From positions 806,001-870,000 of the forward strand of contig NZ_CP098415.1 of the NCBI RefSeq assembly GCF_023702125.1: a stretch of 64,000 nt of DNA. Direction: 5' to 3'. Shown one piece after another: positions 1 through 64,000 of this stretch. The position numbers and the translations under genes are program-made. This DNA comes from Halorubrum hochsteinianum (GTDB lineage: Archaea > Halobacteriota > Halobacteria > Halobacteriales > Haloferacaceae). Below the pieces are notes generated by a model, which was not told the DNA's origin, did no database searches, and saw only the letters and a program-made list of their open reading frames with translations. Numbering within the stretch: the stretch's first letter is position 1; the number at the start of each line of letters is the position of its first letter.

Positions 1-116
1 TCCTGAACCGCAGCAGCGGGTGCTGCTGCAAAGCCGGCAGCGAACATGGACACTACCATAACCGCCGCGAAGAAGACCGCGTTGGCCTTCCCGCGATAGT
101 TTGTGTCGTTTGTCAT
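1..116 (-). CDS. S-layer-type surface glycoprotein, N-terminus only
   Basis: Only the first 38 codons lie in the window; the gene runs off the left edge. The protein starts MTNDTNYRGKANAVFF, followed by a hydrophobic stretch and an Ala-rich cleavage region. This is the typical signal peptide of haloarchaeal surface (S-layer) glycoproteins, which are Sec-exported and build the cell wall lattice. The ATG at 114-116 is the only sensible start. A TATA box about 180 bp upstream would leave a long untranslated leader, as reported for other haloarchaeal S-layer genes. The family call rests on the signal peptide alone, so another exported protein with the same type of signal is possible. Confidence 0.7.
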   Translation of the reverse strand, partial: MTNDTNYRGKANAVFFAAVMVVSMFAAGFAAAPAAAVQ

Positions 117-578
117 TGTTGTTGTGTTGTGTTCTGCGTCGCGACACCCTGCTTTGCCCCAATCTTGGTCGCCCGTTCGTCATCGACCAACATCGCATCG
201 AGGGCGCGACCGGACTCGACCGGGAGTACTCGCAATCGGCGTCGCATTATCTGCGTGGGCAGGGGTACTGCGTTTCTAACATTTACTGTCGGGTATAAAT
301 GCTTTGTGTGCCCCCTCGGCGTGTGTGAACGCTACACACGCCCCGTAGCGAGCGTCAGACGGTCGTTTTCAAAGTTGAGACAAAGAGACGCGCACGGCCA
401 GTTCACGGTTGGTCGTCGTCGTTCCGTGTGGGCCGTGCGACCGGAACATCTACATACGCGCCAAGACGAACATGAGGCAGGGTTCGGACCCTCTCAGGCG
501 ACTGGGTGCTGATTTTCAGGGTAGGGACCTGCCCAGTCGTCTGCGTTCCCCGCAGTATCGCGCCCCGAGTAGGGTCAC
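117..578. other. intergenic region, leader of the S-layer-type gene
   Basis: I found no convincing gene here; the open frames have poor haloarchaeal character (many Cys, Arg and Ser, few Asp and Glu). The part near 117-270 is probably the 5' untranslated leader of the leftward S-layer-type gene. The rest, up to the broken gene at 579, holds nothing I recognise. Confidence 0.4.
291..302 (-). promoter_or_regulatory. putative TATA box for the S-layer-type gene
   Basis: On the minus strand the sequence reads GCATTTATACCC, a good haloarchaeal TATA element. Transcription would start near 270 and give a leader of about 150 nt before the ATG at 116. That is unusual here, since most genes in this window look leaderless. 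Confidence 0.4.
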
Positions 579-767
579 CTACGCGTCCGTATCGTCGAAC
601 GCGGCCCCAGCTGCCTCACCCCACGAGCTGAAGCGACGCTGGTAGGTCGCGAGTCCGTACTCGCCCTCGCGAGCGACGTTCGGCGCGGCTACAGACTCGG
701 ATCGAACGCGGTCGGCCGCTGGGACCGGCGTGCGGTTGGCGTCCGTCTGAGCGACTGTGTTCGCCAA
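579..767 (-). pseudogene. fragment with a homing-endonuclease-associated repeat
   Basis: This 62-codon frame ends with a stretch containing GEYGLATYQRRFSSWGEAAG. It resembles the short repeat (pattern Y-x-R-x-F-G-S-W-x-x-A-x-x-A-A-G) found in haloarchaeal proteins linked to HNH homing endonucleases. Only one repeat unit is visible and no catalytic domain is present, so I read it as a decayed remnant. It sits beside the direct repeat at 771 and the toxin-antitoxin pair, which fits a locus with a history of insertions. The match is short and the call is tentative. Confidence 0.3.
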
Positions 768-770
768 GTC

Positions 771-882
771 TCCTCGCGTGCGTACGCGAGGACGGGCGCG
801 ATAGTGCCCTCGCGGGCGACCGGGGGCGGGAGGGGATCGCCAGGTCGTCTGCGGCCGGTTTTCGAGGTGATCGTCGCGCTCG
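771..882. repeat. direct repeat R1 flanking the toxin-antitoxin pair
   Basis: This 112-bp stretch is repeated at 1571-1680. Positions 803-841 are identical to 1603-1641, an offset of exactly 800 bp; outside that core there are scattered substitutions and one 2-bp indel. It contains a small dyad (TCGCGT-4 nt-ACGCGA) and a GC-rich core. It lies just beyond the 3' end of the toxin gene. Confidence 0.85.
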
Positions 883-929
883 GGAGCTGCGCGAGTACGC
901 CGGTTCCGGATCGCAGACGACCGGTCAGA

Positions 930-1217
930 TTAGTCGTCGTCGGCCGTGTACGCGCCGCTTCGGTGCTCGATACGGTGGACCTCGACGACTGACCCGCGAC
1001 GGTCGAGAACACACGCGAGTCGATACTGCCCGACGCGAAGCTTGGAGAACGGGCCGCCGGTGAGCGGTTCGAGGAACTCGTCCGGGTCGCGCCACTCCGA
1101 TTCGACGACCGAGTCGAGTTTCGACACGATGCGGTCTTGGACGTGCCCGTCGAGCGCGTCGAACTGGTCGGCTGCCCGCGACGTGAACGCCCACGTCCAC
1201 GCGTCCTCACTCCCCAT
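930..1217 (-). CDS. RelE/ParE-like toxin of a type II toxin-antitoxin pair
   Basis: This 95-residue protein has the shape of a RelE/ParE toxin: an N-terminal helical hairpin (about residues 10-45), then a beta-sheet core with LTGGPFSKLRVGQYRLACVLDR, whose Arg and Tyr match the family's K-x-R-x-G-x-Y-R-L pattern, and a final strand with EVHRIEHRS. RelE members cut mRNA on the ribosome and ParE members poison gyrase; I cannot tell which applies. It starts with ATG at 1215-1217 and overlaps the upstream antitoxin gene by 11 bp, so the two are probably translationally coupled. Confidence 0.85.
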   Translation of the reverse strand: MGSEDAWTWAFTSRAADQFDALDGHVQDRIVSKLDSVVESEWRDPDEFLEPLTGGPFSKLRVGQYRLACVLDRRGSVVEVHRIEHRSGAYTADDD

Positions 1218-1503
1218 CGTCGTCGCGGTCCATACTCGCTACGACGTCCTCGCGCGAGACGAGCGACTCGTCACTGGCCCGGAGTTCGTGCTCGCTCGCC
1301 GCGATCTGTTTCCACCCCTCGCGCGAGAACGCCGGGTGTTTCACCGCGTCGCGGGCAGCGTGTCGCAGGAACTCGCTTCGAGAGTTGAATCCCTGCTCGT
1401 TCCACGTCGCGTCGATGTCGTCGAGGAACGACTTACTGAGCCGGAGGTTTATTTGGACCATCTCGGGGCCGTCACCGCCGTCGGGCGCGTCTGCGTTTGA
1501 CAT
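1207..1503 (-). CDS. ribbon-helix-helix antitoxin
   Basis: This 98-residue protein has a ribbon-helix-helix DNA-binding fold at about residues 15-50: a strand (MVQINLRLSKSFLDDID) followed by two helices with NSRSEFLRHAARDAV. Such proteins bind operators as dimers and neutralise their toxin through the C-terminal tail. The ATG at 1501-1503 coincides with one arm of a perfect inverted repeat that also covers the TATA region, so autorepression is very likely. The order antitoxin-toxin with overlap is standard for type II modules. Confidence 0.85.
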   Translation of the reverse strand: MSNADAPDGGDGPEMVQINLRLSKSFLDDIDATWNEQGFNSRSEFLRHAARDAVKHPAFSREGWKQIAASEHELRASDESLVSREDVVASMDRDDDGE

Positions 1504-1535
1504 ATACGTTTGGGTAGCAGACGTATATGCTTAAG
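1501..1535 (-). promoter_or_regulatory. antitoxin promoter with operator palindrome
   Basis: CATATACGT (1501-1509) and ACGTATATG (1521-1529) form a perfect 9-bp inverted repeat with an 11-bp spacer. On the minus strand a CTTAAGCATA TATA element overlaps its outer arm about 27 bp before the ATG, giving a leaderless mRNA. The repeat spans from the TATA box to the start codon, an ideal place for the ribbon-helix-helix protein to block transcription. Confidence 0.7.
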
Positions 1536-1570
1536 CGTTGTCAGGGATCGGCGCTCGCAGTTTCTATGCG

Positions 1571-1680
1571 TCTTCGCGTGCGTACGCGAGAACGGGTGCG
1601 AGAGTGCCCTCGCGGGCGACCGGGGGCGGGAGGGGATCGCCCGGTCGTCCGCGACGGTTTTAGAGAGATCGTCGCGCTCG
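1571..1680. repeat. direct repeat R2 flanking the toxin-antitoxin pair
   Basis: This is the partner of 771-882, lying between the antitoxin promoter and the end of the TetR gene. The two copies bracket the toxin-antitoxin pair, as if it had been inserted with a duplication or could be lost by recombination between them. Confidence 0.85.
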
Positions 1681-1752
1681 CGAGTCGCATCGATCTCGTG
1701 CGTCCTAACCGCAGGCGTCGCCGCGCGGCGCTGTCGTGCGACGACGGTCGCC

Positions 1753-2385
1753 TCACTCGGCGGCCGCCTCGTCCGCGACGTCGACGAACAGGCCGTCGAC
1801 GATGGTGTCGATCAGCGCGCGGTCGACGCGGGCGGGCTCGGTGGCGGTGCCGGGCTCGCGCACCAGCTCCTGCGAGCGCGTGGTGAATATCAGCGAGGTG
1901 ACCGCGTCCCGGACGAGGTCGGGGTCGTCGAACCGGAACGACGGCTCCTCGACCCATCGGTCGGCGTAGCCCAGCGGCTCGCCCGGCGGGTCGGCCGCGA
2001 GCGACTCCCGCTCGGACTCGGAGAGCTGATCGAGCAGCGCCTGGAGCTCGTTCTCGACTATCAGCCGCGAGATGAGCGGGTCGGAGCGCACCTCGTCGAA
2101 CAGCGTTTCGAGCATCGTCCGGACCTCCTCGCGCGGCGTCGCGGCGGCCGCGACCGCGGCGTCGACGCGCTCGATGAGCCGGTCGCGCTCCCGCTTGAGC
2201 ACCGCGACGTACAGCATCTCCTTCGAGTCGAAGAACTGGTAGAACGTGCTCGTCCCGATGTCGACGGCCTCGGTCACGTCCTTGATCCGCGTCCGCTCAA
2301 AGCCGTGTCTGGTGAACAGCTCGCGGCCCGCCTCGACCAACTCGCCGCGGATCCGCTCGCGGTCCTCGTCGCTGAACCGAGTCAT
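1753..2385 (-). CDS. TetR/AcrR family transcriptional regulator
   Basis: This 210-residue protein starts MTRFSDEDRERIRGEL. Its N-terminal helix-turn-helix is clear: LFTRHGFERTRIKDVTEAV, then GTSTFYQFFDSKEMLY, the family signature. The C-terminal two thirds is the helical ligand and dimer domain. It is divergent from an exported protein and an RND exporter, the usual place for a repressor of an efflux operon. A GTG at 2436 would add 17 residues and lies 27 bp from a possible TATA element, but that extension has AT-rich third codon positions, so I prefer the ATG at 2385. Confidence 0.85.
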   Translation of the reverse strand: MTRFSDEDRERIRGELVEAGRELFTRHGFERTRIKDVTEAVDIGTSTFYQFFDSKEMLYVAVLKRERDRLIERVDAAVAAAATPREEVRTMLETLFDEVRSDPLISRLIVENELQALLDQLSESERESLAADPPGEPLGYADRWVEEPSFRFDDPDLVRDAVTSLIFTTRSQELVREPGTATEPARVDRALIDTIVDGLFVDVADEAAAE

Positions 2386-2448
2386 CGTCTCGGTCGACGC
2401 GTCGGTTCGGGGTAATGGTTCTGAAACGACATACACCGGCGTACGATT

Positions 2449-2477
2449 CCACGAACGAAAACATTATTGGTTCGTGG
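2449..2477. promoter_or_regulatory. candidate TetR operator
   Basis: CCACGAAC (2449-2456) and GTTCGTGG (2470-2477) form a perfect 8-bp inverted repeat with a 13-bp AT-rich spacer. It lies between the divergent TetR and exporter genes and overlaps the only AT-rich, TATA-like sequence there, so one bound dimer could repress both directions. Confidence 0.55.
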
Positions 2478-2646
2478 GTTTTTCAGAGAGTGTGAAACGA
2501 CTCCGTTCTCGATTGTGCGTCTCGGCTGCGGACCGACTGGCTGCGACTCCGACGAACCCCCGTCGCTCGGGTGAGAGGCGGGCGAACGACGACGCCGACG
2601 GGACCGGTCGGACTCCCGCGCGGCGCGACGACGCGGAGGTGGCGGC

Positions 2647-4281
2647 GTGAGGGGGCGTCGCGCGCTCACCGCGCTCCTCGTCGTCTCCCTGTTCGTCTCC
2701 GGGACCGTGGCGGTCGCGGGGGCCTCCGTCGCGGGGCAGTCCGGCGACGCCGTCGAACAGCAGGCCGGCGCGACGATCCGCGGCTCGCCGGATCTGGCCG
2801 TCTCCGTCGCGCAGCCGACGATCAACGTCGGCGAGACCAACTCCGTCTCGCTTCAGGTCACGAACGACGGCGACCTCGATCTGGGGCCGTCGGACGCGCG
2901 CGCTGTGGCGACCACGGCCCGGAACGTGCGCGTCGAGGCCGACGCCGGCGGCACGCCCCTCACCGTCGAGACGGGCACCGTGGCGATCGGCGCGGTCACC
3001 GAGAACCGACCCGGCGAAGCGCCGATCGCGGTCGGCGTCCCGAGCGACGTCGAACCGGGCACCTACGACATCGACGTCGAACTGCGGTACTCCCACACCT
3101 ACCAGCAGTCCGGCAACGTCGTCTACGACCGGCAGGAGACCGTCGACCGCGAGGTCACCGTCGAGGTGAGCGACGACGCCCGCTTCGAGATCACGAACGT
3201 GACGACCGACGCGCGGATCGGCGACCAGGGGACGCTCGAAGCCGAGGTCGAGAACATCGGTGCCGACGCCGCCAGCGACGCGACGGTCACGCTGGAGTCG
3301 GCGAGCGCCGGGCTCGCGTTCGGCGAGAGCCCGCGCGACTCCGCCCGGATCGGGCAACTCGAACCAGGCGAGACGGCGACCGTGACCTACGACGTCGGCT
3401 TCGCGGCCGGCGCGCCCGTCCGCGACTACGCGCTCGACGGGACGGTCACCTTCGACACGAGCGAGGGGTACCAGCGCGCCGACGAGAGCCCGTCCGCGAG
3501 CGTCCGGCCGGGTGCCGAACAGCGCTTCTCGATCGACGACGTCGACTCCGACCTCTACGTCGGCGAGAAGGGCGACCTCCGGGGGACGGTCACCAACGAC
3601 GGTCCCGCGACGGCGCGCAACGTCGTCGTCCAGTACGCCGAGCAGTCAGCGAACGTCGTCCCCGTCGAGCGTTCCGTCGCCGTCGGCACGCTCGGCCCCG
3701 GCGAGTCCGCCGACTTCCGGCTGCCGATCGAGGTGGGCGGCGAGGCCGAGGCGGTCGCTCGCACCGCGGACGTCGCGGTCCAGTACCGCACCGCCGACCT
3801 CGAACGGCGGGCGTATCAGGACTTGGAACTGCTCTTCGACGTCGCGCCCGAGCGCGACCGGTTCGATGTCGCGGTCGCCGACCGGACCCTCGAAACGGGC
3901 GGCGAGCGCACCCTCTCGGTCGAGGTGACGAACAACCTCGACGAGACTGTGAGCGACGTCGAGGCCCGGCTGTTCGCCGACGACCCGATCGCGACCGGCG
4001 ACACGGACACGGGCTACGCGCAGTCGATCGAACCGGGCGAGACCGTGACGATGACCTTCGACCTGAGCGCCACCGCGGCGGCCACGCCCGGGAGCACGTA
4101 CCCGATCTCGTTCGACTTCCGGTACGACGACGCCGACGGTGACAGCCAGCTGTCCGACACGGTCCGGACGCCGATCGACGTGACGGAGAGCGAGGGCGGC
4201 GGGCTGCCGGTCGGTCCGATCGTCGTCGCGCTCGTCGTCGTCGCGGCCGGTGGCGCGGTCGTCTGGTACCGGAGGCGGTGA
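2647..4281 (+). CDS. exported CARDB/COG1361-like S-layer-domain protein
   Basis: This 544-residue protein starts at GTG 2647; no earlier ATG or GTG is in frame. It has an N-terminal signal peptide (residues 1-30), four or five immunoglobulin-like beta modules with the repeated theme of a D-x-x-x-G-E turn followed by V-T-N-x-G/L-D, and a C-terminal membrane helix (about 518-538) ending in WYRRR. This is the architecture of archaeal CARDB/COG1361 proteins, anchored at the outer face of the membrane. It ends 3 bp before the RND exporter gene, so the two probably form one operon and may work as an exporter with its surface partner. Confidence 0.8.
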   Translation: MRGRRALTALLVVSLFVSGTVAVAGASVAGQSGDAVEQQAGATIRGSPDLAVSVAQPTINVGETNSVSLQVTNDGDLDLGPSDARAVATTARNVRVEADAGGTPLTVETGTVAIGAVTENRPGEAPIAVGVPSDVEPGTYDIDVELRYSHTYQQSGNVVYDRQETVDREVTVEVSDDARFEITNVTTDARIGDQGTLEAEVENIGADAASDATVTLESASAGLAFGESPRDSARIGQLEPGETATVTYDVGFAAGAPVRDYALDGTVTFDTSEGYQRADESPSASVRPGAEQRFSIDDVDSDLYVGEKGDLRGTVTNDGPATARNVVVQYAEQSANVVPVERSVAVGTLGPGESADFRLPIEVGGEAEAVARTADVAVQYRTADLERRAYQDLELLFDVAPERDRFDVAVADRTLETGGERTLSVEVTNNLDETVSDVEARLFADDPIATGDTDTGYAQSIEPGETVTMTFDLSATAAATPGSTYPISFDFRYDDADGDSQLSDTVRTPIDVTESEGGGLPVGPIVVALVVVAAGGAVVWYRRR

Positions 4282-4284
4282 GCG

Positions 4285-6753
4285 ATGCGGCTCGGCGAGC
4301 GGATCGAGGCGGGAATACGACGCCTCAACGACGTCATCGTCGACCGCCCGCGGGCGGTCGTCGTGGCGTTCCTCCTGCTGACCGCGGTGTTCGCGGGGGG
4401 GATCGGGCTCGTCTCCACCGAGACCGAGCCCACCGAGGGGTTCACCGAAGGGCTCGACGAACAGGAGGCGCTCGACGCGGTCAACGAGGAGTTCGAGGAC
4501 CCGTTCGCGGCCGACGACGAGTCGACCCAGCTGATCCACGTCAGCGGGAACGCCCTCTCGAAGGAGGCGCTCGTCAGGAATCTCCGGGTGATCGAACGCG
4601 TCGAGTCTCGGGAGTCGCTGCGGGTGGCGGACGCGAACGGTCCGGCCACCATCGTCGCGCAGGCGATCGACCCCTCGGCGACCACGGTGACCGAACAGCG
4701 GCGGGCGCTGGAGGGCGCGACCGAGACGGAGGTGCGCCGGACCGTCCGTCAGCTCGACGACGCGAACCCGGCGTTCTCGCGCAGCCTCGCGACCGACTTC
4801 AACCCGACGAGCGCCTCGGCGTCGGCCTCGATCACGGTCGTCTCGCACGACGTGCCGAGCGGGTTCGACGACCTCGCCGGGCTCCAGACGGAGGTCGCCT
4901 CGATCGCTGACGACGAGCCGGCGGACATCCGGGCCTTCGGCACCGGGATCACCAACGCCGAGACCGGGCAGGTGATCGGCGACTCGCTGACGATCGTGAT
5001 GCCCGTCGTGGTGCTGCTGCTGTTGCTGTTCCTCGTCGTCGCCTACCGCGACCCGATCGACCTCTCGCTCGGGCTGCTGTCGCTACTGATGACGGTGCTG
5101 TGGACGTTCGGGTTCCTCGGCTACTCAGGGATCCCGTTCAACCAGCAGATGATCGCCGTGCCCGTGCTCCTGCTCGCGGTGGGGGTCGACTTCGGGATCC
5201 ACATCATCAACCGCTACCGCGAGGAGACCGTTCAGGGGTTCGAGCCCGTCGAGGCGATGCGGACCGCCAACAACCAGCTGATGGTCGCGTTCGTCATCGT
5301 CACGGTGACCACGGTGTTCGGGTTCGGGGCGAACGTCATCTCCGATCTCACCCCGATCCGCGACCTCGGGCTCGCGTCGGCGATCGGCATCGTGTTCACC
5401 TTCCTGATCTTCGGACTGTTCCTCCCGGCGGCGAAACTGGAGGTCGACCGCCTGCGCGAGCGCTACGGCGTCCCCGAGTTCAACTCGAAGCCGATCTCCT
5501 CCGAGGGCTCGACGCTCGGCCGCCTGCTCGCGTTCCCCGCGCGCGCCAGCCGGTACGCGCCGATCGCGTTCGTCGTGGTGTTGCTCCTGACCGGCGGGGT
5601 CGCGGCCGCCTACGGGAGCGGCGTCGACACCTCCTTCGAGCAGGAGGACTTCCTCCCGCCGGCCGAACAGCCGGAGTACGTCACGTCGCTGCCCGAGCCG
5701 TTCGCGCCCGGGACCTACACCGTCACGGAGACGATCAACCTGTTGGAGGACCGCTTCGCGACGAGTCAGGACCAGTCGGTGACGATATACGTCGAGGGGA
5801 ACTTCGAGTCGGACCACGCCCTGGCGGCGCTCTCGCAGCCGAACGCGGACCCGCCGGACGCGCTCGCGGTCGGTGACGGCGGGAGCGCCCGTCCGACGAG
5901 CGTCGCCACGGTGATCCGGTCGCACGCCGAGCGGGACCCCGAGTTCGGCGAACTCGTCGCGCGGAACGACCGCGACGGGGACGGGGTGCCAGAACAGAAC
6001 CTCGACCAGGTCTACGACGAGCTGTTCGCGTCGGCGTCGGGCGACCGCGCCGAGCAGTTCCTCACGCCGGACCGGCGGAACGCCAAGGTCGAGTACGCGA
6101 TCGACGCGGAGGCGTCGCAGGCCGAGGCCGCCGCCGACGCCCGCGCGTTCGCCGACGACTTCCGGTACGAGGCGACCGCTACCGGCCAGCTCGTCGTCTT
6201 CGACGCGATCACCGACATCATCTTCGACTCGGCGATCCAGGGGATGATCCTCGCCGTGGGGCTGACGGCCGGGTTCCTCGTCGTCGCCTACGCCGTGTTG
6301 GAGGGGAAGCCGTACCTGGGGATCGTGAACGTCTTCCCGATCCTGGTCGCGATCGCCTTCCTCATCGGGACCATGCGGGCGCTCGGCCTGTCGCTGAACG
6401 CGCTGACGGCGACGATCCTCTCGATATCCATCGGGCTGGGAATCGCGTACTCCGTCCACGCGACCCACCGGTTCATCGACGAGTACAACGACGGCCGGAA
6501 CGCCTACGACGCGATGATCAAGACGCTGTCGGGCACCGGCGGGGCGCTGCTCGGGAGCATGCTCACGACGTCGCTCGGGACGGGGGCGCTCGCGCTCGCG
6601 ATCACTCCGGTACTCGGCGACTTCGGGCTCCTGATGGCGCTCAGCGTGCTGTACTCGTTCGTGTTCACGGTCGTCGCGCTGCCGCCGGCGGTGTTGCTGT
6701 GGGAGCGCTACCGCGGCGCGCCGGCGGGACGACCCGCGACGAGTCCGGCCTGA
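4285..6753 (+). CDS. RND superfamily exporter (MMPL/SSD type)
   Basis: This 822-residue protein has the duplicated RND layout: one membrane helix near residues 25-45, a large outside loop, five helices at about 230-395, one helix near 430, a second outside loop, and five helices at about 640-805. The two halves carry the usual charged helix motifs (GVDFGIHIINRYRE and IGLGIAYSVHATHRF), the first with the Asp expected for proton coupling. Archaeal members are proposed to move hydrophobic compounds or lipids. It follows the CARDB protein directly and is probably repressed by the divergent TetR. Confidence 0.9.
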   Translation: MRLGERIEAGIRRLNDVIVDRPRAVVVAFLLLTAVFAGGIGLVSTETEPTEGFTEGLDEQEALDAVNEEFEDPFAADDESTQLIHVSGNALSKEALVRNLRVIERVESRESLRVADANGPATIVAQAIDPSATTVTEQRRALEGATETEVRRTVRQLDDANPAFSRSLATDFNPTSASASASITVVSHDVPSGFDDLAGLQTEVASIADDEPADIRAFGTGITNAETGQVIGDSLTIVMPVVVLLLLLFLVVAYRDPIDLSLGLLSLLMTVLWTFGFLGYSGIPFNQQMIAVPVLLLAVGVDFGIHIINRYREETVQGFEPVEAMRTANNQLMVAFVIVTVTTVFGFGANVISDLTPIRDLGLASAIGIVFTFLIFGLFLPAAKLEVDRLRERYGVPEFNSKPISSEGSTLGRLLAFPARASRYAPIAFVVVLLLTGGVAAAYGSGVDTSFEQEDFLPPAEQPEYVTSLPEPFAPGTYTVTETINLLEDRFATSQDQSVTIYVEGNFESDHALAALSQPNADPPDALAVGDGGSARPTSVATVIRSHAERDPEFGELVARNDRDGDGVPEQNLDQVYDELFASASGDRAEQFLTPDRRNAKVEYAIDAEASQAEAAADARAFADDFRYEATATGQLVVFDAITDIIFDSAIQGMILAVGLTAGFLVVAYAVLEGKPYLGIVNVFPILVAIAFLIGTMRALGLSLNALTATILSISIGLGIAYSVHATHRFIDEYNDGRNAYDAMIKTLSGTGGALLGSMLTTSLGTGALALAITPVLGDFGLLMALSVLYSFVFTVVALPPAVLLWERYRGAPAGRPATSPA

Positions 6754-6801
6754 GCCCCGAAGCGGCCACCGTCGGCGATTCGACCGCCTCGGATCCGACC
6801 G

Positions 6802-7533
6802 TCAGTCCGCGGCCGACGCGCCGGTCGTCGCGGACGCGACGCGCCCGCCGTCGTCGCCCTCCGCGGACTCCGTCTCCGCCGCCAGCGTCTCCACGTTCGC
6901 GAACACGAAGCCGGCGAAGCCGACGCGCAAGAGGAGATCCAGATACTCCAGCGTCACCGTCGCCGTGAACGCGTCGAACACCCCGGCTATCTGGAGCATC
7001 GCCCACGCGATGAGCACGCCGAAGGCGAAAAGCGAGAGGTTGCGCGTCTTCTTGTAGAACAGCTCGCGGGCGGGGGGCTGGCGCGACGCGGCGCTCGCCA
7101 CCGGGCCGAAGAACAGCCCGACCAGCGCCGCGTACCCGACGAGGATGCCGAGCGTGCCCGCCGTCGCGAGCGGTCCCGCGAACACCTCGGCGAAGTCGTA
7201 GCCGAGCCGCATCGCGACGGTGACCGCGACGACCGCGCCAATGTACCGCCGGCTCGCCCCGGCGACGAACGCCGCGAACCCGAACAGGAACGGGTACGCC
7301 ACGTAGTCGGTGAGTAGCTGCCCGCCCTCCAGCGTGCCGCTCGCGATGGGTATCGTCCCGATTCCCGCGCCCCAGAGTCCGACGCCGACGCCCGCGAGCG
7401 CCACGACCGCGACGAACGGGTAACAGTACCGGCGCAGTTCAGCGGGCTTGCGGCTCGCGAGCGCGAGCAGCGCGACCGCGGAGACCGCGTAGATCCCCGC
7501 CGACGCGAACCGCACCGTGCCCGGCTCAATCAT
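6802..7533 (-). CDS. sensory-rhodopsin homologue lacking the retinal lysine
   Basis: This 243-residue seven-helix protein aligns without gaps to sensory rhodopsin II in several helices. The last helix reads EYLDLLLRVGFAGF, matching the opsin YLDxxxKVGF motif, but the Schiff-base Lys is Arg203. The counterion region is altered too: the usual Arg and Asp of helix C align with Gln72 and Thr75 (an Asp follows at 76), and the helix F aromatic pocket W-x-x-Y-P aligns with F-x-x-L-I. The helix G Asp199 and the preceding Tyr197 remain. It cannot bind retinal covalently in the normal way. It overlaps the upstream Htr gene by 8 bp, so it is probably still a membrane partner of that transducer. Confidence 0.85.
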   Translation of the reverse strand: MIEPGTVRFASAGIYAVSAVALLALASRKPAELRRYCYPFVAVVALAGVGVGLWGAGIGTIPIASGTLEGGQLLTDYVAYPFLFGFAAFVAGASRRYIGAVVAVTVAMRLGYDFAEVFAGPLATAGTLGILVGYAALVGLFFGPVASAASRQPPARELFYKKTRNLSLFAFGVLIAWAMLQIAGVFDAFTATVTLEYLDLLLRVGFAGFVFANVETLAAETESAEGDDGGRVASATTGASAAD

Positions 7534-9178
7534 CGGCGCTCACCTCCGCGTCGCCGCCGGCCGGGTCCGGTGGCGCGTCGCCCCCGTCCGCGGCCGCGTC
7601 GGTCGCGCCGGGACCCGGCTCGGCGTCGGCCGCTGCCGCGGTCGCCGCCGTCACGGAGCCCGGCGTCGCGTCGGTCGCCCGCGTCTCGAACTGGTCGAGC
7701 CGCTCGGTGAGCGACGCGGTGCGCTCGGCGAGCGCCGTCGCCGTCTCGGCGAGGTCGCCCACGGTCTCGGCTGTGTCGTCCGCGGTCTCGGCCAGCTTTC
7801 GGGCGCGGTCCGCGGCGTCGGTGGCGGAGCCGTGGACCGCCTCGACGCGCGCCGCGACCGACTCGATCCCCTCCGCGCCCTCGTCGGTCGCCCGCGCGAT
7901 GTCACCCATCGCGACGTCGACGTCCTCGACGGTGCCGGTGAGCTCCTCGATCGCCGTCCCCGCCTCGCGCACCGCCGCGGTCGTCTCGTCCAACTCGGTC
8001 ATCGTCCGGTCCATCTCGCCGGCGACCGCCGACACGTCCTCGGTCACCTCGCCGATCGTCGCCTCGATCTCCGTGGTGGACTCGCGCGTCTCCTCGGCGA
8101 GCCCCTTCACCTCGTCGGCGACGACCGCGAACCCGTCGCCGTCGCCGCCCGCGCGCGACGCCTCGATCGAGGCGTTCAGCGCGAGGATGTTGGTCTGCTC
8201 GGCGATGTCCGCGATCACGTCGGTCGTCTCCGCGACGCCGTCCATCCGGTCGTCCAGCCCGGCGACCAGTTCGTCCAGATCCGCGAGCAGGTCGCCGATC
8301 GCGACGATCGCCTCGATCGCCTCCCGCGCCCGGGCCTCGCCCTCCTCGCCGAGGTCGGCCGCGGCGCTCGCGTCGCCGGCCACCTCGTCGGTGGTGGAGG
8401 CGATCTCCTCGACGGTCGCCGAGAAGTCGTCGGTGTCCGCGGCCGTCTCGCGCAGCCGGTCGGTCTGTTCGTCTAACTCGTCGGCCAGCTCGCGCATCTC
8501 GGCGGCCACCTCCTCGTTCATCGCGGCCACGTCGTCGGCCTCGGCCGCCATCTCCTCGCTCGTCGCCTCCACGTCGCCCGCGAACGACTGGATGTCCTCG
8601 ACCGTCGTCGAGAGCCCGCCGGTCATCTCGTTGTACGCGGCCGTGATGCGCTCGATCGCGTCGACGTCGCTGTCCTCGGAGAGCCGGCGCGTGAGGTCGC
8701 CCTCCGCGGCCCGCTCCATCGCGCCGCCGATCTCCTCGGCGCGGTCGAGCAGCGTGTCGGAGAGTTCCTCGGCCTCCTCGCGGGCCGTCTCCGCCTCGGA
8801 CTGCGCGCGCTCGGACTCGGCGACCGCGTCCCGGAGCGACCGGCGCGTCTCGTCGAAGGCGTCGAACAGCCGCCCGATCTCGTCGCGGCGGTCGGAGGTC
8901 GCGTTCGCGTCGAACTCGCCGCGGCCGACCGCCTCGGCGGTCTCCGTCAGCCGCCGGAGCTCGACCGCGACGTTCCCGACGAGGACGATGCCCAGCAGGC
9001 CGAGGTTCAGCGTGACGACGACGCCGACCGCTGTCAGCGCCGCCGTCGCCGCGGCCGGCGTGCCCACCGTCGCGACGTGCCCCGCGAAGAGGGCGACGAA
9101 TCCGAGCGTCGCGGCGAGCGTCAGGAGCACGGCCGCCCCGACCCGTCGGCCGTACCGCGTGGTGATCGCGTTCAGCAT
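7526..9178 (-). CDS. Htr-like methyl-accepting transducer
   Basis: This 550-residue protein starts at ATG 9178; the frame reaches 56 codons further up but that part is Arg/Pro-rich and unlike the family. It has two membrane helices (about residues 11-35 and 44-75) with almost no outside loop, a HAMP region, a long coiled coil, and the chemotaxis signalling hairpin (EQTNILALNASIEASRAG, then FAVVADEVKGLAEE) that docks CheW and CheA. Ser/Ala-rich Glu pairs on both sides are likely methylation sites. The lack of an outside sensor domain means input comes from a membrane partner, as in HtrI and HtrII, and the next gene is an opsin homologue. A minus-strand TAAATAG near 9210 may be the promoter. 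Confidence 0.88.
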   Translation of the reverse strand: MLNAITTRYGRRVGAAVLLTLAATLGFVALFAGHVATVGTPAAATAALTAVGVVVTLNLGLLGIVLVGNVAVELRRLTETAEAVGRGEFDANATSDRRDEIGRLFDAFDETRRSLRDAVAESERAQSEAETAREEAEELSDTLLDRAEEIGGAMERAAEGDLTRRLSEDSDVDAIERITAAYNEMTGGLSTTVEDIQSFAGDVEATSEEMAAEADDVAAMNEEVAAEMRELADELDEQTDRLRETAADTDDFSATVEEIASTTDEVAGDASAAADLGEEGEARAREAIEAIVAIGDLLADLDELVAGLDDRMDGVAETTDVIADIAEQTNILALNASIEASRAGGDGDGFAVVADEVKGLAEETRESTTEIEATIGEVTEDVSAVAGEMDRTMTELDETTAAVREAGTAIEELTGTVEDVDVAMGDIARATDEGAEGIESVAARVEAVHGSATDAADRARKLAETADDTAETVGDLAETATALAERTASLTERLDQFETRATDATPGSVTAATAAAADAEPGPGATDAAADGGDAPPDPAGGDAEVSADD

Positions 9179-9354
9179 ATGGTCTGTATGTACCAAACGA
9201 GATGCCCTATTTAGGAGTACAGGCCAAATTACACGCGTCGATAATTCGACGGACGGTGAGTCTTCGACCCGGTTTGGGTCCGAAACCCGCCGAATTCGGG
9301 GTGATGGGCCGCCTCGGGACCGGCCTTTTTCCGGCAGCCGCGCCACCCACGAGC

Positions 9355-9804
9355 ATGCCCAGCGTCAGCGGCACGTACATCGAGAACCGCCAGCGCGTCC
9401 AGCCCACGCACACGAACAACTACGAGTCCGCCCACGGGGGCAACGTCGTCAAGTGGATGGACGAGATCGGCGCGATGTCCGCGATGCGCGCCGCGGGCGA
9501 GACCTGCGTCACGGCCAAGATCAACGGCCTCGACTTCAAGCGGCCGGTCCCGCAGGGAGACACCTGCGTCATCGAGTCGTACGTGTACGCGGTCGGGCGC
9601 ACGAGCCTTCGCACGCGGATCCGCGCGTACCGCGAGTCGCCGCGCACCGGGGAGCGCCAGCTCACCACGGAGTCGTACTTCGTGTTCGTCGCCGTCGACG
9701 AGTCGGGGACGCCGACGGCCGTCCCGGAGCTGGCGGTCACGGGCGACCGCTGTCGGGAGCTCCGCGACGAGGCCCTCGCCGCGGAGCCGGACGAGGAGCG
9801 GTGA
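9355..9804 (+). CDS. hotdog-fold acyl-CoA thioesterase
   Basis: This 149-residue protein is a single hotdog domain of the YciA/acyl-CoA hydrolase type. NNYESAHGGNVVKWMDEIG is the family's N-terminal strand and central helix, with the Asp of the active site in WMDE. It would release free fatty acid or another acid from CoA in the cytoplasm. ATG 9355 follows a T-rich TATA-like element by about 27 bp, which supports this start. It is separate from the neighbouring lactate genes in direction of control, and its exact substrate cannot be read from sequence. Confidence 0.85.
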   Translation: MPSVSGTYIENRQRVQPTHTNNYESAHGGNVVKWMDEIGAMSAMRAAGETCVTAKINGLDFKRPVPQGDTCVIESYVYAVGRTSLRTRIRAYRESPRTGERQLTTESYFVFVAVDESGTPTAVPELAVTGDRCRELRDEALAAEPDEER

Positions 9805-9897
9805 TCGACCCCGCGGCGGCGCGACCGACCGCCGTCGCCCTCGACCACGACCCGTCGCATGTCAGTCTCCCGTCGTCGGACGCCACCACCGTAGTAT

Positions 9898-9924
9898 CCC
9901 CGCCGTAGGGGGTTGACGGCGGGG
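9898..9924 (+). terminator. 9-bp hairpin after the thioesterase gene
   Basis: CCCCGCCGT (9898-9906) and ACGGCGGGG (9916-9924) form a perfect 9-bp stem with a 9-nt loop, followed by TTT. It may end thioesterase transcription or be the remnant hairpin of an IS200/IS605-type end. It also lies upstream of the lactate permease promoter. Confidence 0.4.
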
Positions 9925-10003
9925 TTTCGAGCGAAAGTGACAGTTTCGTTGAAACGCGAGTTTTTATAATTAATGAACGTGATGAACCCACGTCGCATGT
10001 GGG
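9924..10003 (+). promoter_or_regulatory. lactate permease promoter with upstream dyad
   Basis: An imperfect inverted repeat, GTTTC-3 nt-CGAAA (9924-9936) against TTTCG-2 nt-GAAAC (9944-9955), stands directly before the TATA box TTTATAAT (9963-9970). A second small dyad, CCCAC-7 nt-GTGGG (9987-10003), falls at the expected transcription start. Both are good sites for a regulator of lactate uptake. The mRNA would have a leader of about 70 nt with a Shine-Dalgarno sequence, unlike most genes here. Confidence 0.5.
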
Positions 10004-10067
10004 AGACTATTCCTAACACGAGCCGTGGAGGGTGTCGAACCGCTGGATACGACGGAGGGGGGTCCGA

Positions 10068-11834
10068 ATGACGACCGGGGTCGACGTCGCGATCGCGGCG
10101 GTCCCGCTGCTGCTCGCCGGCGTCCTGCTCGTCGGCTTCCTCTGGCCGGCGACCCGCGCGATGCCGCTGGCGTGGGTCGCCGCGATCGGGGTCGGCTACT
10201 TCGCGTGGAACATGCCGGTGAACTGGCTCGCCGGGGCGTCCGCCGTGGGGGTGATGACCGCGATCGAGATCCTCTGGATCGTCTTCGGCGCGCTCGTCCT
10301 CCTGTACACGCTGATGGAGGCGGGCGCGTTCGACCGGATCAACCGCGGGTTCGCGACGGTCAGCGACGACCGCCGCGTCCAGATCGTCCTGATCGCCTTC
10401 TTCATGGCGACGTTCATCGAGGGGGCGGCCGGCTTCGGGACGCCCGCGGCGGTCGTCGCGCCGCTGCTCTTGGGGCTGGGCTTCCCGGCGCTCGCGGCGG
10501 TGGTCGCGGCGATCATCGGCCACATCATCGCCGTCACCTACGGCGCGGTGGGGACGCCGATCGTGGTCGGGATCCAGAGCCCGATGGAGAGCGTCGATTT
10601 CACCCGGACCGCGATCGAGGGCGGGGGGATGACCGTCCGGGAGTTCTCGGTCGAGGTGGCCGCGTGGGCCGCGACGTATCACGCCCTCGTCGGGTTCGTG
10701 ATGCCGCTTTTCGCGGTCGGGATGGTCGTCTACTTCTTCGGTGACCCCGACGAGCGGTCGCTCGCGCCGGCGTGGGAGGTCGCGCCGCTCTGTCTGGTCG
10801 CCGGGATCTCCTTCGCGGTCCCGTACTGGGTCTCGGCGTGGTTCCTCACCGCCGAGTTCCCGGCGCTCATCGGCTCGATGGTGGGCGGCGCGATCGTCCT
10901 GTCGATCCTGCGCGCGGGGTACCTGCTCCCGGACGAGGACTGGGAGTTCCCCGAGCGCGACCGCTGGGAGGACCACTGGGTCGGCTCGATCGAACCGGGG
11001 CAGTCGAACGGGTCGAACGGCGGTGCCGAGAGCCGCGGCGGCGTCTCGCCCGAGGCGGAGGCGGCCGACATCACCGACGTCGACGAGGAGATGTCGCTCC
11101 TGAAGGCGTGGTCGCCGTACGTCCTGCTCGTGGTCCTGCTGGTCGTGACGCGGGCGGTCGGTCCGATCTCCGATTTCATCAACCGCAGCGCCTTCGTCAT
11201 CAACTGGAACGACATCCTCGGGACGACGCTCAGCGGCTCCGTCGCGTGGATGAACGTCCCCGGGTTCTGGCTGCTCGTGAGCGCCGTGCTGGCGATCCCG
11301 ATCTTCGGGATGTCCGGTCAGGAGGTCGGTGACGCCTGGAGGGAGGCCGCCCGGAAGATCGTCTCGCCGTTCATCGCCCTCGTCTTCGTCATCGCGATGG
11401 TTCAGGTGATGCTCCAGTCCGGCGCGCACCCGAGCGCGCCCGAGGTCGGGAGCATGATCGTGTTGCTCGCGCAGACGACCGCCGACCTGCTGGGGGTCGC
11501 GTATCCGGCGTTCGCGTCGCTGATCGGCGCGCTCGGTGCCGCGATGGCCGGGTCGAACACCGTCTCGAACATCACCTTCGGCGCGTTCCAGTTCGAGGCG
11601 GCGACGCAGCTCGGGCTCCCGCGGACGATCATCGTCGGCGCGCAGGCCGTCGGCGGTGCCATCGGGAACCTCGTCGCGATCCACAACCTCGTCGCCGCGC
11701 TGGCGACGGTCGGCCTCCTCGGACAGGAAGGGCGGGTGATGCGGCTGAACCTCATCCCGCTGCTGTACTACGCGACGGGCGTCGGGCTGTTGTGTCTGCT
11801 GTTCAGCTACGTGCTGTTCACCGGCGTGTTCTGA
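10068..11834 (+). CDS. lctP: L-lactate permease family transporter
   Basis: This 588-residue membrane protein has about 13-14 hydrophobic helices and the LctP/GlcA family core near residues 115-150 (IEGAAGFGTPAAVVAP, the family's conserved glycine-rich loop) with a second Gly-rich repeat near 490-530 (MAGSNTVSNITFG). The family imports lactate or glycolate with protons or cations. I chose ATG 10068 because GGAGGGGGG lies 4-5 bases before it; a GTG at 10032 would add 12 Arg-rich residues. The next large gene downstream is a D-lactate dehydrogenase on the other strand, so uptake and oxidation genes sit together. Confidence 0.9.
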   Translation: MTTGVDVAIAAVPLLLAGVLLVGFLWPATRAMPLAWVAAIGVGYFAWNMPVNWLAGASAVGVMTAIEILWIVFGALVLLYTLMEAGAFDRINRGFATVSDDRRVQIVLIAFFMATFIEGAAGFGTPAAVVAPLLLGLGFPALAAVVAAIIGHIIAVTYGAVGTPIVVGIQSPMESVDFTRTAIEGGGMTVREFSVEVAAWAATYHALVGFVMPLFAVGMVVYFFGDPDERSLAPAWEVAPLCLVAGISFAVPYWVSAWFLTAEFPALIGSMVGGAIVLSILRAGYLLPDEDWEFPERDRWEDHWVGSIEPGQSNGSNGGAESRGGVSPEAEAADITDVDEEMSLLKAWSPYVLLVVLLVVTRAVGPISDFINRSAFVINWNDILGTTLSGSVAWMNVPGFWLLVSAVLAIPIFGMSGQEVGDAWREAARKIVSPFIALVFVIAMVQVMLQSGAHPSAPEVGSMIVLLAQTTADLLGVAYPAFASLIGALGAAMAGSNTVSNITFGAFQFEAATQLGLPRTIIVGAQAVGGAIGNLVAIHNLVAALATVGLLGQEGRVMRLNLIPLLYYATGVGLLCLLFSYVLFTGVF

Positions 11835-11868
11835 GCGTCGGGACCGACGCCGCGGCGCGGACTTTTTC
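11835..11868 (+). terminator. terminator after lctP
   Basis: GCGTCGG and CCGACGC form a tight hairpin (11835-11850) right after the stop codon of lctP, followed by a run of five T at 11863-11867. This is a plausible end of transcription. Confidence 0.5.
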
Positions 11869-12028
11869 GCTCGACGCGACCGCGACTCGCGAGCCGCGGC
11901 GCTGGCACTAACGGCGGAATCGAAGACGGAGAACCGCTCGACTCGGAAGCCTCGCCAGCGCTCGGGCCGTGGTTTCGAATTTCGGACGGGCCGGACGGCG
12001 CGTTACCGAGAGAAACGGGGAACGCGGT

Positions 12029-12151
12029 TCAGGCGCGGAGCCACTCGACGAGGCGTGCGACCGGGCTGGTCGCCGCGTCGAGGTCCTCGGGGCGCGGGGA
12101 GTCTTTCAGTCGCACGGAGCCGCTCTTGTAGTTCTTTTTGATATCTCCCAT
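12029..12151 (-). CDS. 40-residue hypothetical protein
   Basis: This frame encodes 40 residues starting MGDIKKNYKSGSVRLKDS and ending VARLVEWLRA. The region is more AT-rich than its neighbours, but the C-terminal half (SPRPEDLDAATSPVARLVEWL) looks coding, with acidic residues and an amphipathic helix. A weak ATTTAGGG element lies just upstream. It sits between lctP and the D-lactate dehydrogenase, where a small accessory or regulatory protein would fit, but I do not recognise the family. Confidence 0.45.
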   Translation of the reverse strand: MGDIKKNYKSGSVRLKDSPRPEDLDAATSPVARLVEWLRA

Positions 12152-12379
12152 TACATCCCTAAATCGTACCCTCAGAGGCATAAGCGGCTCGAAATCGCAA
12201 CATATCGTGGTGAATTGTTCATGATGTATCAACTGGATCGTCAGGATCGTTCGGGACGTTTCACCGGGCGGATCGGTCGGACCGAGAGAATAGGGAGTTC
12301 CGCGGCCGGTGGCGGGGTGGATCCCCCGCGCCGCCGCAGCCGCCGTCGGTCGTCCGCCATCGTCGGTCGTCCGCCGCCG

Positions 12380-15300
12380 TCAGTCGTCGGCGGCCGCCGG
12401 GCCGGTCGGCTCGGCGACGCTCGCGTCGGCGGCGACCGCGGGACCGGTCACCGCCTCGGCGACCTTCTCGATCGGGTGCGGCGGGGCCTCGGTGCCCTCG
12501 TCGCGGTCGCCCAGCTGGGACCGGCAGGACGCGCCGGGCGCGGTCACCGTCTCGCCGTCGCTCTCGTCGACCTGATCGAAGAGGATCCGCCCGATCGCCT
12601 TCGAGATGTCGTAGTGCTCCGACTCGTAGCCGAAGGAGCCGGCCATCCCACAACACGACGAGTCGAGCGGGTCCACGTCGTAGCCGGCGCGCCGCAACAC
12701 GCCGACCGCGTGGTGGTCCTTGTTCGTGGCCTTCTGGTTACAGTGGCCGTGATAGGTGAGCGACTCCGCGGGCGCGTCGAACGCCAACTGCTCGTCGACG
12801 CGGCCGGCGTCGAGATACTCTAACACGCCGTAGGCGGCGGCGGAGACGGCCTCGACGTCGTCGCCGTCGAGGAGGTCGAGGTACTCGTCTTGGAACATCA
12901 CGGCGTCCGACGGCTCGACGAACACGACCGACTGCCCGTCGCGGACCCGTGGCGCGAGCCGCTCGACGTTGGTCGCGGCGCGCTCGCGGGCCTCGTCGAG
13001 GAAGCCCGTCGAGAACGCCGCCCGGCCGGAGGGAGCGAGGTCGTCGGGCACCTCCACGCGGACGTTCGCGGCCTCCAACACCGAGACGGCCGCCTTCCCG
13101 GCCGCCGGGTAGCTGTAGTTGGTGTAGGTGTCCGGGAACAGCGCCACCGTGTCGACCGCCTCGTCGGGCGCGACCGTCGAGCCGCCGCGCGCCGCGAACC
13201 AGTCCTCGAAGCTCTCCGAGCGGAACGTCGGCAGTTCGCGGTCGGGCGCGATCCCTGCGACCGCGTCCATTACGGCGCGAGCGCCGGGGATCTTCGTCGC
13301 CGCGTTCGAGACCGGCGCGAGCGCGCTCCCCAGCGCGGAGAAGCGGTCGATGTCCCGGAAGATCCGCTCGCGGAGCCCCGACCCCTCCTCCTCGTGGTGC
13401 TCGTGTTTCACCTCGGCCTTCAGCTTCGCGAGGTCGACCCCGGTCGGGCAGTCGCTCTTACACCCCTTACAGCCGACACAGAGGCCGAGCACCTCCTCTT
13501 GGAACCGGTCGGAGTGGATCTCGTCGTCGTCCAGTTCGCCGCTGATGGCGGCCCGGAGCATGTTCGCGCGCCCGCGGGTCGCCTGGATCTCCTCCTCGGA
13601 GGCGCGGTAGGTCGGGCACATCACGCCGGAGTCGGTCTCGCGGCACGTCCCGCAGCCGTTACACAGCTCGACGAGATGGGAGAAGCCGCCCTCGTCGTCG
13701 AAGTCCAGCTCCGTCTGCGGCTCGATCGACTCGTACGCCGGGCCGTACCGGAGGTTCTCGCGCATGTCCGTGTCGGCCGCGGTGTCGGGGTAGCCGCGCT
13801 CGGCGGCGGCCTCCCCGTCGACGTAGACGACCTTGCCCGGGTTCATCCGCCACTCGGGGTCGAACGTCGACTTGAGCTCCTGAAAGGCGCTCCAGAGGTC
13901 CTCGCCGTACATTTTCGGGTTGAACTCGGTGCGCGCGAGCCCGTCGCCGTGCTCGCCGGAGAACGCGCCGTGGTGCTCCAAGACGAGGTCCGTCACGTCC
14001 TCGGAGATGGAGTGCATCTTCTCGACGCCCTCCTCCTCCTTGAGCGAGAGGATCGGGCGGATGTGGAGCGTGCCGGAGCCCGCGTGCGCGAAGTAGGCGG
14101 CGGAGGTGTCGTGGTCCGTCAGCACGTCCTCGAACTGCCCGACATACTCGGCCAGCTCCTCGGGCGGCACCGTCGCGTCCTCGATGAACGGGTACGGCTT
14201 CGGGTCGCCGCGCATGCTCATGAGGAGCGGGATGGCCGCCTTGCGGAGCTTCCAGAGGTCTTCCTGATCCTCGTCAGTGTACGCCTCCAGCACGTCGAAG
14301 GCGTCGCCCCCGTCAACGAAGTGGGCGGTCGTGTCCGCGATCGCCGCCTCGAAGTCGTCGACCAGCTCCGAGTCCCACTCCAGCATCAGCGCCGCGGCCG
14401 CGCGGTCCGGGATCGGCTCGGCGTACTGGGCGAACTCCTGTGACCCCGCGGCGAGCGAGAACACCTCGTCGTCCATCAGCTCGACCGCGCTCACGGGGAA
14501 CTCCAGCGCCTCGGGCACAGCCTTCATCGCGTCGACCAGCGAGTCGAACGTGTACAGCGCGAGCGCCGTCTCCTCCGGGCGGGTGACCAGCGACACCTCG
14601 GCCTCGACGATCGTGCCGAGGGTGCCCTCCGCGCCGACGAACAGCTTCGAGAGGTTGATCACTTCCTCGCCGTCGTCGTTCTCGTAGATCACCTTATGGA
14701 GGTTGTACCCCGACACCGAGCGCTTGAGGTTCGGGTACTTCTCGTCGATCTGCGCCTCGTTGTCCTCGACGAGCGCCCGGGTCGTCTCGTACAGCGAGGC
14801 CTCCAGGTCGTCGCCGGAGACGATCGCCTCGTACTCCGGCGAGTCGAGGACGACCTCCCGGGCGTGGAGCAGCGAGCCGTCCGCGAGCACGACCCTCAGT
14901 TCCTCCGTGTACGCGTCCGTGATCCCGTACCGCACCGAGTGCGCGCCGGTGGAGTTGTTGCCGATCCCGCCGACGACGGTCGCCCGCGCGGATGAGGCGG
15001 GGTCGGGCGCGAACTTCAGCCCGTCCTCCGCCAGCCGGTCGTCGAGGTGGTCCTGCACGACGCCGGGCTGGACCACCGCCCGCCGGTCGTCGGGCCGGAC
15101 CTCGACGATCTCGTCCATGTGCTTCGAGAGGTCCAACACCACGCAGCCCGGCCCGACCGTCTGCCCGCCGAGCGAGGAGCCGGCTCCGCGCGGAATGACC
15201 GGGACGCCGTGGTCGGCCGCGACCGCCATCGCGGCCTGTACGTCCTCGACGGAGCGCGGCAGGACGACGCCGGCCGGCCGCGCCTGATAGATGCTCCCGT

Positions 15301-15475
15301 CGGTCGCGTACAGCACCTGCGCGTACTCGTCGAACTGGACCCCTCCCTCGACCCGGTCGCGGAGGTCCGACGCCAGCTCCCGGTAGGCGGCCACGTCCGG
15401 CCGGTCGTGACCGAGCGCGGCCGCGGACGTGTCCAAGTCCGGCGCGTCACTCCCCCACGTGGGTTCGGTTGCCAT
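12380..15475 (-). CDS. dld: D-lactate dehydrogenase, FAD plus Fe-S fusion
   Basis: This 1031-residue protein joins an FAD-binding domain of the vanillyl-alcohol-oxidase type (about residues 45-270, with PRGAGSSLGGQTVGPG), its substrate-binding cap (280-530), two 4Fe-4S clusters (CNGCGTCRETDSGVMCP and CVGCKGCKSDCP, about 610-690) and a GlpC-like CCG domain (DSSCCGMAGSFG near 950). This layout belongs to the D-lactate and glycolate dehydrogenases that pass electrons to the respiratory chain. A minus-strand TTTTATTC box about 27 bp before ATG 15475 suggests a leaderless mRNA. Neighbouring lctP and a glyoxalase-like gene support D-lactate as substrate; 2-hydroxyglutarate or glycolate remain possible. 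Confidence 0.85.
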   Translation of the reverse strand: MATEPTWGSDAPDLDTSAAALGHDRPDVAAYRELASDLRDRVEGGVQFDEYAQVLYATDGSIYQARPAGVVLPRSVEDVQAAMAVAADHGVPVIPRGAGSSLGGQTVGPGCVVLDLSKHMDEIVEVRPDDRRAVVQPGVVQDHLDDRLAEDGLKFAPDPASSARATVVGGIGNNSTGAHSVRYGITDAYTEELRVVLADGSLLHAREVVLDSPEYEAIVSGDDLEASLYETTRALVEDNEAQIDEKYPNLKRSVSGYNLHKVIYENDDGEEVINLSKLFVGAEGTLGTIVEAEVSLVTRPEETALALYTFDSLVDAMKAVPEALEFPVSAVELMDDEVFSLAAGSQEFAQYAEPIPDRAAAALMLEWDSELVDDFEAAIADTTAHFVDGGDAFDVLEAYTDEDQEDLWKLRKAAIPLLMSMRGDPKPYPFIEDATVPPEELAEYVGQFEDVLTDHDTSAAYFAHAGSGTLHIRPILSLKEEEGVEKMHSISEDVTDLVLEHHGAFSGEHGDGLARTEFNPKMYGEDLWSAFQELKSTFDPEWRMNPGKVVYVDGEAAAERGYPDTAADTDMRENLRYGPAYESIEPQTELDFDDEGGFSHLVELCNGCGTCRETDSGVMCPTYRASEEEIQATRGRANMLRAAISGELDDDEIHSDRFQEEVLGLCVGCKGCKSDCPTGVDLAKLKAEVKHEHHEEEGSGLRERIFRDIDRFSALGSALAPVSNAATKIPGARAVMDAVAGIAPDRELPTFRSESFEDWFAARGGSTVAPDEAVDTVALFPDTYTNYSYPAAGKAAVSVLEAANVRVEVPDDLAPSGRAAFSTGFLDEARERAATNVERLAPRVRDGQSVVFVEPSDAVMFQDEYLDLLDGDDVEAVSAAAYGVLEYLDAGRVDEQLAFDAPAESLTYHGHCNQKATNKDHHAVGVLRRAGYDVDPLDSSCCGMAGSFGYESEHYDISKAIGRILFDQVDESDGETVTAPGASCRSQLGDRDEGTEAPPHPIEKVAEAVTGPAVAADASVAEPTGPAAADD

Positions 15476-15609
15476 GGTGTACTCCGGGGCGAGAAAGCGA
15501 ATAAAACCTTTGTTAATGATAAATTTGCGAGGCGACGCCGACGCGGCCGCCGTCGCCGAGGGAGCGGTTCCCGCCGGGATTTATGCCGTCACCGCGAGAG
15601 CCGGGTCCC

Positions 15610-15978
15610 ATGGAGATACTCCACACGTGTCTCAACGTGGCCGACGCGGACCGGACGGCGGACTGGTACGTCGAACAGCTCGGGTTCGAGCGCTCCTGGG
15701 AGTTCACGACGGCGGACGGCGACACGCGGAACGTCTACGTCGCCGACGACGCGGGCGTCGAGTTCCAGCTGTCCGACACCGACGGCGAGGAGCCGGGAGA
15801 CGACGGCGACAGGTACGACCACGTCGCGGTCGGCGTCGACGACGTCGACGAGGCGTTCGAATCGATCGACCACCACGGCGTCGTGAAGGAGCCGGGCGAC
15901 CAGCCGGAGGCGGGCGCGCGGACCGCGTTCGTGAAGGACCCCGACGGGCACGCGGTCGAGCTGATCGAGCCGCTGTAG
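15610..15978 (+). CDS. glyoxalase-like (VOC superfamily) protein
   Basis: This 122-residue protein has two beta-alpha-beta-beta-beta units of the vicinal-oxygen-chelate fold. Candidate metal ligands are His at the start (ILHTCLNV), Glu in VEFQLSD, His in YDHVAVG, and Glu in the closing HAVELIEP. It resembles lactoylglutathione lyase. TTTATG at 15578-15584 lies about 27 bp before ATG 15610, so the mRNA is probably leaderless. It is divergent from the D-lactate dehydrogenase. Glyoxalases turn methylglyoxal adducts into D-lactoyl products, so joint action with that enzyme is an attractive inference, not proof. Confidence 0.8.
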   Translation: MEILHTCLNVADADRTADWYVEQLGFERSWEFTTADGDTRNVYVADDAGVEFQLSDTDGEEPGDDGDRYDHVAVGVDDVDEAFESIDHHGVVKEPGDQPEAGARTAFVKDPDGHAVELIEPL

Positions 15979-16000
15979 ATAGAGCGAACGAGCGACGGGC

Positions 16001-16245
16001 GATACGCAGTTGTCGTCGATCCAACTGCGAAGACCTCCAAAGCCCCGCCCACACAGCAACCGTACCTCACGCCTCCCCAGCCTCGTCGCTGGCACCCTCC
16101 GCTTCGCTCCGGGGCCAGCGACTCCAGCGAGGGACCGAAGGTCCCTCTGGCAGCCGGCGCGTAGCGCCGGCGACCTCGCGCGTGCGCCTCGCGGGCCGAT
16201 GGCCCGCTCGCAGGCACGCGCCGACCGCGTCGTTCTTTGTAAGTG
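16001..16245 (+). ncRNA. decayed copy A of the repeated structured element
   Basis: This copy keeps the outline of the element described at 42675-42966 but has lost stem 1: the sequence jumps from CCTCCAAAGCCCC to the linker GCCCACACAGCAACC. The linker CCTCACGCCTCCCCAGCCTC is intact. Stem 2 is GTCGCTGG (16085-16092) with CCAGCGAC (16115-16122). Stem 3 is GCGCGTGC (16178-16185) with GCACGCGC (16214-16221). Extra hairpins are AGGGACC-GAA-GGTCCCT, GCCGGCGC-GTA-GCGCCGGC and GCGGGCC-GAT-GGCCCGC. Its flanking TATA boxes are degraded to GATACGCAG and TTTGTAAG, so it is probably not transcribed from its own promoter. Confidence 0.6.
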
Positions 16246-16354
16246 GTCGTCGCCCTCGCTCACGGTCGTTCAGAGCACGACCGCTCCGGGACTGAGTCGA
16301 CGCGAAAAAGTTCGAGGTGTCGGCGGGACGCGGGTCGAACGGTCGGTCGGCCGA

Positions 16355-17266
16355 TTACAGGATGCCGGCGGCCTCGGCCTTCTCGACGATGTCTTGGGCC
16401 ATCTTGTTGGTCGCCTCGTCGACCATCTGGCCGTCGACGGACACCGCGCCCTTGCCTTCCTCCATCGCCTCGGCGTAGGCGTCGACGATGCGCTTGGCGC
16501 GCTCGGCCGTCTCCGGGTCCGGCGCGAACACTTCGTTACCGATCTCGATCTGCGACGGGTGGATCGCCCACTTGCCGTCGCAGCCGATCATGCTGGCGTT
16601 CTCGGCGGACTCGCGGAACCCGTCGGGGTCCTCGATGTCGGCGTACGGACCGTCGAGACAGGGGAGGCCGGCCGACTTCGCCGCGGAGTTACACTCCGAG
16701 AGCGCGTGGTGCCAGTAGTGGCCGGGGTACTCCGGGAACTGGCCGATGTCGAGGCCGGGGGTCCCCATCGCCGCGGAGTAGTCGCCGGGGCCGAAGATGA
16801 TAGAGGAGAGGCGGTCGGAGGCGTGGGCGATCTCGTGGACGTTGTGGATCCCCTCGCCGTCTTCGATCTGAGGTTCGAGCCCGATCGCGCCGACCTCCAG
16901 TCCGTTGTTCTCCTCGACCTGCGCGAGGAGGTTCTCGACGGTGTGAACGTCGCTGGCGGACTTCACCTTCGGGACGATGATGTCGTCGATGAACTCGCCC
17001 GCCTCGCCGACGACGGTGATCACGTCGTCGTACCACCACTTTGTGTCGATACCGTTCATGCGGAAGCTGAGGACCTTGTCGCTCCAGTCCTCCTCGCGGG
17101 CCGCCTCGATCAGCGGCTCGCGCGCGGCCGGCTTCGCGTCGGGCGCGACCGAGTCCTCTAAGTCGAGGAAGACCTCGTCGGCGTCGCTGTCGGCCGCCGA
17201 GTGCATCATCTTCTCGTCGCTCGCGGGCGTCGCCAGCTGCGTCCGACGAAGGGTGACGTCAGTCAT
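16355..17266 (-). CDS. malyl-CoA/beta-methylmalyl-CoA lyase (CitE/HpcH family)
   Basis: This 303-residue protein is a TIM-barrel lyase of the HpcH/CitE superfamily. It has the DEVFLDLEDSVAPDAKPAAR motif (residues 30-49), the metal-binding Glu in GLEPQIEDGEG and Asp in FGPGDYSAAMG, and the tail IGCDGKWAIHPSQIEIGNEVF. The last part closely follows L-malyl-CoA/beta-methylmalyl-CoA lyases, which make or cleave malyl-CoA from glyoxylate and acetyl- or propionyl-CoA. In haloarchaea such enzymes serve the methylaspartate cycle. ATG 17266 is preferred; six extra codons upstream fit poorly. A citramalyl-CoA or citrate lyase role cannot be excluded. Confidence 0.75.
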   Translation of the reverse strand: MTDVTLRRTQLATPASDEKMMHSAADSDADEVFLDLEDSVAPDAKPAAREPLIEAAREEDWSDKVLSFRMNGIDTKWWYDDVITVVGEAGEFIDDIIVPKVKSASDVHTVENLLAQVEENNGLEVGAIGLEPQIEDGEGIHNVHEIAHASDRLSSIIFGPGDYSAAMGTPGLDIGQFPEYPGHYWHHALSECNSAAKSAGLPCLDGPYADIEDPDGFRESAENASMIGCDGKWAIHPSQIEIGNEVFAPDPETAERAKRIVDAYAEAMEEGKGAVSVDGQMVDEATNKMAQDIVEKAEAAGIL

Positions 17267-17370
17267 GTGTGACGGATCTATCACCCTTATCCATGAAAAT
17301 AAAGCTACCCCAGTCGGGGTTTTTTACGAGATGTCAGAATCGAGTTAACGCGCGGGGCTCCCTCGGCGGG

Positions 17371-18258
17371 TCAGTAGTCGCCGAGCACGCCCAACCGCCG
17401 CGCGCGCCGCGTGGCCGACTGGAACACGAGGTAGCCGCCGAGCAGGTAGCCGACCGCCACGGCGACGAGCAGGCCCAGGTCGGCGAGCGGGAACTCCCAC
17501 AGGCGGATCCCGTCGACCATCGCGCGCTGGAGCATGGCGCTCCCGTGCGCCAGCGGGAGGACGCGCGTCCACGACAGGTCGAAGACGGGCGCGGAGATCA
17601 GCGCCACGAAACCGAACTGGAGCAGGTTGAGCCAGTTGCCGATCCGCTTGTACAGCACCGTCACGCCGCCCGCGGCGAACCCGAGCCCGAGGACCGAAAC
17701 GATCGACAGCCCCGCGACGACGACCACCGTCACCGGCGCGAGGCTGAGCCGCGTTCCGGTCGCGAGGAGCATCACGGCGAGGATCACCGCGCTCGTGAGG
17801 AACGTCCGCACCACCTTCGCGACCCCCTTCAACAGCGCGACGGGCGCGAAGCCGAACGGGGTGGTGATGTGGCGCTCCAGGGTCCCCCACTGCACCTCGC
17901 TGCCGATGTCGTTCGACACCGACGAGTACGCGCCCACCGACAGCGTCCACAGGAAGTAGCCGACGACGATCCCCTCGATCGAGTCCGTCAGCGCCTGCCC
18001 CGCGAGCAGCTGGCCGCCGAGGAACAGCGCCGCGAAGAAGAACAGCGACACCACGATCCCGCCGATCGCGTTCGCCGGGTAGCGCACGAAGATCAGGAAC
18101 TCCCGGTACAGCACGGCCCGCGCGAGGTGGTAGTAGGTGGCCGGCCGCGGCTCGCCCTCCTCCACGGCCGCGGCGTCGGTCGCGTCCGCGGCCCGCGACC
18201 CGTCCGCGCTCGACGCGTCGGCGGCCGCCGCGTCCGCCGACGGCGCGTCGCCGCTCAC
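17371..18258 (-). CDS. ABC-2 type transporter permease
   Basis: This 295-residue protein has a 45-residue Ala/Asp-rich N-terminal tail and then six hydrophobic helices from about residue 60 to 280, as in ABC-2 (DrrB/NodJ-like) permeases that export drugs or lipid-linked glycans. The Ala-rich tail is typical of haloarchaeal variants. Its ATG overlaps the stop of the ATPase gene by 4 bp (ATGA), so the two are translated together and assemble into one exporter. The substrate is unknown. Confidence 0.88.
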   Translation of the reverse strand: MSGDAPSADAAAADASSADGSRAADATDAAAVEEGEPRPATYYHLARAVLYREFLIFVRYPANAIGGIVVSLFFFAALFLGGQLLAGQALTDSIEGIVVGYFLWTLSVGAYSSVSNDIGSEVQWGTLERHITTPFGFAPVALLKGVAKVVRTFLTSAVILAVMLLATGTRLSLAPVTVVVVAGLSIVSVLGLGFAAGGVTVLYKRIGNWLNLLQFGFVALISAPVFDLSWTRVLPLAHGSAMLQRAMVDGIRLWEFPLADLGLLVAVAVGYLLGGYLVFQSATRRARRLGVLGDY

Positions 18259-19310
18259 GCGGAGTCACCTCCGGGAACGCTGCCGGTGCGTTCGAGGAAC
18301 ACGTCCTCCAGGTCGGGCTGGACCGTCCGGATATCCGAGACCGTGACGCCGGCCGCTCGGAGGGCGTCGGTGAGGTCGTACAGCCGGTCGCCGCCCGCGA
18401 CGACCGACACCGCGGGCGGGGTCGCCTCGCGGTCGACCGCGACGACCTCGAAGCGCTCGCGGAGCCCCGCGACCGTCTCGCGATCGAGGTCGAGGCTCGC
18501 CACGCGGACGATGTCGCGGTCGGCCGCGCCAAGCAGCGCCGCGACCGTGTCGTCGGCGACGATCCGGCCGTTCGACAACATGACGACGCGGTCGCACACC
18601 GCCTCGATCGTCGTCATGTCGTGGCTGCTGACGACGATGGTGAGCCCCTCCTCGGCCGCGAGCCGGCGCAGCTCCGCCCGGAGCGTCCGCGCGCTCTCGA
18701 CGTCGAGCCCCAGCGTCGGCTCGTCTAGGAAGACCAGCTCCGCGCCGCCCGCCAGTACGCTCGCCAGCGACACCTTCTGTTTCATGCCGCGCGAGAGGTC
18801 CCGGACCGGCGTGTCCGCCTTGTCGGTCAGGTCGAGCCGGTCGAGCAGCCGGTCGTGGCGCGCCGCCACCGAGTCGGGGTCGACGCCGCTCACCGTCGCG
18901 AAGTAGCGCAGGTTCTCGCGGACGGTGAGCCGCCAGTAGTCGTTTCGCGCGCCCTCCAGCATCGCGTCCACGTCGGCGTAGGCCGTCCCGCGCCCGTCGC
19001 GCACGTCGCTGCCGAACACCCGGACCGACCCCGCGTCGGGGATGACGATCCCCAGCGCGCACTTGATCAGCGTCGTCTTGCCCGCGCCGTTCGGGCCGAG
19101 CAGGCCGACGACCGACCCGCGCTCGACGGTGAGGCTCACGTCGTCGACCGCGGTCACGGCGTCGTCGCCGTCGCCGAACCGCTTCGTGAGGTTCTCGACC
19201 GCGAGGGCGGGCGGACCGGGCGTCCCGTCGCTCGGTGCGTCGTCCGCCTCGCTCCGCGTCTCGTCGCGCTCGCGGGGACCGCCGCGCGCGCTCGCCGCGC
19301 TCCGTGCCAT
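18255..19310 (-). CDS. ABC transporter ATP-binding protein (ABC-2 exporter)
   Basis: This 351-residue ATPase has Walker A GPNGAGKT (about residue 74), signature LSRGMKQ, Walker B LVFLDEP and the switch His in VVSSHDM. A C-terminal domain of about 100 residues follows the ATPase core, as in DrrA/NodI-type exporters. The first 35 residues are a charged, low-complexity extension. Transcription probably starts near the ATG from the palindromic TATA box at 19335-19344, which also serves the divergent gene. The permease partner follows with a 4-bp overlap. Confidence 0.92.
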   Translation of the reverse strand: MARSAASARGGPRERDETRSEADDAPSDGTPGPPALAVENLTKRFGDGDDAVTAVDDVSLTVERGSVVGLLGPNGAGKTTLIKCALGIVIPDAGSVRVFGSDVRDGRGTAYADVDAMLEGARNDYWRLTVRENLRYFATVSGVDPDSVAARHDRLLDRLDLTDKADTPVRDLSRGMKQKVSLASVLAGGAELVFLDEPTLGLDVESARTLRAELRRLAAEEGLTIVVSSHDMTTIEAVCDRVVMLSNGRIVADDTVAALLGAADRDIVRVASLDLDRETVAGLRERFEVVAVDREATPPAVSVVAGGDRLYDLTDALRAAGVTVSDIRTVQPDLEDVFLERTGSVPGGDSA

Positions 19311-19334
19311 TGCCCCGCGGTACGGGCCGAGCGG

Positions 19335-19344
19335 GGATATATCC
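19335..19344. promoter_or_regulatory. palindromic TATA box shared by two divergent genes
   Basis: GGATATATCC is a perfect 10-bp palindrome. Its centre is about 29 bp from the ATG of the leftward ATPase (19310) and about 27 bp from the GTG of the rightward gene (19367), the distance expected from TATA box to start of leaderless mRNAs in both directions. Confidence 0.6.
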
Positions 19345-19366
19345 GCGCTCGCCCCCCAACACGCTC

Positions 19367-19825
19367 GTGGACCTCGACCGATTCGCGGCGGACGCCCCCG
19401 ACGACGACGCGCCGGGCGACGCCCGCGTCTGCGTCGTCGCGACGCAGTCGGACACCTTCGAGCGCTGCCGCGAGGGCTTTTACCCCGCCCCGCGCTCGTA
19501 CGACCGCACCCGCGCCGACTTCGAGTACCTGGCCTTCTACCGGACGGCCCCCGTCTCCGCGGTCACGCACTACGCCCGCGTGGCCGCCCGCACCGAGCAG
19601 GCCCGCGGCGAGCCGGGGCCCATGGACGAAGACGACTGGACGGCGCTGATCGACCCGTTCTCCGAGGAGCGCGTCGTGGTCGTCTTCGAGTTCGACGACC
19701 TCGTGCCGCTGGACCGGCCGGTCGAGAACGACCGGAACGGCGTGCGCGGCGCGTGGTACTGTACGGTCGCGGACCTACGCGCGGCGGAGACGCTGTCGGC
19801 GCTCCGCGACCGATCCGAGACCTGA
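19367..19825 (+). CDS. conserved haloarchaeal protein of unknown function
   Basis: This 152-residue protein begins at GTG 19367, placed about 27 bp after the palindromic TATA box; the reading frame extends further up but those codons are Arg-rich and would lie before the transcript. It is acidic with alternating strands (DARVCVVATQSDTF, VSAVTHYARV, RVVVVFEFDDLVPLDRPV) and looks like a compact alpha/beta domain, perhaps PUA/EVE-like. I see no catalytic motif and no membrane segment. It is divergent from the ABC-2 exporter but not obviously related to it. Confidence 0.7.
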   Translation: MDLDRFAADAPDDDAPGDARVCVVATQSDTFERCREGFYPAPRSYDRTRADFEYLAFYRTAPVSAVTHYARVAARTEQARGEPGPMDEDDWTALIDPFSEERVVVVFEFDDLVPLDRPVENDRNGVRGAWYCTVADLRAAETLSALRDRSET

Positions 19826-19870
19826 GGCGGTAGCCGCGCGGAGACCTGAGACGACGACCGCGCCGACCCC

Positions 19871-20827
19871 TCACCCGCCGTCGGCGCGGACGGACGGGGA
19901 CGCCGCCTCGCTCCCGTCCCGCGAGACGCGCGCGACCCGGTCGTTCGCGGCCGGCGGCGTCGCGGCGTGGTCCGGGTGGAGACAGCCGAACAGCGCCTCC
20001 AGCGAGTCGACGAGCCGGTGGCTCGGCCGGTTGAAGAGTCCGTTGCCGTCGACCGCGTAGGCGCGGTCGCGGCGGACCGCGCGCAACTCGTCGAAGCCGG
20101 GGCGGTCCGCGAGGTCGCCGACCGCCTCGACGGCGCGGTCGCGGTCGAACCCGCAGGGCGCGACCGCCAGGGCCTCGGGGTCGGCGGCGCGGACGTCCGC
20201 CCACGCGACCGGCTCGGAGGGGCCGTCGGGCTGGAAGGAGGGGTCGCCGCCGGCGAGTTCGACCATGTCGCGCACCCAGTGGCCCGCCCGGATCGGCGGC
20301 TCCGTCCAGTCGAGGACGGCGGTCCGGGGGCGTCCCTCGTCGGCGACCGCCCGCTCGGCGCGCTCCCGGACCGCGTCGACGCGCTCGCGGAGGTCCGCGC
20401 GGAGCGCGTCCGCGGCCGCCGCCTCGCCGACCGCCTCGCCGATCCGCACGACGTCGTCGAGGGCGTCGGCGAAGGAGTGCGGGTCCAGCGCGAGCACGTC
20501 GGGCGCGGGGTCGAGGCGCTCGGCGGCCGCCCGGACCTCGCCCGCGTCGACGGCGCAGACGTCGCAGGTCGCCTGCGTGACGAGGAGATCCGGCTCCAGC
20601 GCGGCGAGCCGCCCCTCGTCGAGGTCGTACACCGCGCCGTCGACGTCGCGCATCTGGGCGTCGATGTCGCTCGCCGAGCGGTCCTCGTGGTCGACGACCG
20701 TGCTGGTCAGCGTCGGCAACTCGCGGGCGGCCGGCGGGTGGTCGCAGCTGTGCGAGGTGCCGACCGGCTCGACGCCGAAGGCGAACAGCGTCTCCGTGGC
20801 GGAGGGCAGCAGGGAGGCGACGCGCAT
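19871..20827 (-). CDS. btuF: cobalamin-binding ABC substrate protein (BtuF-like)
   Basis: This 318-residue protein starts MRVASLLPSATETLFAFG, the typical first strand and helix of class III substrate-binding proteins for vitamin B12 and iron chelates, and keeps VGTSHSCDHP and LVTQATCDVCAV, characteristic of the B12 group. The domain halves are joined by a long helix (about residues 140-165). There is no signal peptide or lipobox, so it may be cytoplasmic, as in several haloarchaeal homologues of this subgroup. No BtuC or BtuD gene lies nearby. Confidence 0.8.
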   Translation of the reverse strand: MRVASLLPSATETLFAFGVEPVGTSHSCDHPPAARELPTLTSTVVDHEDRSASDIDAQMRDVDGAVYDLDEGRLAALEPDLLVTQATCDVCAVDAGEVRAAAERLDPAPDVLALDPHSFADALDDVVRIGEAVGEAAAADALRADLRERVDAVRERAERAVADEGRPRTAVLDWTEPPIRAGHWVRDMVELAGGDPSFQPDGPSEPVAWADVRAADPEALAVAPCGFDRDRAVEAVGDLADRPGFDELRAVRRDRAYAVDGNGLFNRPSHRLVDSLEALFGCLHPDHAATPPAANDRVARVSRDGSEAASPSVRADGG

Positions 20828-20897
20828 GGTCGACCTGACGCACGCGAGCGACTAAAGTCAGAGGTCCGAGCGAAAGGCGAGGCCCGGACGCGGTCGC

Positions 20898-21083
20898 TCA
20901 CCGGGCGCGGAGCCACCCGAGCCGGGGGCGAACGACGGCGTAGCCGGCGTAGAGCAGCGTCCCGTACGCGAGGGCGAACGACGCCGTCCGAAACCACTCG
21001 GCCGTCGGGGCGTCGAGCGTGTTCAGCAGGGTACACGCGAGGAGGGTACTCAGGAGGGCGAAGCGGGCGTCGCGCTGGTCCAT
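20898..21083 (-). CDS. small membrane protein
   Basis: The 61-residue product starts MDQRDARFALLSTLLACTLL and has two hydrophobic helices (about residues 7-25 and 33-50) separated by an acidic turn, ending in basic residues VVRPRLGWLRAR. The frame continues upstream through Arg-rich codons that are not credible. I do not recognise a family. It lies between the cobalamin-binding protein and a two-gene methyltransferase unit. Confidence 0.55.
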   Translation of the reverse strand: MDQRDARFALLSTLLACTLLNTLDAPTAEWFRTASFALAYGTLLYAGYAVVRPRLGWLRAR

Positions 21084-21145
21084 AGTTGCGCCCGATGTTC
21101 CGCGGTAGCAAATGCGTGACGGCGGCCGCGGGGGCGCTCGCGAAC

Positions 21146-21418
21146 TCACTCGCCGTCGGCGACGGCGTCGGCGGTCGCCGTCGCGTACGCGGCCGCGAGG
21201 TCGCCGTTCGGGAGCGCGTCGACCGCCGCGGCACAGCCCCACCGGATCCGGTCCCGCCGCTCGCCGGCCGGGAGCTTGTTCGTCGCGACCGTCTCGGCGG
21301 TGTCGAGCGCCGCCCGGGCCGTCTCGTCGTCGCCGTCGGCGGCCGCCGACGCCGCCGCCGCGAGCAGCTGTTCGAGGCTCGCGCGCACGTCGTGGGGCAC
21401 CTCGTCGGGGTCGCTCAC
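21146..21418 (-). CDS. small acidic helical protein of unknown function
   Basis: This 90-residue protein starts at GTG 21418, whose bases overlap the stop codon of the upstream methyltransferase gene (GTGA, 4 bp), so it is translationally coupled. It is Ala- and Asp-rich and predicted all-helical (ASLEQLLAAAASAAADGDDE, then ETVATNKLPAGERRDRIRWG), which suggests a small helical bundle. I do not recognise its function. Confidence 0.65.
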   Translation of the reverse strand: MSDPDEVPHDVRASLEQLLAAAASAAADGDDETARAALDTAETVATNKLPAGERRDRIRWGCAAAVDALPNGDLAAAYATATADAVADGE

Positions 21419-22101
21419 GGGCCGTTCGGGTCCGTCTCGGTCGCGTCCGTCTCCCCCGCCTCGCTCGTGTCCGCCTCCGCCGCGCGGTCCGGGTCCAGCG
21501 TCGCGAAGACGAACTCGGTGCTGCTGCCGAGGGGGTCGGTCGCGGTCGTCGTCTCGACGTCGGTGAACCCCGCCGCGCGGAGCTGGTCGAGGGTCCGCTC
21601 GCGGCCGGGGGCGGAGAAGAACATCCGCCCGCCCATCCAGCCCCGTCGGACCGTCTCGAACCGGCCGCTCGGGAGCGTCATCAGGAGTCGGCCGCCCGGT
21701 CGGAGGACGCGGGCGAACCCCGCGTACACCTCGGGGTGCCGCTCGCGGTCGACGTGGAACACCGCGTGGTACGCCGTGATCCCGTCGAACCGGTCGTCGC
21801 CGAAGGGGAGCGCCGTCATCTCGCCGTGGACAAGGCGGGCGTCCGGCACCGTCTCGCTCGCGAGGTCGAGCCCGCGCCGCGAGACGTCGAGCCCGACGCT
21901 GCCCGGCGGGAGGTTCGCGAGGGTCCGCGCGCCGTCGCCGCAGCCCACGTCGAGGACGCGCGGGGCGTCCGCGGAGCCGGGGGTCGACAGCGAGTCGAGC
22001 AGGTCGCCGACGAGCGCCGCGTCCGAGCCGTCGGGGTCGCGGCGGGCGGCGTACGTCTCCGCGACCTCGTCCCACGCGCGGCGCACGGCGTTGCGGTCCA
22101 T
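21415..22101 (-). CDS. class I SAM-dependent methyltransferase
   Basis: This 228-residue protein has the Rossmann SAM motif VLDVGCGDGARTLANLPPG (motif I), then GLDVSRRGLDLA, LPFGDDRFDGITAYHAVFHV and the post-motif LRPGGRLLMTLPSG. These place it among the UbiE/type-11 methyltransferases that act on small molecules. Substrate unknown. ATG 22101 is preferred; a GTG at 22113 would add four residues. It is coupled by a 4-bp overlap to the small acidic protein downstream. Confidence 0.85.
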   Translation of the reverse strand: MDRNAVRRAWDEVAETYAARRDPDGSDAALVGDLLDSLSTPGSADAPRVLDVGCGDGARTLANLPPGSVGLDVSRRGLDLASETVPDARLVHGEMTALPFGDDRFDGITAYHAVFHVDRERHPEVYAGFARVLRPGGRLLMTLPSGRFETVRRGWMGGRMFFSAPGRERTLDQLRAAGFTDVETTTATDPLGSSTEFVFATLDPDRAAEADTSEAGETDATETDPNGP

Positions 22102-22347
22102 GTCGAACGCCACGGACGCCGGCGGCTTGACGGTGTGGGTGGATCGCGCGGGTCCCGGCGAGACCGCCGACGAGGTCCCGGCGGGGAGGGGCGGACCGAC
22201 CGCGGGGACCGGAGGAGGGCCGAACGGGCCGACCGCGGACGGCCGACCCGCGTCGTTCGGAGGGAGCGGACAGCGGGAGACCCCGTCTGCGACCGAAAAT
22301 AGCGAGTCCGATCGGATAGGAATTATGCCGTCAACGACGAAAACAAC

Positions 22348-22368
22348 GACAGTGTGATCACAACTGTC
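22348..22368. promoter_or_regulatory. operator-like palindrome before the CARF regulator
   Basis: TGTGATCACA (22353-22362) is a perfect palindrome and is flanked by GACAG on the left and CTGTC on the right, with a single extra A on the right side. It lies 27-47 bp before the ATG of the CARF-type regulator, overlapping the promoter region, so it may be the site of autoregulation. Confidence 0.5.
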
Positions 22369-22394
22369 AATATCGTCACGTCGCGTGGTAACAC

Positions 22395-23153
22395 ATGAGC
22401 GACCTCGACGTTCCGAGGCGGGTCCACGTCGTCCCGTTGGGGTACGAGTTGGACCGCATCGTCCGGCCGGTCGTCGACGGCGACGCCGACGAGGTGATCT
22501 TCCTCGAACCGGACGCGGACCGAGAGGGGGTCGACCGGCCGTCGTATCACGAGACCGCCCGCGAGCGGATCCGCGCCGAGGGGGTTCAGACGGAGACCGT
22601 CGAGTGCGACATCTTCAACCTCTTCAGCTCGCTCGGGACGATCGCAGAGCTATCGGACGAACTGCGCGACCACAACGTCTACGTGAACCTCGCGTCGGGG
22701 TCGAAGGTGACCGCGATCGGGGGGATGATCGCCTGTATGGTCACCGGCGCGATCCCGTACTACGTCCGCGCCGCGGAGTACGCGGGCGGCGAGGAGCGGC
22801 CGGTGGCCTCCGGCGCGAAGCCACCGGAGACGCTCCCGAAGTACCCGATCGAGGAGCCGAACGCCGAACACGTCGCCGTCCTCGCGCACGTCGAGCGGGA
22901 ACAGCCCGTCACCAAGGGCGACCTCATCGAGTACGGCCGCCGGGAGGGGCTCCCCTTCGTCGAGCGCTACGACACCGAGGGCGTCCAGAACCCGGAACGG
23001 GGGTACTACCGGCGGCTCAACGCCCACGTCGTCGACCCGCTGGAGGACCGCGGATTCGTCGAGACCGAGGAGCACTCCAAGTACCAGTACGTCTCCGTCA
23101 CCGAGAGCGGGTCGAACCACCTCCGCGCGTTCCGCTACCTGCTCCGAGACTGA
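22395..23153 (+). CDS. CARF-like domain plus winged helix regulator (HFX_2341/DUF6293 type)
   Basis: This 252-residue protein has an N-terminal Rossmann-like domain (residues 1-150) with VHVVPLGYELDRIV and, near 98-116, VYVNLASGSKVTAIGGMIA, the glycine/serine loop used by Csa3-like CARF proteins to bind cyclic oligonucleotides. Residues 160-250 form a winged helix (HVAVLAHVEREQPVTKGDL to GFVETEEHSKYQYVSVTESG). The family is common in haloarchaea as a stand-alone regulator. No CRISPR or cas operon is nearby, although a degenerate Cas4-like gene lies 20 kb away. The palindrome just upstream suggests it controls its own gene. Confidence 0.8.
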   Translation: MSDLDVPRRVHVVPLGYELDRIVRPVVDGDADEVIFLEPDADREGVDRPSYHETARERIRAEGVQTETVECDIFNLFSSLGTIAELSDELRDHNVYVNLASGSKVTAIGGMIACMVTGAIPYYVRAAEYAGGEERPVASGAKPPETLPKYPIEEPNAEHVAVLAHVEREQPVTKGDLIEYGRREGLPFVERYDTEGVQNPERGYYRRLNAHVVDPLEDRGFVETEEHSKYQYVSVTESGSNHLRAFRYLLRD

Positions 23154-23197
23154 TCGGAAGCCGAGACGGCGACCGGTCGGCGCGTCGCGGACCGGGG

Positions 23198-24280
23198 TCA
23201 GGGACCGGCGTCGCGGTCTTCACGCCCCGCCGAGTCTGACGGACTTGTCGCGTCCGACGCGGGCCGCGCGAACCAGTAGCCGTACCCGAACGGGACCGCG
23301 CCGGTCGCGATCCCGAACAGCACGGCGAGGGGGCCGAAGAGGAGTCCGATCGGGCCGAGGGCGGCCGCGATCGCGGCCGTGGCGAGCAGTCCGATTCCGA
23401 CGGTCACCCCGACGAGCGAGCGCCACCGGCTCCGGGCGACGCACGCGCCGGCGACGACGCCCGACGCGACGACCGCGGCGGTCGCGGGACCGGTGACGAG
23501 ACGGGAGAGCGAGCCGGTCTCGAAGGTGGCGCTGGCGACGAGCGCAAGCGGGAGTGCGAGCGCGGCGACCGCGGCGGCGCGGCGGACCGTCAGGAGTCGG
23601 TCGCGGGTGGGCTCCCGGTAGCGGTACGCCAGCAGTCCCAGTCCGACGGCGGCGTAGCCGCGGCCGACCGGCGTGAGCGCGAACCCCGCGAACGAGGCCG
23701 CGATCCGGCTCACGACCGCGGCCTCGCTCTCGATCGCGACGGCGTAGTACGCCCCGTCCCGACGGTACAGCCCCGTCCGGACGCCGGAGCCGTTCGCGGT
23801 CCCCTCGTCGATGATCCGGCGGAGGTCCGACGACGACTCGGCGGCCGGGCGGGCGACGGCGGCGAACACCGACTCGGCGTCGGTCGGGCGCATCTCGATC
23901 GTCGCGTTCGCCGTCTCGCCGCGCGTCGACAGGTTCCAGACGTAGTAGCGCCCGTCGTACCGGGCGTACGGCGACCGGGCGTCGTCGAGCGCGATCTCCA
24001 ACTCCGAGGAGATTTCGCCCTCGAACGATCCGGTCGCGGCGGCGGTGCGGACCGGCTCCCGGTTCCGGTCGGCGGCGTCCGAGAGCCGCTCGTCGAGGTC
24101 GGTGACGTCGGGGGACGCCTCCGCCACCAGATCCGGATCTTCGCCGGGTTCGACCGGCGTGGCCTCGTAGGCGATCTCCGAGCCGGCGGCCGTCGCGTGG
24201 AAGGCGAAACTGAGGATGACGCCGACGAGAAGCAGGGCCACGATCGCGGCGGTTCGGGCGGAGGGGAGGGCGGGGGACAC
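23198..24280 (-). CDS. haloarchaeal multi-pass membrane protein
   Basis: This 360-residue protein has an N-terminal membrane helix (residues 10-32), an outside domain of about 160 residues (33-195) rich in acidic residues and containing RYDGRYYVWNLSTRG and YRRDGAYYAVAIESE, which look like two related strands, and then five or six helices to about residue 340. The C-terminal tail is hydrophilic and acidic. No catalytic motif is visible, and the neighbours give no hint of function. Confidence 0.7.
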   Translation of the reverse strand: MSPALPSARTAAIVALLLVGVILSFAFHATAAGSEIAYEATPVEPGEDPDLVAEASPDVTDLDERLSDAADRNREPVRTAAATGSFEGEISSELEIALDDARSPYARYDGRYYVWNLSTRGETANATIEMRPTDAESVFAAVARPAAESSSDLRRIIDEGTANGSGVRTGLYRRDGAYYAVAIESEAAVVSRIAASFAGFALTPVGRGYAAVGLGLLAYRYREPTRDRLLTVRRAAAVAALALPLALVASATFETGSLSRLVTGPATAAVVASGVVAGACVARSRWRSLVGVTVGIGLLATAAIAAALGPIGLLFGPLAVLFGIATGAVPFGYGYWFARPASDATSPSDSAGREDRDAGP

Positions 24281-24400
24281 GAACGGGGCGTTCGTGAATT
24301 CCAGTTGAAAGTTTTTCGCTCGGGAGCGCCGCGGCCGCGGCTGGCGGGGCGACGGCGCGATAGAAAGTCGGGGTTCGGGGCGGGGTCGCGCCCGACCGCG

Positions 24401-24592
24401 TCAGTCGTCGGCCGGGGCGCGCGGCTCCGCCGGCGGCTCGGTCTCCTCCGTCTCGTCCGCCGGCTCGTCGACCGCGTCGACGTCGGGGATCTCGTCGACG
24501 TTCTCGTCCGCCTCCTCGGCCCGGTGACGCGTCTGGATCTCCGTCCACGTGCGCGCCTCGTCGTAATGGTGGCACATGACAACTATCCGCAT
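24401..24592 (-). CDS. small acidic protein
   Basis: This 63-residue protein starts MRIVVMCHHYDEARTWTEIQ and continues with an acidic tail full of Asp-Glu-Pro (more than a third acidic residues). A minus-strand CTTTTAGAAC box about 20-25 bp upstream fits a leaderless mRNA starting near this ATG; an internal ATG at codon 6 is the alternative. CHHYDEAR could bind a metal, but that is a guess. The frame upstream is Arg-rich antisense to the alcohol dehydrogenase and is not credible. Confidence 0.6.
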   Translation of the reverse strand: MRIVVMCHHYDEARTWTEIQTRHRAEEADENVDEIPDVDAVDEPADETEETEPPAEPRAPADD

Positions 24593-24651
24593 GGGCCGAA
24601 CGGTTCTAAAAGTTACGCCAAATCGGTCGAAATCGGTCGGTACGCGTCCGT

Positions 24652-25704
24652 CTACGCGTCGCCGTGCGGCTTCACCAGCACCTTGATCGCCTCGCGCTCG
24701 TCCATCATGCGGTACCCCTCGGGGACGCCGTCGAGGTCGACCGTCTCGGTGAAGATGGGCGACGGGTCGAGCGTGCCCTGTAACACGTCGGCCATCAGCT
24801 CCTCGGCGTACGCGCGGACGGGGGCGACGCCGCCCGCGAGCGTGACGTTGTCGCCGAACATCCCGAACACGTCGAGGCCCTCGTCGTCGACTCCGTACGG
24901 GACGCCGACGTAGCCGATGGTGCCGCCGGGACGGACGACGTCGACCGCGGTGTTCATGGCGCTCGCCGCGCCGACGCACTCCATCACGTGGTTCGGGCCG
25001 CCGTAGGTCAGTTCCCGGATTCGCTCAACCGCCTCGTTGCCGCGCTCGGAGACGGTCTCCGTGGCCCCGAACTCCTCGGCGAGTTCGAGCCGGTCCTCGT
25101 GGTGACCGACGGCGATGATCCGCTCCGCGCCGAGCCGCCGGGCCGCGAGGACGCCGCAGAGGCCGACCGCGCCGTCGCCGATGACGGCCACCGTCGAGCC
25201 CTCGTCGACGCCCGCGCTGACGGCCGCGTGGTGGCCGGTGCCCATCACGTCGGTCAGCGGGAGTAGCGAGCGGAGCGTGTCCTCGTCGTCGGCGTGGCGG
25301 TCGGGCACCCGGACGAGCGTCCCGTCGGCGTGGGTCGACCGGACGTACTCGCCCTGCCCGCCGCCGTTGTCGCCGCCCCACGAGTCTCCGTTCTCGCAGG
25401 AGGTGTGGAGCCCCTTCCGGCAGAACTCGCACTCGCCGCAGGAGATGGCGAAGGGGGCGAGCACGCGGTCGCCGGGGTCGACGGAGGTCACGTCGTCGCC
25501 GACCGCCTCGACGATTCCCATCGGCTCGTGGCCGACCGGGGATCCGGGGTCGCGGTCGCTGTCGCCGCGGTAGAACCAGAGGTCCGACCCGCAGATCGCG
25601 GTGTGTGTGACGCGGACGATCGCGTCCGTCGGGGCCTCGAGCTCGGGCCGCGGTCGCTCTTCGACGCCGATCTCGCCGGGGCCGTTGAAGACGGCTGCGC
25701 GCAT
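24652..25704 (-). CDS. zinc-dependent alcohol dehydrogenase (MDR family)
   Basis: This 350-residue protein has the catalytic zinc ligands (Cys in TAICGSDLWF, the VGHEPMG motif), the four-Cys structural zinc loop CGECEFCRKGLHTSC, and an NAD(P)-binding GDGAVGLCGVLAARRLG. The family oxidises alcohols or reduces aldehydes in the cytoplasm. I chose ATG 25704 (MRAAVFNGPG), which matches the usual N-terminus; nine codons upstream are dispensable. A second MDR enzyme at 26076 lies on the same strand with a small membrane gene between, but the two are not close paralogues. Confidence 0.9.
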   Translation of the reverse strand: MRAAVFNGPGEIGVEERPRPELEAPTDAIVRVTHTAICGSDLWFYRGDSDRDPGSPVGHEPMGIVEAVGDDVTSVDPGDRVLAPFAISCGECEFCRKGLHTSCENGDSWGGDNGGGQGEYVRSTHADGTLVRVPDRHADDEDTLRSLLPLTDVMGTGHHAAVSAGVDEGSTVAVIGDGAVGLCGVLAARRLGAERIIAVGHHEDRLELAEEFGATETVSERGNEAVERIRELTYGGPNHVMECVGAASAMNTAVDVVRPGGTIGYVGVPYGVDDEGLDVFGMFGDNVTLAGGVAPVRAYAEELMADVLQGTLDPSPIFTETVDLDGVPEGYRMMDEREAIKVLVKPHGDA

Positions 25705-25794
25705 GCGATCGACTACTGGCGGACGGGGCAAAAGTGAGGGGGTGCCGGAAACCGGTCGGAGCGGAAATCGGACGATCGATCGGCCGGCGGTCGG

Positions 25795-25968
25795 TCAGGC
25801 GGCTTTGAGGAACCCCCACACGAGGTACACCAGGAGCAACGGAGAGAGCAGTACGAGCGCCGAGATCGCCGACCCGACGATCGCCACCGAGTACGCGACG
25901 GTGACAGCAGTTACCACGCCTGCCGAGAGGAACTGTACGCGGGAGAGCGCTGGCGGAGACCAGTACAT
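25795..25968 (-). CDS. 57-residue two-helix membrane protein
   Basis: This short gene encodes MYWSPPALSRVQF, then two hydrophobic helices (about residues 13-33 and 35-53) with almost no loop, ending FLKAA. A minus-strand TTTAATAAC TATA box about 27 bp before the ATG at 25966-25968 strongly supports a leaderless mRNA. The function is unknown; small membrane proteins of this kind are common in haloarchaea and easily missed by size cut-offs. Confidence 0.7.
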   Translation of the reverse strand: MYWSPPALSRVQFLSAGVVTAVTVAYSVAIVGSAISALVLLSPLLLVYLVWGFLKAA

Positions 25969-26075
25969 CGCACGAAGGTTTCAGGCCCCGTGTTATTAAA
26001 TTTTGAGCGATTTAGCGTATCAGCGACTTACCAGCGGTACCGACGCAGACGGACGCGCTGACGCGAACCGCGCCG

Positions 26076-27092
26076 TTACGGCTCCAACACGACGCGGAAC
26101 CGCGCCTCGTTCTCGGCCATGCGCTCGTAGGCCGCGTCGACGTCGCCGAGGTCGAACGTCTCGATCTCCGGCGTGATGTCGCGCAGCGCGCTGAACTCCA
26201 GCGTGTCCTGCGAGTCGCGGGCGTGGCCCGACCCCCAGCCCTCGACCGCGCCGCGCGTTCCGACGAGCTGCCCGGCGTCGACCGACACCGGCTCGCCGGG
26301 GATGCCGGCGATTATCACCGAGCCGTCGGTCCCCAGCCCGCCGACGACCGACTCGATCGCGTCGCTCGCGGGCGCGGTCGTGAGGACGACGCTCGCGCCG
26401 CCTAACTCCCGGAGCCGCTCGGCCGGGTCCGCCTCGGCGGCGTTGACGAAGTGGTCCGCGCCCAGATCGCGGGCGAGCGACTCCTTGTCGGGGCTGCGCG
26501 AGATCGCGACCGTCTCGTAGCCGGCCGCGTGCGCGTACTGGACCGCGAGGTGGCCGAGCCCGCCGACGCCGACGACGGCGACGAGGTCGCCGGCGCGCGC
26601 GTCCGAGTTGCGCAGCGCGTTGTAGGTCGTGATCCCGGCGCACAGTAGCGGCGCGGCGTCGACCGCGTCGAGCCCGTCCGGGATTGCCGCCAGCGCCTCG
26701 GCGGGGACCGTCGCGTACTCGGCGTACCCGCCGTCGAACGTGAGCCCGGTGATCTCGGCGTTCTCGCACTGGAGGAACTGGCCGCGGCGGCACGCCTCGC
26801 AGGTGAAACAGTGGCCGCCGTGCCAGCCCGCGCCGACGCGCTCGCCCGGCTCCCACGCGTCGACGTCCTCGCCGACCGCGTCGACGGTCCCGGCGATCTC
26901 GTGGCCCGGGACGCGGGGGTAGCTCACGCCGGGATAGCCGCCCTCGACGACGAACTCGTCGCTGCGGCAGATCCCGCACGCCTCGACGGCGACCCGGACC
27001 TCCTCCGGGCCCGGCTCGGGCACGTCCCGCTTGACGACCTCGAAGTCGGCTCCCGGCTCCGAGACGACCGCGGCTCGCATGGTGTCTGACAT
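26076..27092 (-). CDS. zinc-dependent alcohol dehydrogenase (cinnamyl/AdhP-like)
   Basis: This 338-residue MDR protein has the catalytic zinc site (ACGICRSDEF, PRVPGHEIAG), structural zinc cysteines in CFTCEACRRGQFLQC, and the coenzyme loop GVGGLGHLAVQYA. The WHGGHCFTCEAC arrangement and length resemble AdhP/YahK-like alcohol dehydrogenases. ATG 27092 (MSDTMRAAVV) is taken; an ATG four codons on is equally possible. It is separated by 86 bp from the histidine kinase upstream and does not appear coupled to it. Confidence 0.88.
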   Translation of the reverse strand: MSDTMRAAVVSEPGADFEVVKRDVPEPGPEEVRVAVEACGICRSDEFVVEGGYPGVSYPRVPGHEIAGTVDAVGEDVDAWEPGERVGAGWHGGHCFTCEACRRGQFLQCENAEITGLTFDGGYAEYATVPAEALAAIPDGLDAVDAAPLLCAGITTYNALRNSDARAGDLVAVVGVGGLGHLAVQYAHAAGYETVAISRSPDKESLARDLGADHFVNAAEADPAERLRELGGASVVLTTAPASDAIESVVGGLGTDGSVIIAGIPGEPVSVDAGQLVGTRGAVEGWGSGHARDSQDTLEFSALRDITPEIETFDLGDVDAAYERMAENEARFRVVLEP

Positions 27093-27178
27093 CGGTCGTT
27101 CATCGCCCCGAGACGCGGAAGAACGTGTCGTCGCCGGCGAGCCGGTCGGTCTCCTCGGGAGAGAGAGCGACAAGTGGA

Positions 27179-28336
27179 TCAGTCGTCCGCGCCGACGGCG
27201 TCCCGGACCCCTCCCGCGCCGGCCGGGTCCTCGCTCGGGCCCGCGGCCGGGACGCCCTCGGTCTCCTCGACGCGCTCGAACCGGATCCGAACGACCTGCC
27301 CGTCCGCCGTCGACTCGAAGCCGAGGTCGGCGTCGGACCGGTCGACGACCCACTGGACGAGCCACAGGCCGAGTCCGTCGGTGTGACGCATCGAGGTCTC
27401 GTAGCCGCGCCGGAGCGTCTCGATCGTCTCCGCGGGGATCCCCGGCCCGTCGTCGGCGACGCGGACCGCGACGCCGTCGCCGACGCGGCGGAGCGAGACC
27501 GAGACCCGCGGCGCGTCGCCGCCGTGGACCGCGGCGTTCTCGATCACCTCCGACGTGACGGCCTCGGTGAGGGGGTGCGCCCGGACCCGACACGTCGCCG
27601 CCGCGGGGGCGTCGAACTCGACGTTCGGGTGTTCGGTTTCGAGCCGCTCGATCACGCCGTCGACGACCTCGACGAGGTCCACGACCGTCTCCACGTCCCC
27701 GGGGCCGTCGGGACCCTCGGACCCGATCACCGCGCCGATGTGGCGGGCGTGCTCGCTGACCGACAGCAGCCGGTCGACGTTCTCCTCCACGACGGCGGCG
27801 CTCTCCCCGCCGCCGTCGGCGCGGTCCGCCAGGAACTCGACCCGTCCGCTGACGACCGTCATGGCGTTGCGGATGTTGTGACGGAGCACGCGGTTCAACA
27901 CCGTGAGCTGGGCGTTCGCCCGTTCGAGTTGGTCCTGCGTGCGCCGCTGGCGGGCGTCGGTCAGCCCGAACGCGAGCCCGAACGCCGACCCGGCCGACGC
28001 CGCGCCGCCGATGACGACGAGCGGGCCGGTCGGCGACGGCCCCTGACTCGTCTCGTAGGTGACGAAGAGCAGCGCGACCGCGCCGAGCGTCACCGCTCCG
28101 AGGGCGCTCCACCCGGTGATGCGGAGCGTGTGCGCCGGCGAGAGCGGCGAGCGAGCGATGGGCACCGTCGCGGCGGCGACGAGCGCGCTACAGGCGATGG
28201 GAACCGCGACGCCGCTCACGATCGCGAGGGGGTCGCTCATCGACGACAGCGAGCGCAGGTGGTACCCGAGCGGGACGAGACCCACGGCCGCGAGCAGGCC
28301 GAGTTCGGCCGCGTTCCGGAGCCGTGTGGTCCGCAT
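27179..28336 (-). CDS. membrane sensor histidine kinase
   Basis: This 385-residue protein has four membrane helices in the first 130 residues, a short coiled coil (QRRTQDQLERANAQLTVLNR), the phospho-acceptor H-box VLRHNIRNAMTVVSG with His at about 158, and an HATPase domain with N-box VIENAAVHGG, G1 DDGPGIP and G2 GLGLWLV. It lacks PAS or receiver domains, and no response regulator is nearby, as is usual for haloarchaeal kinases. The sensed signal is probably membrane-related or unknown. Confidence 0.9.
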   Translation of the reverse strand: MRTTRLRNAAELGLLAAVGLVPLGYHLRSLSSMSDPLAIVSGVAVPIACSALVAAATVPIARSPLSPAHTLRITGWSALGAVTLGAVALLFVTYETSQGPSPTGPLVVIGGAASAGSAFGLAFGLTDARQRRTQDQLERANAQLTVLNRVLRHNIRNAMTVVSGRVEFLADRADGGGESAAVVEENVDRLLSVSEHARHIGAVIGSEGPDGPGDVETVVDLVEVVDGVIERLETEHPNVEFDAPAAATCRVRAHPLTEAVTSEVIENAAVHGGDAPRVSVSLRRVGDGVAVRVADDGPGIPAETIETLRRGYETSMRHTDGLGLWLVQWVVDRSDADLGFESTADGQVVRIRFERVEETEGVPAAGPSEDPAGAGGVRDAVGADD

Positions 28337-28418
28337 TCGTCGGTGAGTCGTCGCGTTCGGGTAATAACCGTTCGCGACGAGCTATCAGATCGGAGAACTG
28401 CGGTCCCGCGCGGCGGAC

Positions 28419-29363
28419 TCACTTCCCGTCCGGGTCGAGGACGGTCACGTCGTACAGCGACTCCCACCGGTACCGGCGTCCGGTCCACTCGAACTCGTCG
28501 CGGGCGAGTCCGTAACAGAGCAGGAGGAGCGCCAGCGCGTACCCCGGCACCGCGAGGAGGAACGTCCAGCGGTGGACGCCGAGCGCCGCGTACGCCGCCG
28601 CGGCGACCCCCGTCACCAGCGGGACGGTGACGAACGGCGCGGCGAGCGTCCCGGCGATCACGGCGAGCGGCAGCAGCGCCCGGGTCGCGATCCCCGCGGG
28701 GTCGAGGTACAGCCCCATCCGCGTCCACCGCACCCGCCGCGAGAGGGTCCCGCAGAGGGTACCGTCGACCGGCATCTCCCGCACGAGCGAGCGCGCCGTC
28801 TCGATCCCGTCGGCGCGCTCGGCCAACAGCGCGTCGTCGCCCGCGGTCCGCCGGAGGTCGGCGACGTACGCGTCCACGTCGACCTCGCCGCGCCGGAACG
28901 CCATCGTCCCGCCCCAGACGCCCGAATCGAACCGGACGCTCGTCGCGACGCCCACGGCGCTCGACGGCTCCAACAGCTTCCCGACCGGGCCCTCGCTCGC
29001 CAGCACGGGCGCGGTCGAGAGGACGTGGCCCTCGGGAACCCGCGCGAGCAGCCGCCGGACGGTCGCCAGCCACTCCTCGCCGTGCTCGAAGTCCGCGTCC
29101 GTACACACCAGCCGGTCGCGGCTCGCGCGCTCTAACCCTGCCGCCAGCGCGTTACACTTCGCCGAACAGCCCGTCGGCTCCCCGGCGACGACGACCGTCG
29201 CGGCCGTCCCCTCCGCCGCGTCGACGACCGGATCGCTCGGCCCGTCGCAGGCGACGAGGAACTCGTCCGCCGGCCCGACCTGCGCCGCCAACTCCGCGCA
29301 GGCGGGCGTCCACTCGCGGGTCGGCAACACGACGCTCACCGGGGCCGCCGGGTCGTTCGGCAT
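28419..29363 (-). CDS. family 2 glycosyltransferase with membrane anchor
   Basis: This 314-residue protein begins with a GT-A fold (SVVLPTREWTPACAELAAQ), has the metal-binding acidic motif RLVCTDADFEHG near residue 90, and a GVWGGTMAFRRGEVD acceptor region. Two or three hydrophobic helices follow (about residues 226-290). It probably transfers a sugar from a nucleotide or dolichol-phosphate donor to a membrane lipid. No glycosylation cluster surrounds it. Confidence 0.8.
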   Translation of the reverse strand: MPNDPAAPVSVVLPTREWTPACAELAAQVGPADEFLVACDGPSDPVVDAAEGTAATVVVAGEPTGCSAKCNALAAGLERASRDRLVCTDADFEHGEEWLATVRRLLARVPEGHVLSTAPVLASEGPVGKLLEPSSAVGVATSVRFDSGVWGGTMAFRRGEVDVDAYVADLRRTAGDDALLAERADGIETARSLVREMPVDGTLCGTLSRRVRWTRMGLYLDPAGIATRALLPLAVIAGTLAAPFVTVPLVTGVAAAAYAALGVHRWTFLLAVPGYALALLLLCYGLARDEFEWTGRRYRWESLYDVTVLDPDGK

Positions 29364-29470
29364 CGGATCGATCGTTGTGCGAACCCGGTCAAATAGTCAC
29401 CGGCCGCAGCGCGGTTCCCGACGGGAGGCTCGCCGTCCGGTTCTCGCCCAGCAGAGGGACTACGGCGGAT

Positions 29471-31615
29471 TCAGTCCGCCGTGTCCCAGTCTACCTCGTC
29501 GGCGTACTCCTCGCGCATGAGGTGACAGCCAATGGTCTCGCCGTCGACCGCGTGGTCGGTCGGGTCCTCCCGCTCGCAGACCTCGCCGATCTTGCGCGGA
29601 CACCGGGGGTGGAACCGACAGCCTGAGGGGACGTTCGACGGGTCCGGGACGTTACCCTCCAAGACGATGCGGTCCTCGTGCTGTTCTCCCCCGGGAATCG
29701 CCGAGAGGAGCGACTCCGTGTACGGGTGGTACGGCGGGTCGAACACCTCTCCCGTCGGACCGTGTTCGACGATCTGCCCGAGGTACATCACCGCGACTCG
29801 GTCGCAGACGTGTTCGACCACGGAGAGGTCGTGGCTGATGAGCAGGTACACGAGCCCCAACTCGTCTTGGAGGTCGGCGAGCAGGTTCAGGATCTGCGCT
29901 TGGACCGAGACGTCGAGCCCGCTCACCGGCTCGTCGAGGACGATCACCTCCGGGTTCACGGCCAGCGCCCGCGCGATGCCGACGCGCTGCTGTTGGCCCC
30001 CGGACAGCTCGTGGGGGTAGCGTTCGAGGTGCGACGTGTCGAGGCCGACGGCGTCGATCAGCTCCGCCACGCGGTCGGCGCGGTCGCCCTGCGACCCGAT
30101 CCCGTGGAGGTCCATCGGACGGCGGACGATCTGTCGGACCGTCCGACGGGGGTTGAGGCTCGACTGCGGGTCCTGAAACACGATCTGGAGGTCGCGGCGG
30201 AGCGACCGGAGCTCGTCCGATCCCGCCGCCGTGACATCGGTCTCGCGGTAGGTCACGGAGCCGTCGGTCGGCTCGATGAGCCGGAGCAACGCCCGCGCGG
30301 CGGTCGATTTCCCGCAGCCGGACTCGCCGACCAGCCCCACGGTCGACCCCGCGTCGATCTCGATGTCGATCCCGTCGACGGCCCTGACCGGCTCCGGATC
30401 GCCGAGGAACCGCTCGATCGGACCGCTCGTGTCGAAGTGTTTGACCAGCCCGTCGGTCTCGACGACGGGGTCGTCTCCGGCGTCGCCGCGGCCGTCCGCG
30501 CGGTCGGTCTGCCACGAGAGCGAGCGCGACTCGTGGTCGTACTCGTACGCCATCTCGCCGACGTGCTCGTGTCGGTAACAGGCGACCGAGCGTCCCGGAT
30601 CGGTCGGGACGGGTTCCAGATCGGGGTGCGCCTCGCGGCACTCCTCGGTCGCGCCGGGACACCGGTCCGCGTACTTACACGCGTCCGCGGTGCCGGTGAG
30701 GTCGGGCATCTGCCCCTCGATCACGTCGAGCCGGTCCCGGTCGCCCGGTCCGGCCCCGTCGTCGACGCTGTTGATGCTCGCGAGCAACCCCTTGGTGTAC
30801 GGGTGCCGGGGGTCGCTGAACAGCGACTCCGCCGGGCCGCTCTCGACGACGCTCCCGGCGTACATCACCGCGACCCGGTCGCAGATCTCTCTGACTACGC
30901 CGAGGTCGTGAGTGATAAAGAGGATCGACATCCCGAGGTCCTCGCGGAGGTCGTCGAGCAGTTCCAGTATCTGGGCCTGTATCGTGACGTCGAGCGCGGT
31001 CGTCGGCTCGTCGGCGACCAGCAGGTCAGGCTCCGAGGCGATCGCGATCGCGACGATCACCCGCTGTTTCTGCCCGCCGGAGAACTCGTGCGGGTAGTCG
31101 TTCGCCCGCGACGCCGCGTCGGGGATCCCCACCCGGTCGAGGAGGTCGACCGCCTCGCGCTTCGCGGCGCTTCGGGACAGGCCCCGCGCCGTCCGGACCG
31201 CCTCGGCGACCTGTCGCCCGACTGTCATGGTGGGGTTCAGCGTGGTCGTCGGGTCCTGAAACACCATTCCGGTGTTGGACGCGCGGAACTCCCGAAGCCC
31301 CTCGTCGGAGAGGGACCGAACGTCCGTCCCCTCGAAGTCGACGCGGCCGCCGACGATCTCGCCCGGATCGTCGATGAGCCGGAGCACCGACCGGGCCGTC
31401 GCGCTCTTGCCGGCACCGCTCTCGCCGACCAGCCCGAGGATCTCGCCGCGGTCGAGGTGGAAGTCGACGCCGTCGACCGCGTGGACGACTCCCTCCTCGG
31501 TGTGAAACACCGTGGTGAGGTCGCTGACGGTCAACAGGCGGTCGTCCGGGGGCGTTCCCGCGGACGCCGTCGATTCGTCCGATCGCCGTCGCGTGTACGC
31601 CGGTTCGTTACTCAT
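29471..31615 (-). CDS. oligopeptide/dipeptide ABC transporter ATPase, DppD-DppF fusion
   Basis: This 714-residue protein contains two full ABC ATPases. The first (residues 25-330) has Walker A GESGAGKS and signature FSGGQKQR; the second (about 375-700) has GESGCGKS and LSGGQQQR. Each half ends in the oligopeptide-ABC C-terminal Cys region (CKYADRCPGATEEC and CRFHPRCPRKIGEVC), typical of Dpp/Opp ATPases that may carry an Fe-S cluster. Normally these are two proteins. It is the last gene of the five-gene operon and overlaps the permease gene before it by 8 bp. Confidence 0.92.
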   Translation of the reverse strand: MSNEPAYTRRRSDESTASAGTPPDDRLLTVSDLTTVFHTEEGVVHAVDGVDFHLDRGEILGLVGESGAGKSATARSVLRLIDDPGEIVGGRVDFEGTDVRSLSDEGLREFRASNTGMVFQDPTTTLNPTMTVGRQVAEAVRTARGLSRSAAKREAVDLLDRVGIPDAASRANDYPHEFSGGQKQRVIVAIAIASEPDLLVADEPTTALDVTIQAQILELLDDLREDLGMSILFITHDLGVVREICDRVAVMYAGSVVESGPAESLFSDPRHPYTKGLLASINSVDDGAGPGDRDRLDVIEGQMPDLTGTADACKYADRCPGATEECREAHPDLEPVPTDPGRSVACYRHEHVGEMAYEYDHESRSLSWQTDRADGRGDAGDDPVVETDGLVKHFDTSGPIERFLGDPEPVRAVDGIDIEIDAGSTVGLVGESGCGKSTAARALLRLIEPTDGSVTYRETDVTAAGSDELRSLRRDLQIVFQDPQSSLNPRRTVRQIVRRPMDLHGIGSQGDRADRVAELIDAVGLDTSHLERYPHELSGGQQQRVGIARALAVNPEVIVLDEPVSGLDVSVQAQILNLLADLQDELGLVYLLISHDLSVVEHVCDRVAVMYLGQIVEHGPTGEVFDPPYHPYTESLLSAIPGGEQHEDRIVLEGNVPDPSNVPSGCRFHPRCPRKIGEVCEREDPTDHAVDGETIGCHLMREEYADEVDWDTAD

Positions 31616-32519
31616 TTTCGGCCCCCAGTTCCGCGCTCATGGTCGGATCGAGGACGTCGCGGATCCCGTCCCCGAGGAGGTTGAAACCGAGGACGGTCGT
31701 CGCGATCCCCAGTCCGGGGAAGATCGCCATCCACGGCGCTTGCGCGAGGTACTGTTTCGACTGTCTGATCATCAGCCCCCACGACGGCTGCGGGGGCTGC
31801 GCACCCAGTCCGAGGAACGAGAGCCCCGCGGCCGCGAGGATGGCGAACGCGAGGCTGATCGACGCCTGAACGATGATCGGTGCGGCGGCGTTCGGCAGCA
31901 CCTCCCGGAACAGCACCCGGCTGTCGCGCTCGCCGAGCGCCCGCGCCGCCTCGACGAAGTCCTCCTCGACGACGGAGACGACCTCGCTGCGCGTGACGCG
32001 GGCGAAGTACGGGACGTACGTCACCCCGATCGCGATCATCGCGTTCGTCAGCGACGGACCCAGCACGGCGACGACGGTGAGCGCGAGCAGGATCGGGGGG
32101 AAGCTCATCAAGATGTCCATCGTCCGCATGATCGCGTCGTCGACGTTGCCGCCGACGTATCCCGCGACCGCCCCCAGCGGGACGCCGGCCGCGGTCGCGA
32201 TCCCGACGCTCAACCCGCCGATGTAGAGGCTGATCCGCGCGCCGAGGACGATCCGGAGGAGGACGTCTCGACCGAGGTGATCCGTCCCCATCGGATGGGC
32301 CGGACCGGGCGGCTGGAAGCGGTTCGCGACGTCTAACGCGTTCGCCTGCTCCAGCGAGACGAACAGCGGTCCGAACAGCCCGACGACGATCAGCAGTCCG
32401 ATGAGGACCGACCCGGCGACGGCCTTCGAGTTCGACCGATACCGGGCGAACAGGTCCGCGAGCTTCCGGCGGCGGGCGTCGGTGAGCCACCGCGCCGCGT
32501 CCGCGCTCTCGGCGGCCAT
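31608..32519 (-). CDS. oligopeptide ABC transporter permease, DppC-like
   Basis: This 303-residue protein has an N-terminal OppC region with one membrane helix (about residues 35-55), and a binding-protein-dependent transport domain with about five helices. HPMGTDHLGRDVLLRIVLGARISL is the family's hallmark, and the EAA loop (EAARALGERDSRVLFREVLPN) contacts the ATPase. The ATG follows the DppB stop as TGATG, and its own end overlaps the ATPase gene by 8 bp. Confidence 0.92.
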   Translation of the reverse strand: MAAESADAARWLTDARRRKLADLFARYRSNSKAVAGSVLIGLLIVVGLFGPLFVSLEQANALDVANRFQPPGPAHPMGTDHLGRDVLLRIVLGARISLYIGGLSVGIATAAGVPLGAVAGYVGGNVDDAIMRTMDILMSFPPILLALTVVAVLGPSLTNAMIAIGVTYVPYFARVTRSEVVSVVEEDFVEAARALGERDSRVLFREVLPNAAAPIIVQASISLAFAILAAAGLSFLGLGAQPPQPSWGLMIRQSKQYLAQAPWMAIFPGLGIATTVLGFNLLGDGIRDVLDPTMSAELGAENE

Positions 32520-33496
32520 CAGGCACCACCCCCGGTCTGGACCCGCGGGTCCAAGACGGCGTACAGCAGGTCGACGATCAGGTTACTGAGCATGAACACC
32601 GTCGCGATCGTCAGCACGGAGCCCTGGATCAGCGTGGTGTCGCGGTTCAACAGCGCCTGGAACGCGAGCCGACCCAGTCCCGGGTACGCGAACACCTGCT
32701 CGATGATGACGATCCCGCTGAACAGGAACCCGATCTGGAGCCCGATCACCGTCAGTACCGGGAGGAAGGCGTTTCGGAGCGCGTGTCGGTAGACGATGTC
32801 GCGCTCCGAGACCCCCTTCGAGCGGGCGAGCCTGACGTACCCCGCCCGGAGCTCTTCGATGAGCGACGATCGGGTCATACGCGTGAGGTGCGCCATGAGC
32901 GCGAAGCCGAGCGAGAGCGCCGGGAGCGCCACGTGTCTGAGTCCGCCAATTGGGTCCGCGGCCGGGTTCACGTAGCCGGAGGGCGGAAGCACCGAGAGGA
33001 ACTCGGCGAACACCAGGATCAGGACCAGTCCCCAGAAGAAGTCCGGGAGGCTGATCCCGGTGAACGCCACGACGCTGGTGGTGAAGTCCTTCCACGTGTT
33101 GCGGGCCTGTCCGGCGACCACGCCGAGCGGGATGGCGACCGTGACGGCGATCGCGACCGCGGCACCGGCGAGGAACGCGCTCGCGGGCAGCCGCTGGACG
33201 ATCAGCCGCGCCACCGGGTCGCCGAACCGGAGGGACTCGCCCATGTCGCCGGTGAGGACGCCGCCGAGCCAGTCCAAGTACCGGATCCAGATCGGGCGGT
33301 TCAGCCCGAGGCTCTGGCGGAGCGCCTCCAGCCGCTCCGGGCTCGCCCGGTTGCCGAGGATCAGCAGCGCCACGTCGCCCGGAAGGACGTTGACGATCCC
33401 GAAGGTGACGACTGACACGCCGAGCAGCGACACGATCAACAGCCCCATGCGGCGCGCGGCGTACCGGGCGAACTGGGCGTCGATGGCCGACCTCAT
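32519..33496 (-). CDS. oligopeptide ABC transporter permease, DppB-like
   Basis: This 325-residue protein starts MRSAIDAQFARYAARRMGLL and has the DppB N-terminal helix followed by a 180-residue permease domain with GDMGESLRFGDPVARLI, LPDFFWGLVLILVF and the EAA-like loop YVRLARSKGVSERDIVYRHALRNAFLP. The frame runs on upstream, but ATG 33496 overlaps the stop of the solute-binding protein gene as ATGA, which fixes the start. Confidence 0.92.
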   Translation of the reverse strand: MRSAIDAQFARYAARRMGLLIVSLLGVSVVTFGIVNVLPGDVALLILGNRASPERLEALRQSLGLNRPIWIRYLDWLGGVLTGDMGESLRFGDPVARLIVQRLPASAFLAGAAVAIAVTVAIPLGVVAGQARNTWKDFTTSVVAFTGISLPDFFWGLVLILVFAEFLSVLPPSGYVNPAADPIGGLRHVALPALSLGFALMAHLTRMTRSSLIEELRAGYVRLARSKGVSERDIVYRHALRNAFLPVLTVIGLQIGFLFSGIVIIEQVFAYPGLGRLAFQALLNRDTTLIQGSVLTIATVFMLSNLIVDLLYAVLDPRVQTGGGA

Positions 33497-35154
33497 TCGT
33501 CGAGCCACGCCGACCCGAAGTTCACCTCGGTGTTGTTCGGGGCCAGCACCGTGTCGAGACCACCGACGGACGGTTTCCCCGCCATGGCCCCGTCGCGGAA
33601 CCACAGCATCGGCGACGGGACCTCCTCGTGGAGGACCCGTTGCGCCTCGCGGTAGTACTCGACCTCCTCCTCCTCGCTGGGCGCGGTCTCGGCGTTCTCG
33701 ATCGCCGAGTCGAAGTCGTCGCTGGCGTACGCGAAGGAGTTGAACGACCCCTCCGAGTGGAACAGCCCACGGTACATCTGCGCCGGCTCCCAGCCGCCGA
33801 ACCAGTTGACCATCGCCATCCGGTAGTCCATGTTCGAGGTGACCTGCGTCAGCCAGTCGCCCCACTGGAGCTCCTGGATCTCGACGTCGAGACCGACCTC
33901 GGAGAAGTGCTGTTCCATGATCGTCGCCGCCGTGACGTGCCACGGGTAGTTCGTGGTCACCTTGAACTCCAGCGGCGCGAACTCGTCGATGCCGTACTCG
34001 GAGTCTTCGATCAGCGACCGCGCCTGTTCGACGTCCTGCGGCCGCGGATCGAGGTCTTCGTTCCGGTACGGACTGTTCGGGAAGCTCGGGGTCGCGAGCG
34101 TGCTTCCCTGCCCGAACAGCGCCCCCTCCACGAGCTCCTGCTTGTCGATCGCGAAGTCGATCGCCCGCCGCCAGTTGACGCTGTCGAACGGCGGCCGGTC
34201 GTTGTGGAGGTACATGTGGTTGAACGCGAGCGGCCGCCACGTCGACGTCTGGACGGCGTCGTTCGCGCCGTCGACGTAGTCGGACATGTCGTCGAGCGGG
34301 ATGTCGTTGATGTAGTCGAGGTCCCCGTCCGTGAGCCCGGTGAGCCGGGTGTCGGGGTCGGTCATCGTCCGCTCTTCGAGCGTGTCCACGTACGGCCCCT
34401 CGCCCCAGTAGTCGTCGAACGCCGACAGCTCGGCGCGGTTGCCCTGCTGTCGCGACTCGAAGACGAACGGACCGGTCCCGACCGGGTTCGAGGCCTGCTC
34501 CGAGGCCGACCCCTCGGGGATGATCGCCGTTCCGGTGAACGCCAGCTGTCGGAGCAGCGGGTTGTACCGCTCGCTCATCGACAGGACGACAGTCGACTCG
34601 TCCGGCGTCTCGATCGACTCGACCGCGGTGAGGACGCCGCTGTACCGGGCCCCCACGTCGGGGTCCATGATCCGCTCGAACGTGTACCGAACGTCGGCGC
34701 TGGTCAGCTCCGACCCGTCGTGGAACGTCACGCCGTCGCGCAGCGTGAACGTGTACTCGGTCCGGTCGTCGTTGATCTCCCAGTCCGCGGCGAGTCCGGG
34801 TCGCGTGACGTCGGCGGCGTTCGATATCTCCAGTTCGCCGCTCAGGCCGACGAGCGTCTCGTGAACGTTGTTCAGGAACCGCGACGAGGCGGCCGTCTGC
34901 GCCAGATGAACGTCCAGTTCCTGGGTGACCTCGCTGTGGCCCCAGACGAGCGTCCCGCCCTCCTGCGGCTCGCCGGACGGTCCCGTCGCGCCGCCGCCGC
35001 TGCCGTCGCCGCCGTCACCGCCGGACCCGCCGTCACCGCCGGACCCGCCGCCGGAACACCCGGCGAGGGTGGTGCCGACGCCCGCCATTCCCGTGGCGAC
35101 GAGGAATCGCCGCCGGTCGATACGACTCTCCGCGTCCGCAGATCTGTCACTCAT
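33493..35154 (-). CDS. oligopeptide ABC transporter solute-binding lipoprotein
   Basis: This 553-residue protein has a twin-arginine signal (DRRRFLVATGM) with a lipobox LAGC near residue 33, then a Gly/Asp/Ser linker and a family-5 solute-binding domain (GTLVWGHSEVTQELDVH to the C-terminus, with LRDGVTFHDGSELTSADVRYTFER). It would be Tat-exported folded and anchored by lipid, binding peptides or similar solutes outside the cell. It follows the DUF1028 gene by 24 bp and heads the transporter genes. Confidence 0.93.
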   Translation of the reverse strand: MSDRSADAESRIDRRRFLVATGMAGVGTTLAGCSGGGSGGDGGSGGDGGDGSGGGATGPSGEPQEGGTLVWGHSEVTQELDVHLAQTAASSRFLNNVHETLVGLSGELEISNAADVTRPGLAADWEINDDRTEYTFTLRDGVTFHDGSELTSADVRYTFERIMDPDVGARYSGVLTAVESIETPDESTVVLSMSERYNPLLRQLAFTGTAIIPEGSASEQASNPVGTGPFVFESRQQGNRAELSAFDDYWGEGPYVDTLEERTMTDPDTRLTGLTDGDLDYINDIPLDDMSDYVDGANDAVQTSTWRPLAFNHMYLHNDRPPFDSVNWRRAIDFAIDKQELVEGALFGQGSTLATPSFPNSPYRNEDLDPRPQDVEQARSLIEDSEYGIDEFAPLEFKVTTNYPWHVTAATIMEQHFSEVGLDVEIQELQWGDWLTQVTSNMDYRMAMVNWFGGWEPAQMYRGLFHSEGSFNSFAYASDDFDSAIENAETAPSEEEEVEYYREAQRVLHEEVPSPMLWFRDGAMAGKPSVGGLDTVLAPNNTEVNFGSAWLDE

Positions 35155-35178
35155 TGTCAGTATCGCGCATGTCGTTCG

Positions 35179-35937
35179 TTAGCGTTTGATTCCGAAGTCG
35201 ACGATCGCGTCGGGGTACTCCCCGAGCTGGTCCTCGGCGACCGCCGGCAGCTCCGCCTCCGTCTCGACGGCGAGGTCGTACGCCGCTCTGAGCTCGTCGA
35301 CCGGGTCGTCGCTGTTGTCCACCCGCAGGTTGTGGGACAGCTTCGGCTCCGGTGCCGCGACGAGCAGCGCGGCGCTGATCTTCCCGCGCTTGTCGCCGCC
35401 GGCGGCTTGGCCGGCCTCCAGCCCGGCGATGAGTCGGTCGGCGAACTCCCCGTCGGCCTCCGCGTATCCCCGGCTCACCGCCTCGATCACGTCGCCGCCG
35501 TCGAGCATGTTGCCCGCGACGGTGTAGTCGTCGCCGGCGAGGTCGCCGGCCCAGTCGACGCAGTCGCCACCCGTGTATCGGAAGGCGTCGTCGTCGGTCA
35601 CGCCGTGGAGTTGCCGGTAGGTGTCGTGCGGGTCGTCCGCGAGCAGGGCCTCGCACGCGGTCGAGACCGACACGCCTCTGTCGGCGAGGTCGACGGCGTT
35701 CCGTCCGTGAGACACCTTCACGTACGACTGCGTCGCGACGGCCGCGTTCTCGCTGACGAACGGACACAGCGCGCCGACGCCGACGAGAGCCGTGCTGACC
35801 GCGACGCCGAACGCGCCGGTGTCGGGATCGCGTGCGGCGATCGAGAACGTTCCGGGGGCGAAGCGGTCCGAGGGCGACGAGGGGTCTCGGTCCGTAGCCG
35901 CGGTGTCGGTGCTATCGTGTGTGCTGTTCTCTGACAC
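35179..35937 (-). CDS. DUF1028 family Ntn-hydrolase-like protein
   Basis: This 252-residue protein contains FAPGTFSIAARDPDTGAFG, SHGRNAVDLADRGVS and TVAGNMLDGGDVIEAV, the conserved strands of the DUF1028 family, which has an Ntn-hydrolase fold and often sits with peptide ABC transporters. It may process the imported compound. The minus-strand TATA box TTTAATAT (35964-35971) points to a transcript starting near 35940, so GTG 35937 is the likely start; the ATG at 35961 lies upstream of that. It is the first gene of the five-gene operon. Confidence 0.82.
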   Translation of the reverse strand: MSENSTHDSTDTAATDRDPSSPSDRFAPGTFSIAARDPDTGAFGVAVSTALVGVGALCPFVSENAAVATQSYVKVSHGRNAVDLADRGVSVSTACEALLADDPHDTYRQLHGVTDDDAFRYTGGDCVDWAGDLAGDDYTVAGNMLDGGDVIEAVSRGYAEADGEFADRLIAGLEAGQAAGGDKRGKISAALLVAAPEPKLSHNLRVDNSDDPVDELRAAYDLAVETEAELPAVAEDQLGEYPDAIVDFGIKR

Positions 35938-35961
35938 AGGTATGTCACGGCATGGCAACAT

Positions 35962-36282
35962 AGATATTAAATTTTGGCTTCAGAGACACATCGTCCGTCA
36001 AATAGATGATACCGACGAACCGCAGTCGGAAACCGAGCTATCTCGGAGATATCTTCGCGTTTGGTATCTGTTCTAAAACCGATAAATTATTGCTTATAAA
36101 CCGCGTATGATATCGCCTCGACGGACCCCTGCGACGGACCGGAACGCGCGGTCTCGCTGAAATTCTCGGAATACGGGTGGCTCGATACCGCGATTGAGAG
36201 CTATTTTCCGTTCAAACCTTTTTTGATTGATACGTCCACCTCATATAAACGAATATCAGCGCGCCCCCCGCGGACCCACCCG
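35962..36282. other. AT-rich divergent intergenic region
   Basis: This gap between the peptide transporter operon and the glycerophosphodiesterase gene is clearly more AT-rich than the rest of the window. It holds the leftward operon promoter (TATA near 35967), the rightward promoter CATATAAA (about 36243-36250), and a further TATA box at 36094 followed by a T-run, treated separately as a possible small RNA. Confidence 0.6.
36124..36224 (+). ncRNA. possible small RNA between TATA box and T-run
   Basis: A strong TTATAAA element (36094-36100) has no start codon of a credible gene after it, but about 100 bp after the expected start near 36124 there is a run of six T (36219-36224) that could stop transcription. 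The transcript is not obviously coding. This is a prediction from signals only. Confidence 0.25.
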
Positions 36283-37179
36283 ATGGTACACGACCTCACC
36301 GCCATCGCGGACGCGGTCTCGCGTCGAAACGTCGTCAGAACGGCCGGTGCGGCGCTCGGGGTCGCGGCGGCTTCCGGTGCGGCAGCCTCGGGTACGGCGG
36401 CCTCCGGTGCGACGACCGGGGACCGATCGAGGGTCGGGAACGGCCGCGGGTCGGGGGGACCGTACGTCAGCGCTCACCGCGGGTATCGTGACGTGTTCCC
36501 GCAGAACACGGTCGCCGCAGTCTCCGGGGCGGCCCGGTTGGGTGCCGACCGGATCGAGGTCGACCTCGAAGCGACGAGCGACGGGGAGATCGTCGTCTTC
36601 CACGACGCCCGCCTCGACGATCTGACGGACGAGTCCGGCCTCGTCGCCGAGACGCCCTCCGAGGAGGTCCTTCAGGCGGAGGTCCTCGGCTCCGGCGAGA
36701 CGATCCCCACGCTCGCCGAGGTGCTCTCGGCGACCAGGCCGCCGGTGACGATGAACCTCGAGTTCAAGGACCGCGGACCGCTCTCGTGGGAGGAGTTCGC
36801 GAAGCGGGCGCTGGACGCCGCGTATCGGTACCCCGGTCCGTTCTACGCCTCCTCGTTCGACCACGACGCCATCCGCGCCGTTCGGGAGGTCGATCCCGAC
36901 GTCGACGTCGCGCCGATCTTCGGGAGCGACACGGAGGAGAACCTGGCCGTGGCCCGGGAGCTGGACGCGGAGGCGCTCAACTGCTCGACCGGCGTCCTCG
37001 ACCGGGAGCTGGTCGAGATCGCCCACGAGGAGGGGCGGGCCGTGAACGTCTGGACGATCGACAGCTGGCGGGAGGCGGCGACGCCGATCGAGCTCGGCGT
37101 GGACGGACTGATCGCCGACTACCCGGAGATGGCCGCCTTCGGGACCGACGGCGGTGTCGGACCCCACCGCGGCCGGTGA
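36283..37179 (+). CDS. Tat-exported glycerophosphodiester phosphodiesterase
   Basis: This 298-residue protein has a twin-arginine signal (SRRNVVRTAGAALGVAAASG) and a GDPD TIM barrel: SAHRGYRDVFPQNTVAAV with the catalytic His, EVDLEATSDGEIVVFHD with metal-binding Glu, Asp and second His, and NLEFKD. It hydrolyses glycerophosphodiesters to glycerol phosphate outside the cell; with no lipobox it may be secreted. ATG 36283 lies 33-38 bp after a CATATAAA box, so the leader is very short. The 20 codons upstream lie before the transcript start. Confidence 0.9.
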   Translation: MVHDLTAIADAVSRRNVVRTAGAALGVAAASGAAASGTAASGATTGDRSRVGNGRGSGGPYVSAHRGYRDVFPQNTVAAVSGAARLGADRIEVDLEATSDGEIVVFHDARLDDLTDESGLVAETPSEEVLQAEVLGSGETIPTLAEVLSATRPPVTMNLEFKDRGPLSWEEFAKRALDAAYRYPGPFYASSFDHDAIRAVREVDPDVDVAPIFGSDTEENLAVARELDAEALNCSTGVLDRELVEIAHEEGRAVNVWTIDSWREAATPIELGVDGLIADYPEMAAFGTDGGVGPHRGR

Positions 37180-37299
37180 CGGGGCCCGAGTGTCGGCCGT
37201 CCGCGACCGTTTGCGCAGACGTTTTCGAACGCTGAAATAATGGGTTCGAAGTGGAAAATAACGCTTAAATCGGCCCGACCGTCACCCGCGGATCGAACG

Positions 37300-37362
37300 A
37301 TGACGTGGAGCCGAGACGCGAGTGCCGCGACGACCCGGCCGTCGCGGGGAGCCGAGCCGTGA
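37300..37362 (+). CDS. 20-codon leaderless ORF before the secretion ATPase
   Basis: A TTAAAT box near 37265-37270 predicts transcription starting almost exactly at ATG 37300. That ATG opens a 20-codon frame (MTWSRDASAA...) whose TGA overlaps the GTG start of the large ATPase gene (GTGA). It may be a leader peptide that delivers ribosomes to the GTG by coupling. Whether the peptide itself matters is unknown. Confidence 0.4.
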   Translation: MTWSRDASAATTRPSRGAEP

Positions 37363-39809
37363 GCGACGGACCAACGCTGCGGATCGGGGCGGAGACGAGC
37401 GGGGGCGACGAGTCCGTGCCCGCGCCCGTGCCGCCGGACGACCCGGAGGCGTGGTACGCGCCGGACGTCCGGGCGCAGTACGAGTCGGCACCCGGCGTGG
37501 TGGCGACGGTCCGCGAGCGCGACGGCGGGCGGTTCGGCTACGACGTGCGCGAGCCGCCGCTGTCGCCCGCCGACGAGCGCGCCCTCGACCGGGTCCGCGA
37601 CCGCTTCTCCGCGGTGCGACACCGCCGCCCGCTCACCCGGGTCGGGGTCGTCGAGCGGGCCGAGCGGGGGTTCGACCCGAAGTACGCGGAGGCGATCGAC
37701 CGGTTGGTCGACGCCAGCGCGGCCGCGCGCCGCCGGATCGACTACCACGCGCTGCGGGAGTTCCGGCTGCTCGGCGAGCTCACCCCGATCGCCTTAGACG
37801 ACCGGATCGAGGTCGCGGACGTGGGCGACGAGCGCGAGCTGGTGGTCCACACCGAGACGTTCGCGCCGCTGGAGACCGGGATCGACGCCGACGCCGACTA
37901 CGTCGAGCGGGTCGCCGCCGAACGGCTCGCGCAGTACGCGGTCGAGTTCGCGGGGCTCGCGGTCGACGTGGTCGTCTACCGCGAGCGGCTGCTCGGGTCC
38001 GACGCGTTCGAGACGAAGTACGCGGTGTTGGAGCCGGACCTGCTGCCGGGCGACGAGGAGCTCATCGAGGAGTGTAAGTCTCGGATCTGGGAGACGACCG
38101 TGAGCGACGTGGTCGAGGACCGCGAGTCGTTCGTCGCCGCCCGCGCCCGGCGGTTCCTCTCGCGGCGGCTCACCGCGCGCAACACCCGGGCGTGGCTCGA
38201 CGCGGCGGCCCACCGGGCGCGGGCCGCGCTGGCGGAGCGGGGGCTCGCCGCGCCGCCGGTCGACTCGCGGTACGCCCGCGACCGGCTCGACGACCTCGCG
38301 TACTACGTCCTGCGCGACCTCGTCGGCGAGGGCATCCTGACGGTCCCGATACGCGACCCGTACCTGGAGGACGTGGAGGCGAACCGCGTCGGCGAGCGCG
38401 TGAAGGTCGTGCCGCGGGCGTCGGTGCTGTCGGGGGCGGACGGGGCGGAGGCGACGGGCGCGGCGGAGACGACGGACGCGGCGGAGGACGCGGAGACGGG
38501 GGCGGGCGGGGAGCCCGGAGCCGACGTCGACCCGCCGACGGCCGGGGAGCGCGTGCCGACGAACCTGTCGTTCGACGACGAGACGACGTTCGTCAACGTC
38601 GTCACCGGGATCGCCGCCCGCGACGGGACGGAGCTGAACGCCTCGACGCCCTCCGCGAAGGTGAACCTCGAACTCGACGGCGTGCCGCAGACGATCCGGT
38701 GTGCGGTCGCGCTGCCGGTCATCTCCGAGGGCGGCCCGCACGTCTCGATCCGGAAGCAGCGCGCGGACGCGCTGACGCCGGTCGATCTGGTCGAGCGCGG
38801 CGCGCTCTCCGTCGAGCTGGTGACGCTTCTGTGGCTGCTGTACGAACACCGCGGGGTCGTCCTCTTCGCCGGCCCGACCGGCGTGGGGAAGACGACGCTG
38901 CTCAACGCCCACGCGCCGTTCATCCCGTTCGACGCCCGACCGGTCTCCGTCGACGAGGGGTCCCGGGAGGTGCGGCTCCCCCACGAGACGGGCGTCTCGC
39001 TCACCACCCGCGACCACGAGGACGCCTACAAGTCGGTGGGGATGGCGGAGCTGATGACCGAGGCCAATTACCTCAACCCCGACGTGGAGGTCATCGCCGA
39101 GATCAACACCCCGGAGAGCTTCGAGACCTTCGGCGAGAGTCTGGCGACCGGGCACGGCGTGATCGGCACGACGCACGCCGAGGACATCGGGGCGCTCGCC
39201 GACCGCCTGCGCGAGCGCGACCTGCCCGCGCGCCTGCTGCGCGAGGTCGACCTCGTCGTCTTCCCCCGGCAGGTCGACGGGGAGCGCTACGTCTCCCGGG
39301 CGATAGAGCCGCTCTCCGAGGCCGCCTACGAGGGGCTCGACCCCGAGGCGAAGCGGAGCCCGAGCGGCGACCCGAAGCGGGGCGGCGCGGGCGTCGTCGA
39401 GGTCGGCGACGAGTCCGTCCGGTACAACACGGTCGCGTGGCGCGACGGCGACGGGGCCTTCCGGTTCCCCGGCGCGCCGGGCGGGAGCGACGGTCGGGGA
39501 GACGCACCGGGAGCCGGGCCGCGGTTCCGCGTCTTCGACCGGATCGCGAGCCGGACCGACCGCGACCGCGAGGCCGTCGCGGCCGAGTTCGAGTCGAAGC
39601 GGCGGTACGTGGAGTACCTCGTGCGCGACGGCGTGGACGACCCGGAGGCGCTCTTCGAGTTCCTCGCCGACCTGCGCACCGACGAGGCGGCGACCGTCGA
39701 GCGCGCGGCGCGGACGAGGGGCCGGAGTAACGACCGCGGCGGCGGCGGGAACGGCAGCGACGGCGGCGAGGACGGCGAGAGCGACCCCGCGGGACGGAGG
39801 CGGTCGTGA
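37359..39809 (+). CDS. type II/IV secretion system ATPase (PilB/TadA/VirB11-like)
   Basis: This 816-residue protein has a 350-residue N-terminal domain special to haloarchaeal pilus ATPases, an acidic low-complexity linker (about 360-400), and a GspE/VirB11 core with Walker A GPTGVGKTT, the Asp box region VSVDEGSREVRLPHE, Walker B VEVIAEINTPESFE and the His box ATGHGVIGTTHAED. A charged C-terminal tail follows. It would power pilus assembly at the membrane with the partner gene downstream, which overlaps by 4 bp. GTG 37359 is chosen because of the coupled short ORF and the VSDGPTLRIG N-terminus. Confidence 0.88.
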   Translation: MSDGPTLRIGAETSGGDESVPAPVPPDDPEAWYAPDVRAQYESAPGVVATVRERDGGRFGYDVREPPLSPADERALDRVRDRFSAVRHRRPLTRVGVVERAERGFDPKYAEAIDRLVDASAAARRRIDYHALREFRLLGELTPIALDDRIEVADVGDERELVVHTETFAPLETGIDADADYVERVAAERLAQYAVEFAGLAVDVVVYRERLLGSDAFETKYAVLEPDLLPGDEELIEECKSRIWETTVSDVVEDRESFVAARARRFLSRRLTARNTRAWLDAAAHRARAALAERGLAAPPVDSRYARDRLDDLAYYVLRDLVGEGILTVPIRDPYLEDVEANRVGERVKVVPRASVLSGADGAEATGAAETTDAAEDAETGAGGEPGADVDPPTAGERVPTNLSFDDETTFVNVVTGIAARDGTELNASTPSAKVNLELDGVPQTIRCAVALPVISEGGPHVSIRKQRADALTPVDLVERGALSVELVTLLWLLYEHRGVVLFAGPTGVGKTTLLNAHAPFIPFDARPVSVDEGSREVRLPHETGVSLTTRDHEDAYKSVGMAELMTEANYLNPDVEVIAEINTPESFETFGESLATGHGVIGTTHAEDIGALADRLRERDLPARLLREVDLVVFPRQVDGERYVSRAIEPLSEAAYEGLDPEAKRSPSGDPKRGGAGVVEVGDESVRYNTVAWRDGDGAFRFPGAPGGSDGRGDAPGAGPRFRVFDRIASRTDRDREAVAAEFESKRRYVEYLVRDGVDDPEALFEFLADLRTDEAATVERAARTRGRSNDRGGGGNGSDGGEDGESDPAGRRRS

Positions 39810-41851
39810 GCCGGCGGCGGACGACCGGCGCGACCAGCGCGACCGGCGCGAGCGAGGGGACCGCCGGGGCGACCGGCGCGACCGAAGCGGGCGGGGCGGG
39901 CACGGAGGACCCGCTCCCGACGGGTGGCCGACTGGCGGTCGTCGACCGGGTCTGTTACGCGCTGTTCGCGCGCCACGCGAGCGACCGCCGCCACGACGCC
40001 GACCGGAAGCGGTACCGCGGGACCGCGCTCGATATCGGATTCGAGACGTACCTCGCGCGGACGTACGGGCTCTCGTGGGTCGTCGCGGCCGCCGTCTTCC
40101 TCCCGGCGCTCGTCGTCGCTGCCGGCGCGGCCCCCGCGGTCGCGGCCGCGGTCGAGGCCCGGTTCGGCGCGGCGCTGCTCTCCGGGGGACCGACGGCGAC
40201 GCCCGCGCCGACGCCCGGCTCGGTCGGGCCGCTCAGCACGGACCGCGCCGCGGCGCTCGTCGCGGTCGCGGTCGCGCTCCTCGCGAAGCGCGCGACCGTG
40301 GCGGCCGCCGGGCTCCACCTCCGGTGGGTGGCCGCCACGCGGCGGACCGACATCGAGCGCACCCTCCCCGGGGCGGTGCGGTACCTCGAACTGCTCGCCT
40401 CGGGGAGCGACGGGCCGCGGGCGATGCTCCGGAAGGCGGCCGACGACGACGCGTACGGGGCCACCGCGACCTCGCTGCGGAAGGCGCTCAACGCCGCCCG
40501 GCTCGCCGGGAGCCTGGACGAGGGGCTGCGGCGCGTCGCCCGCGACACCCCCTCCCGGGAGCTGCTCGCGCCGTTCCTGTTGAAGTTCCGGAAGCGCGCG
40601 GCGGCCGGCGACGAGGCGCTCTCGGCGTTCCTCGCGACCGAGCGCCGGATGCTCTCCCATCGGCAGGACCGCGCCCGGAAGCGCGCCCGTCGGTTCCTCG
40701 AACTCCTGACCGAGCTGTTCGTCGCCGTGCTGGTGTTGCCGGCGCTGCTCGTCATCGGCGCGACGGCGCTGTCGGTGGTGATTCCCGAACTGCTCCCGCC
40801 GGTCGAGACGCCCGTCGGCGTGGTGCCGACCCGGGCGGTCGTCCTCTACGGCGCGGTCGCGTTCCTCGTCGCGTTCGGGCTCGCGGCCGCGGTCGCGGTC
40901 GGCACGCTCCGCCCGCCGAGCCAGCGGGCGAGCTACGAGCTTCCGGCGAACCCCCGGACGGTTCTCGCGAGCGCCGGCCGGAACCCCGCGAGCACGGCGG
41001 TCGTCGCCGCGGGGCCGGCCCTCGCGCTCGCGTGCTGGCTCGCGGTCGCGGGCTACACGCTCGTCAACGTCGTCCTCATCGGGTACGCGGCGTTCGCGGT
41101 GCCGGTCGGGCTCGTCGCCGCGCGGCGCACCCGGATCGACGACGCGAGGGACCGCGAACTCGCCGACTTCGTCCACGCCGTCTCGGGCCACGTCGCGCAG
41201 GGGCGGCCGCTCGCGGAGGCGGTCGACGCGGTCGCGCGCGACGCGGACCTCGGCGTCCTCAACGACGACGTGGCCGACCTCGCGTTCGCGCTGCGGTCGA
41301 CGACCGCGACCGAGGCCGTGACCGGAGAGGCCGACTCGGCCGAGGGGGCGGTCGCGGTCGACGTGCGCGCGGCCGCCATCGAGCGGTTCGTCGACCGCGT
41401 GGGGACGCCGCTCGCGGCCGGGACGCTCGGGCTGGTCACGGGGGCGCTGAACGCGGGCGGCGACGCCGACGCCGTCTTCGAGACACTCCGGATCGAGGTC
41501 GGGCGGCTCTACAGCGAGCAGCGCGCGCTCCGCTCGGCGATGCAGCCGTACATCGCGGTGGGCTGGGCCGCAGCGGTCCTCGTCGCCGGCGTCGTCGCGG
41601 TCGTGAACACGCAGGTGGTCGACGCCGCGCGGCTGGCAGAGATCGCCGCCGCGTCGGAGGCGGTGACGGAGCCGGAGGGGGTGTATCCGGAGTTGGAGCG
41701 GTTCCGGCTGTACGTCGTCACGCAGGCGACCGTGCTGGCGTCCGGGTGGTTCGCCGGGACCGCGGCGCGCGGGCGCTACGCCGCGCTGCTCCACTCCGGC
41801 GCGCTGGTGGCGTGCTGTTACGTGGTGTTCACCGTGGGCGGGTTAGTGTGA
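39806..41851 (+). CDS. type II secretion system F-domain membrane protein (PilC/TadC-like)
   Basis: This 681-residue platform protein has an Ala/Gly/Thr-rich N-terminus, then two T2SSF units: helices with the cytoplasmic four-helix domain around residues 180-290 (LPGAVRYLELLASGSDGPRAML), and a second around 440-590. About eight or nine membrane helices are visible. It is the inner-membrane base on which the ATPase acts in archaeal type IV-like pili. No prepilin gene with a class III signal follows, so the subunits must be encoded elsewhere. Confidence 0.88.
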   Translation: MSRRRTTGATSATGASEGTAGATGATEAGGAGTEDPLPTGGRLAVVDRVCYALFARHASDRRHDADRKRYRGTALDIGFETYLARTYGLSWVVAAAVFLPALVVAAGAAPAVAAAVEARFGAALLSGGPTATPAPTPGSVGPLSTDRAAALVAVAVALLAKRATVAAAGLHLRWVAATRRTDIERTLPGAVRYLELLASGSDGPRAMLRKAADDDAYGATATSLRKALNAARLAGSLDEGLRRVARDTPSRELLAPFLLKFRKRAAAGDEALSAFLATERRMLSHRQDRARKRARRFLELLTELFVAVLVLPALLVIGATALSVVIPELLPPVETPVGVVPTRAVVLYGAVAFLVAFGLAAAVAVGTLRPPSQRASYELPANPRTVLASAGRNPASTAVVAAGPALALACWLAVAGYTLVNVVLIGYAAFAVPVGLVAARRTRIDDARDRELADFVHAVSGHVAQGRPLAEAVDAVARDADLGVLNDDVADLAFALRSTTATEAVTGEADSAEGAVAVDVRAAAIERFVDRVGTPLAAGTLGLVTGALNAGGDADAVFETLRIEVGRLYSEQRALRSAMQPYIAVGWAAAVLVAGVVAVVNTQVVDAARLAEIAAASEAVTEPEGVYPELERFRLYVVTQATVLASGWFAGTAARGRYAALLHSGALVACCYVVFTVGGLV

Positions 41852-41939
41852 GCGCGGCGAGAGGGCTCGGACTGTTTTGTTTCCCGCGCCGCCATCCCGA
41901 CACGAGCCTTTTCTACCGTGCCGACGCATACACACGCAC

Positions 41940-42623
41940 ATGGACGAGAAGACCGCCGAACTCCGCGATCTGTTCGTCGAGACCACCGGGTCCGAGTCGG
42001 TCACCGAGCGACAGGACGCGGCGCGCGGGACCCTCGTCGACGCCGACGCGGAGTCGGTCGACGGGACCGCGCGCGACCTCGTCGCCGCGATGCGCGAGCG
42101 GTACGGCTTCTCAACGGATCTCGCTGACGACGCGTACGTCCTCGTCGCCCGCAGTCGATTCGAGGAGGAGAACGACGAGGCGGTCGCCGCGACGCTCCGG
42201 GACGCGCTGGCGGAACTGGAGGACGCCGCCGTTGACCCCGACGCGGTCGACGCCGAGACGGTCCGCAGGGCGCGCCTCGACCTCCACCTCGTGCGGGAGT
42301 CGGACCGGGAGGTCGGCGAGGACGACGCAGACGGTGACGGCGCGGACGACGAGTTCGCGTACGACGACCTGAAGCGGCTCACCGCGGCGGGGAACTCCAT
42401 CGTCGAGTGCGCGGAGGAACTCGGCGCGACGCCCGACCGAGTCGCCCGTTACGCCGCCGTCGCGCGGACCGACATCGCCTCGACGCGGGCGAACGACCGG
42501 TTCCGCGACGCGTTCCGCGATCTCTTCGCCGACGCCGACATCGAGGGGTCGCTCGCGAGCGACGCCCGCGAGGACGGTCTCGAAGAGGCGACCGAGGACA
42601 TCGAGACGGACGTTTCGTTATAA
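41940..42623 (+). CDS. conditioned medium-induced protein 4-like
   Basis: This 227-residue acidic protein starts MDEKTAELRDLFVETTGSESVTE and is predicted all-helical, with a final DNA-binding-like segment (DDLKRLTAAGNSIVECAEELGATPDRVARYAAV) that resembles a helix-turn-helix. I recall haloarchaeal proteins of this type annotated as conditioned medium-induced protein 4, described as high-density-induced; the name is from memory. The stop codon TAA falls inside the TTATAAATAG box that starts the truncated repeat copy, so a repeat has landed exactly at the end of this gene. Confidence 0.7.
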   Translation: MDEKTAELRDLFVETTGSESVTERQDAARGTLVDADAESVDGTARDLVAAMRERYGFSTDLADDAYVLVARSRFEEENDEAVAATLRDALAELEDAAVDPDAVDAETVRRARLDLHLVRESDREVGEDDADGDGADDEFAYDDLKRLTAAGNSIVECAEELGATPDRVARYAAVARTDIASTRANDRFRDAFRDLFADADIEGSLASDAREDGLEEATEDIETDVSL

Positions 42624-42674
42624 ATAGTTGGCTGTGGATCGTCGGTGAACGCCTCCGAAGCCCCAGTCGCTCAC
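42618..42674 (+). repeat. truncated 5' end of the repeated element
   Basis: This 57-bp piece repeats the first part of the adjacent full element: TTATAAATAG box, a GATCGTCGGTGAACGCC segment, then CCTCCGAAGCCCCAGTCGC, where it stops. Its GAAC (42647-42650) is again 27 bp from the TATA centre. It lies directly before copy B, suggesting that one element inserted into or recombined with another. Confidence 0.75.
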
Positions 42675-42966
42675 TTATAAACAGTTGACCGCCGATCGAC
42701 GACGAACTCCTCCGAAGCCCCAGTCGCGAGGCGGTCGCACACTCGCTGTGGTCCTCACTCGGTCGCTTCGCTCCCTCGCTGCGGTCCTTGCGTCGTCTGC
42801 GACCGCCTCGCGACTGCCCCTTCGAGTCCCGCCCCGCACCGCAACCGCAGCCTCACGCCTCCCCAACCTCGTCGCTCCCTTCGGTCGCGACTCCCTCGCG
42901 CGTGCTCCTCGCGGCCGCCTTCGGCGGCGCGCTCGGAGGCACGCGCCACCGCAGTTCTATTTATAA
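42675..42966 (+). ncRNA. repeated structured RNA-like element, copy B
   Basis: This is the cleanest copy. Order: TATA box TTATAAACAG (42675-42684); GAAC at 42704-42707 where transcription should start; stem 1, CGAAG-CCC-CAGTCGCGAGGCGGTCGCA (42713-42739) against 42798-42824, a perfect 19-bp helix, a CCC/CCC internal loop and a 5-bp base; linker with CCTCACGCCTCCCC; stem 2, GTCGC (42871) with GCGAC (42887); stem 3, GCGCGTGC (42898) with GCACGCGC (42939), capped by GCCGCC-TTC-GGCGGC; and a closing CTATTTATAA. Stem 1 and stem 2 differ between copies by paired changes. No open frame in it looks like a real protein. Confidence 0.7.
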
Positions 42967-42990
42967 ATGAAGCCGGGGCCAGCCGGTCGC

Positions 42991-43683
42991 GTGACGCTGG
43001 TTCCATTCAGCGACTTGGCCCGCGCGGCGTACTGCCCCCGGCAGCTCTACTACGTTCGGCGCGACGACGGGCGGAGCGTCCCGCCGAAGGCGCGCGAACG
43101 CATCGATCTAGCGTTTCGCTACGACGAACTGGTCGACGCGCCGGATCGGGTGCTGCGGCGGCTACCCCTTCACCGGTCGCCGGCCGCGTACCGCCGGAAT
43201 CTGGACCGGTTGCGCGAGCTCGGCGAGTACGACGCCCTCGTCGACCCCGCGAGCGAGCGCGGGTTCCTCTCGGGCAAGGACTGTCACGGGACGGTTCACA
43301 AGGTGCTGGAATCGGGAGACGGCGGATCGAACGAGAGCGACGGGGAGCAGTCGCCGCCGGTCCCGACGCTGGTCTCCTCCGGCGAGCCGCCGGAAAACGG
43401 CGTGTGGGAGCCGCAGGCGGTCCGCGCGGTCGGGATCGCGAAGGCGCTGGCGTGGGAACGCGAGCGGGAGGTCCCGCGGGCGCTCGTCGAGTACCCCGCG
43501 GTCGGCGTCGTCCGCGAGGTCCGGCTCACGACCCGCAAGAAGGCGGCGTATCGGACGGCCCTCCGGAGCGCTCGGTCGATCGACGGCCCGCCGCCGCGCG
43601 TCGACGACGGGCGTTGCGATTCCTGCGAGTACGCGGGCGAGTGCGGGACGCGGCGACGGTCGCTCCGATCGCTGCTGGGGTGA
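42991..43683 (+). CDS. Cas4-like protein with lost nuclease motif
   Basis: This 230-residue protein keeps the Cas4/Dna2-like layout: an N-terminal Cys in AAYCPRQLYYVRR and three C-terminal Cys (CDSCEYAGECG) that would bind an Fe-S cluster. The RecB-type catalytic motifs are not there: where G-x-x-D and P-x-E-x-K are expected, it reads GTVHKV and PTLVSSG. It may be a non-catalytic Fe-S DNA-binding protein. No other cas gene is present. The TATA box TTTATAAA (42960-42967) at the end of the repeat is about 27 bp before GTG 42991, which I take as a leaderless start; an ATG at 42967 lies inside the TATA box. Confidence 0.75.
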   Translation: MTLVPFSDLARAAYCPRQLYYVRRDDGRSVPPKARERIDLAFRYDELVDAPDRVLRRLPLHRSPAAYRRNLDRLRELGEYDALVDPASERGFLSGKDCHGTVHKVLESGDGGSNESDGEQSPPVPTLVSSGEPPENGVWEPQAVRAVGIAKALAWEREREVPRALVEYPAVGVVREVRLTTRKKAAYRTALRSARSIDGPPPRVDDGRCDSCEYAGECGTRRRSLRSLLG

Positions 43684-43801
43684 GGCCGCGCGGTCGGCGC
43701 GTCCGCCTCCGTCGGGCCCCGCCGAGAGATCCACGACGAAACCGGAGTCCAACCGACGGTCGCTCGGCCATTCCTGACGCGACCCGGCAGTTTATACGTG
43801 T

Positions 43802-45538
43802 GTGTGTCGTCCGCATGGGTACGAATGGCGCGAGACGAACGCGTTCGTTCGGAGGATAGAGGAAGTCGCCTCGCGGCGGCTGGCCGCGAAATTCTCCGGC
43901 GATAACGACTCCGGGGCACGACCGCCCCGCGGCGGCACCGACCCCCAGACCACCGACGAGCCGACGGACTCCCTTTTGACCCGAACACCACTCACCGACC
44001 TCGACGAGGTACAGCTGTTAGACACCACGCTGCGCGACGGCGAGCAGATGCCGGGCGTCTCGCTGTCGCCGGGCGAGAAGGTCGACGTCGCCCGCGAACT
44101 CGACGCCGCGGGCGTCCACCTGATCGAGGCCGGCTCGGCGTGCACCTCCGCGGGCGAGCGCGAGGCGATCCGGCAGGTCGCCGACGAGGGGCTCGACGCC
44201 ACCGTGACGAGCTTCGCTCGGGGGGTGAAACGGGACGTGGACCACGCGCTCGACTGCGGCGTCGACGGCGTGAACCTCGTCGTCCCCGCGTCCGACAAGC
44301 ACGTCGAGACGAAGGTGGGGTCGACCCGCGACGAGGTGGTCGAGACGACCGTCGAACTCGTCGAGTACGCCAAAGACCACGGCCTGTGGGTGGAGGTGCT
44401 CGGCGAGGACGGCTCGCGGGCCGACCTCGACTACCTCGAACGCCTGCTCGGTGCCGGGCTCGACGCCGGCGCGGACCGCATCTGCTACTGCGACACCGTC
44501 GGCGCGGCCGACCCCGAGCGCACCGCGGCGGTCGTCTCCCGGCTCGCCGACCGCGGCCCGACGAGCCTCCACACCCACGACGACCTCGGCTTCGGATTGG
44601 CGAACGTCCACGCCGGGCTGAAGGCGGGGGCGGACACCGTCCACGGGACGGTCCTCGGCGTGGGCGAGCGCGCCGGCAACGTCGCCCTCGAGGAGGTCGC
44701 GATCGCGCTCGGCGAGTCGTACGGCGTCGACACCGTCGAGCTCGCGCGGCTCTACCGGCTCTGTCGGACGATCTCGGAGGCGACCGGCGTCGCGCTCCCG
44801 CCGAACAAGGCCGTCTGCGGCGCGAACGCTTTCGCCCACGAGTCCGGCATCCACACCGACGGCACGCTCAAGGACGGGACGATGTACGAGCCGTACCCGC
44901 CGGAGAGGGTCGGCCGTGAGCGCCGGCTCGTCCTCGGCAAGCACGCGGGCCGCGCCGGGGTGAAGGCCGCGCTCGCCGAGCACGACGTCGCGGTGACCGA
45001 CGACGAGCTGCGCGAGGTCGTCGCGCGCGTCAAGGAGCTGGGCGAGCGCGGCAAGCGCGTCACCGACGCGGACCTGCTCGCGGTCGCCGACGACGTACGC
45101 GGCCGCGAGCGCGAGCGCCACGTCGAACTCGTCGACCTCTCCGCGACCTCCGGCGGGAACCTCCCGACCGCCTCCGTCCGGCTCCGCGTGGGCGACGACG
45201 AGCGCGTCGCCGCCGGCACCGGCTCCGGGCCGGTCGACGCCGGGCTGGAGGCGGTCCGGACGGCGCTGGCGGGCGACGGAAGCGACGACGAGGGCGCGGG
45301 CGGCGGCGTCGCCTTCGACCTCGACTCCTACCACGTCGACGCGATCACCGGCGGCACCGACGCGGTCGTCACCGTCGAGGTGGACCTCTCGCGGGGCGAC
45401 CGCTCCGTGAGCGTCTCGGCGTCGGACGCCGACATCACCCGCGCGAGCGTCGTCGGGATGGTCGACGGACTCGACCGCCTGCTGGCCGCCGAGGCCGACG
45501 CCGCGGACGCCGATCCGGGGGCGGTCGCCGACGACTGA
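43802..45538 (+). CDS. 2-isopropylmalate/citramalate synthase family enzyme
   Basis: This is a DRE-TIM metallolyase of the LeuA family. LLDTTLRDGEQMPGVSLSP is the catalytic N-terminal motif, THDDLGFGLANVHAGLKAG carries the metal His, and GERAGNVALEEVAIAL follows; the C-terminal 150 residues are a LeuA regulatory domain. It condenses acetyl-CoA with 2-oxoisovalerate (leucine) or pyruvate (isoleucine, citramalate); sequence alone does not decide. Coordinates show the longest frame from GTG 43802. The TATA box at 43790-43797 would start transcription near 43817, so the true start is probably later, perhaps TTG 43976 (the only later candidate before the catalytic motif). Confidence 0.85.
   Translation: MCRPHGYEWRETNAFVRRIEEVASRRLAAKFSGDNDSGARPPRGGTDPQTTDEPTDSLLTRTPLTDLDEVQLLDTTLRDGEQMPGVSLSPGEKVDVARELDAAGVHLIEAGSACTSAGEREAIRQVADEGLDATVTSFARGVKRDVDHALDCGVDGVNLVVPASDKHVETKVGSTRDEVVETTVELVEYAKDHGLWVEVLGEDGSRADLDYLERLLGAGLDAGADRICYCDTVGAADPERTAAVVSRLADRGPTSLHTHDDLGFGLANVHAGLKAGADTVHGTVLGVGERAGNVALEEVAIALGESYGVDTVELARLYRLCRTISEATGVALPPNKAVCGANAFAHESGIHTDGTLKDGTMYEPYPPERVGRERRLVLGKHAGRAGVKAALAEHDVAVTDDELREVVARVKELGERGKRVTDADLLAVADDVRGRERERHVELVDLSATSGGNLPTASVRLRVGDDERVAAGTGSGPVDAGLEAVRTALAGDGSDDEGAGGGVAFDLDSYHVDAITGGTDAVVTVEVDLSRGDRSVSVSASDADITRASVVGMVDGLDRLLAAEADAADADPGAVADD
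43815..43859 (+). CDS. 14-codon leaderless ORF before the LeuA-family gene
   Basis: ATG 43815 lies about 22 bp after the TATA box GTTTATACG and opens a 14-codon frame (MGTNGARRTRSFGG) ending in TAG at 43859. It is in a different frame from the LeuA-family protein and overlaps the doubtful first part of that frame. It could be a leader peptide or chance. Confidence 0.25.
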   Translation: MGTNGARRTRSFGG

Positions 45539-45618
45539 CTCGCGGGACAGCGCGCCGGCGACGACCGATCCGCCGGCGTCTGACGAGGTTTTTATCTGAG
45601 GGCGTCCGAACGCCGGGT

Positions 45619-45930
45619 GTGAGCGTCGTCGTCGCTATCAAGCCGTCCGCGCGCAAGCGGAACGCGAAGGTTGGCAAGCTCGTCTTCGAGGACGGGTCCC
45701 GCCACGACTTCGAGAGCCGCGCGGCCGCCGAGCGGTGGGCGGACGACCTCTCGGCCGGCGACGGCCACGTCTGGATCGCGAGCGCGCACCCCCGCGACGA
45801 CGGCGACGCGGACTGTTACCTCGTCTCGCGCGCGACGAACGCGAAGTTGGAGGCCGCCTACGACAAGCGCCGCCGCCGGCTCAGAGGGGACACGGGGTCC
45901 GAACAGGAGTCGCTCGGCGGCGAGCCGTGA
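45619..45930 (+). CDS. small basic/acidic haloarchaeal protein
   Basis: This 103-residue protein starts at GTG 45619, about 27 bp after TTTTTATC, consistent with a leaderless mRNA. It contains VVVAIKPSARKRNAKVGKLV, FEDGSRHDFESRAAAERWADD, WIASAHPRDDGDADCYLVS and a basic tail. The compact alpha/beta pattern with basic N-terminus suggests nucleic-acid contact, but I do not recognise a family. Confidence 0.65.
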   Translation: MSVVVAIKPSARKRNAKVGKLVFEDGSRHDFESRAAAERWADDLSAGDGHVWIASAHPRDDGDADCYLVSRATNAKLEAAYDKRRRRLRGDTGSEQESLGGEP

Positions 45931-45957
45931 GCCGGGCGGTCGGACTCGCCCCGCCCG

Positions 45958-46335
45958 TCACTCCGCCGTCCCCGGCTCCTCGACCACGTCGTCCTCGAAG
46001 CCGGCGACCGCCTCCATGACCGCCTCGCGGTCCGCCTCGTCCACGTCGAACGCCCGCAGCGCCTTGTCGAGGTGGGTCGCGATCACCCCGAACTCCTCGC
46101 TCGTGATCCCCAGTCCCGCGTGAGCGGTCGCCATGTCCTCGCCCTCGTACTGGATGGGGCCGCCGGTGACCGCGCTCAGGAACTTGGTCTGGTGCGAGCG
46201 CTGCGCGGCCATGTCGACGTCCTCGAAGTGGTGCGCCACGCGCTCGTCGGCGAGGACGCGGTCGTAGAACTCCCCGACGACCGCGCCGATTGCCGGTTCG
46301 CCCCCGAGGCGATCGTACAGCGTCTCGTTCGGCAT
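45958..46335 (-). CDS. group I truncated hemoglobin
   Basis: This 125-residue protein starts MPNETLYDRLGGEPAIGAVV and has the truncated-hemoglobin pattern: LYDRLGG start, VAHHFEDVDM, QTKFLSAVTGGPIQY with the B/E-helix contacts, and a His in ATAHAGLGI as the likely proximal heme ligand. It may bind oxygen or nitric oxide in the cytoplasm. ATG 46335 is chosen; the upstream frame is Arg-rich. Confidence 0.85.
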   Translation of the reverse strand: MPNETLYDRLGGEPAIGAVVGEFYDRVLADERVAHHFEDVDMAAQRSHQTKFLSAVTGGPIQYEGEDMATAHAGLGITSEEFGVIATHLDKALRAFDVDEADREAVMEAVAGFEDDVVEEPGTAE

Positions 46336-46381
46336 ACCTCGGCGACGACCGCCGGCCCAATCAGTGTTCGGCCGCCCCGCC

Positions 46382-47827
46382 TCACGACGACCGCTCGTCC
46401 GCCGCCGGCTCGCCGCCGTCCTCCACCGTCGGCTCGCCGCCCGCATCGGGACCGGTTCCCCGCGCGTCCATCATGTCGGCGGCGCGGGTCGCCCAGTCCG
46501 AGTACCGGAAGCCGAGGGCGACGACGAGCGCCATCCACGCGTAGGCCGCGGACACCCCGACGTACGCGCCGACCGGGCCGAACCCCGCGGTGCGGCCGAG
46601 CAGCCACGACAGCCCGAGGAAGAGCCCGAACATCGCCGAGACGCGCGCGACCAGCGGGATCCGCGTCTCGCTGGCCCCCTGAAGCGAGCCGGAGAGCGCG
46701 GAGAAGCAGACCAGCGCGGCACCGGCGACACCGTACACCCGCGCGAAGTCGACCGCGTACGCGATCGTCGGGGCGTCGTCGGTGAAGATCGGCACGAGCC
46801 GCGGCGCGGCGACGACGAGCCCCAGCCCGATCGTCCCGACGGTGAGCACGCCGAGCCCGGCGACCGCCCAGCCGTTGAACCGCGCGGCCTCCGGGTCGCC
46901 CTCGCCGAGCGCCTGTCCGACCAGCACCGACGCCGCGACGTTGTAGCCGCGCGAGAGCGGCCCGGTCACCTGCTGGTAGACGCGGCGGCCGATCTGGAAC
47001 CCGGCGTTGACCGCCTCGCCGAAGCCCAAGAGGAGCGCGTTGAACGGGAACTCCGCGATCTCTGAGCCGAACCCCTCCAGGACGCGGGGGGCGCTCACGG
47101 CGAGCAGCTGTTTCGCGATCGTGAGGTCTCGCGGCCGCGCGAAGTCGGCGTCGGTCCACGACCCCCAGATCGCGAAACAGAGCAGGCCGGCGGTGAGGAC
47201 GTTCGCGCCCGCGGTCGCGAGGCCGACGCCGAGGACTTCGAGCCGCGGGAGGCCGAACAGCCCCAGCCCGAGGACGACCGAGCCGGCGATGTTGACGGAG
47301 TTGGCGGCGACGTTGACGTACATCGGGGTCCGGGTGTCGCCGGTCCCCTGAAGCGCCCGCGCGCCGACGAGGGCGACGTGGCGCGCCGGCGCGGTCGCGA
47401 ACACGACCGCGAGGTACGTCGAGCCGAGGTCGACGACCGCGGGCGAGGTCTCCTCGCCGACGATCCGGCCGAACACGTCGATCGCGAACTCGCCGAAGAG
47501 GAAGCCGAACAGGACGAACGGGATCCCGGCGAGCGCGCCGAGCAGGATCGCCTGCGTCACCGCCTCGTCGCGGTTCTCCGCGGCCCCCGCGCCGGTGTCC
47601 TGCGAGGAGAGCGCGATGGCACCGCCGCCGAGCCCCAGTCCGATCCGCAGCGGGAACCGGGCGTACAGGTCGGCGAGGCCGATCGCGACGACCGCGGCCG
47701 GCGAGAACAGCGCGGTGACCAAGACGTCGGTCGTCCGCATCGCGGTGCGGAACGTCTGCTCGGCCATGACGGGCCACGCGAGCGAGAACACGCGCCGCCA
47801 GACGCGCCGCAGCCGCGGGAAGTCCAT
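46382..47827 (-). CDS. MATE family efflux transporter
   Basis: This 481-residue protein has twelve membrane helices in two similar halves, beginning VFSLAWPVMAEQTFRTAMRTTDVLVTALF and with ALQGTGDTRTPMYVNV in the first half echoed by SLQGASETRIPLVARV in the second, the MATE repeat motif. MATE proteins export drugs or metabolites with sodium or proton exchange. ATG 47827 follows a TATATCAATA box by about 27-30 bp. The C-terminal tail is acidic and low-complexity. Confidence 0.9.
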   Translation of the reverse strand: MDFPRLRRVWRRVFSLAWPVMAEQTFRTAMRTTDVLVTALFSPAAVVAIGLADLYARFPLRIGLGLGGGAIALSSQDTGAGAAENRDEAVTQAILLGALAGIPFVLFGFLFGEFAIDVFGRIVGEETSPAVVDLGSTYLAVVFATAPARHVALVGARALQGTGDTRTPMYVNVAANSVNIAGSVVLGLGLFGLPRLEVLGVGLATAGANVLTAGLLCFAIWGSWTDADFARPRDLTIAKQLLAVSAPRVLEGFGSEIAEFPFNALLLGFGEAVNAGFQIGRRVYQQVTGPLSRGYNVAASVLVGQALGEGDPEAARFNGWAVAGLGVLTVGTIGLGLVVAAPRLVPIFTDDAPTIAYAVDFARVYGVAGAALVCFSALSGSLQGASETRIPLVARVSAMFGLFLGLSWLLGRTAGFGPVGAYVGVSAAYAWMALVVALGFRYSDWATRAADMMDARGTGPDAGGEPTVEDGGEPAADERSS

Positions 47828-47968
47828 GTACCGCCGCCGACGGTCGCCCGCGGTATTGATATACCGGAGGCGGTCGGCGTCGCCGCCACTCCGCGCCGCG
47901 GGCGCTGGTCGGCCGCCTCGGGACGGGCGTCCCCGAACGTTGAAGCCCGCCAGCGACCCACACGGCCC

Positions 47969-48376
47969 ATGGACGTCTTCGTGTACGGCACGCTGACCGA
48001 ACCGGAGCGGGTCGCCGAGGTGCTCGACTCGTTCGTCTTCGTCGGGCCGGCGACGCTCACCGGTCTCAGCCTCGTCGAGGGGCGGTACCCGACGCTCGCG
48101 CCGGGCGGCGAGACCGCGGGGCGGCTCCTCCGAACGGAGGCGGTCGACGCGCTCGACGCGTACGAGAACGTGGACGACGGGCTGTACGTCCGAGAGCGCG
48201 TGCCGCTGGACGCGCCGGCGGACCACCCCGACACCGCCGCGGTGTACGTCGGCGACCCCGACCGGCTCGACGCGGACGCGACGTGGCCGGGAAGCGGCCC
48301 GTTCGCCGACCGGGTGCGATCGGTGCTCGACGAGCGCGACGTGCGGGTGCGACTCACACCAACGGATCCCGTCTGA
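47969..48376 (+). CDS. gamma-glutamylcyclotransferase-like protein
   Basis: This 135-residue protein starts MDVFVYGTLTEPERVAEVL. The YGTL loop and the later ALDAYENVDDGLYVRERVPL with the catalytic-type Glu belong to the GGCT/AIG2 fold, which cyclises gamma-glutamyl amines or related amides. Substrate is unknown. It is divergent from the MATE exporter. Confidence 0.82.
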   Translation: MDVFVYGTLTEPERVAEVLDSFVFVGPATLTGLSLVEGRYPTLAPGGETAGRLLRTEAVDALDAYENVDDGLYVRERVPLDAPADHPDTAAVYVGDPDRLDADATWPGSGPFADRVRSVLDERDVRVRLTPTDPV

Positions 48377-48500
48377 CGGGCGGATGACGGCCTCGCAGTC
48401 GTGCGGTTTTACTTTCGCTCTGGTAGCCTCACCTTTTTGTATTCCCGCGGCGTCGTTTCACTCGCACGTCACACGCGTGCATTCCCCCACCCTTCCTCTC

Positions 48501-48521
48501 CCCCGAGCCGACGGCTCGGGG
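48501..48521 (+). terminator. 9-bp hairpin in the gap before ilvA
   Basis: CCCCGAGCC-GAC-GGCTCGGGG is a perfect 9-bp hairpin with a 3-nt loop, preceded by a C/T-rich tract. It may end transcription of the cyclotransferase gene, or be a protein or RNA site upstream of the threonine ammonia-lyase promoter. Confidence 0.4.
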
Positions 48522-48546
48522 ATCGACTCCCCCGACCGCGCCGTCG

Positions 48547-48573
48547 GCCGACCGCAACCGATTAGCGGTCGGC
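48547..48573. promoter_or_regulatory. ilvA promoter inside a 9-bp inverted repeat
   Basis: GCCGACCGC (48547-48555) and GCGGTCGGC (48565-48573) are perfect inverted repeats with the 9-bp spacer AACCGATTA. The weakly TATA-like GATTAG is about 27 bp before ATG 48590, so a regulator bound here would cover the promoter. Confidence 0.5.
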
Positions 48574-48589
48574 GCGGCGACTCGGTGGC

Positions 48590-49801
48590 ATGCTCACTCT
48601 TGCCGACATCCGCGAGGCGCGCGAGCGGGTCTCGGGCGTCGCCCGACACACGCCGTTGGAGCGGTCACGCTCCTTCTCCGAGATGAGCGGCGCGGACCTC
48701 CACCTCAAACTGGAGAACTTCCAGCGGACGGGCGCGTTCAAGATCCGGGGCGCGATGAACCGGATCGCCACCCTCTCCGAGGCGGAACGCGAGGCCGGCG
48801 TCGTCACCGCGAGCGCGGGCAACCACGCGCAGGGCGTGGCGCTGGCCGCCAGCCGCGCGGGCGTCGACGCCACGGTCGTCATGCCGAGGTTCGCGCCCGT
48901 CTCGAAGGTGAAGGCCACCCGCGGGTACGGCGCGAGCGTCCGCCTGGAGGGCGTCGACTACGACGAGGCGCAGGCGTACGCCCACCAGCTGGAGCGCGAG
49001 GAGGACCGGACCTACGTCCACGCGTTCGACGACCCGGTCGTGATGGCGGGTCAGGGGACGCTCGGACTGGAGATCGCCGACGACTGCCCCGAACTCGACA
49101 CGGTCGTCGTCCCGATCGGCGGCGGCGGGCTGATCTCGGGGGTCGCCGTCGCGATCAAAGAACAGCTCCCGGACGTGCGCGTCGTCGGCGTTCAGGCGGA
49201 GGGGGCCGCCTCGGCCGCGAAGTCGCTGGAAGCGGGCGAACTCAGAGAGATCGACAGCGTCGACACGATCGCCGACGGGATCGCCACGCGGTCGGTCGGC
49301 GAGCGGACCCTCGAAGTCATGTCGGAGTACGTCGACGAGGTCGTCACCGTCGACGACCGCGAGATCGCCTTGGCGCTCACGCTCCTACTCGAACGCGCGA
49401 AGACGCTCGTCGAGGGCGCGGGCGCGGTCGCGCTCGCGGCCGTCCTCTCCGAGGCGTTCGAGTACGACGACGGCGAGACGGTCGTCGCCGCGCTCTGCGG
49501 CGGCAACATCGACCTCAACCGCCTCGGCACGGTGGTCCGCCGGGGGCTGGTCCAGATGGGCCGGTACCTCAAGATCACCATCGATCTGAAGGACCGCCCC
49601 GGCGAGTTGGAGCGCGTCTCCAGCATCGTCGCGCGCACCGGCGCGAACGTGTACGCGGTCCACCACGACCGCACCTCGCGGGACGTGGCCGTCAACGCCG
49701 CCGAACTCGAACTCGAATTAGAGACCGACGACGCCGAACACGCCGCCGACATCGTCGACGCGCTCGAAGCCGAGGGGTACGAGGTCGAGATCCTGTCGTA
49801 G
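48590..49801 (+). CDS. ilvA: threonine ammonia-lyase
   Basis: This 403-residue PLP enzyme has FQRTGAFKIRGAMN with the PLP Lys, the SAGNHAQGVA loop and the glycine-rich phosphate site GGGGLISG, followed by a C-terminal ACT domain (LKITIDLKDRPGELERVSSIVARTGANVY) that senses amino acids. It converts threonine to 2-oxobutyrate in isoleucine synthesis or threonine breakdown. A LeuA-family gene lies 3 kb upstream. Length and start are normal for the biodegradative/ACT-containing type. Confidence 0.92.
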   Translation: MLTLADIREARERVSGVARHTPLERSRSFSEMSGADLHLKLENFQRTGAFKIRGAMNRIATLSEAEREAGVVTASAGNHAQGVALAASRAGVDATVVMPRFAPVSKVKATRGYGASVRLEGVDYDEAQAYAHQLEREEDRTYVHAFDDPVVMAGQGTLGLEIADDCPELDTVVVPIGGGGLISGVAVAIKEQLPDVRVVGVQAEGAASAAKSLEAGELREIDSVDTIADGIATRSVGERTLEVMSEYVDEVVTVDDREIALALTLLLERAKTLVEGAGAVALAAVLSEAFEYDDGETVVAALCGGNIDLNRLGTVVRRGLVQMGRYLKITIDLKDRPGELERVSSIVARTGANVYAVHHDRTSRDVAVNAAELELELETDDAEHAADIVDALEAEGYEVEILS

Positions 49802-49811
49802 TCAGCCGCGA

Positions 49812-50167
49812 TTATTTATAGACAAACGGCGGTGGCGCGCGCCTACGAGCGGCGCGAAGCGCCGCGAGACAGCTCGCGCGAGGGAGTCGACCGGTCGGAG
49901 CGAAGCGGAGACCGGTCGACGAGGCTGGGGAGGTGTGAGGTGCGGTGCTGTGTGGGTGGGACTCGAAGGGGCAGCCGGGAGGCGGGCGCAGGCGTTCACG
50001 AGAGCTCCGCTCTCGTGAGCCAGTCAGAACGCTTCGCGTTCTGATGACGACGTAAGCACCGCAGGAGCGAGTGAAACGAGCGACGAGGAGCACAGCGAGC
50101 GTGCGCCCGCCTCCCGGCTGGGGCTTCGGTAGTGTTCGCCGTCGGTCCACGGCCGGCTATTTATAAA
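49812..50167 (-). ncRNA. repeated structured RNA-like element, copy C
   Basis: This copy is on the minus strand. TTTATAAATAG lies at 50157-50167, and GAAC (50137-50134) is again at the expected start of transcription. Stem 1 is CGAAG-CCC-CAGCCGGGAGGCGGGCGCA against its complement (plus-strand arms 49964-49990 and 50102-50128); three base pairs differ from copy B and each is compensated. Its loop carries two extra hairpins of 10 and 8 bp (49996-50018 and 50025-50043). Stem 2 is a perfect GTCGACCGGT/ACCGGTCGAC (49886-49895 and 49911-49920). The 3' end again has a TATAAATAA box. It fills the gap between ilvA and trxB. Confidence 0.7.
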
Positions 50168-50277
50168 CGAGCGGCCGGCGCTGCGAAGGCCGTCAGCGCA
50201 GTGGCGACGCCCGATTACCACACGGATGACTCGAAGCGTCCGAAAGTAGCGGCCGAAACGGCGGAGTTCCTCAATTA

Positions 50278-51354
50278 TTAGTCGTCCGCGGTCGCGGCGT
50301 CGGCGTCGGCCTCGGTCTCGTACAGCTCACCGGCGCGCTCGCGCTCGGAGAGGTACTCGTCGGCGTCGAGCGCGGCCTTCACGCCCATGCCGCTCGCGGT
50401 CGCCGCCTGCTGGTAGTGGAAGTCGACCACGTCGCCCGCGCCGAACAGCCCCTCGACGCCGGTCTTCGTCTGGCCGCCGCCGCGGCCGCCCTCGGCGACG
50501 AGGTAGCCGTCCTCGTCGGTCTCGATCCCCGTTCCCTCCAGGAAGTCGGTGTTCGGCGTGTGGCCGATGGCGTAGAACGCCGCCCCCACGTCGAAGTCGT
50601 ACTCGTCGACCTCGTCGGCGGTCGCGGGGTCGTCGAGCTTCTCCTTCGGGTGGCCGTCGGGGTGTTCGACGAGCGTCACGTGGTCGATCCCGTCGTCCTT
50701 GCTCCCGTGGATCTCCGTCAGCTCGGTATTGAGGAGGAGTTCGATCTCGCCGTCCTCGACCTGCTCCATCGTGCGCTCGATCCAGACGTCCTCCGCGCGG
50801 AACTCCTCGCGGCGGTGGGCGATGTAGACGGTGTCCGCGAACTTCGTCAGGAAGTTCGCCTCCTCCATCGCGGCGTCGCCGCCGCCGACGACGAGCATGT
50901 CCTCGTCGCGGAAGAACGCGCCGTCGCAGGTCGCACACGTGGAGAGGCCGTACCCCATCAGCTCGTCTTCGCCGGGCACGCCGAGCGTCCGGGCCGAGGC
51001 CCCGGAGGCGACGATGACGGCGTCGGCGGTGTAGACGTCGCCGTCCGAGAGCGCGACGCGGAAGTGGCCCGCCGGCTCCTTCGAGACGTCCTCGATGACG
51101 CCGTTTCGCGTCTCGGCCCCGAACTTCGTCGCCTGCTCTTTCATGTCGTTGATCAGCCCCGGGCCGGAGATCCCCTCGGGGAAGCCGGGGTAGTTCTCCA
51201 CCTCGCTCGTCAGGGTGAGCTGGCCGCCCGGCTCGTCGCCCTCGATGAGGAGGGGGTCGTTGTTCGAGCGCGCGGCGTAGATCGCCGCCGACAGCCCCGA
51301 GATACCGGTGCCGGCGATGATCAGTCGACGGTGTTCGACGACGTCGTCGGTCAT
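50278..51354 (-). CDS. trxB: thioredoxin-disulfide reductase-like flavoprotein
   Basis: This 358-residue protein has an FAD-binding GTGISGLSAAIYAARS, the redox-active pair in LSTCATCDGAFF, a NAD(P)H motif VVGGGDAAMEEANFL, and the closing GLFGAGDVVDFHYQQAATASG FAD site. It reduces thioredoxin-like proteins in the cytoplasm. The C-terminal acidic tail is haloarchaeal. ATG 51354 is chosen; the frame upstream is Arg/Pro-rich. Confidence 0.9.
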   Translation of the reverse strand: MTDDVVEHRRLIIAGTGISGLSAAIYAARSNNDPLLIEGDEPGGQLTLTSEVENYPGFPEGISGPGLINDMKEQATKFGAETRNGVIEDVSKEPAGHFRVALSDGDVYTADAVIVASGASARTLGVPGEDELMGYGLSTCATCDGAFFRDEDMLVVGGGDAAMEEANFLTKFADTVYIAHRREEFRAEDVWIERTMEQVEDGEIELLLNTELTEIHGSKDDGIDHVTLVEHPDGHPKEKLDDPATADEVDEYDFDVGAAFYAIGHTPNTDFLEGTGIETDEDGYLVAEGGRGGGQTKTGVEGLFGAGDVVDFHYQQAATASGMGVKAALDADEYLSERERAGELYETEADADAATADD

Positions 51355-51449
51355 GTGAACGGGTTCGCCGCCCCGCCGTATGTACGTTGCGCCCGCTGTC
51401 GAGGGGGACGCACGACCGGGGGGCCACACCCGGCGTCGGGGCCCCCGCG

Positions 51450-52217
51450 CTACCGCACCGCAACGAACACGCTCCGGTCGTCGTCCGGCCCGTAGCCGTC
51501 GGCGACGGAGACGGAGTCGAACCCCGCGGCGGCGAGCGCGTCGCCGATCCGGGCGTCGGAGAACGGCGTCATCCGACGGCGGTCGACGAACGGGTCGCCG
51601 TCGGGCGTGAACGTCACCGCCCGCCAGTCCAGCCGGCCGTCGTCGGTCGCGACGTGGTGCGCGACCCGGACGTACTCGATCGCCCCGTCCGCGTCGCGGC
51701 CGACGTCCAGCCCCGGCCGGTTCCCCTCGGGCGGCAGCGGGGAGTTGTCGAAGACGAGGACGCCGCCCGGCCGGAGGGCCTCGCGGAGCGCCCCGATCGC
51801 GGGGTCGAGGTCGCTCGGCGAGAGGTGGTTCACCACGCCGCGGATCGCGACCGCCGCGTCGAACGGCCCGTCGTCGCCGAGGTCCGGGTCCGGGAGACCG
51901 GTGTGACGGAACGCGACCGCGCCGCCGGACTCGGCGGCTCCGCCGGTCCGGTCGCCCCCGGCGACCGCGCCGTCGCACTTCTCGCGCGCGACGGCGAGCA
52001 TCCCCGCGTGAACGTCGATCGCGGTCACGTCGAGCCCGCGGGCCGCGAACCGCCGCGTGTGCTCGCCGGTGCCGCAGCCGACCTCCAGCAGGCGCTCGGG
52101 GTCGACGCCGCGGTCGGCGAGGGCGTCGCGGACGAACGCGACGTCGCGGTCGTACTCCCATCCGGACTGGATCGCGTCGTACAGCCGCGGGCGCTCGTCG
52201 TAGAGGGCGTCGCCCAT
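51450..52217 (-). CDS. class I SAM-dependent methyltransferase
   Basis: This 255-residue protein begins MGDALYDERPRLYDAIQSGWEYDRDV and has the SAM motifs LLEVGCGTGEHTRRFAARG, TAIDVHAGMLAVAR, FDAAVAIRGVVNHLS and LRPGGVLVFDNS. It resembles methyltransferases of small molecules (type 11/25). The acceptor is unknown. It follows the DHH protein by 69 bp on the same strand and may be co-transcribed with trxB downstream. Confidence 0.85.
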   Translation of the reverse strand: MGDALYDERPRLYDAIQSGWEYDRDVAFVRDALADRGVDPERLLEVGCGTGEHTRRFAARGLDVTAIDVHAGMLAVAREKCDGAVAGGDRTGGAAESGGAVAFRHTGLPDPDLGDDGPFDAAVAIRGVVNHLSPSDLDPAIGALREALRPGGVLVFDNSPLPPEGNRPGLDVGRDADGAIEYVRVAHHVATDDGRLDWRAVTFTPDGDPFVDRRRMTPFSDARIGDALAAAGFDSVSVADGYGPDDDRSVFVAVR

Positions 52218-52286
52218 GTGCGGGCGTCCGCGGCGGAGGAAGGACTGCCTTTCGGCGGTGCGAGACGGAATGCCACGCCCCGCCGC

Positions 52287-53858
52287 TCAGTCCGTCGGGA
52301 ACTCCGGCGGGAGGCCGGCCGGCTGGGTGGGCGCGTCGTCAAGCGCCTCGAAGAACCGGCCGGCGACGAACGTCTCGACCACCTCGGCGAGCGACTCCGC
52401 CTCCGACTCGGAGACCTCAGCGAGGAGGCCCAGCGGGACCTGCGCGCCCGCCATCGCGGCGTGGCCCCCGGCCGACCCCACGGGGTCGAGTGCGTCGCGC
52501 AGCAGTTCGCCGGCGTCGAGGTCGGCACCGCGGGCGCGGGCGGAGCCGTAGATCACCCCGTCCATGTAGCCGTAGACGAACGTCACCGTCACGCCGTCCA
52601 GATCGAGGAGGCGCTCGGCCGCCTGCGCGAGCGCGTCGCGGTCCGCGATCTCGCCGACGCAGGAAGCGGCCACCGACCCGCGGACGTCGCGGTTCTCGAT
52701 GGCGGCCGCGAGCACGCGCAGCGTCTCGGGGCTCACGCTCGGGCTCTCGACGCGTTCGAGCGTCGACTCGTCGGCGTGCGCGAGCAGGGCGGCCGCGGCC
52801 CGGAAGTCGTCGATCGCGGTCGCCCGCGTGAAGTCCTTCGTGTCGATCCGGATCCCGTACAGGAGCGACGTGGCGAGGTCGCGGTCGGGCGCGATCCCGA
52901 ACCGCGAGAGGTACTCCGCTATCAGCGTGCTCGTCGCGCCGACCGCCGGGCGGATGTCCACGAACGACCCCGCGACCGGCCCCCGCGGCGGGTGGTGGTC
53001 GATGACGACATCGACTGGATGGCCCTCGGGGAGGCTGTCGTTGATCCCGGCGCGGGAGTGGTCGACCAGGGCGACGCCGCCGTACTCTTCGAGGTCGATC
53101 TCGTCGACCGGTTGGAGCCCGATGTCGAGGAGGTTCACCATCGCGCGGTTCTCCTGATGGGCGATCTCCCCGCCGTAGCAGGCGTCCGCGTCGACGCCGA
53201 TCGACTCGGCGACCCGGGTCAGCCCGATCGCGCTCGCGATGGCGTCCGGGTCGGGGTTGTCGTGGGCGACGACCAGGAGCGGCCCCGACAGCCGCCGGAG
53301 CGTCGCGAGCAGCCGGGCGGGCTTCTCGTCGTCCGGGGCCTGAGCGGGACCGGCGGCCAGTCCCGCTTCCACGTCGGTCTCGACGTCCGCGTCGGTCGGT
53401 TCGGTTCCGCCGGCCGCGTCTGCGGCGGCCTCCGGGCCGTCCGCGTCGCCCGGGTACTCGCCGTCCAGCCCGAGCGCCTCGCAGACGCGACCGGTGACCG
53501 CCTCGACGGGGTCGATCACGCGGTCCGCGACCGCCGCGATCGCGGCCCGCTGTGCCTCCGTCGCCGCCGTTCCGAGGTACGCGACGAGCATCGCGTCCGG
53601 GTAGCGGTCCCGGGCCGCGCGGGCGGCGGCGACGTTGCGGTCGGCGTCGTCGCTCGCGACCACCACGATCGCGGCCGCGTCCGGGTAGTTCGCGGCGTCG
53701 GTCGGGTCGGCCTCGACGGTGGCGACGTTGCGGTCGCGCAGCGTCGACGACCACCCCGTGTCGTCGGTGATCGCCACCAGCTCGCCGCGCTCCTCGCGAG
53801 TGCGCTCGGCGAGAGCGTTGCCGACCGCGCTACAGCCGAGGAGCAGGCGACGGGTCAT
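52287..53858 (-). CDS. DHH phosphoesterase with TrkA-N-like domain
   Basis: This 523-residue protein has a short Rossmann TrkA-N-like N-terminus (residues 1-125, starting RRLLLGCSAVGNALAERT), an acidic linker, and a DHH/DHHA1 phosphoesterase core with VVAHDNPDPDAIASA, VALVDHSRAG and VVIDHHPP, giving the metal-binding D-x-D, D-H and DHH residues, and the DHHA1 tail GSAGGHAAMAGAQVP. Such proteins cleave small cyclic dinucleotides, nanoRNA or single-stranded nucleic acid. The fusion with TrkA-N is a known archaeal type. Confidence 0.85.
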   Translation of the reverse strand: MTRRLLLGCSAVGNALAERTREERGELVAITDDTGWSSTLRDRNVATVEADPTDAANYPDAAAIVVVASDDADRNVAAARAARDRYPDAMLVAYLGTAATEAQRAAIAAVADRVIDPVEAVTGRVCEALGLDGEYPGDADGPEAAADAAGGTEPTDADVETDVEAGLAAGPAQAPDDEKPARLLATLRRLSGPLLVVAHDNPDPDAIASAIGLTRVAESIGVDADACYGGEIAHQENRAMVNLLDIGLQPVDEIDLEEYGGVALVDHSRAGINDSLPEGHPVDVVIDHHPPRGPVAGSFVDIRPAVGATSTLIAEYLSRFGIAPDRDLATSLLYGIRIDTKDFTRATAIDDFRAAAALLAHADESTLERVESPSVSPETLRVLAAAIENRDVRGSVAASCVGEIADRDALAQAAERLLDLDGVTVTFVYGYMDGVIYGSARARGADLDAGELLRDALDPVGSAGGHAAMAGAQVPLGLLAEVSESEAESLAEVVETFVAGRFFEALDDAPTQPAGLPPEFPTD

Positions 53859-53964
53859 ACGGACGCGACGGGATCGGGAGGCAAAACGCTGGCGTCGGCG
53901 CGCTCCGACCGATCCCTCCGATGCGCGGTGTTCCGCCGACCCGGCGTCGCGCTCCGCACGAGGG

Positions 53965-56583
53965 TCACTCCGCGTCCCCCGCCTCTTCCGCGTCCCCGTC
54001 CTCCGCCCGGCCGTCGCCGTCGCGGAGCGACCCGCCGACCGCGGCGGCGACGTCGACCGCCGCGCGGTTCTCGGCGACGTCGTGGACCCGGACGATGTCG
54101 GCCCCGCGGTCGGCGGCGAGCGCGGTGCCCGCGACCGTCGCGTGCTCGCGGTCGTCGGCGTCGCGCCCGACCGCGCCGTACAGCGACTTGTGCGAGTGGC
54201 CGACCAGGACCGGACAGCCGAGCGCCGCGAACTCGCCGCAGCGCGCGAGCAGTTCGAAGTCCTCCGCCGGCGACTTGCCGAACCCGATACCGGGGTCGAC
54301 GATGACGCGGTCGCGGTCGATCCCGGCCGTGTCGGCGAGCGCGAGGCGCTCGCGCAGCGAGTCGAGCACCTCCGCGACCACGTCGTCGTACTCGGGGTCG
54401 GCGTCGGGGTCGACCGGCGCGTCGAGGCTGTGCATCACGATCACCGGGCAGTCGGCGTCGGCGACGACCGCCCGCATCTCGGGGTCCTCCAGCCCGGTCA
54501 CGTCGTTGATGATGTCCGCGCCGCCGTCGAGCGCCGCCTCGGCGACCGCGGGCTTGCGGGTGTCGACGGAGACCAGCACGTCCCCGGACCCGACCGCCGG
54601 GACCGACTGTATCGCCTCGATAGTGGGGACGACGCGGTCGATCTCCTCGTCGACCGGGACCGGCTCCGCGCCGGGTCGGGTGGACTCGCCGCCCACGTCG
54701 ACCACGTCGACGCCCGCCTCGGCCATGCGCTCGACGCCCGCGACCGCGTCGTCGAGGTCGGCGTGGCGGCCCCCGTCGTGGAAGGAGTCCGGCGTGACGT
54801 TGAGCACGCCCATCACGGCGGCGCGGTCGGTCCACGGGTAGTCGGGTTCGGCGTCCGCGGAGTCGGCGTCCGCGGAGTCGGCGTCCGCGGAGTCGGCGTC
54901 GACCCCGACCGCGGCCGCGAGGTCGGCCGCGACCCCGTCGAGTCCGCCGGCGTCGGCCGCGGCGAGCCGGTCGACGAGCGCGCGGAGTTCGGCGACCGTC
55001 CCCGCGACCGTGACGGGCACCTGCTCGCCCGCAGCGCCGCGGTCCTCGTCCGCGCCGAGCCCGCCGAGGGCGGCGTCGCCGCCGACGGCCCGGGCCTCGG
55101 CCGCGACCCGCTCGGCGCGGTCGCCGCGCAGGCGGAGGGTGAGGACCCGGTGGTCGACCCCGTCGCGGTGGCTCTCGACGCCCGCCGGCGGGACGCCGGC
55201 CGTGTCGAGCGCGTGGGCGGCGTCCGCCGCGTCGCGGACCGTTCGCTCGCGGACCGTCCGCGTCCGGGCGGCCCGGGCCTCGGCGACCGCGAACAGCGAG
55301 CCGACGAGCAGCACGCAATCGCCCGCGTCGGCGCGGTCGACCGCGTCGTCGAGGGCGTCCGCCACGTCGTCGCCGGCCGTCACGCGCTCGATCCCCGCCG
55401 AGCGGAGCGCGGCGGCGAGGACCTCGGGGTCCTCCGCGCGGTCGATGGCGGGCCGGCAGGTGACCGCCGTCGCCGCGTCGGGGAGCGCCGCGGCCGTCTC
55501 CGCGTGCTCTTTGTCGTGCATCGCGGCGTACACGAGATGGAGGTCGTCGTAGTCGTACTCGTCGAGCGTCGCGGCGAGCGTGCGGGCGGCCGCGGGGTTG
55601 TGCGCGCCGTCGAGGACGGTCAGCGGCGCGGTGTCGACAACCTCGAACCGGCCCGGCCACGTCGCCCGCGCTAGCCCGTCGCGGACCGCGCGGTCGGGGA
55701 GGTCCGTCCTCAACGTCTCCGCGGTCCGGTCCGCGAGCCCGACGGCGACCGCCGCGTTCGCCGCCTGATGGCGGCCGACGAGGGGGATCCGGTAGGTCCC
55801 CTCTCGCTCGCCCGAGAGGGTGATCTCGGCGTCGGTGGCGCTCACTCGGCCCTCGTACGTCGCCGCGAACGCCGGGCCGTCGGCCCCGTCGTCTGAGTCC
55901 CGCTTGTCGGCGTCGGCGTCGCCGGTCGCCCGCGTCACCGGCGTGCCCACCTCGCCCGCGACCTCGCGGACCACGTCGAGCGCCTCGCCCTCGCAGGCGG
56001 TCACGAACGGGGCGTCGGGCCGGGCGATCCGGGCCTTCGTGCGGGCGATCTCGCCGACCGTGTCGCCGAGGACCGCGGTGTGTTCGAGGGAGACGTTCGT
56101 GATCGCGGTCGCGACCGGGTCGACCGCGCTCGTCGCGTCGTACTCGCCGCCGAGCCCGACCTCCAAGACGGCGACGTCGACCTCGCGGCGGGCGAACTCG
56201 CGGACCGCCATCGCCGTGACGACCTCGAAGAAGGTGAGCGGCTCGCCGGCGGCCGCCCGGTCGATCAGCCACGGGCGGACCTCCTCGACGAAGTCGGCGA
56301 CCGCGGCCTCGGTCATCTCCCGGCCGTCGACGCGGACGCGCTCGGTGAGCGCCGAGAGGTGCGGCGAGGTGTACAGGCCGACCGAGAGTCCGGCCTCGCG
56401 CAGGACCGACTCCGTCAGCCGCGCCGTGCTGCCCTTCCCGTTCGACCCCGCGACCTGGACGAACGGGACGTCCTCCTGCGGCGAGTCGAGGTGCGCGAGG
56501 AGCGCCTCGACCCGCTCCGTGCCGGGCTTGACCGAGAAGCGGCGGAGGTCGAAGAGGAACGCCGCCGCCTCGTGGTAGTGCAT
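53965..56583 (-). CDS. folCP: FolC-FolP fusion: folylpolyglutamate synthase and dihydropteroate synthase
   Basis: This 872-residue protein joins two folate enzymes. Residues 1-430 are a Mur-ligase FolC domain (VAGSNGKGSTARLTESVL ATP loop, SPHLSALTERVRV). Residues about 590-850 are dihydropteroate synthase (MGVLNVTPDSFHDGGRH, VGGESTRPGAEPVP, SVDTRKPAVAEAAL). An acidic linker carries a 15-bp tandem repeat giving ADADS units. One protein would form dihydropteroate and add glutamate. Such a fusion is known in haloarchaea. ATG 56583 (MHYHEAAAFLFDL) is preferred over an Arg-rich extension reaching into the repeat element. Confidence 0.9.
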   Translation of the reverse strand: MHYHEAAAFLFDLRRFSVKPGTERVEALLAHLDSPQEDVPFVQVAGSNGKGSTARLTESVLREAGLSVGLYTSPHLSALTERVRVDGREMTEAAVADFVEEVRPWLIDRAAAGEPLTFFEVVTAMAVREFARREVDVAVLEVGLGGEYDATSAVDPVATAITNVSLEHTAVLGDTVGEIARTKARIARPDAPFVTACEGEALDVVREVAGEVGTPVTRATGDADADKRDSDDGADGPAFAATYEGRVSATDAEITLSGEREGTYRIPLVGRHQAANAAVAVGLADRTAETLRTDLPDRAVRDGLARATWPGRFEVVDTAPLTVLDGAHNPAAARTLAATLDEYDYDDLHLVYAAMHDKEHAETAAALPDAATAVTCRPAIDRAEDPEVLAAALRSAGIERVTAGDDVADALDDAVDRADAGDCVLLVGSLFAVAEARAARTRTVRERTVRDAADAAHALDTAGVPPAGVESHRDGVDHRVLTLRLRGDRAERVAAEARAVGGDAALGGLGADEDRGAAGEQVPVTVAGTVAELRALVDRLAAADAGGLDGVAADLAAAVGVDADSADADSADADSADAEPDYPWTDRAAVMGVLNVTPDSFHDGGRHADLDDAVAGVERMAEAGVDVVDVGGESTRPGAEPVPVDEEIDRVVPTIEAIQSVPAVGSGDVLVSVDTRKPAVAEAALDGGADIINDVTGLEDPEMRAVVADADCPVIVMHSLDAPVDPDADPEYDDVVAEVLDSLRERLALADTAGIDRDRVIVDPGIGFGKSPAEDFELLARCGEFAALGCPVLVGHSHKSLYGAVGRDADDREHATVAGTALAADRGADIVRVHDVAENRAAVDVAAAVGGSLRDGDGRAEDGDAEEAGDAE
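54851..54900. repeat. 15-bp tandem repeat in the folCP linker
   Basis: GCGTCCGCGGAGTCG is repeated three times in a row (54851-54895) with a partial fourth. It encodes Asp-Ala-Asp-Ser-Ala units between the FolC and FolP domains, a length-variable linker rather than a functional site. Confidence 0.8.
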
Positions 56584-56682
56584 ACGCCGTGGGTCGGCTC
56601 CGCGTCGCTTAGGCGTAACGGACCGAAACGGCGTGGCGTTCGACGGAGGTTCGTACCGCGCGGTCGGTGTCGGAGACCCGAC

Positions 56683-56971
56683 CCCGAAGCCCCAGTCGCG
56701 ATGACTCGCGCGCCTCGCTGCGCGCTTCAGTCGTTCGCTTCGCTCACTCCTTCCAGTGCTTGCGTCGGTGTGCTTCGTCCTCGCGACTGCCCCTTCGAGT
56801 CCCGCCCCGCACAGCACCTCACACCTCCCCAACCTCGTCGGCGGCTCCCGGTGGTCACCGCCGACTCCCTCGCGCGCGCTGTCGCCGGCGCTTCGCGCCG
56901 GCTACCAGAGGGACCTTCGGTCCCTCGCGGCTCGCGGCCGCCTTCGGCGGCGCGCTCGCAGGCACGCGCCG
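56683..56971 (+). ncRNA. repeated structured RNA-like element, copy D
   Basis: This copy has the core but not the flanking TATA boxes. Stem 1 is shorter: CGAAG-CCC-CAGTCGCGA (56685-56701) against TCGCGACTG-CCC-CTTCG (56781-56797). The linker CCTCACACCTCCCCAACCTC is intact. Stem 2 is GTCGGCGG (56837-56844) with CCGCCGAC (56858-56865). Stem 3 is GCGCGCGC/GCACGCGC with one mismatch, and holds three hairpins with TTC loops (GCCGGCGC, GAGGGACC, GCCGCC arms). It lies between the divergent folCP and ABC-2 exporter genes and may be an inactive copy. Confidence 0.65.
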
Positions 56972-57037
56972 GGTGGAGTTGTCGGGTCGCGGAGCCGAAG
57001 AGCAACCCTTACGCGCGCGGCTCCCGGACCGGGGTTC

Positions 57038-58138
57038 ATGGACGAACCGACAGCCGAGGCGGACGCGTCGAGCGCGTTGGCCGCGGCGTCGTCGACGGCG
57101 GGCGACGGCGGTCCCGGAGCCGAGACCGCGGTCGTCGCCGAGGGCGTCCGGAAGGCGTACGGCGACGTCGTCGCGCTCGACGGGATCGACCTCGACGTCG
57201 CGGCCGGCGAGGTGTTCGGGCTCATCGGCCCGAACGGGGCCGGGAAGACGACGCTGGTGCGCGCGCTCACGGGCACGACAGAGGCCGAGGGCGACCTGCG
57301 CGTCTTCGGCGAGTCGCCGCGGGACGTCGAGCCGAGCCGGATCGGGCTGCTTCCCCAGTCGTTCGACCCGCCCGCGCGGCTCACGGCCCGCGAGCTGGTC
57401 GACTACTACGGCGGGCTGTACGACGCCGCCCGCGACACCGAGTCGGTCCTCGACGACGTGGGGATGGCCGACGACGCCGACGCGTGGTACGAGACGCTCT
57501 CGGGCGGCCAGAAGCGCCGAACCTGCGTCGCGACCGCCGTCGTCAACGACCCCGACCTCCTCTTCCTCGACGAGCCGACGACCGGGATCGACCCCGCCGG
57601 CCGACGGGCGATCCACCGGCTGATCGAGCGGCTCGCCGCGGACGGCACGACGGTCTTCCTCACGAGCCACGCGATGGACGAGGTCGAGCGGCTCGCCGAC
57701 CGGGTCGCGATGCTCCGCGACGGCCGTGTCGTCGCCGGCGGCGCGCCGGACCGACTGATCGCCGAACACGGGGGCGCGCCCCGGCTCGACGCCGAGACCG
57801 CGGAGGCGGCGACCGACGGCGTCGTCGAGCGCGTCGCCGCCGGGGTCCGCGACCGGCTCGGGGACGACCCGACCGTCGCGGCGACGGACGAGGGGATCCG
57901 GGTCCGGGGCGTGCGCCCGGAGGCGATCGGCGACGCGGTCGGCGCGCTCGACGACGCCGGCGTCGCCTTCGAGTCGCTCTCGTGGTCCGAACCGTCGCTT
58001 GAGGACGTGTACCTGCGTCTCACGGGCGAGGAGTACGCGAGAGACGGGGGAGACGGGGCGGTCGAGTCGGTCGAGTCGGCCGCGGCGGTCGAGTCGGTCG
58101 GGCCGGTCGCGACGGACGACGAGGTGGGCGACCGATGA
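57038..58138 (+). CDS. ABC-2 exporter ATP-binding protein
   Basis: This 366-residue ATPase has Walker A GPNGAGKT (near residue 67), signature LSGGQKRR, Walker B LLFLDEPTTG and switch His in FLTSHAMDE. The N-terminal 30 residues are low-complexity, and the C-terminus carries a DrrA-like domain and an acidic tail. ATG 57038 is about 27 bp from a CCCTTACG element, so the mRNA is probably leaderless. The permease gene overlaps it by 4 bp. Confidence 0.9.
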   Translation: MDEPTAEADASSALAAASSTAGDGGPGAETAVVAEGVRKAYGDVVALDGIDLDVAAGEVFGLIGPNGAGKTTLVRALTGTTEAEGDLRVFGESPRDVEPSRIGLLPQSFDPPARLTARELVDYYGGLYDAARDTESVLDDVGMADDADAWYETLSGGQKRRTCVATAVVNDPDLLFLDEPTTGIDPAGRRAIHRLIERLAADGTTVFLTSHAMDEVERLADRVAMLRDGRVVAGGAPDRLIAEHGGAPRLDAETAEAATDGVVERVAAGVRDRLGDDPTVAATDEGIRVRGVRPEAIGDAVGALDDAGVAFESLSWSEPSLEDVYLRLTGEEYARDGGDGAVESVESAAAVESVGPVATDDEVGDR

Positions 58139-58890
58139 GCCGGATCGGCCGGATCCGGACGGAGGCCGTCGCCGCGGCGCGCTCGTTCACCCGCCGCCGG
58201 ACGGCGGTGTTCTTCACCTTCTTCTTCCCGGTGATCCTGGTCGTCATCTTCGGTGCGCTGGTGCGGACCCAGCCGACCGGCGGGGGGCTGTTCGCCGAGC
58301 CCGCGGGCTACTACATCCCGGGCTACCTCGCGGTCGTGGTCCTGTTCACGCCGCTGTCCCGGGTCGGCTCGGAGATCGCGCGCCACCGCGACGGCGGCCG
58401 GTTCGAGAAGCTCGCGACCACCCCGCTCTCCCGCGCCGAGTGGCTCCTCGCGCACACGCTCGTCAACGTCGCGATCATCGGCGCTGCGAGCCTGCTCATC
58501 CTCGGCCTCGTGCTGGCGGTGACCGACGCGACGCTCGTCGTTTCGCCGGCGCTCGCGGCGCTCCCGGCGTTCGTCGCGGTCGCGGTCGCGCTCTTCTGCG
58601 GCCTCGGCGCGGTCCTCGGCGCGGTCGCGGACTCGCAGGACGGCGTGATCGCCGCGAGCAACACGGTCGCGCTCCCCCTGCTGTTCCTCTCAGAGACGTT
58701 CGTCACGCCGGCGCTGCTGCCGGCGTGGTTCCTGCCGGCGGTCGCCGCCTCGCCGCTGACGTACTTCGCCCGCGGCACCCGCGCGATCACCTACGAGGGC
58801 GGCGCGTGGGCCGGCGACCTGCTCGTGTTGACCGCGCTCGCCGCCGGCTTCCTCGCGGTCGGCGCGTACGCGGTCCCCCGAACCGAGTGA
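58135..58890 (+). CDS. ABC-2 type transporter permease
   Basis: This 251-residue protein has six hydrophobic helices with the ABC-2 pattern, starting RSFTRRRTAVFFTFFFPVIL, with DGGRFEKLATTPLSRAEWLL between helices two and three. It pairs with the ATPase before it (ATGA overlap). It may export a drug-like or lipid compound. The exporter is a paralogue of the pair at 17371-19310, but the two are clearly diverged. Confidence 0.88.
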   Translation: MSRIGRIRTEAVAAARSFTRRRTAVFFTFFFPVILVVIFGALVRTQPTGGGLFAEPAGYYIPGYLAVVVLFTPLSRVGSEIARHRDGGRFEKLATTPLSRAEWLLAHTLVNVAIIGAASLLILGLVLAVTDATLVVSPALAALPAFVAVAVALFCGLGAVLGAVADSQDGVIAASNTVALPLLFLSETFVTPALLPAWFLPAVAASPLTYFARGTRAITYEGGAWAGDLLVLTALAAGFLAVGAYAVPRTE

Positions 58891-58963
58891 CCGCGCGGGG
58901 GTCGCCGCGGAACCGTCCATTTATGTCCGCAGCCTCCGTCTCCGTGACACGAGAGGGAGAGCG

Positions 58964-59107
58964 TTGACAACCGTTCACTTCACCTGTACCGACTGCGCGC
59001 AGACCATCGAGGTCAACGACGCGATGCGCGAGACGATCCTCGAGACCGGCTGTCCGGTGTGTACCGCGGCCGCGACGGAGGAGGATTTCGCCGTGACCTG
59101 CGAGTAG
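58964..59107 (+). CDS. 47-residue zinc-ribbon protein
   Basis: This short gene starts at TTG 58964 and encodes MTTVHFTCTDCAQTIEVNDAM, then CPVCTAAATEEDFAVTCE. Two CxxC pairs form a zinc ribbon of the type seen in small haloarchaeal proteins. GGGAG lies about 8 bases before the TTG, and a TTTATG box about 45 bp before, so it has a short leader with a Shine-Dalgarno site. Function unknown; it may bind zinc and nucleic acid or protein. Confidence 0.75.
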   Translation: MTTVHFTCTDCAQTIEVNDAMRETILETGCPVCTAAATEEDFAVTCE

Positions 59108-59206
59108 CCGTCGCGACCGCCGCGGAACCCCCGACGGTCGCCGCCCGTTGACACACCGCATCCGGTTGCTGTGGCTTTTTGCGTCGACCGCGACAACGAC
59201 GGGCCG

Positions 59207-60220
59207 ATGACGCCCGAACTCGACGAGATCGATCTCGGAACCGTGCCGCTCGGCCGAACCGGCCTGCGGACGAGCGAACTCCAGTTCGGCACGTGGCGGT
59301 TCGGCCGCGTGACCGAGGCGGGGAACGTGGAGATCGACGAGGAGCGCGCCCACGAGCTGCTCGACGCCTACGAGACCGCCGGCGGGCGGTACATCGACAC
59401 CGCCGACGTGTACGGCGGCGGCGACTGCGAGCGGTGGATCGGCGACTGGCTCGCCGAGCGCGACCGCGAGCGCTACACGATCGCCTCGAAGGTGTACTGG
59501 CAGATCCGCGACGGCGACCCGAACAGCCGCGGCACGAACCGCAAGAACGTCCGGCACCGCGTCGACGCCCTCTTAGACCGGCTCGACACCGATTACATCG
59601 ACGTCCTCTACATCCACCGCTGGGACGACGAGACGCCCGCCCGCGAGCTGATGAAGACGCTGAACGGCCTCGTCGAGTCCGGAAAGGTCCACTACCTCGG
59701 CGCGTCGACGCTCCGCCCGAACGCCTGGAAGGTCGCCCGCGCCAACGAGATCGCGCGCAGCGAGGGCTGGGAGCCGTTCAAAGTGCTCCAGCCGCGGTAC
59801 AACCTCGTCGACCGCGAGATCGAGGGGGACTACCTCGAGTTCGCGCGCCAGCGGAACCTCGCCGTCTCCCCGTGGAGCCCGCTCGGACAGGGGTTCCTGA
59901 CCGGGAAGTACGACCGCGACGAGGACCTCCCCGAGGAGTCGAAGGCCGCCGAGTCGAGCCGCTTCCAGGAGGCGTACCTCACCGAGGAGAACTTCGACGT
60001 CCACGACGAACTGGACGCGGTCGCCGACGAGGTGGACGCCTCGCCCGCCCAGACCGCGCTGGCGTGGCTCGCCCACCGCGACGGCGTCACCGCGCCCATC
60101 GTCGGCGCGCGCACCGTCGACCAGCTGCGCGAGAACCTCGCGGCCGCGGCGATCGACCTCTCCGACGAGCAGGTCGATCGCCTCACCGCCGCGAAGCCCG
60201 GTCCGTACGACGAGCTGTAG
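59207..60220 (+). CDS. aldo/keto reductase
   Basis: This 337-residue TIM-barrel enzyme has the AKR catalytic set: Asp in YIDTADVYGGG, Tyr in the same loop, Lys in IASKVYW, and His in YIHRWDD. The coenzyme region is RTVDQLRENLAA near the C-terminus. It reduces aldehydes or ketones with NADPH. A TTTTTG element about 27 bp before ATG 59207 supports a leaderless start. No partner genes are evident. Confidence 0.88.
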   Translation: MTPELDEIDLGTVPLGRTGLRTSELQFGTWRFGRVTEAGNVEIDEERAHELLDAYETAGGRYIDTADVYGGGDCERWIGDWLAERDRERYTIASKVYWQIRDGDPNSRGTNRKNVRHRVDALLDRLDTDYIDVLYIHRWDDETPARELMKTLNGLVESGKVHYLGASTLRPNAWKVARANEIARSEGWEPFKVLQPRYNLVDREIEGDYLEFARQRNLAVSPWSPLGQGFLTGKYDRDEDLPEESKAAESSRFQEAYLTEENFDVHDELDAVADEVDASPAQTALAWLAHRDGVTAPIVGARTVDQLRENLAAAAIDLSDEQVDRLTAAKPGPYDEL

Positions 60221-60250
60221 AGACCGACGCGCTCGGAGCGTCCGCGACGC

Positions 60251-60910
60251 CTACCGCTCCGCGCAGTACTCGACGAAGTTCCGCAGAATCCGCAGCCCCG
60301 TCTCGCCGCTCTTCTCCGGGTGGAACTGCGTCCCGAACACGTTGCCGGCCTCGTTGGCGACGACCGCGGGGAAGTCGACGCCGTAGTCCGCCGTCGCGAC
60401 GACCGCGTCCGGATCGTCCGGCTCGGCGTAGTAGGAGTGGACGAAGTAGGCGTACTCGCCATCCACACCGTCGACGAGCGGGTGATCGCGCGCGACCGCC
60501 AACTCGTTCCAGCCCATGTGGGGCACCTTGCGGTCCACTTCGAACCGGACGTTGGTTCCGGGCACCAGGTCCAGTCCCGTCACCTCGCCCTCGCCCTCGT
60601 GGTCGGCCTCCTCGCTGGACGTGAGGAGCATCTGCATCCCGAGACAGATACCGAACAGCGGACGGCCCGCCTCGGCGTGGTCGGTCAGCGCCTCGCGCAG
60701 CGGGCCGGCGTTCTCCATCCCCTCGCGGAACGCGCCGACGCCGGGGAGGACGACGCCGTCGGCGGCCGCGAACGCCTCGGGGTCGTCGGTGATCTCCACG
60801 CTGGCCCCCGCCCGCTCTAACCCGCGGGTCGCGGAACGGAGGTTCCCGAGGCCGTAGTCGACTAAGACGACGTCCGCCAGCGTCTCCGCGGGCGGCTCGA
60901 AGGTGCTCAT
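60251..60910 (-). CDS. hisH: imidazole glycerol phosphate synthase glutaminase subunit
   Basis: This 219-residue class I glutaminase has the nucleophile Cys in FGICLGMQML and the His/Glu pair in GTQFHPEKSGETG. VLVDYGLGNLRSATRGLERAG and PGVGAFREGM are the HisH signatures. It supplies ammonia to HisF for histidine synthesis; hisF is not in this window. It is alone in direction here, so it is probably transcribed by itself. Confidence 0.93.
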   Translation of the reverse strand: MSTFEPPAETLADVVLVDYGLGNLRSATRGLERAGASVEITDDPEAFAAADGVVLPGVGAFREGMENAGPLREALTDHAEAGRPLFGICLGMQMLLTSSEEADHEGEGEVTGLDLVPGTNVRFEVDRKVPHMGWNELAVARDHPLVDGVDGEYAYFVHSYYAEPDDPDAVVATADYGVDFPAVVANEAGNVFGTQFHPEKSGETGLRILRNFVEYCAER

Positions 60911-61000
60911 ACGTCCCCTCGGAGGGGGACGGAAAAGTCGGTTTCCCTTGCTGCGGTCGCGCCGCGCGGACCGAAGAGGGGAGCGCGAGACGCGCTCAGG

Positions 61001-61969
61001 TCACTTCAGCGCCGCCTCGGCCATCCGCTGCGGGAAGCCGAGGAGGAGCGCCACGATCCCCTGCGCCTCGTCGCCCTCGCGGAGCGTCGACCGGATCCGC
61101 TGGGAGAAAATCTCCACGGAGATGATCAACACGAGGATGACGAGGATCGTCGCCATCATGTTGGTGAACGCGAACAGCCCCTGCTGGACCGAGAGCACCT
61201 GTCCGAGCCCGCCGCCGCCGATGATCCCGAGCGAGACGGCGATCCGGACGTTGATCTCGAAGATGTACAGCGTCCACGCGATGAACGGCGTCGTCACCTG
61301 CGAGAGCATGCCGAAGGTGATCGTCTGCGGGCGGTTGGCCCCGGTCGTCTCCATCGCCTCGATCGGGCCGTCCTCGATCTCCTCGAGTTCGTCCGTGAAC
61401 AGCCGCCCGAGGTTGCCGACGGTGTCGGTGGCGATGGCGAGCGTCGCGGTGACCGGGCCGATCCCGCCGAGCGGGATGTAGATGAGCCCCCACACCAGCG
61501 CCGGGATGGCGCGGATGGAAGACATGAGCCCGCGGAAGATGAAGTTGAACGGGAACGGCGTGACGCGACCGGAGCCGAGGATCCCGAACAGCAGCGCGAG
61601 CGGGAACCCCATCACGGTGCCGGCGAAGCCCATGGCGAGCGTGATGCCGGCCTCGCCGAGCAGCGGCGTGTCGCCGCCGAGACCGCCCCAGATCAGGTTC
61701 CGTTCCTGGATGAACGTCCAGTAGTCGACGAAGCCGCTCGGGTCGATGAACGGGAACGACGACGCGAGGAACGGGAAGAAGTCGCGGAGCGCGTTCAGGA
61801 AGTTCGGGAAGTAGTTCGGGAGGTTCGCCTCGAAGAAGCCGACGGAGGTGAGCGCGTAATAGAACACGCCGGCGAGCAGGAGCAGGCCGACGCCGAACAC
61901 GAGCGCCTTCACCCGCCGGGCGAGCGCGATCGCCTCGTAGCGCCGGGTGACCGCGTCGTCGTGGCTCAT
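61001..61969 (-). CDS. phnE: phosphonate/phosphite ABC transporter permease
   Basis: This 322-residue protein has five or six helices and the PhnE family motif FRGLMSSIRAIPALVWGLIYIP with the permease EAA-like loop EIEDGPIEAMETTGANRPQTI. The start is ATG 61969, overlapping the ATPase stop by 4 bp. It would form the membrane channel for phosphonate or phosphite uptake. Confidence 0.9.
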   Translation of the reverse strand: MSHDDAVTRRYEAIALARRVKALVFGVGLLLLAGVFYYALTSVGFFEANLPNYFPNFLNALRDFFPFLASSFPFIDPSGFVDYWTFIQERNLIWGGLGGDTPLLGEAGITLAMGFAGTVMGFPLALLFGILGSGRVTPFPFNFIFRGLMSSIRAIPALVWGLIYIPLGGIGPVTATLAIATDTVGNLGRLFTDELEEIEDGPIEAMETTGANRPQTITFGMLSQVTTPFIAWTLYIFEINVRIAVSLGIIGGGGLGQVLSVQQGLFAFTNMMATILVILVLIISVEIFSQRIRSTLREGDEAQGIVALLLGFPQRMAEAALK

Positions 61970-62790
61970 TTCGCCATCCCTCCGCTGGAGGCCCGCTTCG
62001 AGGAGGCGTCGTCGGTCGACCCGCCGGAAGCCTCGGTCGCCTCGTCGGGATCGGCCGCGAACATGCCCTCCGTGTCGATGTCGCCGTAGATCTGGTCGAT
62101 GACGTCCATGTCGAACTCGTCGCGGTAGCCGTCGAACACCTTCTGCCCGTCGCGGAGGCCGGTGAACCGCTCGCCGAACTTCCGGGCGAGGTTCACCTGA
62201 TGGAGGCTGATGACGGCCGTCAGGTCGCGCTTGCGGGCGGCGGTGCGGAGGTATCCCATCACCTGCTGGGAGGAGCCGGGGTCAAGGCTGGCGACCGGCT
62301 CGTCGGCGAGCAGGATCGTCGGGTCCTGAACCAGCGCCCGGGCGATGCCGACCCGCTGTTGCTGCCCCCCGGACATGCGCTTCGCGCTCTGTTGGGCCTC
62401 GTCGAGCAGTCCCACGGTGTTGAGCGCCTCCAGCGCCTGGAGCTTGTCGCTCTCGTCTTGCAGCTGGAGCAGCGAGCCGATGAAGGAGTTGCGGTTGAGC
62501 GACCCGGTGAGCGCGTTGGAGTACGCGGTCATCTGGTCGATGATGTTGTGCTGTTGGAAGATCATCGCGATGTCGTCGCGGGGACTGGTGACGGGGTCGT
62601 CGCCCACTCTGATCTCCCCCTCTGTGGGGGTTTCGAGCGCGTTCATACACCGAAGCAGCGTCGACTTCCCCGAGCCGGAGACGCCGAGCACGATGACGAA
62701 CTCGCCCTGCGGGATCTCGAACGAGACGTCGTCGAGCGCGACGGTGTCGCCGAACCGCTTTGTCACCCCATCGACTGTGATGCGACTCAT
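61966..62790 (-). CDS. phnC: phosphonate/phosphite ABC transporter ATPase
   Basis: This 274-residue ATPase has Walker A LGVSGSGKST, signature MSGGQQQR, Walker B ILLADEPVASLDP and a His switch in ISLHQVNLA, the pattern of PhnC. ATG 62790 lies 27 bp after the solute-binding gene ends. The C-terminal 30 residues are a haloarchaeal acidic tail. Confidence 0.92.
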   Translation of the reverse strand: MSRITVDGVTKRFGDTVALDDVSFEIPQGEFVIVLGVSGSGKSTLLRCMNALETPTEGEIRVGDDPVTSPRDDIAMIFQQHNIIDQMTAYSNALTGSLNRNSFIGSLLQLQDESDKLQALEALNTVGLLDEAQQSAKRMSGGQQQRVGIARALVQDPTILLADEPVASLDPGSSQQVMGYLRTAARKRDLTAVISLHQVNLARKFGERFTGLRDGQKVFDGYRDEFDMDVIDQIYGDIDTEGMFAADPDEATEASGGSTDDASSKRASSGGMAK

Positions 62791-62817
62791 TAGCTATAAA
62801 GAAAGGTTGTAGAGGGG

Positions 62818-63819
62818 TTACGAAAGGTCTTCGAACTCCAGACCGAGCTGGTCGAGGACCCGCTGGATCGGCTGGTAGTCGTCGATGCTCCCCTCCTGAA
62901 CGCCGGTGAACCAGAGCGGCTCTCCGTCGTAGTCGTCGCCGTGGCTGAGGTCGTCCTCGCTCACGTTCAGGATCGCCTCCTCCAACTCGGCTTTGACCGG
63001 GCTGTCCCAGTTGGACCGGGTCGCGAGCGGTGCGCGCGGGATCGGGTCGGAGACGGCGAGCAGCTGGAGCTCGGTTCCGGACGACTCGATCTCGTCGCCG
63101 GCACCCTCGTACTCCGCCGAGATGTCGACGAAGTCCTGCGACATCTCCTCGAACTGCTCCTGCGGGACGTAGGGCGCGGAGGAGAACGCGCCGGTCGTCG
63201 CCGCCATCACGTCGTCGCGCTGGACCATCTGCTCGCGCGCGGTGGTGTGGTCCGAGAACTCGGCCTCGAAGTTGCCCGGATCGCCGTTGGGGGCGTTACC
63301 GACGTCGAGACCCGCGTCCTGAAGGATCGTGAGCGGGACGAGCGTCCCCGAGACCGAGAGGATGTCGCCCATGTAGACGAGCTCGCCTTCGAGGTCGGAG
63401 AGCGACTCGATGCCGCTGTCGGGCGTCGTCGTGATCGTCGAGAAGTACCGCGCCGCGCCGTACGCGACCCGGACGCCGACGATGTCGAGGATGTCCTCCC
63501 CGGCGATGACCGCCGACGGGGAGATGTCCGCAATCTCTCCCTGATCGTTGCGCATCGACTGGAGCGTCGCGGTGTAGCTCTCCGCGCGGTCGGCCTCGAT
63601 CTCGACTTCGACCTCGGACTCGAGGTACTCGAACATCGGCTGGTACTGCTGTGTGATCTCGACGTCGGCCTCGGCGGGGTTCAGGATGAACTGCGCCGTC
63701 GGAGTGCCGTCCGTCTCCCCGGAGGTGCCGCCGTTACATCCCGCGAGGGCGACCGCACCGGCCGCGCCGGCTGTCTTGACAAACGTTCGCCGATTCGCCG
63801 ACCACCTGTTGTCGGACAT
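62818..63819 (-). CDS. phnD: phosphonate/phosphite-binding lipoprotein
   Basis: This 333-residue protein has a twin-arginine signal with NRRTFVKTAGAAGAVAL and lipobox LAGC near residue 28, then a PhnD-type binding domain (AQFILNPAEADVEITQQYQPMFEYLE, ISPSAVIAGEDILDIVGVRVAYG). It captures phosphonate, phosphite or a related compound outside the cell. It leads the operon phnD-phnC-phnE; no C-P lyase genes are nearby. Confidence 0.9.
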   Translation of the reverse strand: MSDNRWSANRRTFVKTAGAAGAVALAGCNGGTSGETDGTPTAQFILNPAEADVEITQQYQPMFEYLESEVEVEIEADRAESYTATLQSMRNDQGEIADISPSAVIAGEDILDIVGVRVAYGAARYFSTITTTPDSGIESLSDLEGELVYMGDILSVSGTLVPLTILQDAGLDVGNAPNGDPGNFEAEFSDHTTAREQMVQRDDVMAATTGAFSSAPYVPQEQFEEMSQDFVDISAEYEGAGDEIESSGTELQLLAVSDPIPRAPLATRSNWDSPVKAELEEAILNVSEDDLSHGDDYDGEPLWFTGVQEGSIDDYQPIQRVLDQLGLEFEDLS

Positions 63820-63850
63820 ACACAGGGAGATTCCGCTGGCGTGACTAATC

Positions 63851-63873
63851 GTTTTCTATGTTTTCTATATAGA
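63851..63873 (-). promoter_or_regulatory. phn promoter with 9-bp tandem repeat
   Basis: GTTTTCTAT occurs twice in tandem (63851-63868) and runs into TCTATATAGA (63864-63873), a perfect palindrome that serves as TATA box on the minus strand. Transcription would start near 63840 with a leader of about 20 nt before phnD. The repeated sequence is a candidate site for phosphate-dependent control. Confidence 0.5.
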
Positions 63874-63915
63874 TACTGAACGACCGTCGGCGGCGAGCGC
63901 CGTCGACCCGGCGGA

Positions 63916-64000
63916 TCAGAACTCGCCGAGCCGCGACTGCCCGTCCCCCCCACCGTCGCGGTCGCCGACGCCGCTCAGTTCGGCCGCCCGCGCGATCGTC
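63916..64000 (-). CDS. C-terminus of an unidentified protein
   Basis: Reading the minus strand, an open frame enters from the right edge and ends at TGA (63916-63918), encoding TIARAAELSGVGDRDGG and a tail GDGQSRLGEF. The Gly/Asp-rich tail looks haloarchaeal. The family cannot be identified from 28 residues. Confidence 0.5.
   Translation of the reverse strand, partial: TIARAAELSGVGDRDGGGDGQSRLGEF

Follow-up and report, generated by a model that had tools for sequence, protein, structure and literature searches.

The window, i.e., the whole stretch of 64,000 nucleotides that was analysed, contains four copies of a repeat that is probably an ancient non-coding DNA element, palindromic and modular, similar in kind to PATEs, MITEs or REPINs and reshuffled through ectopic recombination. 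A mobile-type DNA repeat is favoured over an RNA gene because whole hairpins are swapped and because pairing follows DNA rules on both strands. In a preliminary description of the window, the copies had been taken for an undescribed structured RNA family. Much of this was borne out, as the element is repeated, non-coding and intergenic, has a conserved fold and corresponds to no Rfam family; its RNA nature found no support. Both repeat and fold are genuine and apparently undescribed, since no description of the family was found in the searchable literature.

Anatomy and copy number of the repeat

The family layout starts in its 5' part with a leader, CCGAAGCCC, stem 1, CCCCTTCGAGTCC and a CCGCACC-rich spacer, and continues in its 3' part with the linker CCTCACGCCTCCCCAGCCTC, stem 2, TCCCTC, stem 3 with its cap, and GCGCC-ACCGC. 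Stem 1 is typically a 19-bp palindrome around a loop of ~50 bases. In copy B (42712-42947, + strand), the outer CGAAG/CTTCG helix, the CCC/CCC internal loop, the CAG-to-CTG inner helix, the linker, and stems 2 and 3 are all found. Its leader (42618-42711) consists of two tandem units with a 57-bp period and 83% identity, as detected by a repeat search; each unit reads TTATAAAYAG...GAACNCCT plus CCGAAGCCCCAGTCGC, and the second one continues into the element. CCGAAGCCC, the 5' half of the outer helix and internal loop, occupies 42712-42720 and its partner CCCCTTCG occupies 42817-42824; they enclose the two arms of stem 1, which pair perfectly over 19 bp (42721-42739 and 42798-42816). The core motif GCCCCTTCGAGTCC (42816-42829), with 113 matches in the genome, was used to count the family. 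Further downstream on the + strand follow the pyrimidine-rich linker CCTCACGCCTCCCCAACCTC, conserved in the alignment of copies (42851-42870), the stem 2 hairpin, which comparison of sites revealed as an exchangeable cassette (42871-42891), and stem 3 with its capping hairpin, delimited by sequence and alignment (42898-42946).

Copy A (16037-16222, +; covariance-model match 16032-16154, E 4e-9) has lost stem 1, with CCAAAGCCCC-GCCC joined directly to the linker (CCCC to GCCC); it comprises the linker (16065-16084), stem 2 (16085-16122), a twin hairpin (~16123-16175) and stem 3 (16178-16221). Copy C (49834-50129, -; match 49972-49828, E 8e-21) is flanked by ilvA (48590-49801, +) and a thioredoxin-reductase-like gene (50278-52161, -), the 3' ends of which converge on it, and carries a twin-hairpin repeat inside its stem 1 loop (49991-50049, -), as seen in its sequence. 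In copy D (56684-56970, +; match 56789-56905, E 1e-11), the inner helix has a mismatch at pair 10 and loses register beyond pair 13. The single architecture that the preliminary description ascribed to all four copies thus applies to B, C and D, and fails for A, which has a twin hairpin and no stem 1. Its more detailed statements proved correct: the inner helices of B and C are both perfect over 19 bp and differ at exactly three compensated pairs, and stem 2 is different in each of the four copies and paired in each.

Leader units of 51-66 bp occur 0-5 times per copy; they differ from locus to locus but are the same throughout any one of the clear arrays, which suggests that the arrays arise by local re-duplication of the 5' end of the element. 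The tandem arrays seen include those at loci L056 (+, five units of 63 bp), L073 (-, four of 66 bp) and L069 (+, three of 51 bp). Nested in stem 1 of copy C, and of a small number of others, is the twin-hairpin repeat of ~50-60 bp, and a similar one occurs after stem 2 in copy A and inside stem 3 in copy D (about 56885-56931, +). The twin hairpin of copy C has matches on Halomarina, Natrinema and Halocatena plasmids and appears to be a small mobile repeat in its own right.

The 113 core matches were obtained at one mismatch or less in the 3.06-Mb genome, where a reversed-pattern control gave 0. They are divided 53/60 between the strands, and a few that lie outside the family layout are due to chance, so that the family has about 110 members in the window's genome, by estimate ~1% of its length. 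BLAST with copy C gave at least 70 matches, with 40 of 215 candidate places scored. Making and running a covariance model, a check put forward in the preliminary description, was carried out with 26 copies from elsewhere in the genome plus copy B; all four places in the window were recovered at E<=5e-9, and beyond them nothing scored below E=0.2 in the window.

No Rfam family describes the repeat, as had been expected of an undescribed element: nothing relevant was found in it at gathering or relaxed thresholds, and mir-H11 scored far below threshold. The only Rfam match in the window is elsewhere than in the repeat copies, namely, the leuA-Halobacteria leader RNA (RF03001, 73.4 bits) at 43845-43897 (+), downstream of copy B. 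In the gene 3' of copy B (42967-43683, +), the C-terminal part weakly resembles Cas4, at a score under the curated cut-off, and searches with Pfam and NCBIfam returned only ordinary genes as neighbours of the repeat.

Pairing in the stems and exchange of hairpins between sites

Pairing is well kept across the family. At pairs 4-19 of stem 1, the Watson-Crick fraction was 0.81 vs 0.62 (maximum 0.64) after shuffling of the right arms among copies, and the stems of extra copies stayed paired in nearly all cases, as anticipated in the preliminary description. An RNA helix tolerates a single transition as G-U and not as A-C, and a DNA palindrome makes no such difference. On the proposed RNA strand, ungapped G-T and A-C pairs numbered 12 and 14 in the first 10 pairs of stem 1, 7 and 9 in stem 2, and 7 and 32 in stem 3, where the A-C count is mostly one recurrent pair; the sums were 26 and 55, or 19 and 23 when stem 3 is set aside. 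Because stem 3 is dominated by this recurrent pair, the claim is limited to the safe statement that there is no wobble excess in the stems, and wobble depletion is not claimed. As a control, 31 tRNAs from the same sequences contained 45 G-U and 0 A-C pairs, a count helped by the preference of ARAGORN for tRNAs without A-C pairs, and the stems differed from these tRNAs at a Fisher p of 6e-16. The outer helix was found as CGAAG/CTTCG in 137 cases, CAAAG/CTTTG in 29, CAAAG/CTTCG in one and CGAAG/CTTTG in 0, with a search pattern that outside the genome's own copies permitted all four combinations; its intermediates are therefore one A-C and no G-T pair.

How the paired changes arise was seen by comparing orthologous sites. 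The closest named relative among the genomes recovered was H. tebenquichense, with flanks that are 95.8% identical at the ilvA site. Both flanks matched a copy site in the window's genome for 27 of 38 H. tebenquichense copies (the other 11 were not placed on both sides within the fetched stretches), and orientation was identical at all 25 such sites with an intact core on both sides. The flanks of orthologous sites are mostly 92-98% identical, and stem 2 identity was below 75% in 16 of the 24 site pairs. In all 16, the H. tebenquichense stem 2 matched the hairpin of another site at 86-100%, a comparison based on the H. tebenquichense column only, as the best matches in the own genome were sometimes the same copy. 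For example, the pair L231/L049 is nearly identical over ~600 bp and has a different hairpin at stem 2, and the pair L251/L074, with flanks 96-98% identical, has seven double and zero single changes in stem 1.

Within the window's genome, copy pairs with the same stem 2 had a barely raised stem 1 likeness (65% vs 63%) and never shared stem 3, i.e., stems 1, 2 and 3 assort independently among copies. Moreover, the stem-1 loop is inverted in L045 (minus strand) and L137 (about 5393-5490), and the stem-2 loop is inverted in L123. The inverted loops at these three loci look as if flipped between the palindrome arms. A different stem 2 in most site pairs, a shared stem 2 without shared stems 1 or 3, and inverted loops together indicate that hairpins move as units. 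Since the hairpins differ as whole cassettes, each resembling the hairpin of another site, the paired changes are not independent compensations, and the covariation between copies is mostly the exchange of whole hairpins rather than repeated independent compensation. The preliminary description had regarded the paired changes as a sign of selection on RNA structure; this reading was not upheld, given the lack of a G-T excess over A-C and the swapping of whole hairpins between orthologous sites.

A structured non-coding RNA family, read from the proposed strand with a start near the base of stem 1 and selected for RNA folding, is accordingly considered unlikely. It would explain the strong conservation of pairs over many copies, the architecture (including the CCC/CCC loop) that is conserved in a distant genus, and the orientation bias relative to the upstream gene, both detailed below. 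It would also fit the TTATAA that starts exactly 29 bases 5' of CCGAAG in 10/92 copies, 29 bases being the spacing of the archaeal TATA box. However, a strongly AT-rich box at the promoter position is present in just 14/92 copies, the stems show no wobble excess and the outer helix no G-T intermediate, the double changes are explained by cassette replacement, loops are inverted, stems recombine freely between copies, and the Rfam gathering score is not reached. A promoter in every leader was rejected, as a TATA-like box occurs in a minority of copies. A subset of the copies may, from their sequence, be transcribed, and co-option for some role is possible.

Genomic setting and distribution across Halobacteria

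According to a home-made gene caller applied to the fetched stretches, the copies are intergenic, with three apparent exceptions that are doubtful. The upstream gene is co-oriented and points at the element in 61/94 copies (p 0.005), and convergent settings (27) are more frequent than divergent ones (13). Where the next gene lies tail-first toward the element, the end of the element is typically ~10-60 bases from the stop of that gene, and an AT-rich stretch is found 11-23 bases beyond stem 3. The bias to follow a co-oriented gene counts against the DNA-repeat reading, as it is also predicted by a role in transcripts. All four observations would suit a function of the repeats at the 3' ends of messengers, where they would stop transcription or stabilise the RNA by their hairpins and be retained for it. 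This is nevertheless rather improbable, because one third of the copies have no co-oriented upstream gene, promoter avoidance alone yields the same bias, and the strand-neutral mismatches speak against the transcript being under selection.

Repeat matches were present in 52/52 Halorubrum genomes examined, in line with the search of other Halorubrum genomes proposed in the preliminary description. Of the Halorubrum species with a fetched ilvA locus, about 20 have the element at the copy C site in the same orientation. At the copy B site, it is present in 14 of the 16 genomes that come next in similarity and in 0 of the 13 after those; in one genome without it (G045), a short GCGCGCC stretch looks like a deletion scar. 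In an order-wide sample, the linker occurred in 19/19 Halorubrum genomes (15-194 matches each), had 0-9 matches in 42 genomes from other genera of the same family, and was found in 15/18 genomes of one genus of another family (up to 93 matches). This distant genus, which has the linker-stem2-linker-stem3 module, is probably Halorussus, because plasmid records of Halorussus match copy B. The layout there is the same, with other stem 2 and stem 3 sequences, and some copies keep stem 1 with CGAAAG-CCC...CCC-TTTC. Most of these copies are recognised by the Halorubrum-based covariance model at E 1e-7 to 0.07; as they were fetched via the linker, only the remainder of the model match is independent. 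In many copies of the distant genus (L260-L279), stem 1 is replaced by AGCTAGCTACTGCCG, in a different conserved stretch upstream of the shared module. The patchy presence suggests horizontal spread; no match to the repeat was found in the phage collection.

The CCC/CCC internal loop that is kept in the distant genus likewise counts against the DNA-repeat reading, hinting that something recognises the loop. If the host used the repeat as a chromosomal DNA site, e.g., in recombination, replication or the organisation of the chromosome, and a DNA-binding protein read the palindromes, this would account for the conserved loop and linkers and for the conserved sites and orientation. It would also agree with the restriction to the chromosome in the window's genome, where the second replicon, a plasmid, had no copy in the 100 kb that were read, vs ~3.8 expected at chromosomal density. 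Such a role is, however, very unlikely in view of the freely variable hairpin sequence, a copy number that ranges from 15 to 194 linker matches between species, and the absence of the repeat from most neighbouring genera.

Relation to known repeats and possible mechanism

Three groups of known elements are comparable to the repeat. The palindrome-associated transposable elements (PATEs) of haloarchaea (PMC3119063), one of which is present in Halorubrum lacusprofundi and its virus (PMC10544981), are, as far as the consulted text of these sources goes, likewise non-coding, a few hundred bp long, high in copy number and heterogeneous, with palindromes near their ends and smaller mobile repeats nested in them. 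The repeat shares near-terminal palindromes and lack of coding capacity, which belong to the criteria for PATEs. In contrast to the repeat, whose sites are mostly shared between species, PATE insertions are described in that text as strain-specific; PATEs are also defined by insertion without target duplication and by IS605-type ends, whereas the repeat has no match to the TnpB loci of its genome, and exchangeable hairpin cassettes are not mentioned for PATEs in the text consulted. In Haloquadratum, PATE palindromes are insertion targets of the SMR-A small mobile repeats (PMC3119063), which resemble the nested twin hairpins by their description there, although SMR-A is 110 bp and the twin hairpins are ~50-60 bp in length.

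REPs and REPINs, which owe their mobility to RAYT transposases (PMC3116915, PMC2817692, PMC3733652), also have more than 100 extragenic palindromic copies, and compensatory hairpin changes are common in REPINs even though these are mobile DNA (PMC3116915). The repeat differs in having three stems over ~240 bp instead of one or two short ones, and no Y1/IS200-type (RAYT) transposase was found in its genome. MITEs (including BOX, RUP and ERIC) are similarly short, non-coding, intergenic and structured, but terminal inverted repeats and target duplications are undemonstrated for the repeat, which has TTATAA near both ends in 3/92 copies and boundaries that are not fixed. BOX elements contain tandem repetitions of one module, resembling the leader arrays. 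Because a defining feature of each group is missing or undemonstrated, the repeat is classed as a non-coding palindromic repeat of haloarchaea outside PATE, REP and MITE.

An origin from IS605/TnpB or from an IS200-type transposase was rejected: the genome has no match to the IS200-type (Y1) transposase (PF01797), and BLAST of its four TnpB loci against some 55 copies gave no match. A clean empty site with target duplication was not found among the sites compared, and the L204 position of H. tebenquichense was dismissed as an empty site, as unrelated DNA lies there in the window's genome. With no transposase and no clean empty site found, mobility itself is putative. Ancient spread would probably have been due to an enzyme acting in trans on folded single-stranded DNA, and recombination among copies would be the main source of present-day change. 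Shared homology may be provided by the conserved linkers CCTCACGCCTCCCCAGCCTC and TCCCTCGCGCG, while the hairpins may provoke breaks or strand switches. Repair from another copy would then swap in a whole hairpin, so that pairing persists in spite of rapid turnover of the hairpin sequence; effects on adjacent genes, e.g., as a 3' end, would be secondary. According to the consulted text of the sources, gene conversion is efficient in polyploid Haloferax volcanii (PMC11276520) and hairpin-forming inverted repeats cause breaks (PMC3855049), and we infer that both processes operate at the repeat. It is conceivable, if doubtful, that the ~110 fixed sites continually trade hairpin cassettes, and that a dedicated recombinase or hairpin-processing enzyme, common to Halorubrum and the distant haloarchaeal genus, recognises the linkers and the CCC/CCC loop.

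More generally, textbook covariation in a repeated element need not mean selection on RNA, as swapped hairpins produce most of the paired changes seen here. The two readings are separated by counting wobble vs A-C pairs and by comparing orthologous sites, an approach that could be used to screen other structured-RNA candidates built from repeats. Lastly, the repeat is an abundant feature of a whole archaeal genus, and ectopic gene conversion in polyploid archaea can be followed with its copies as natural markers.
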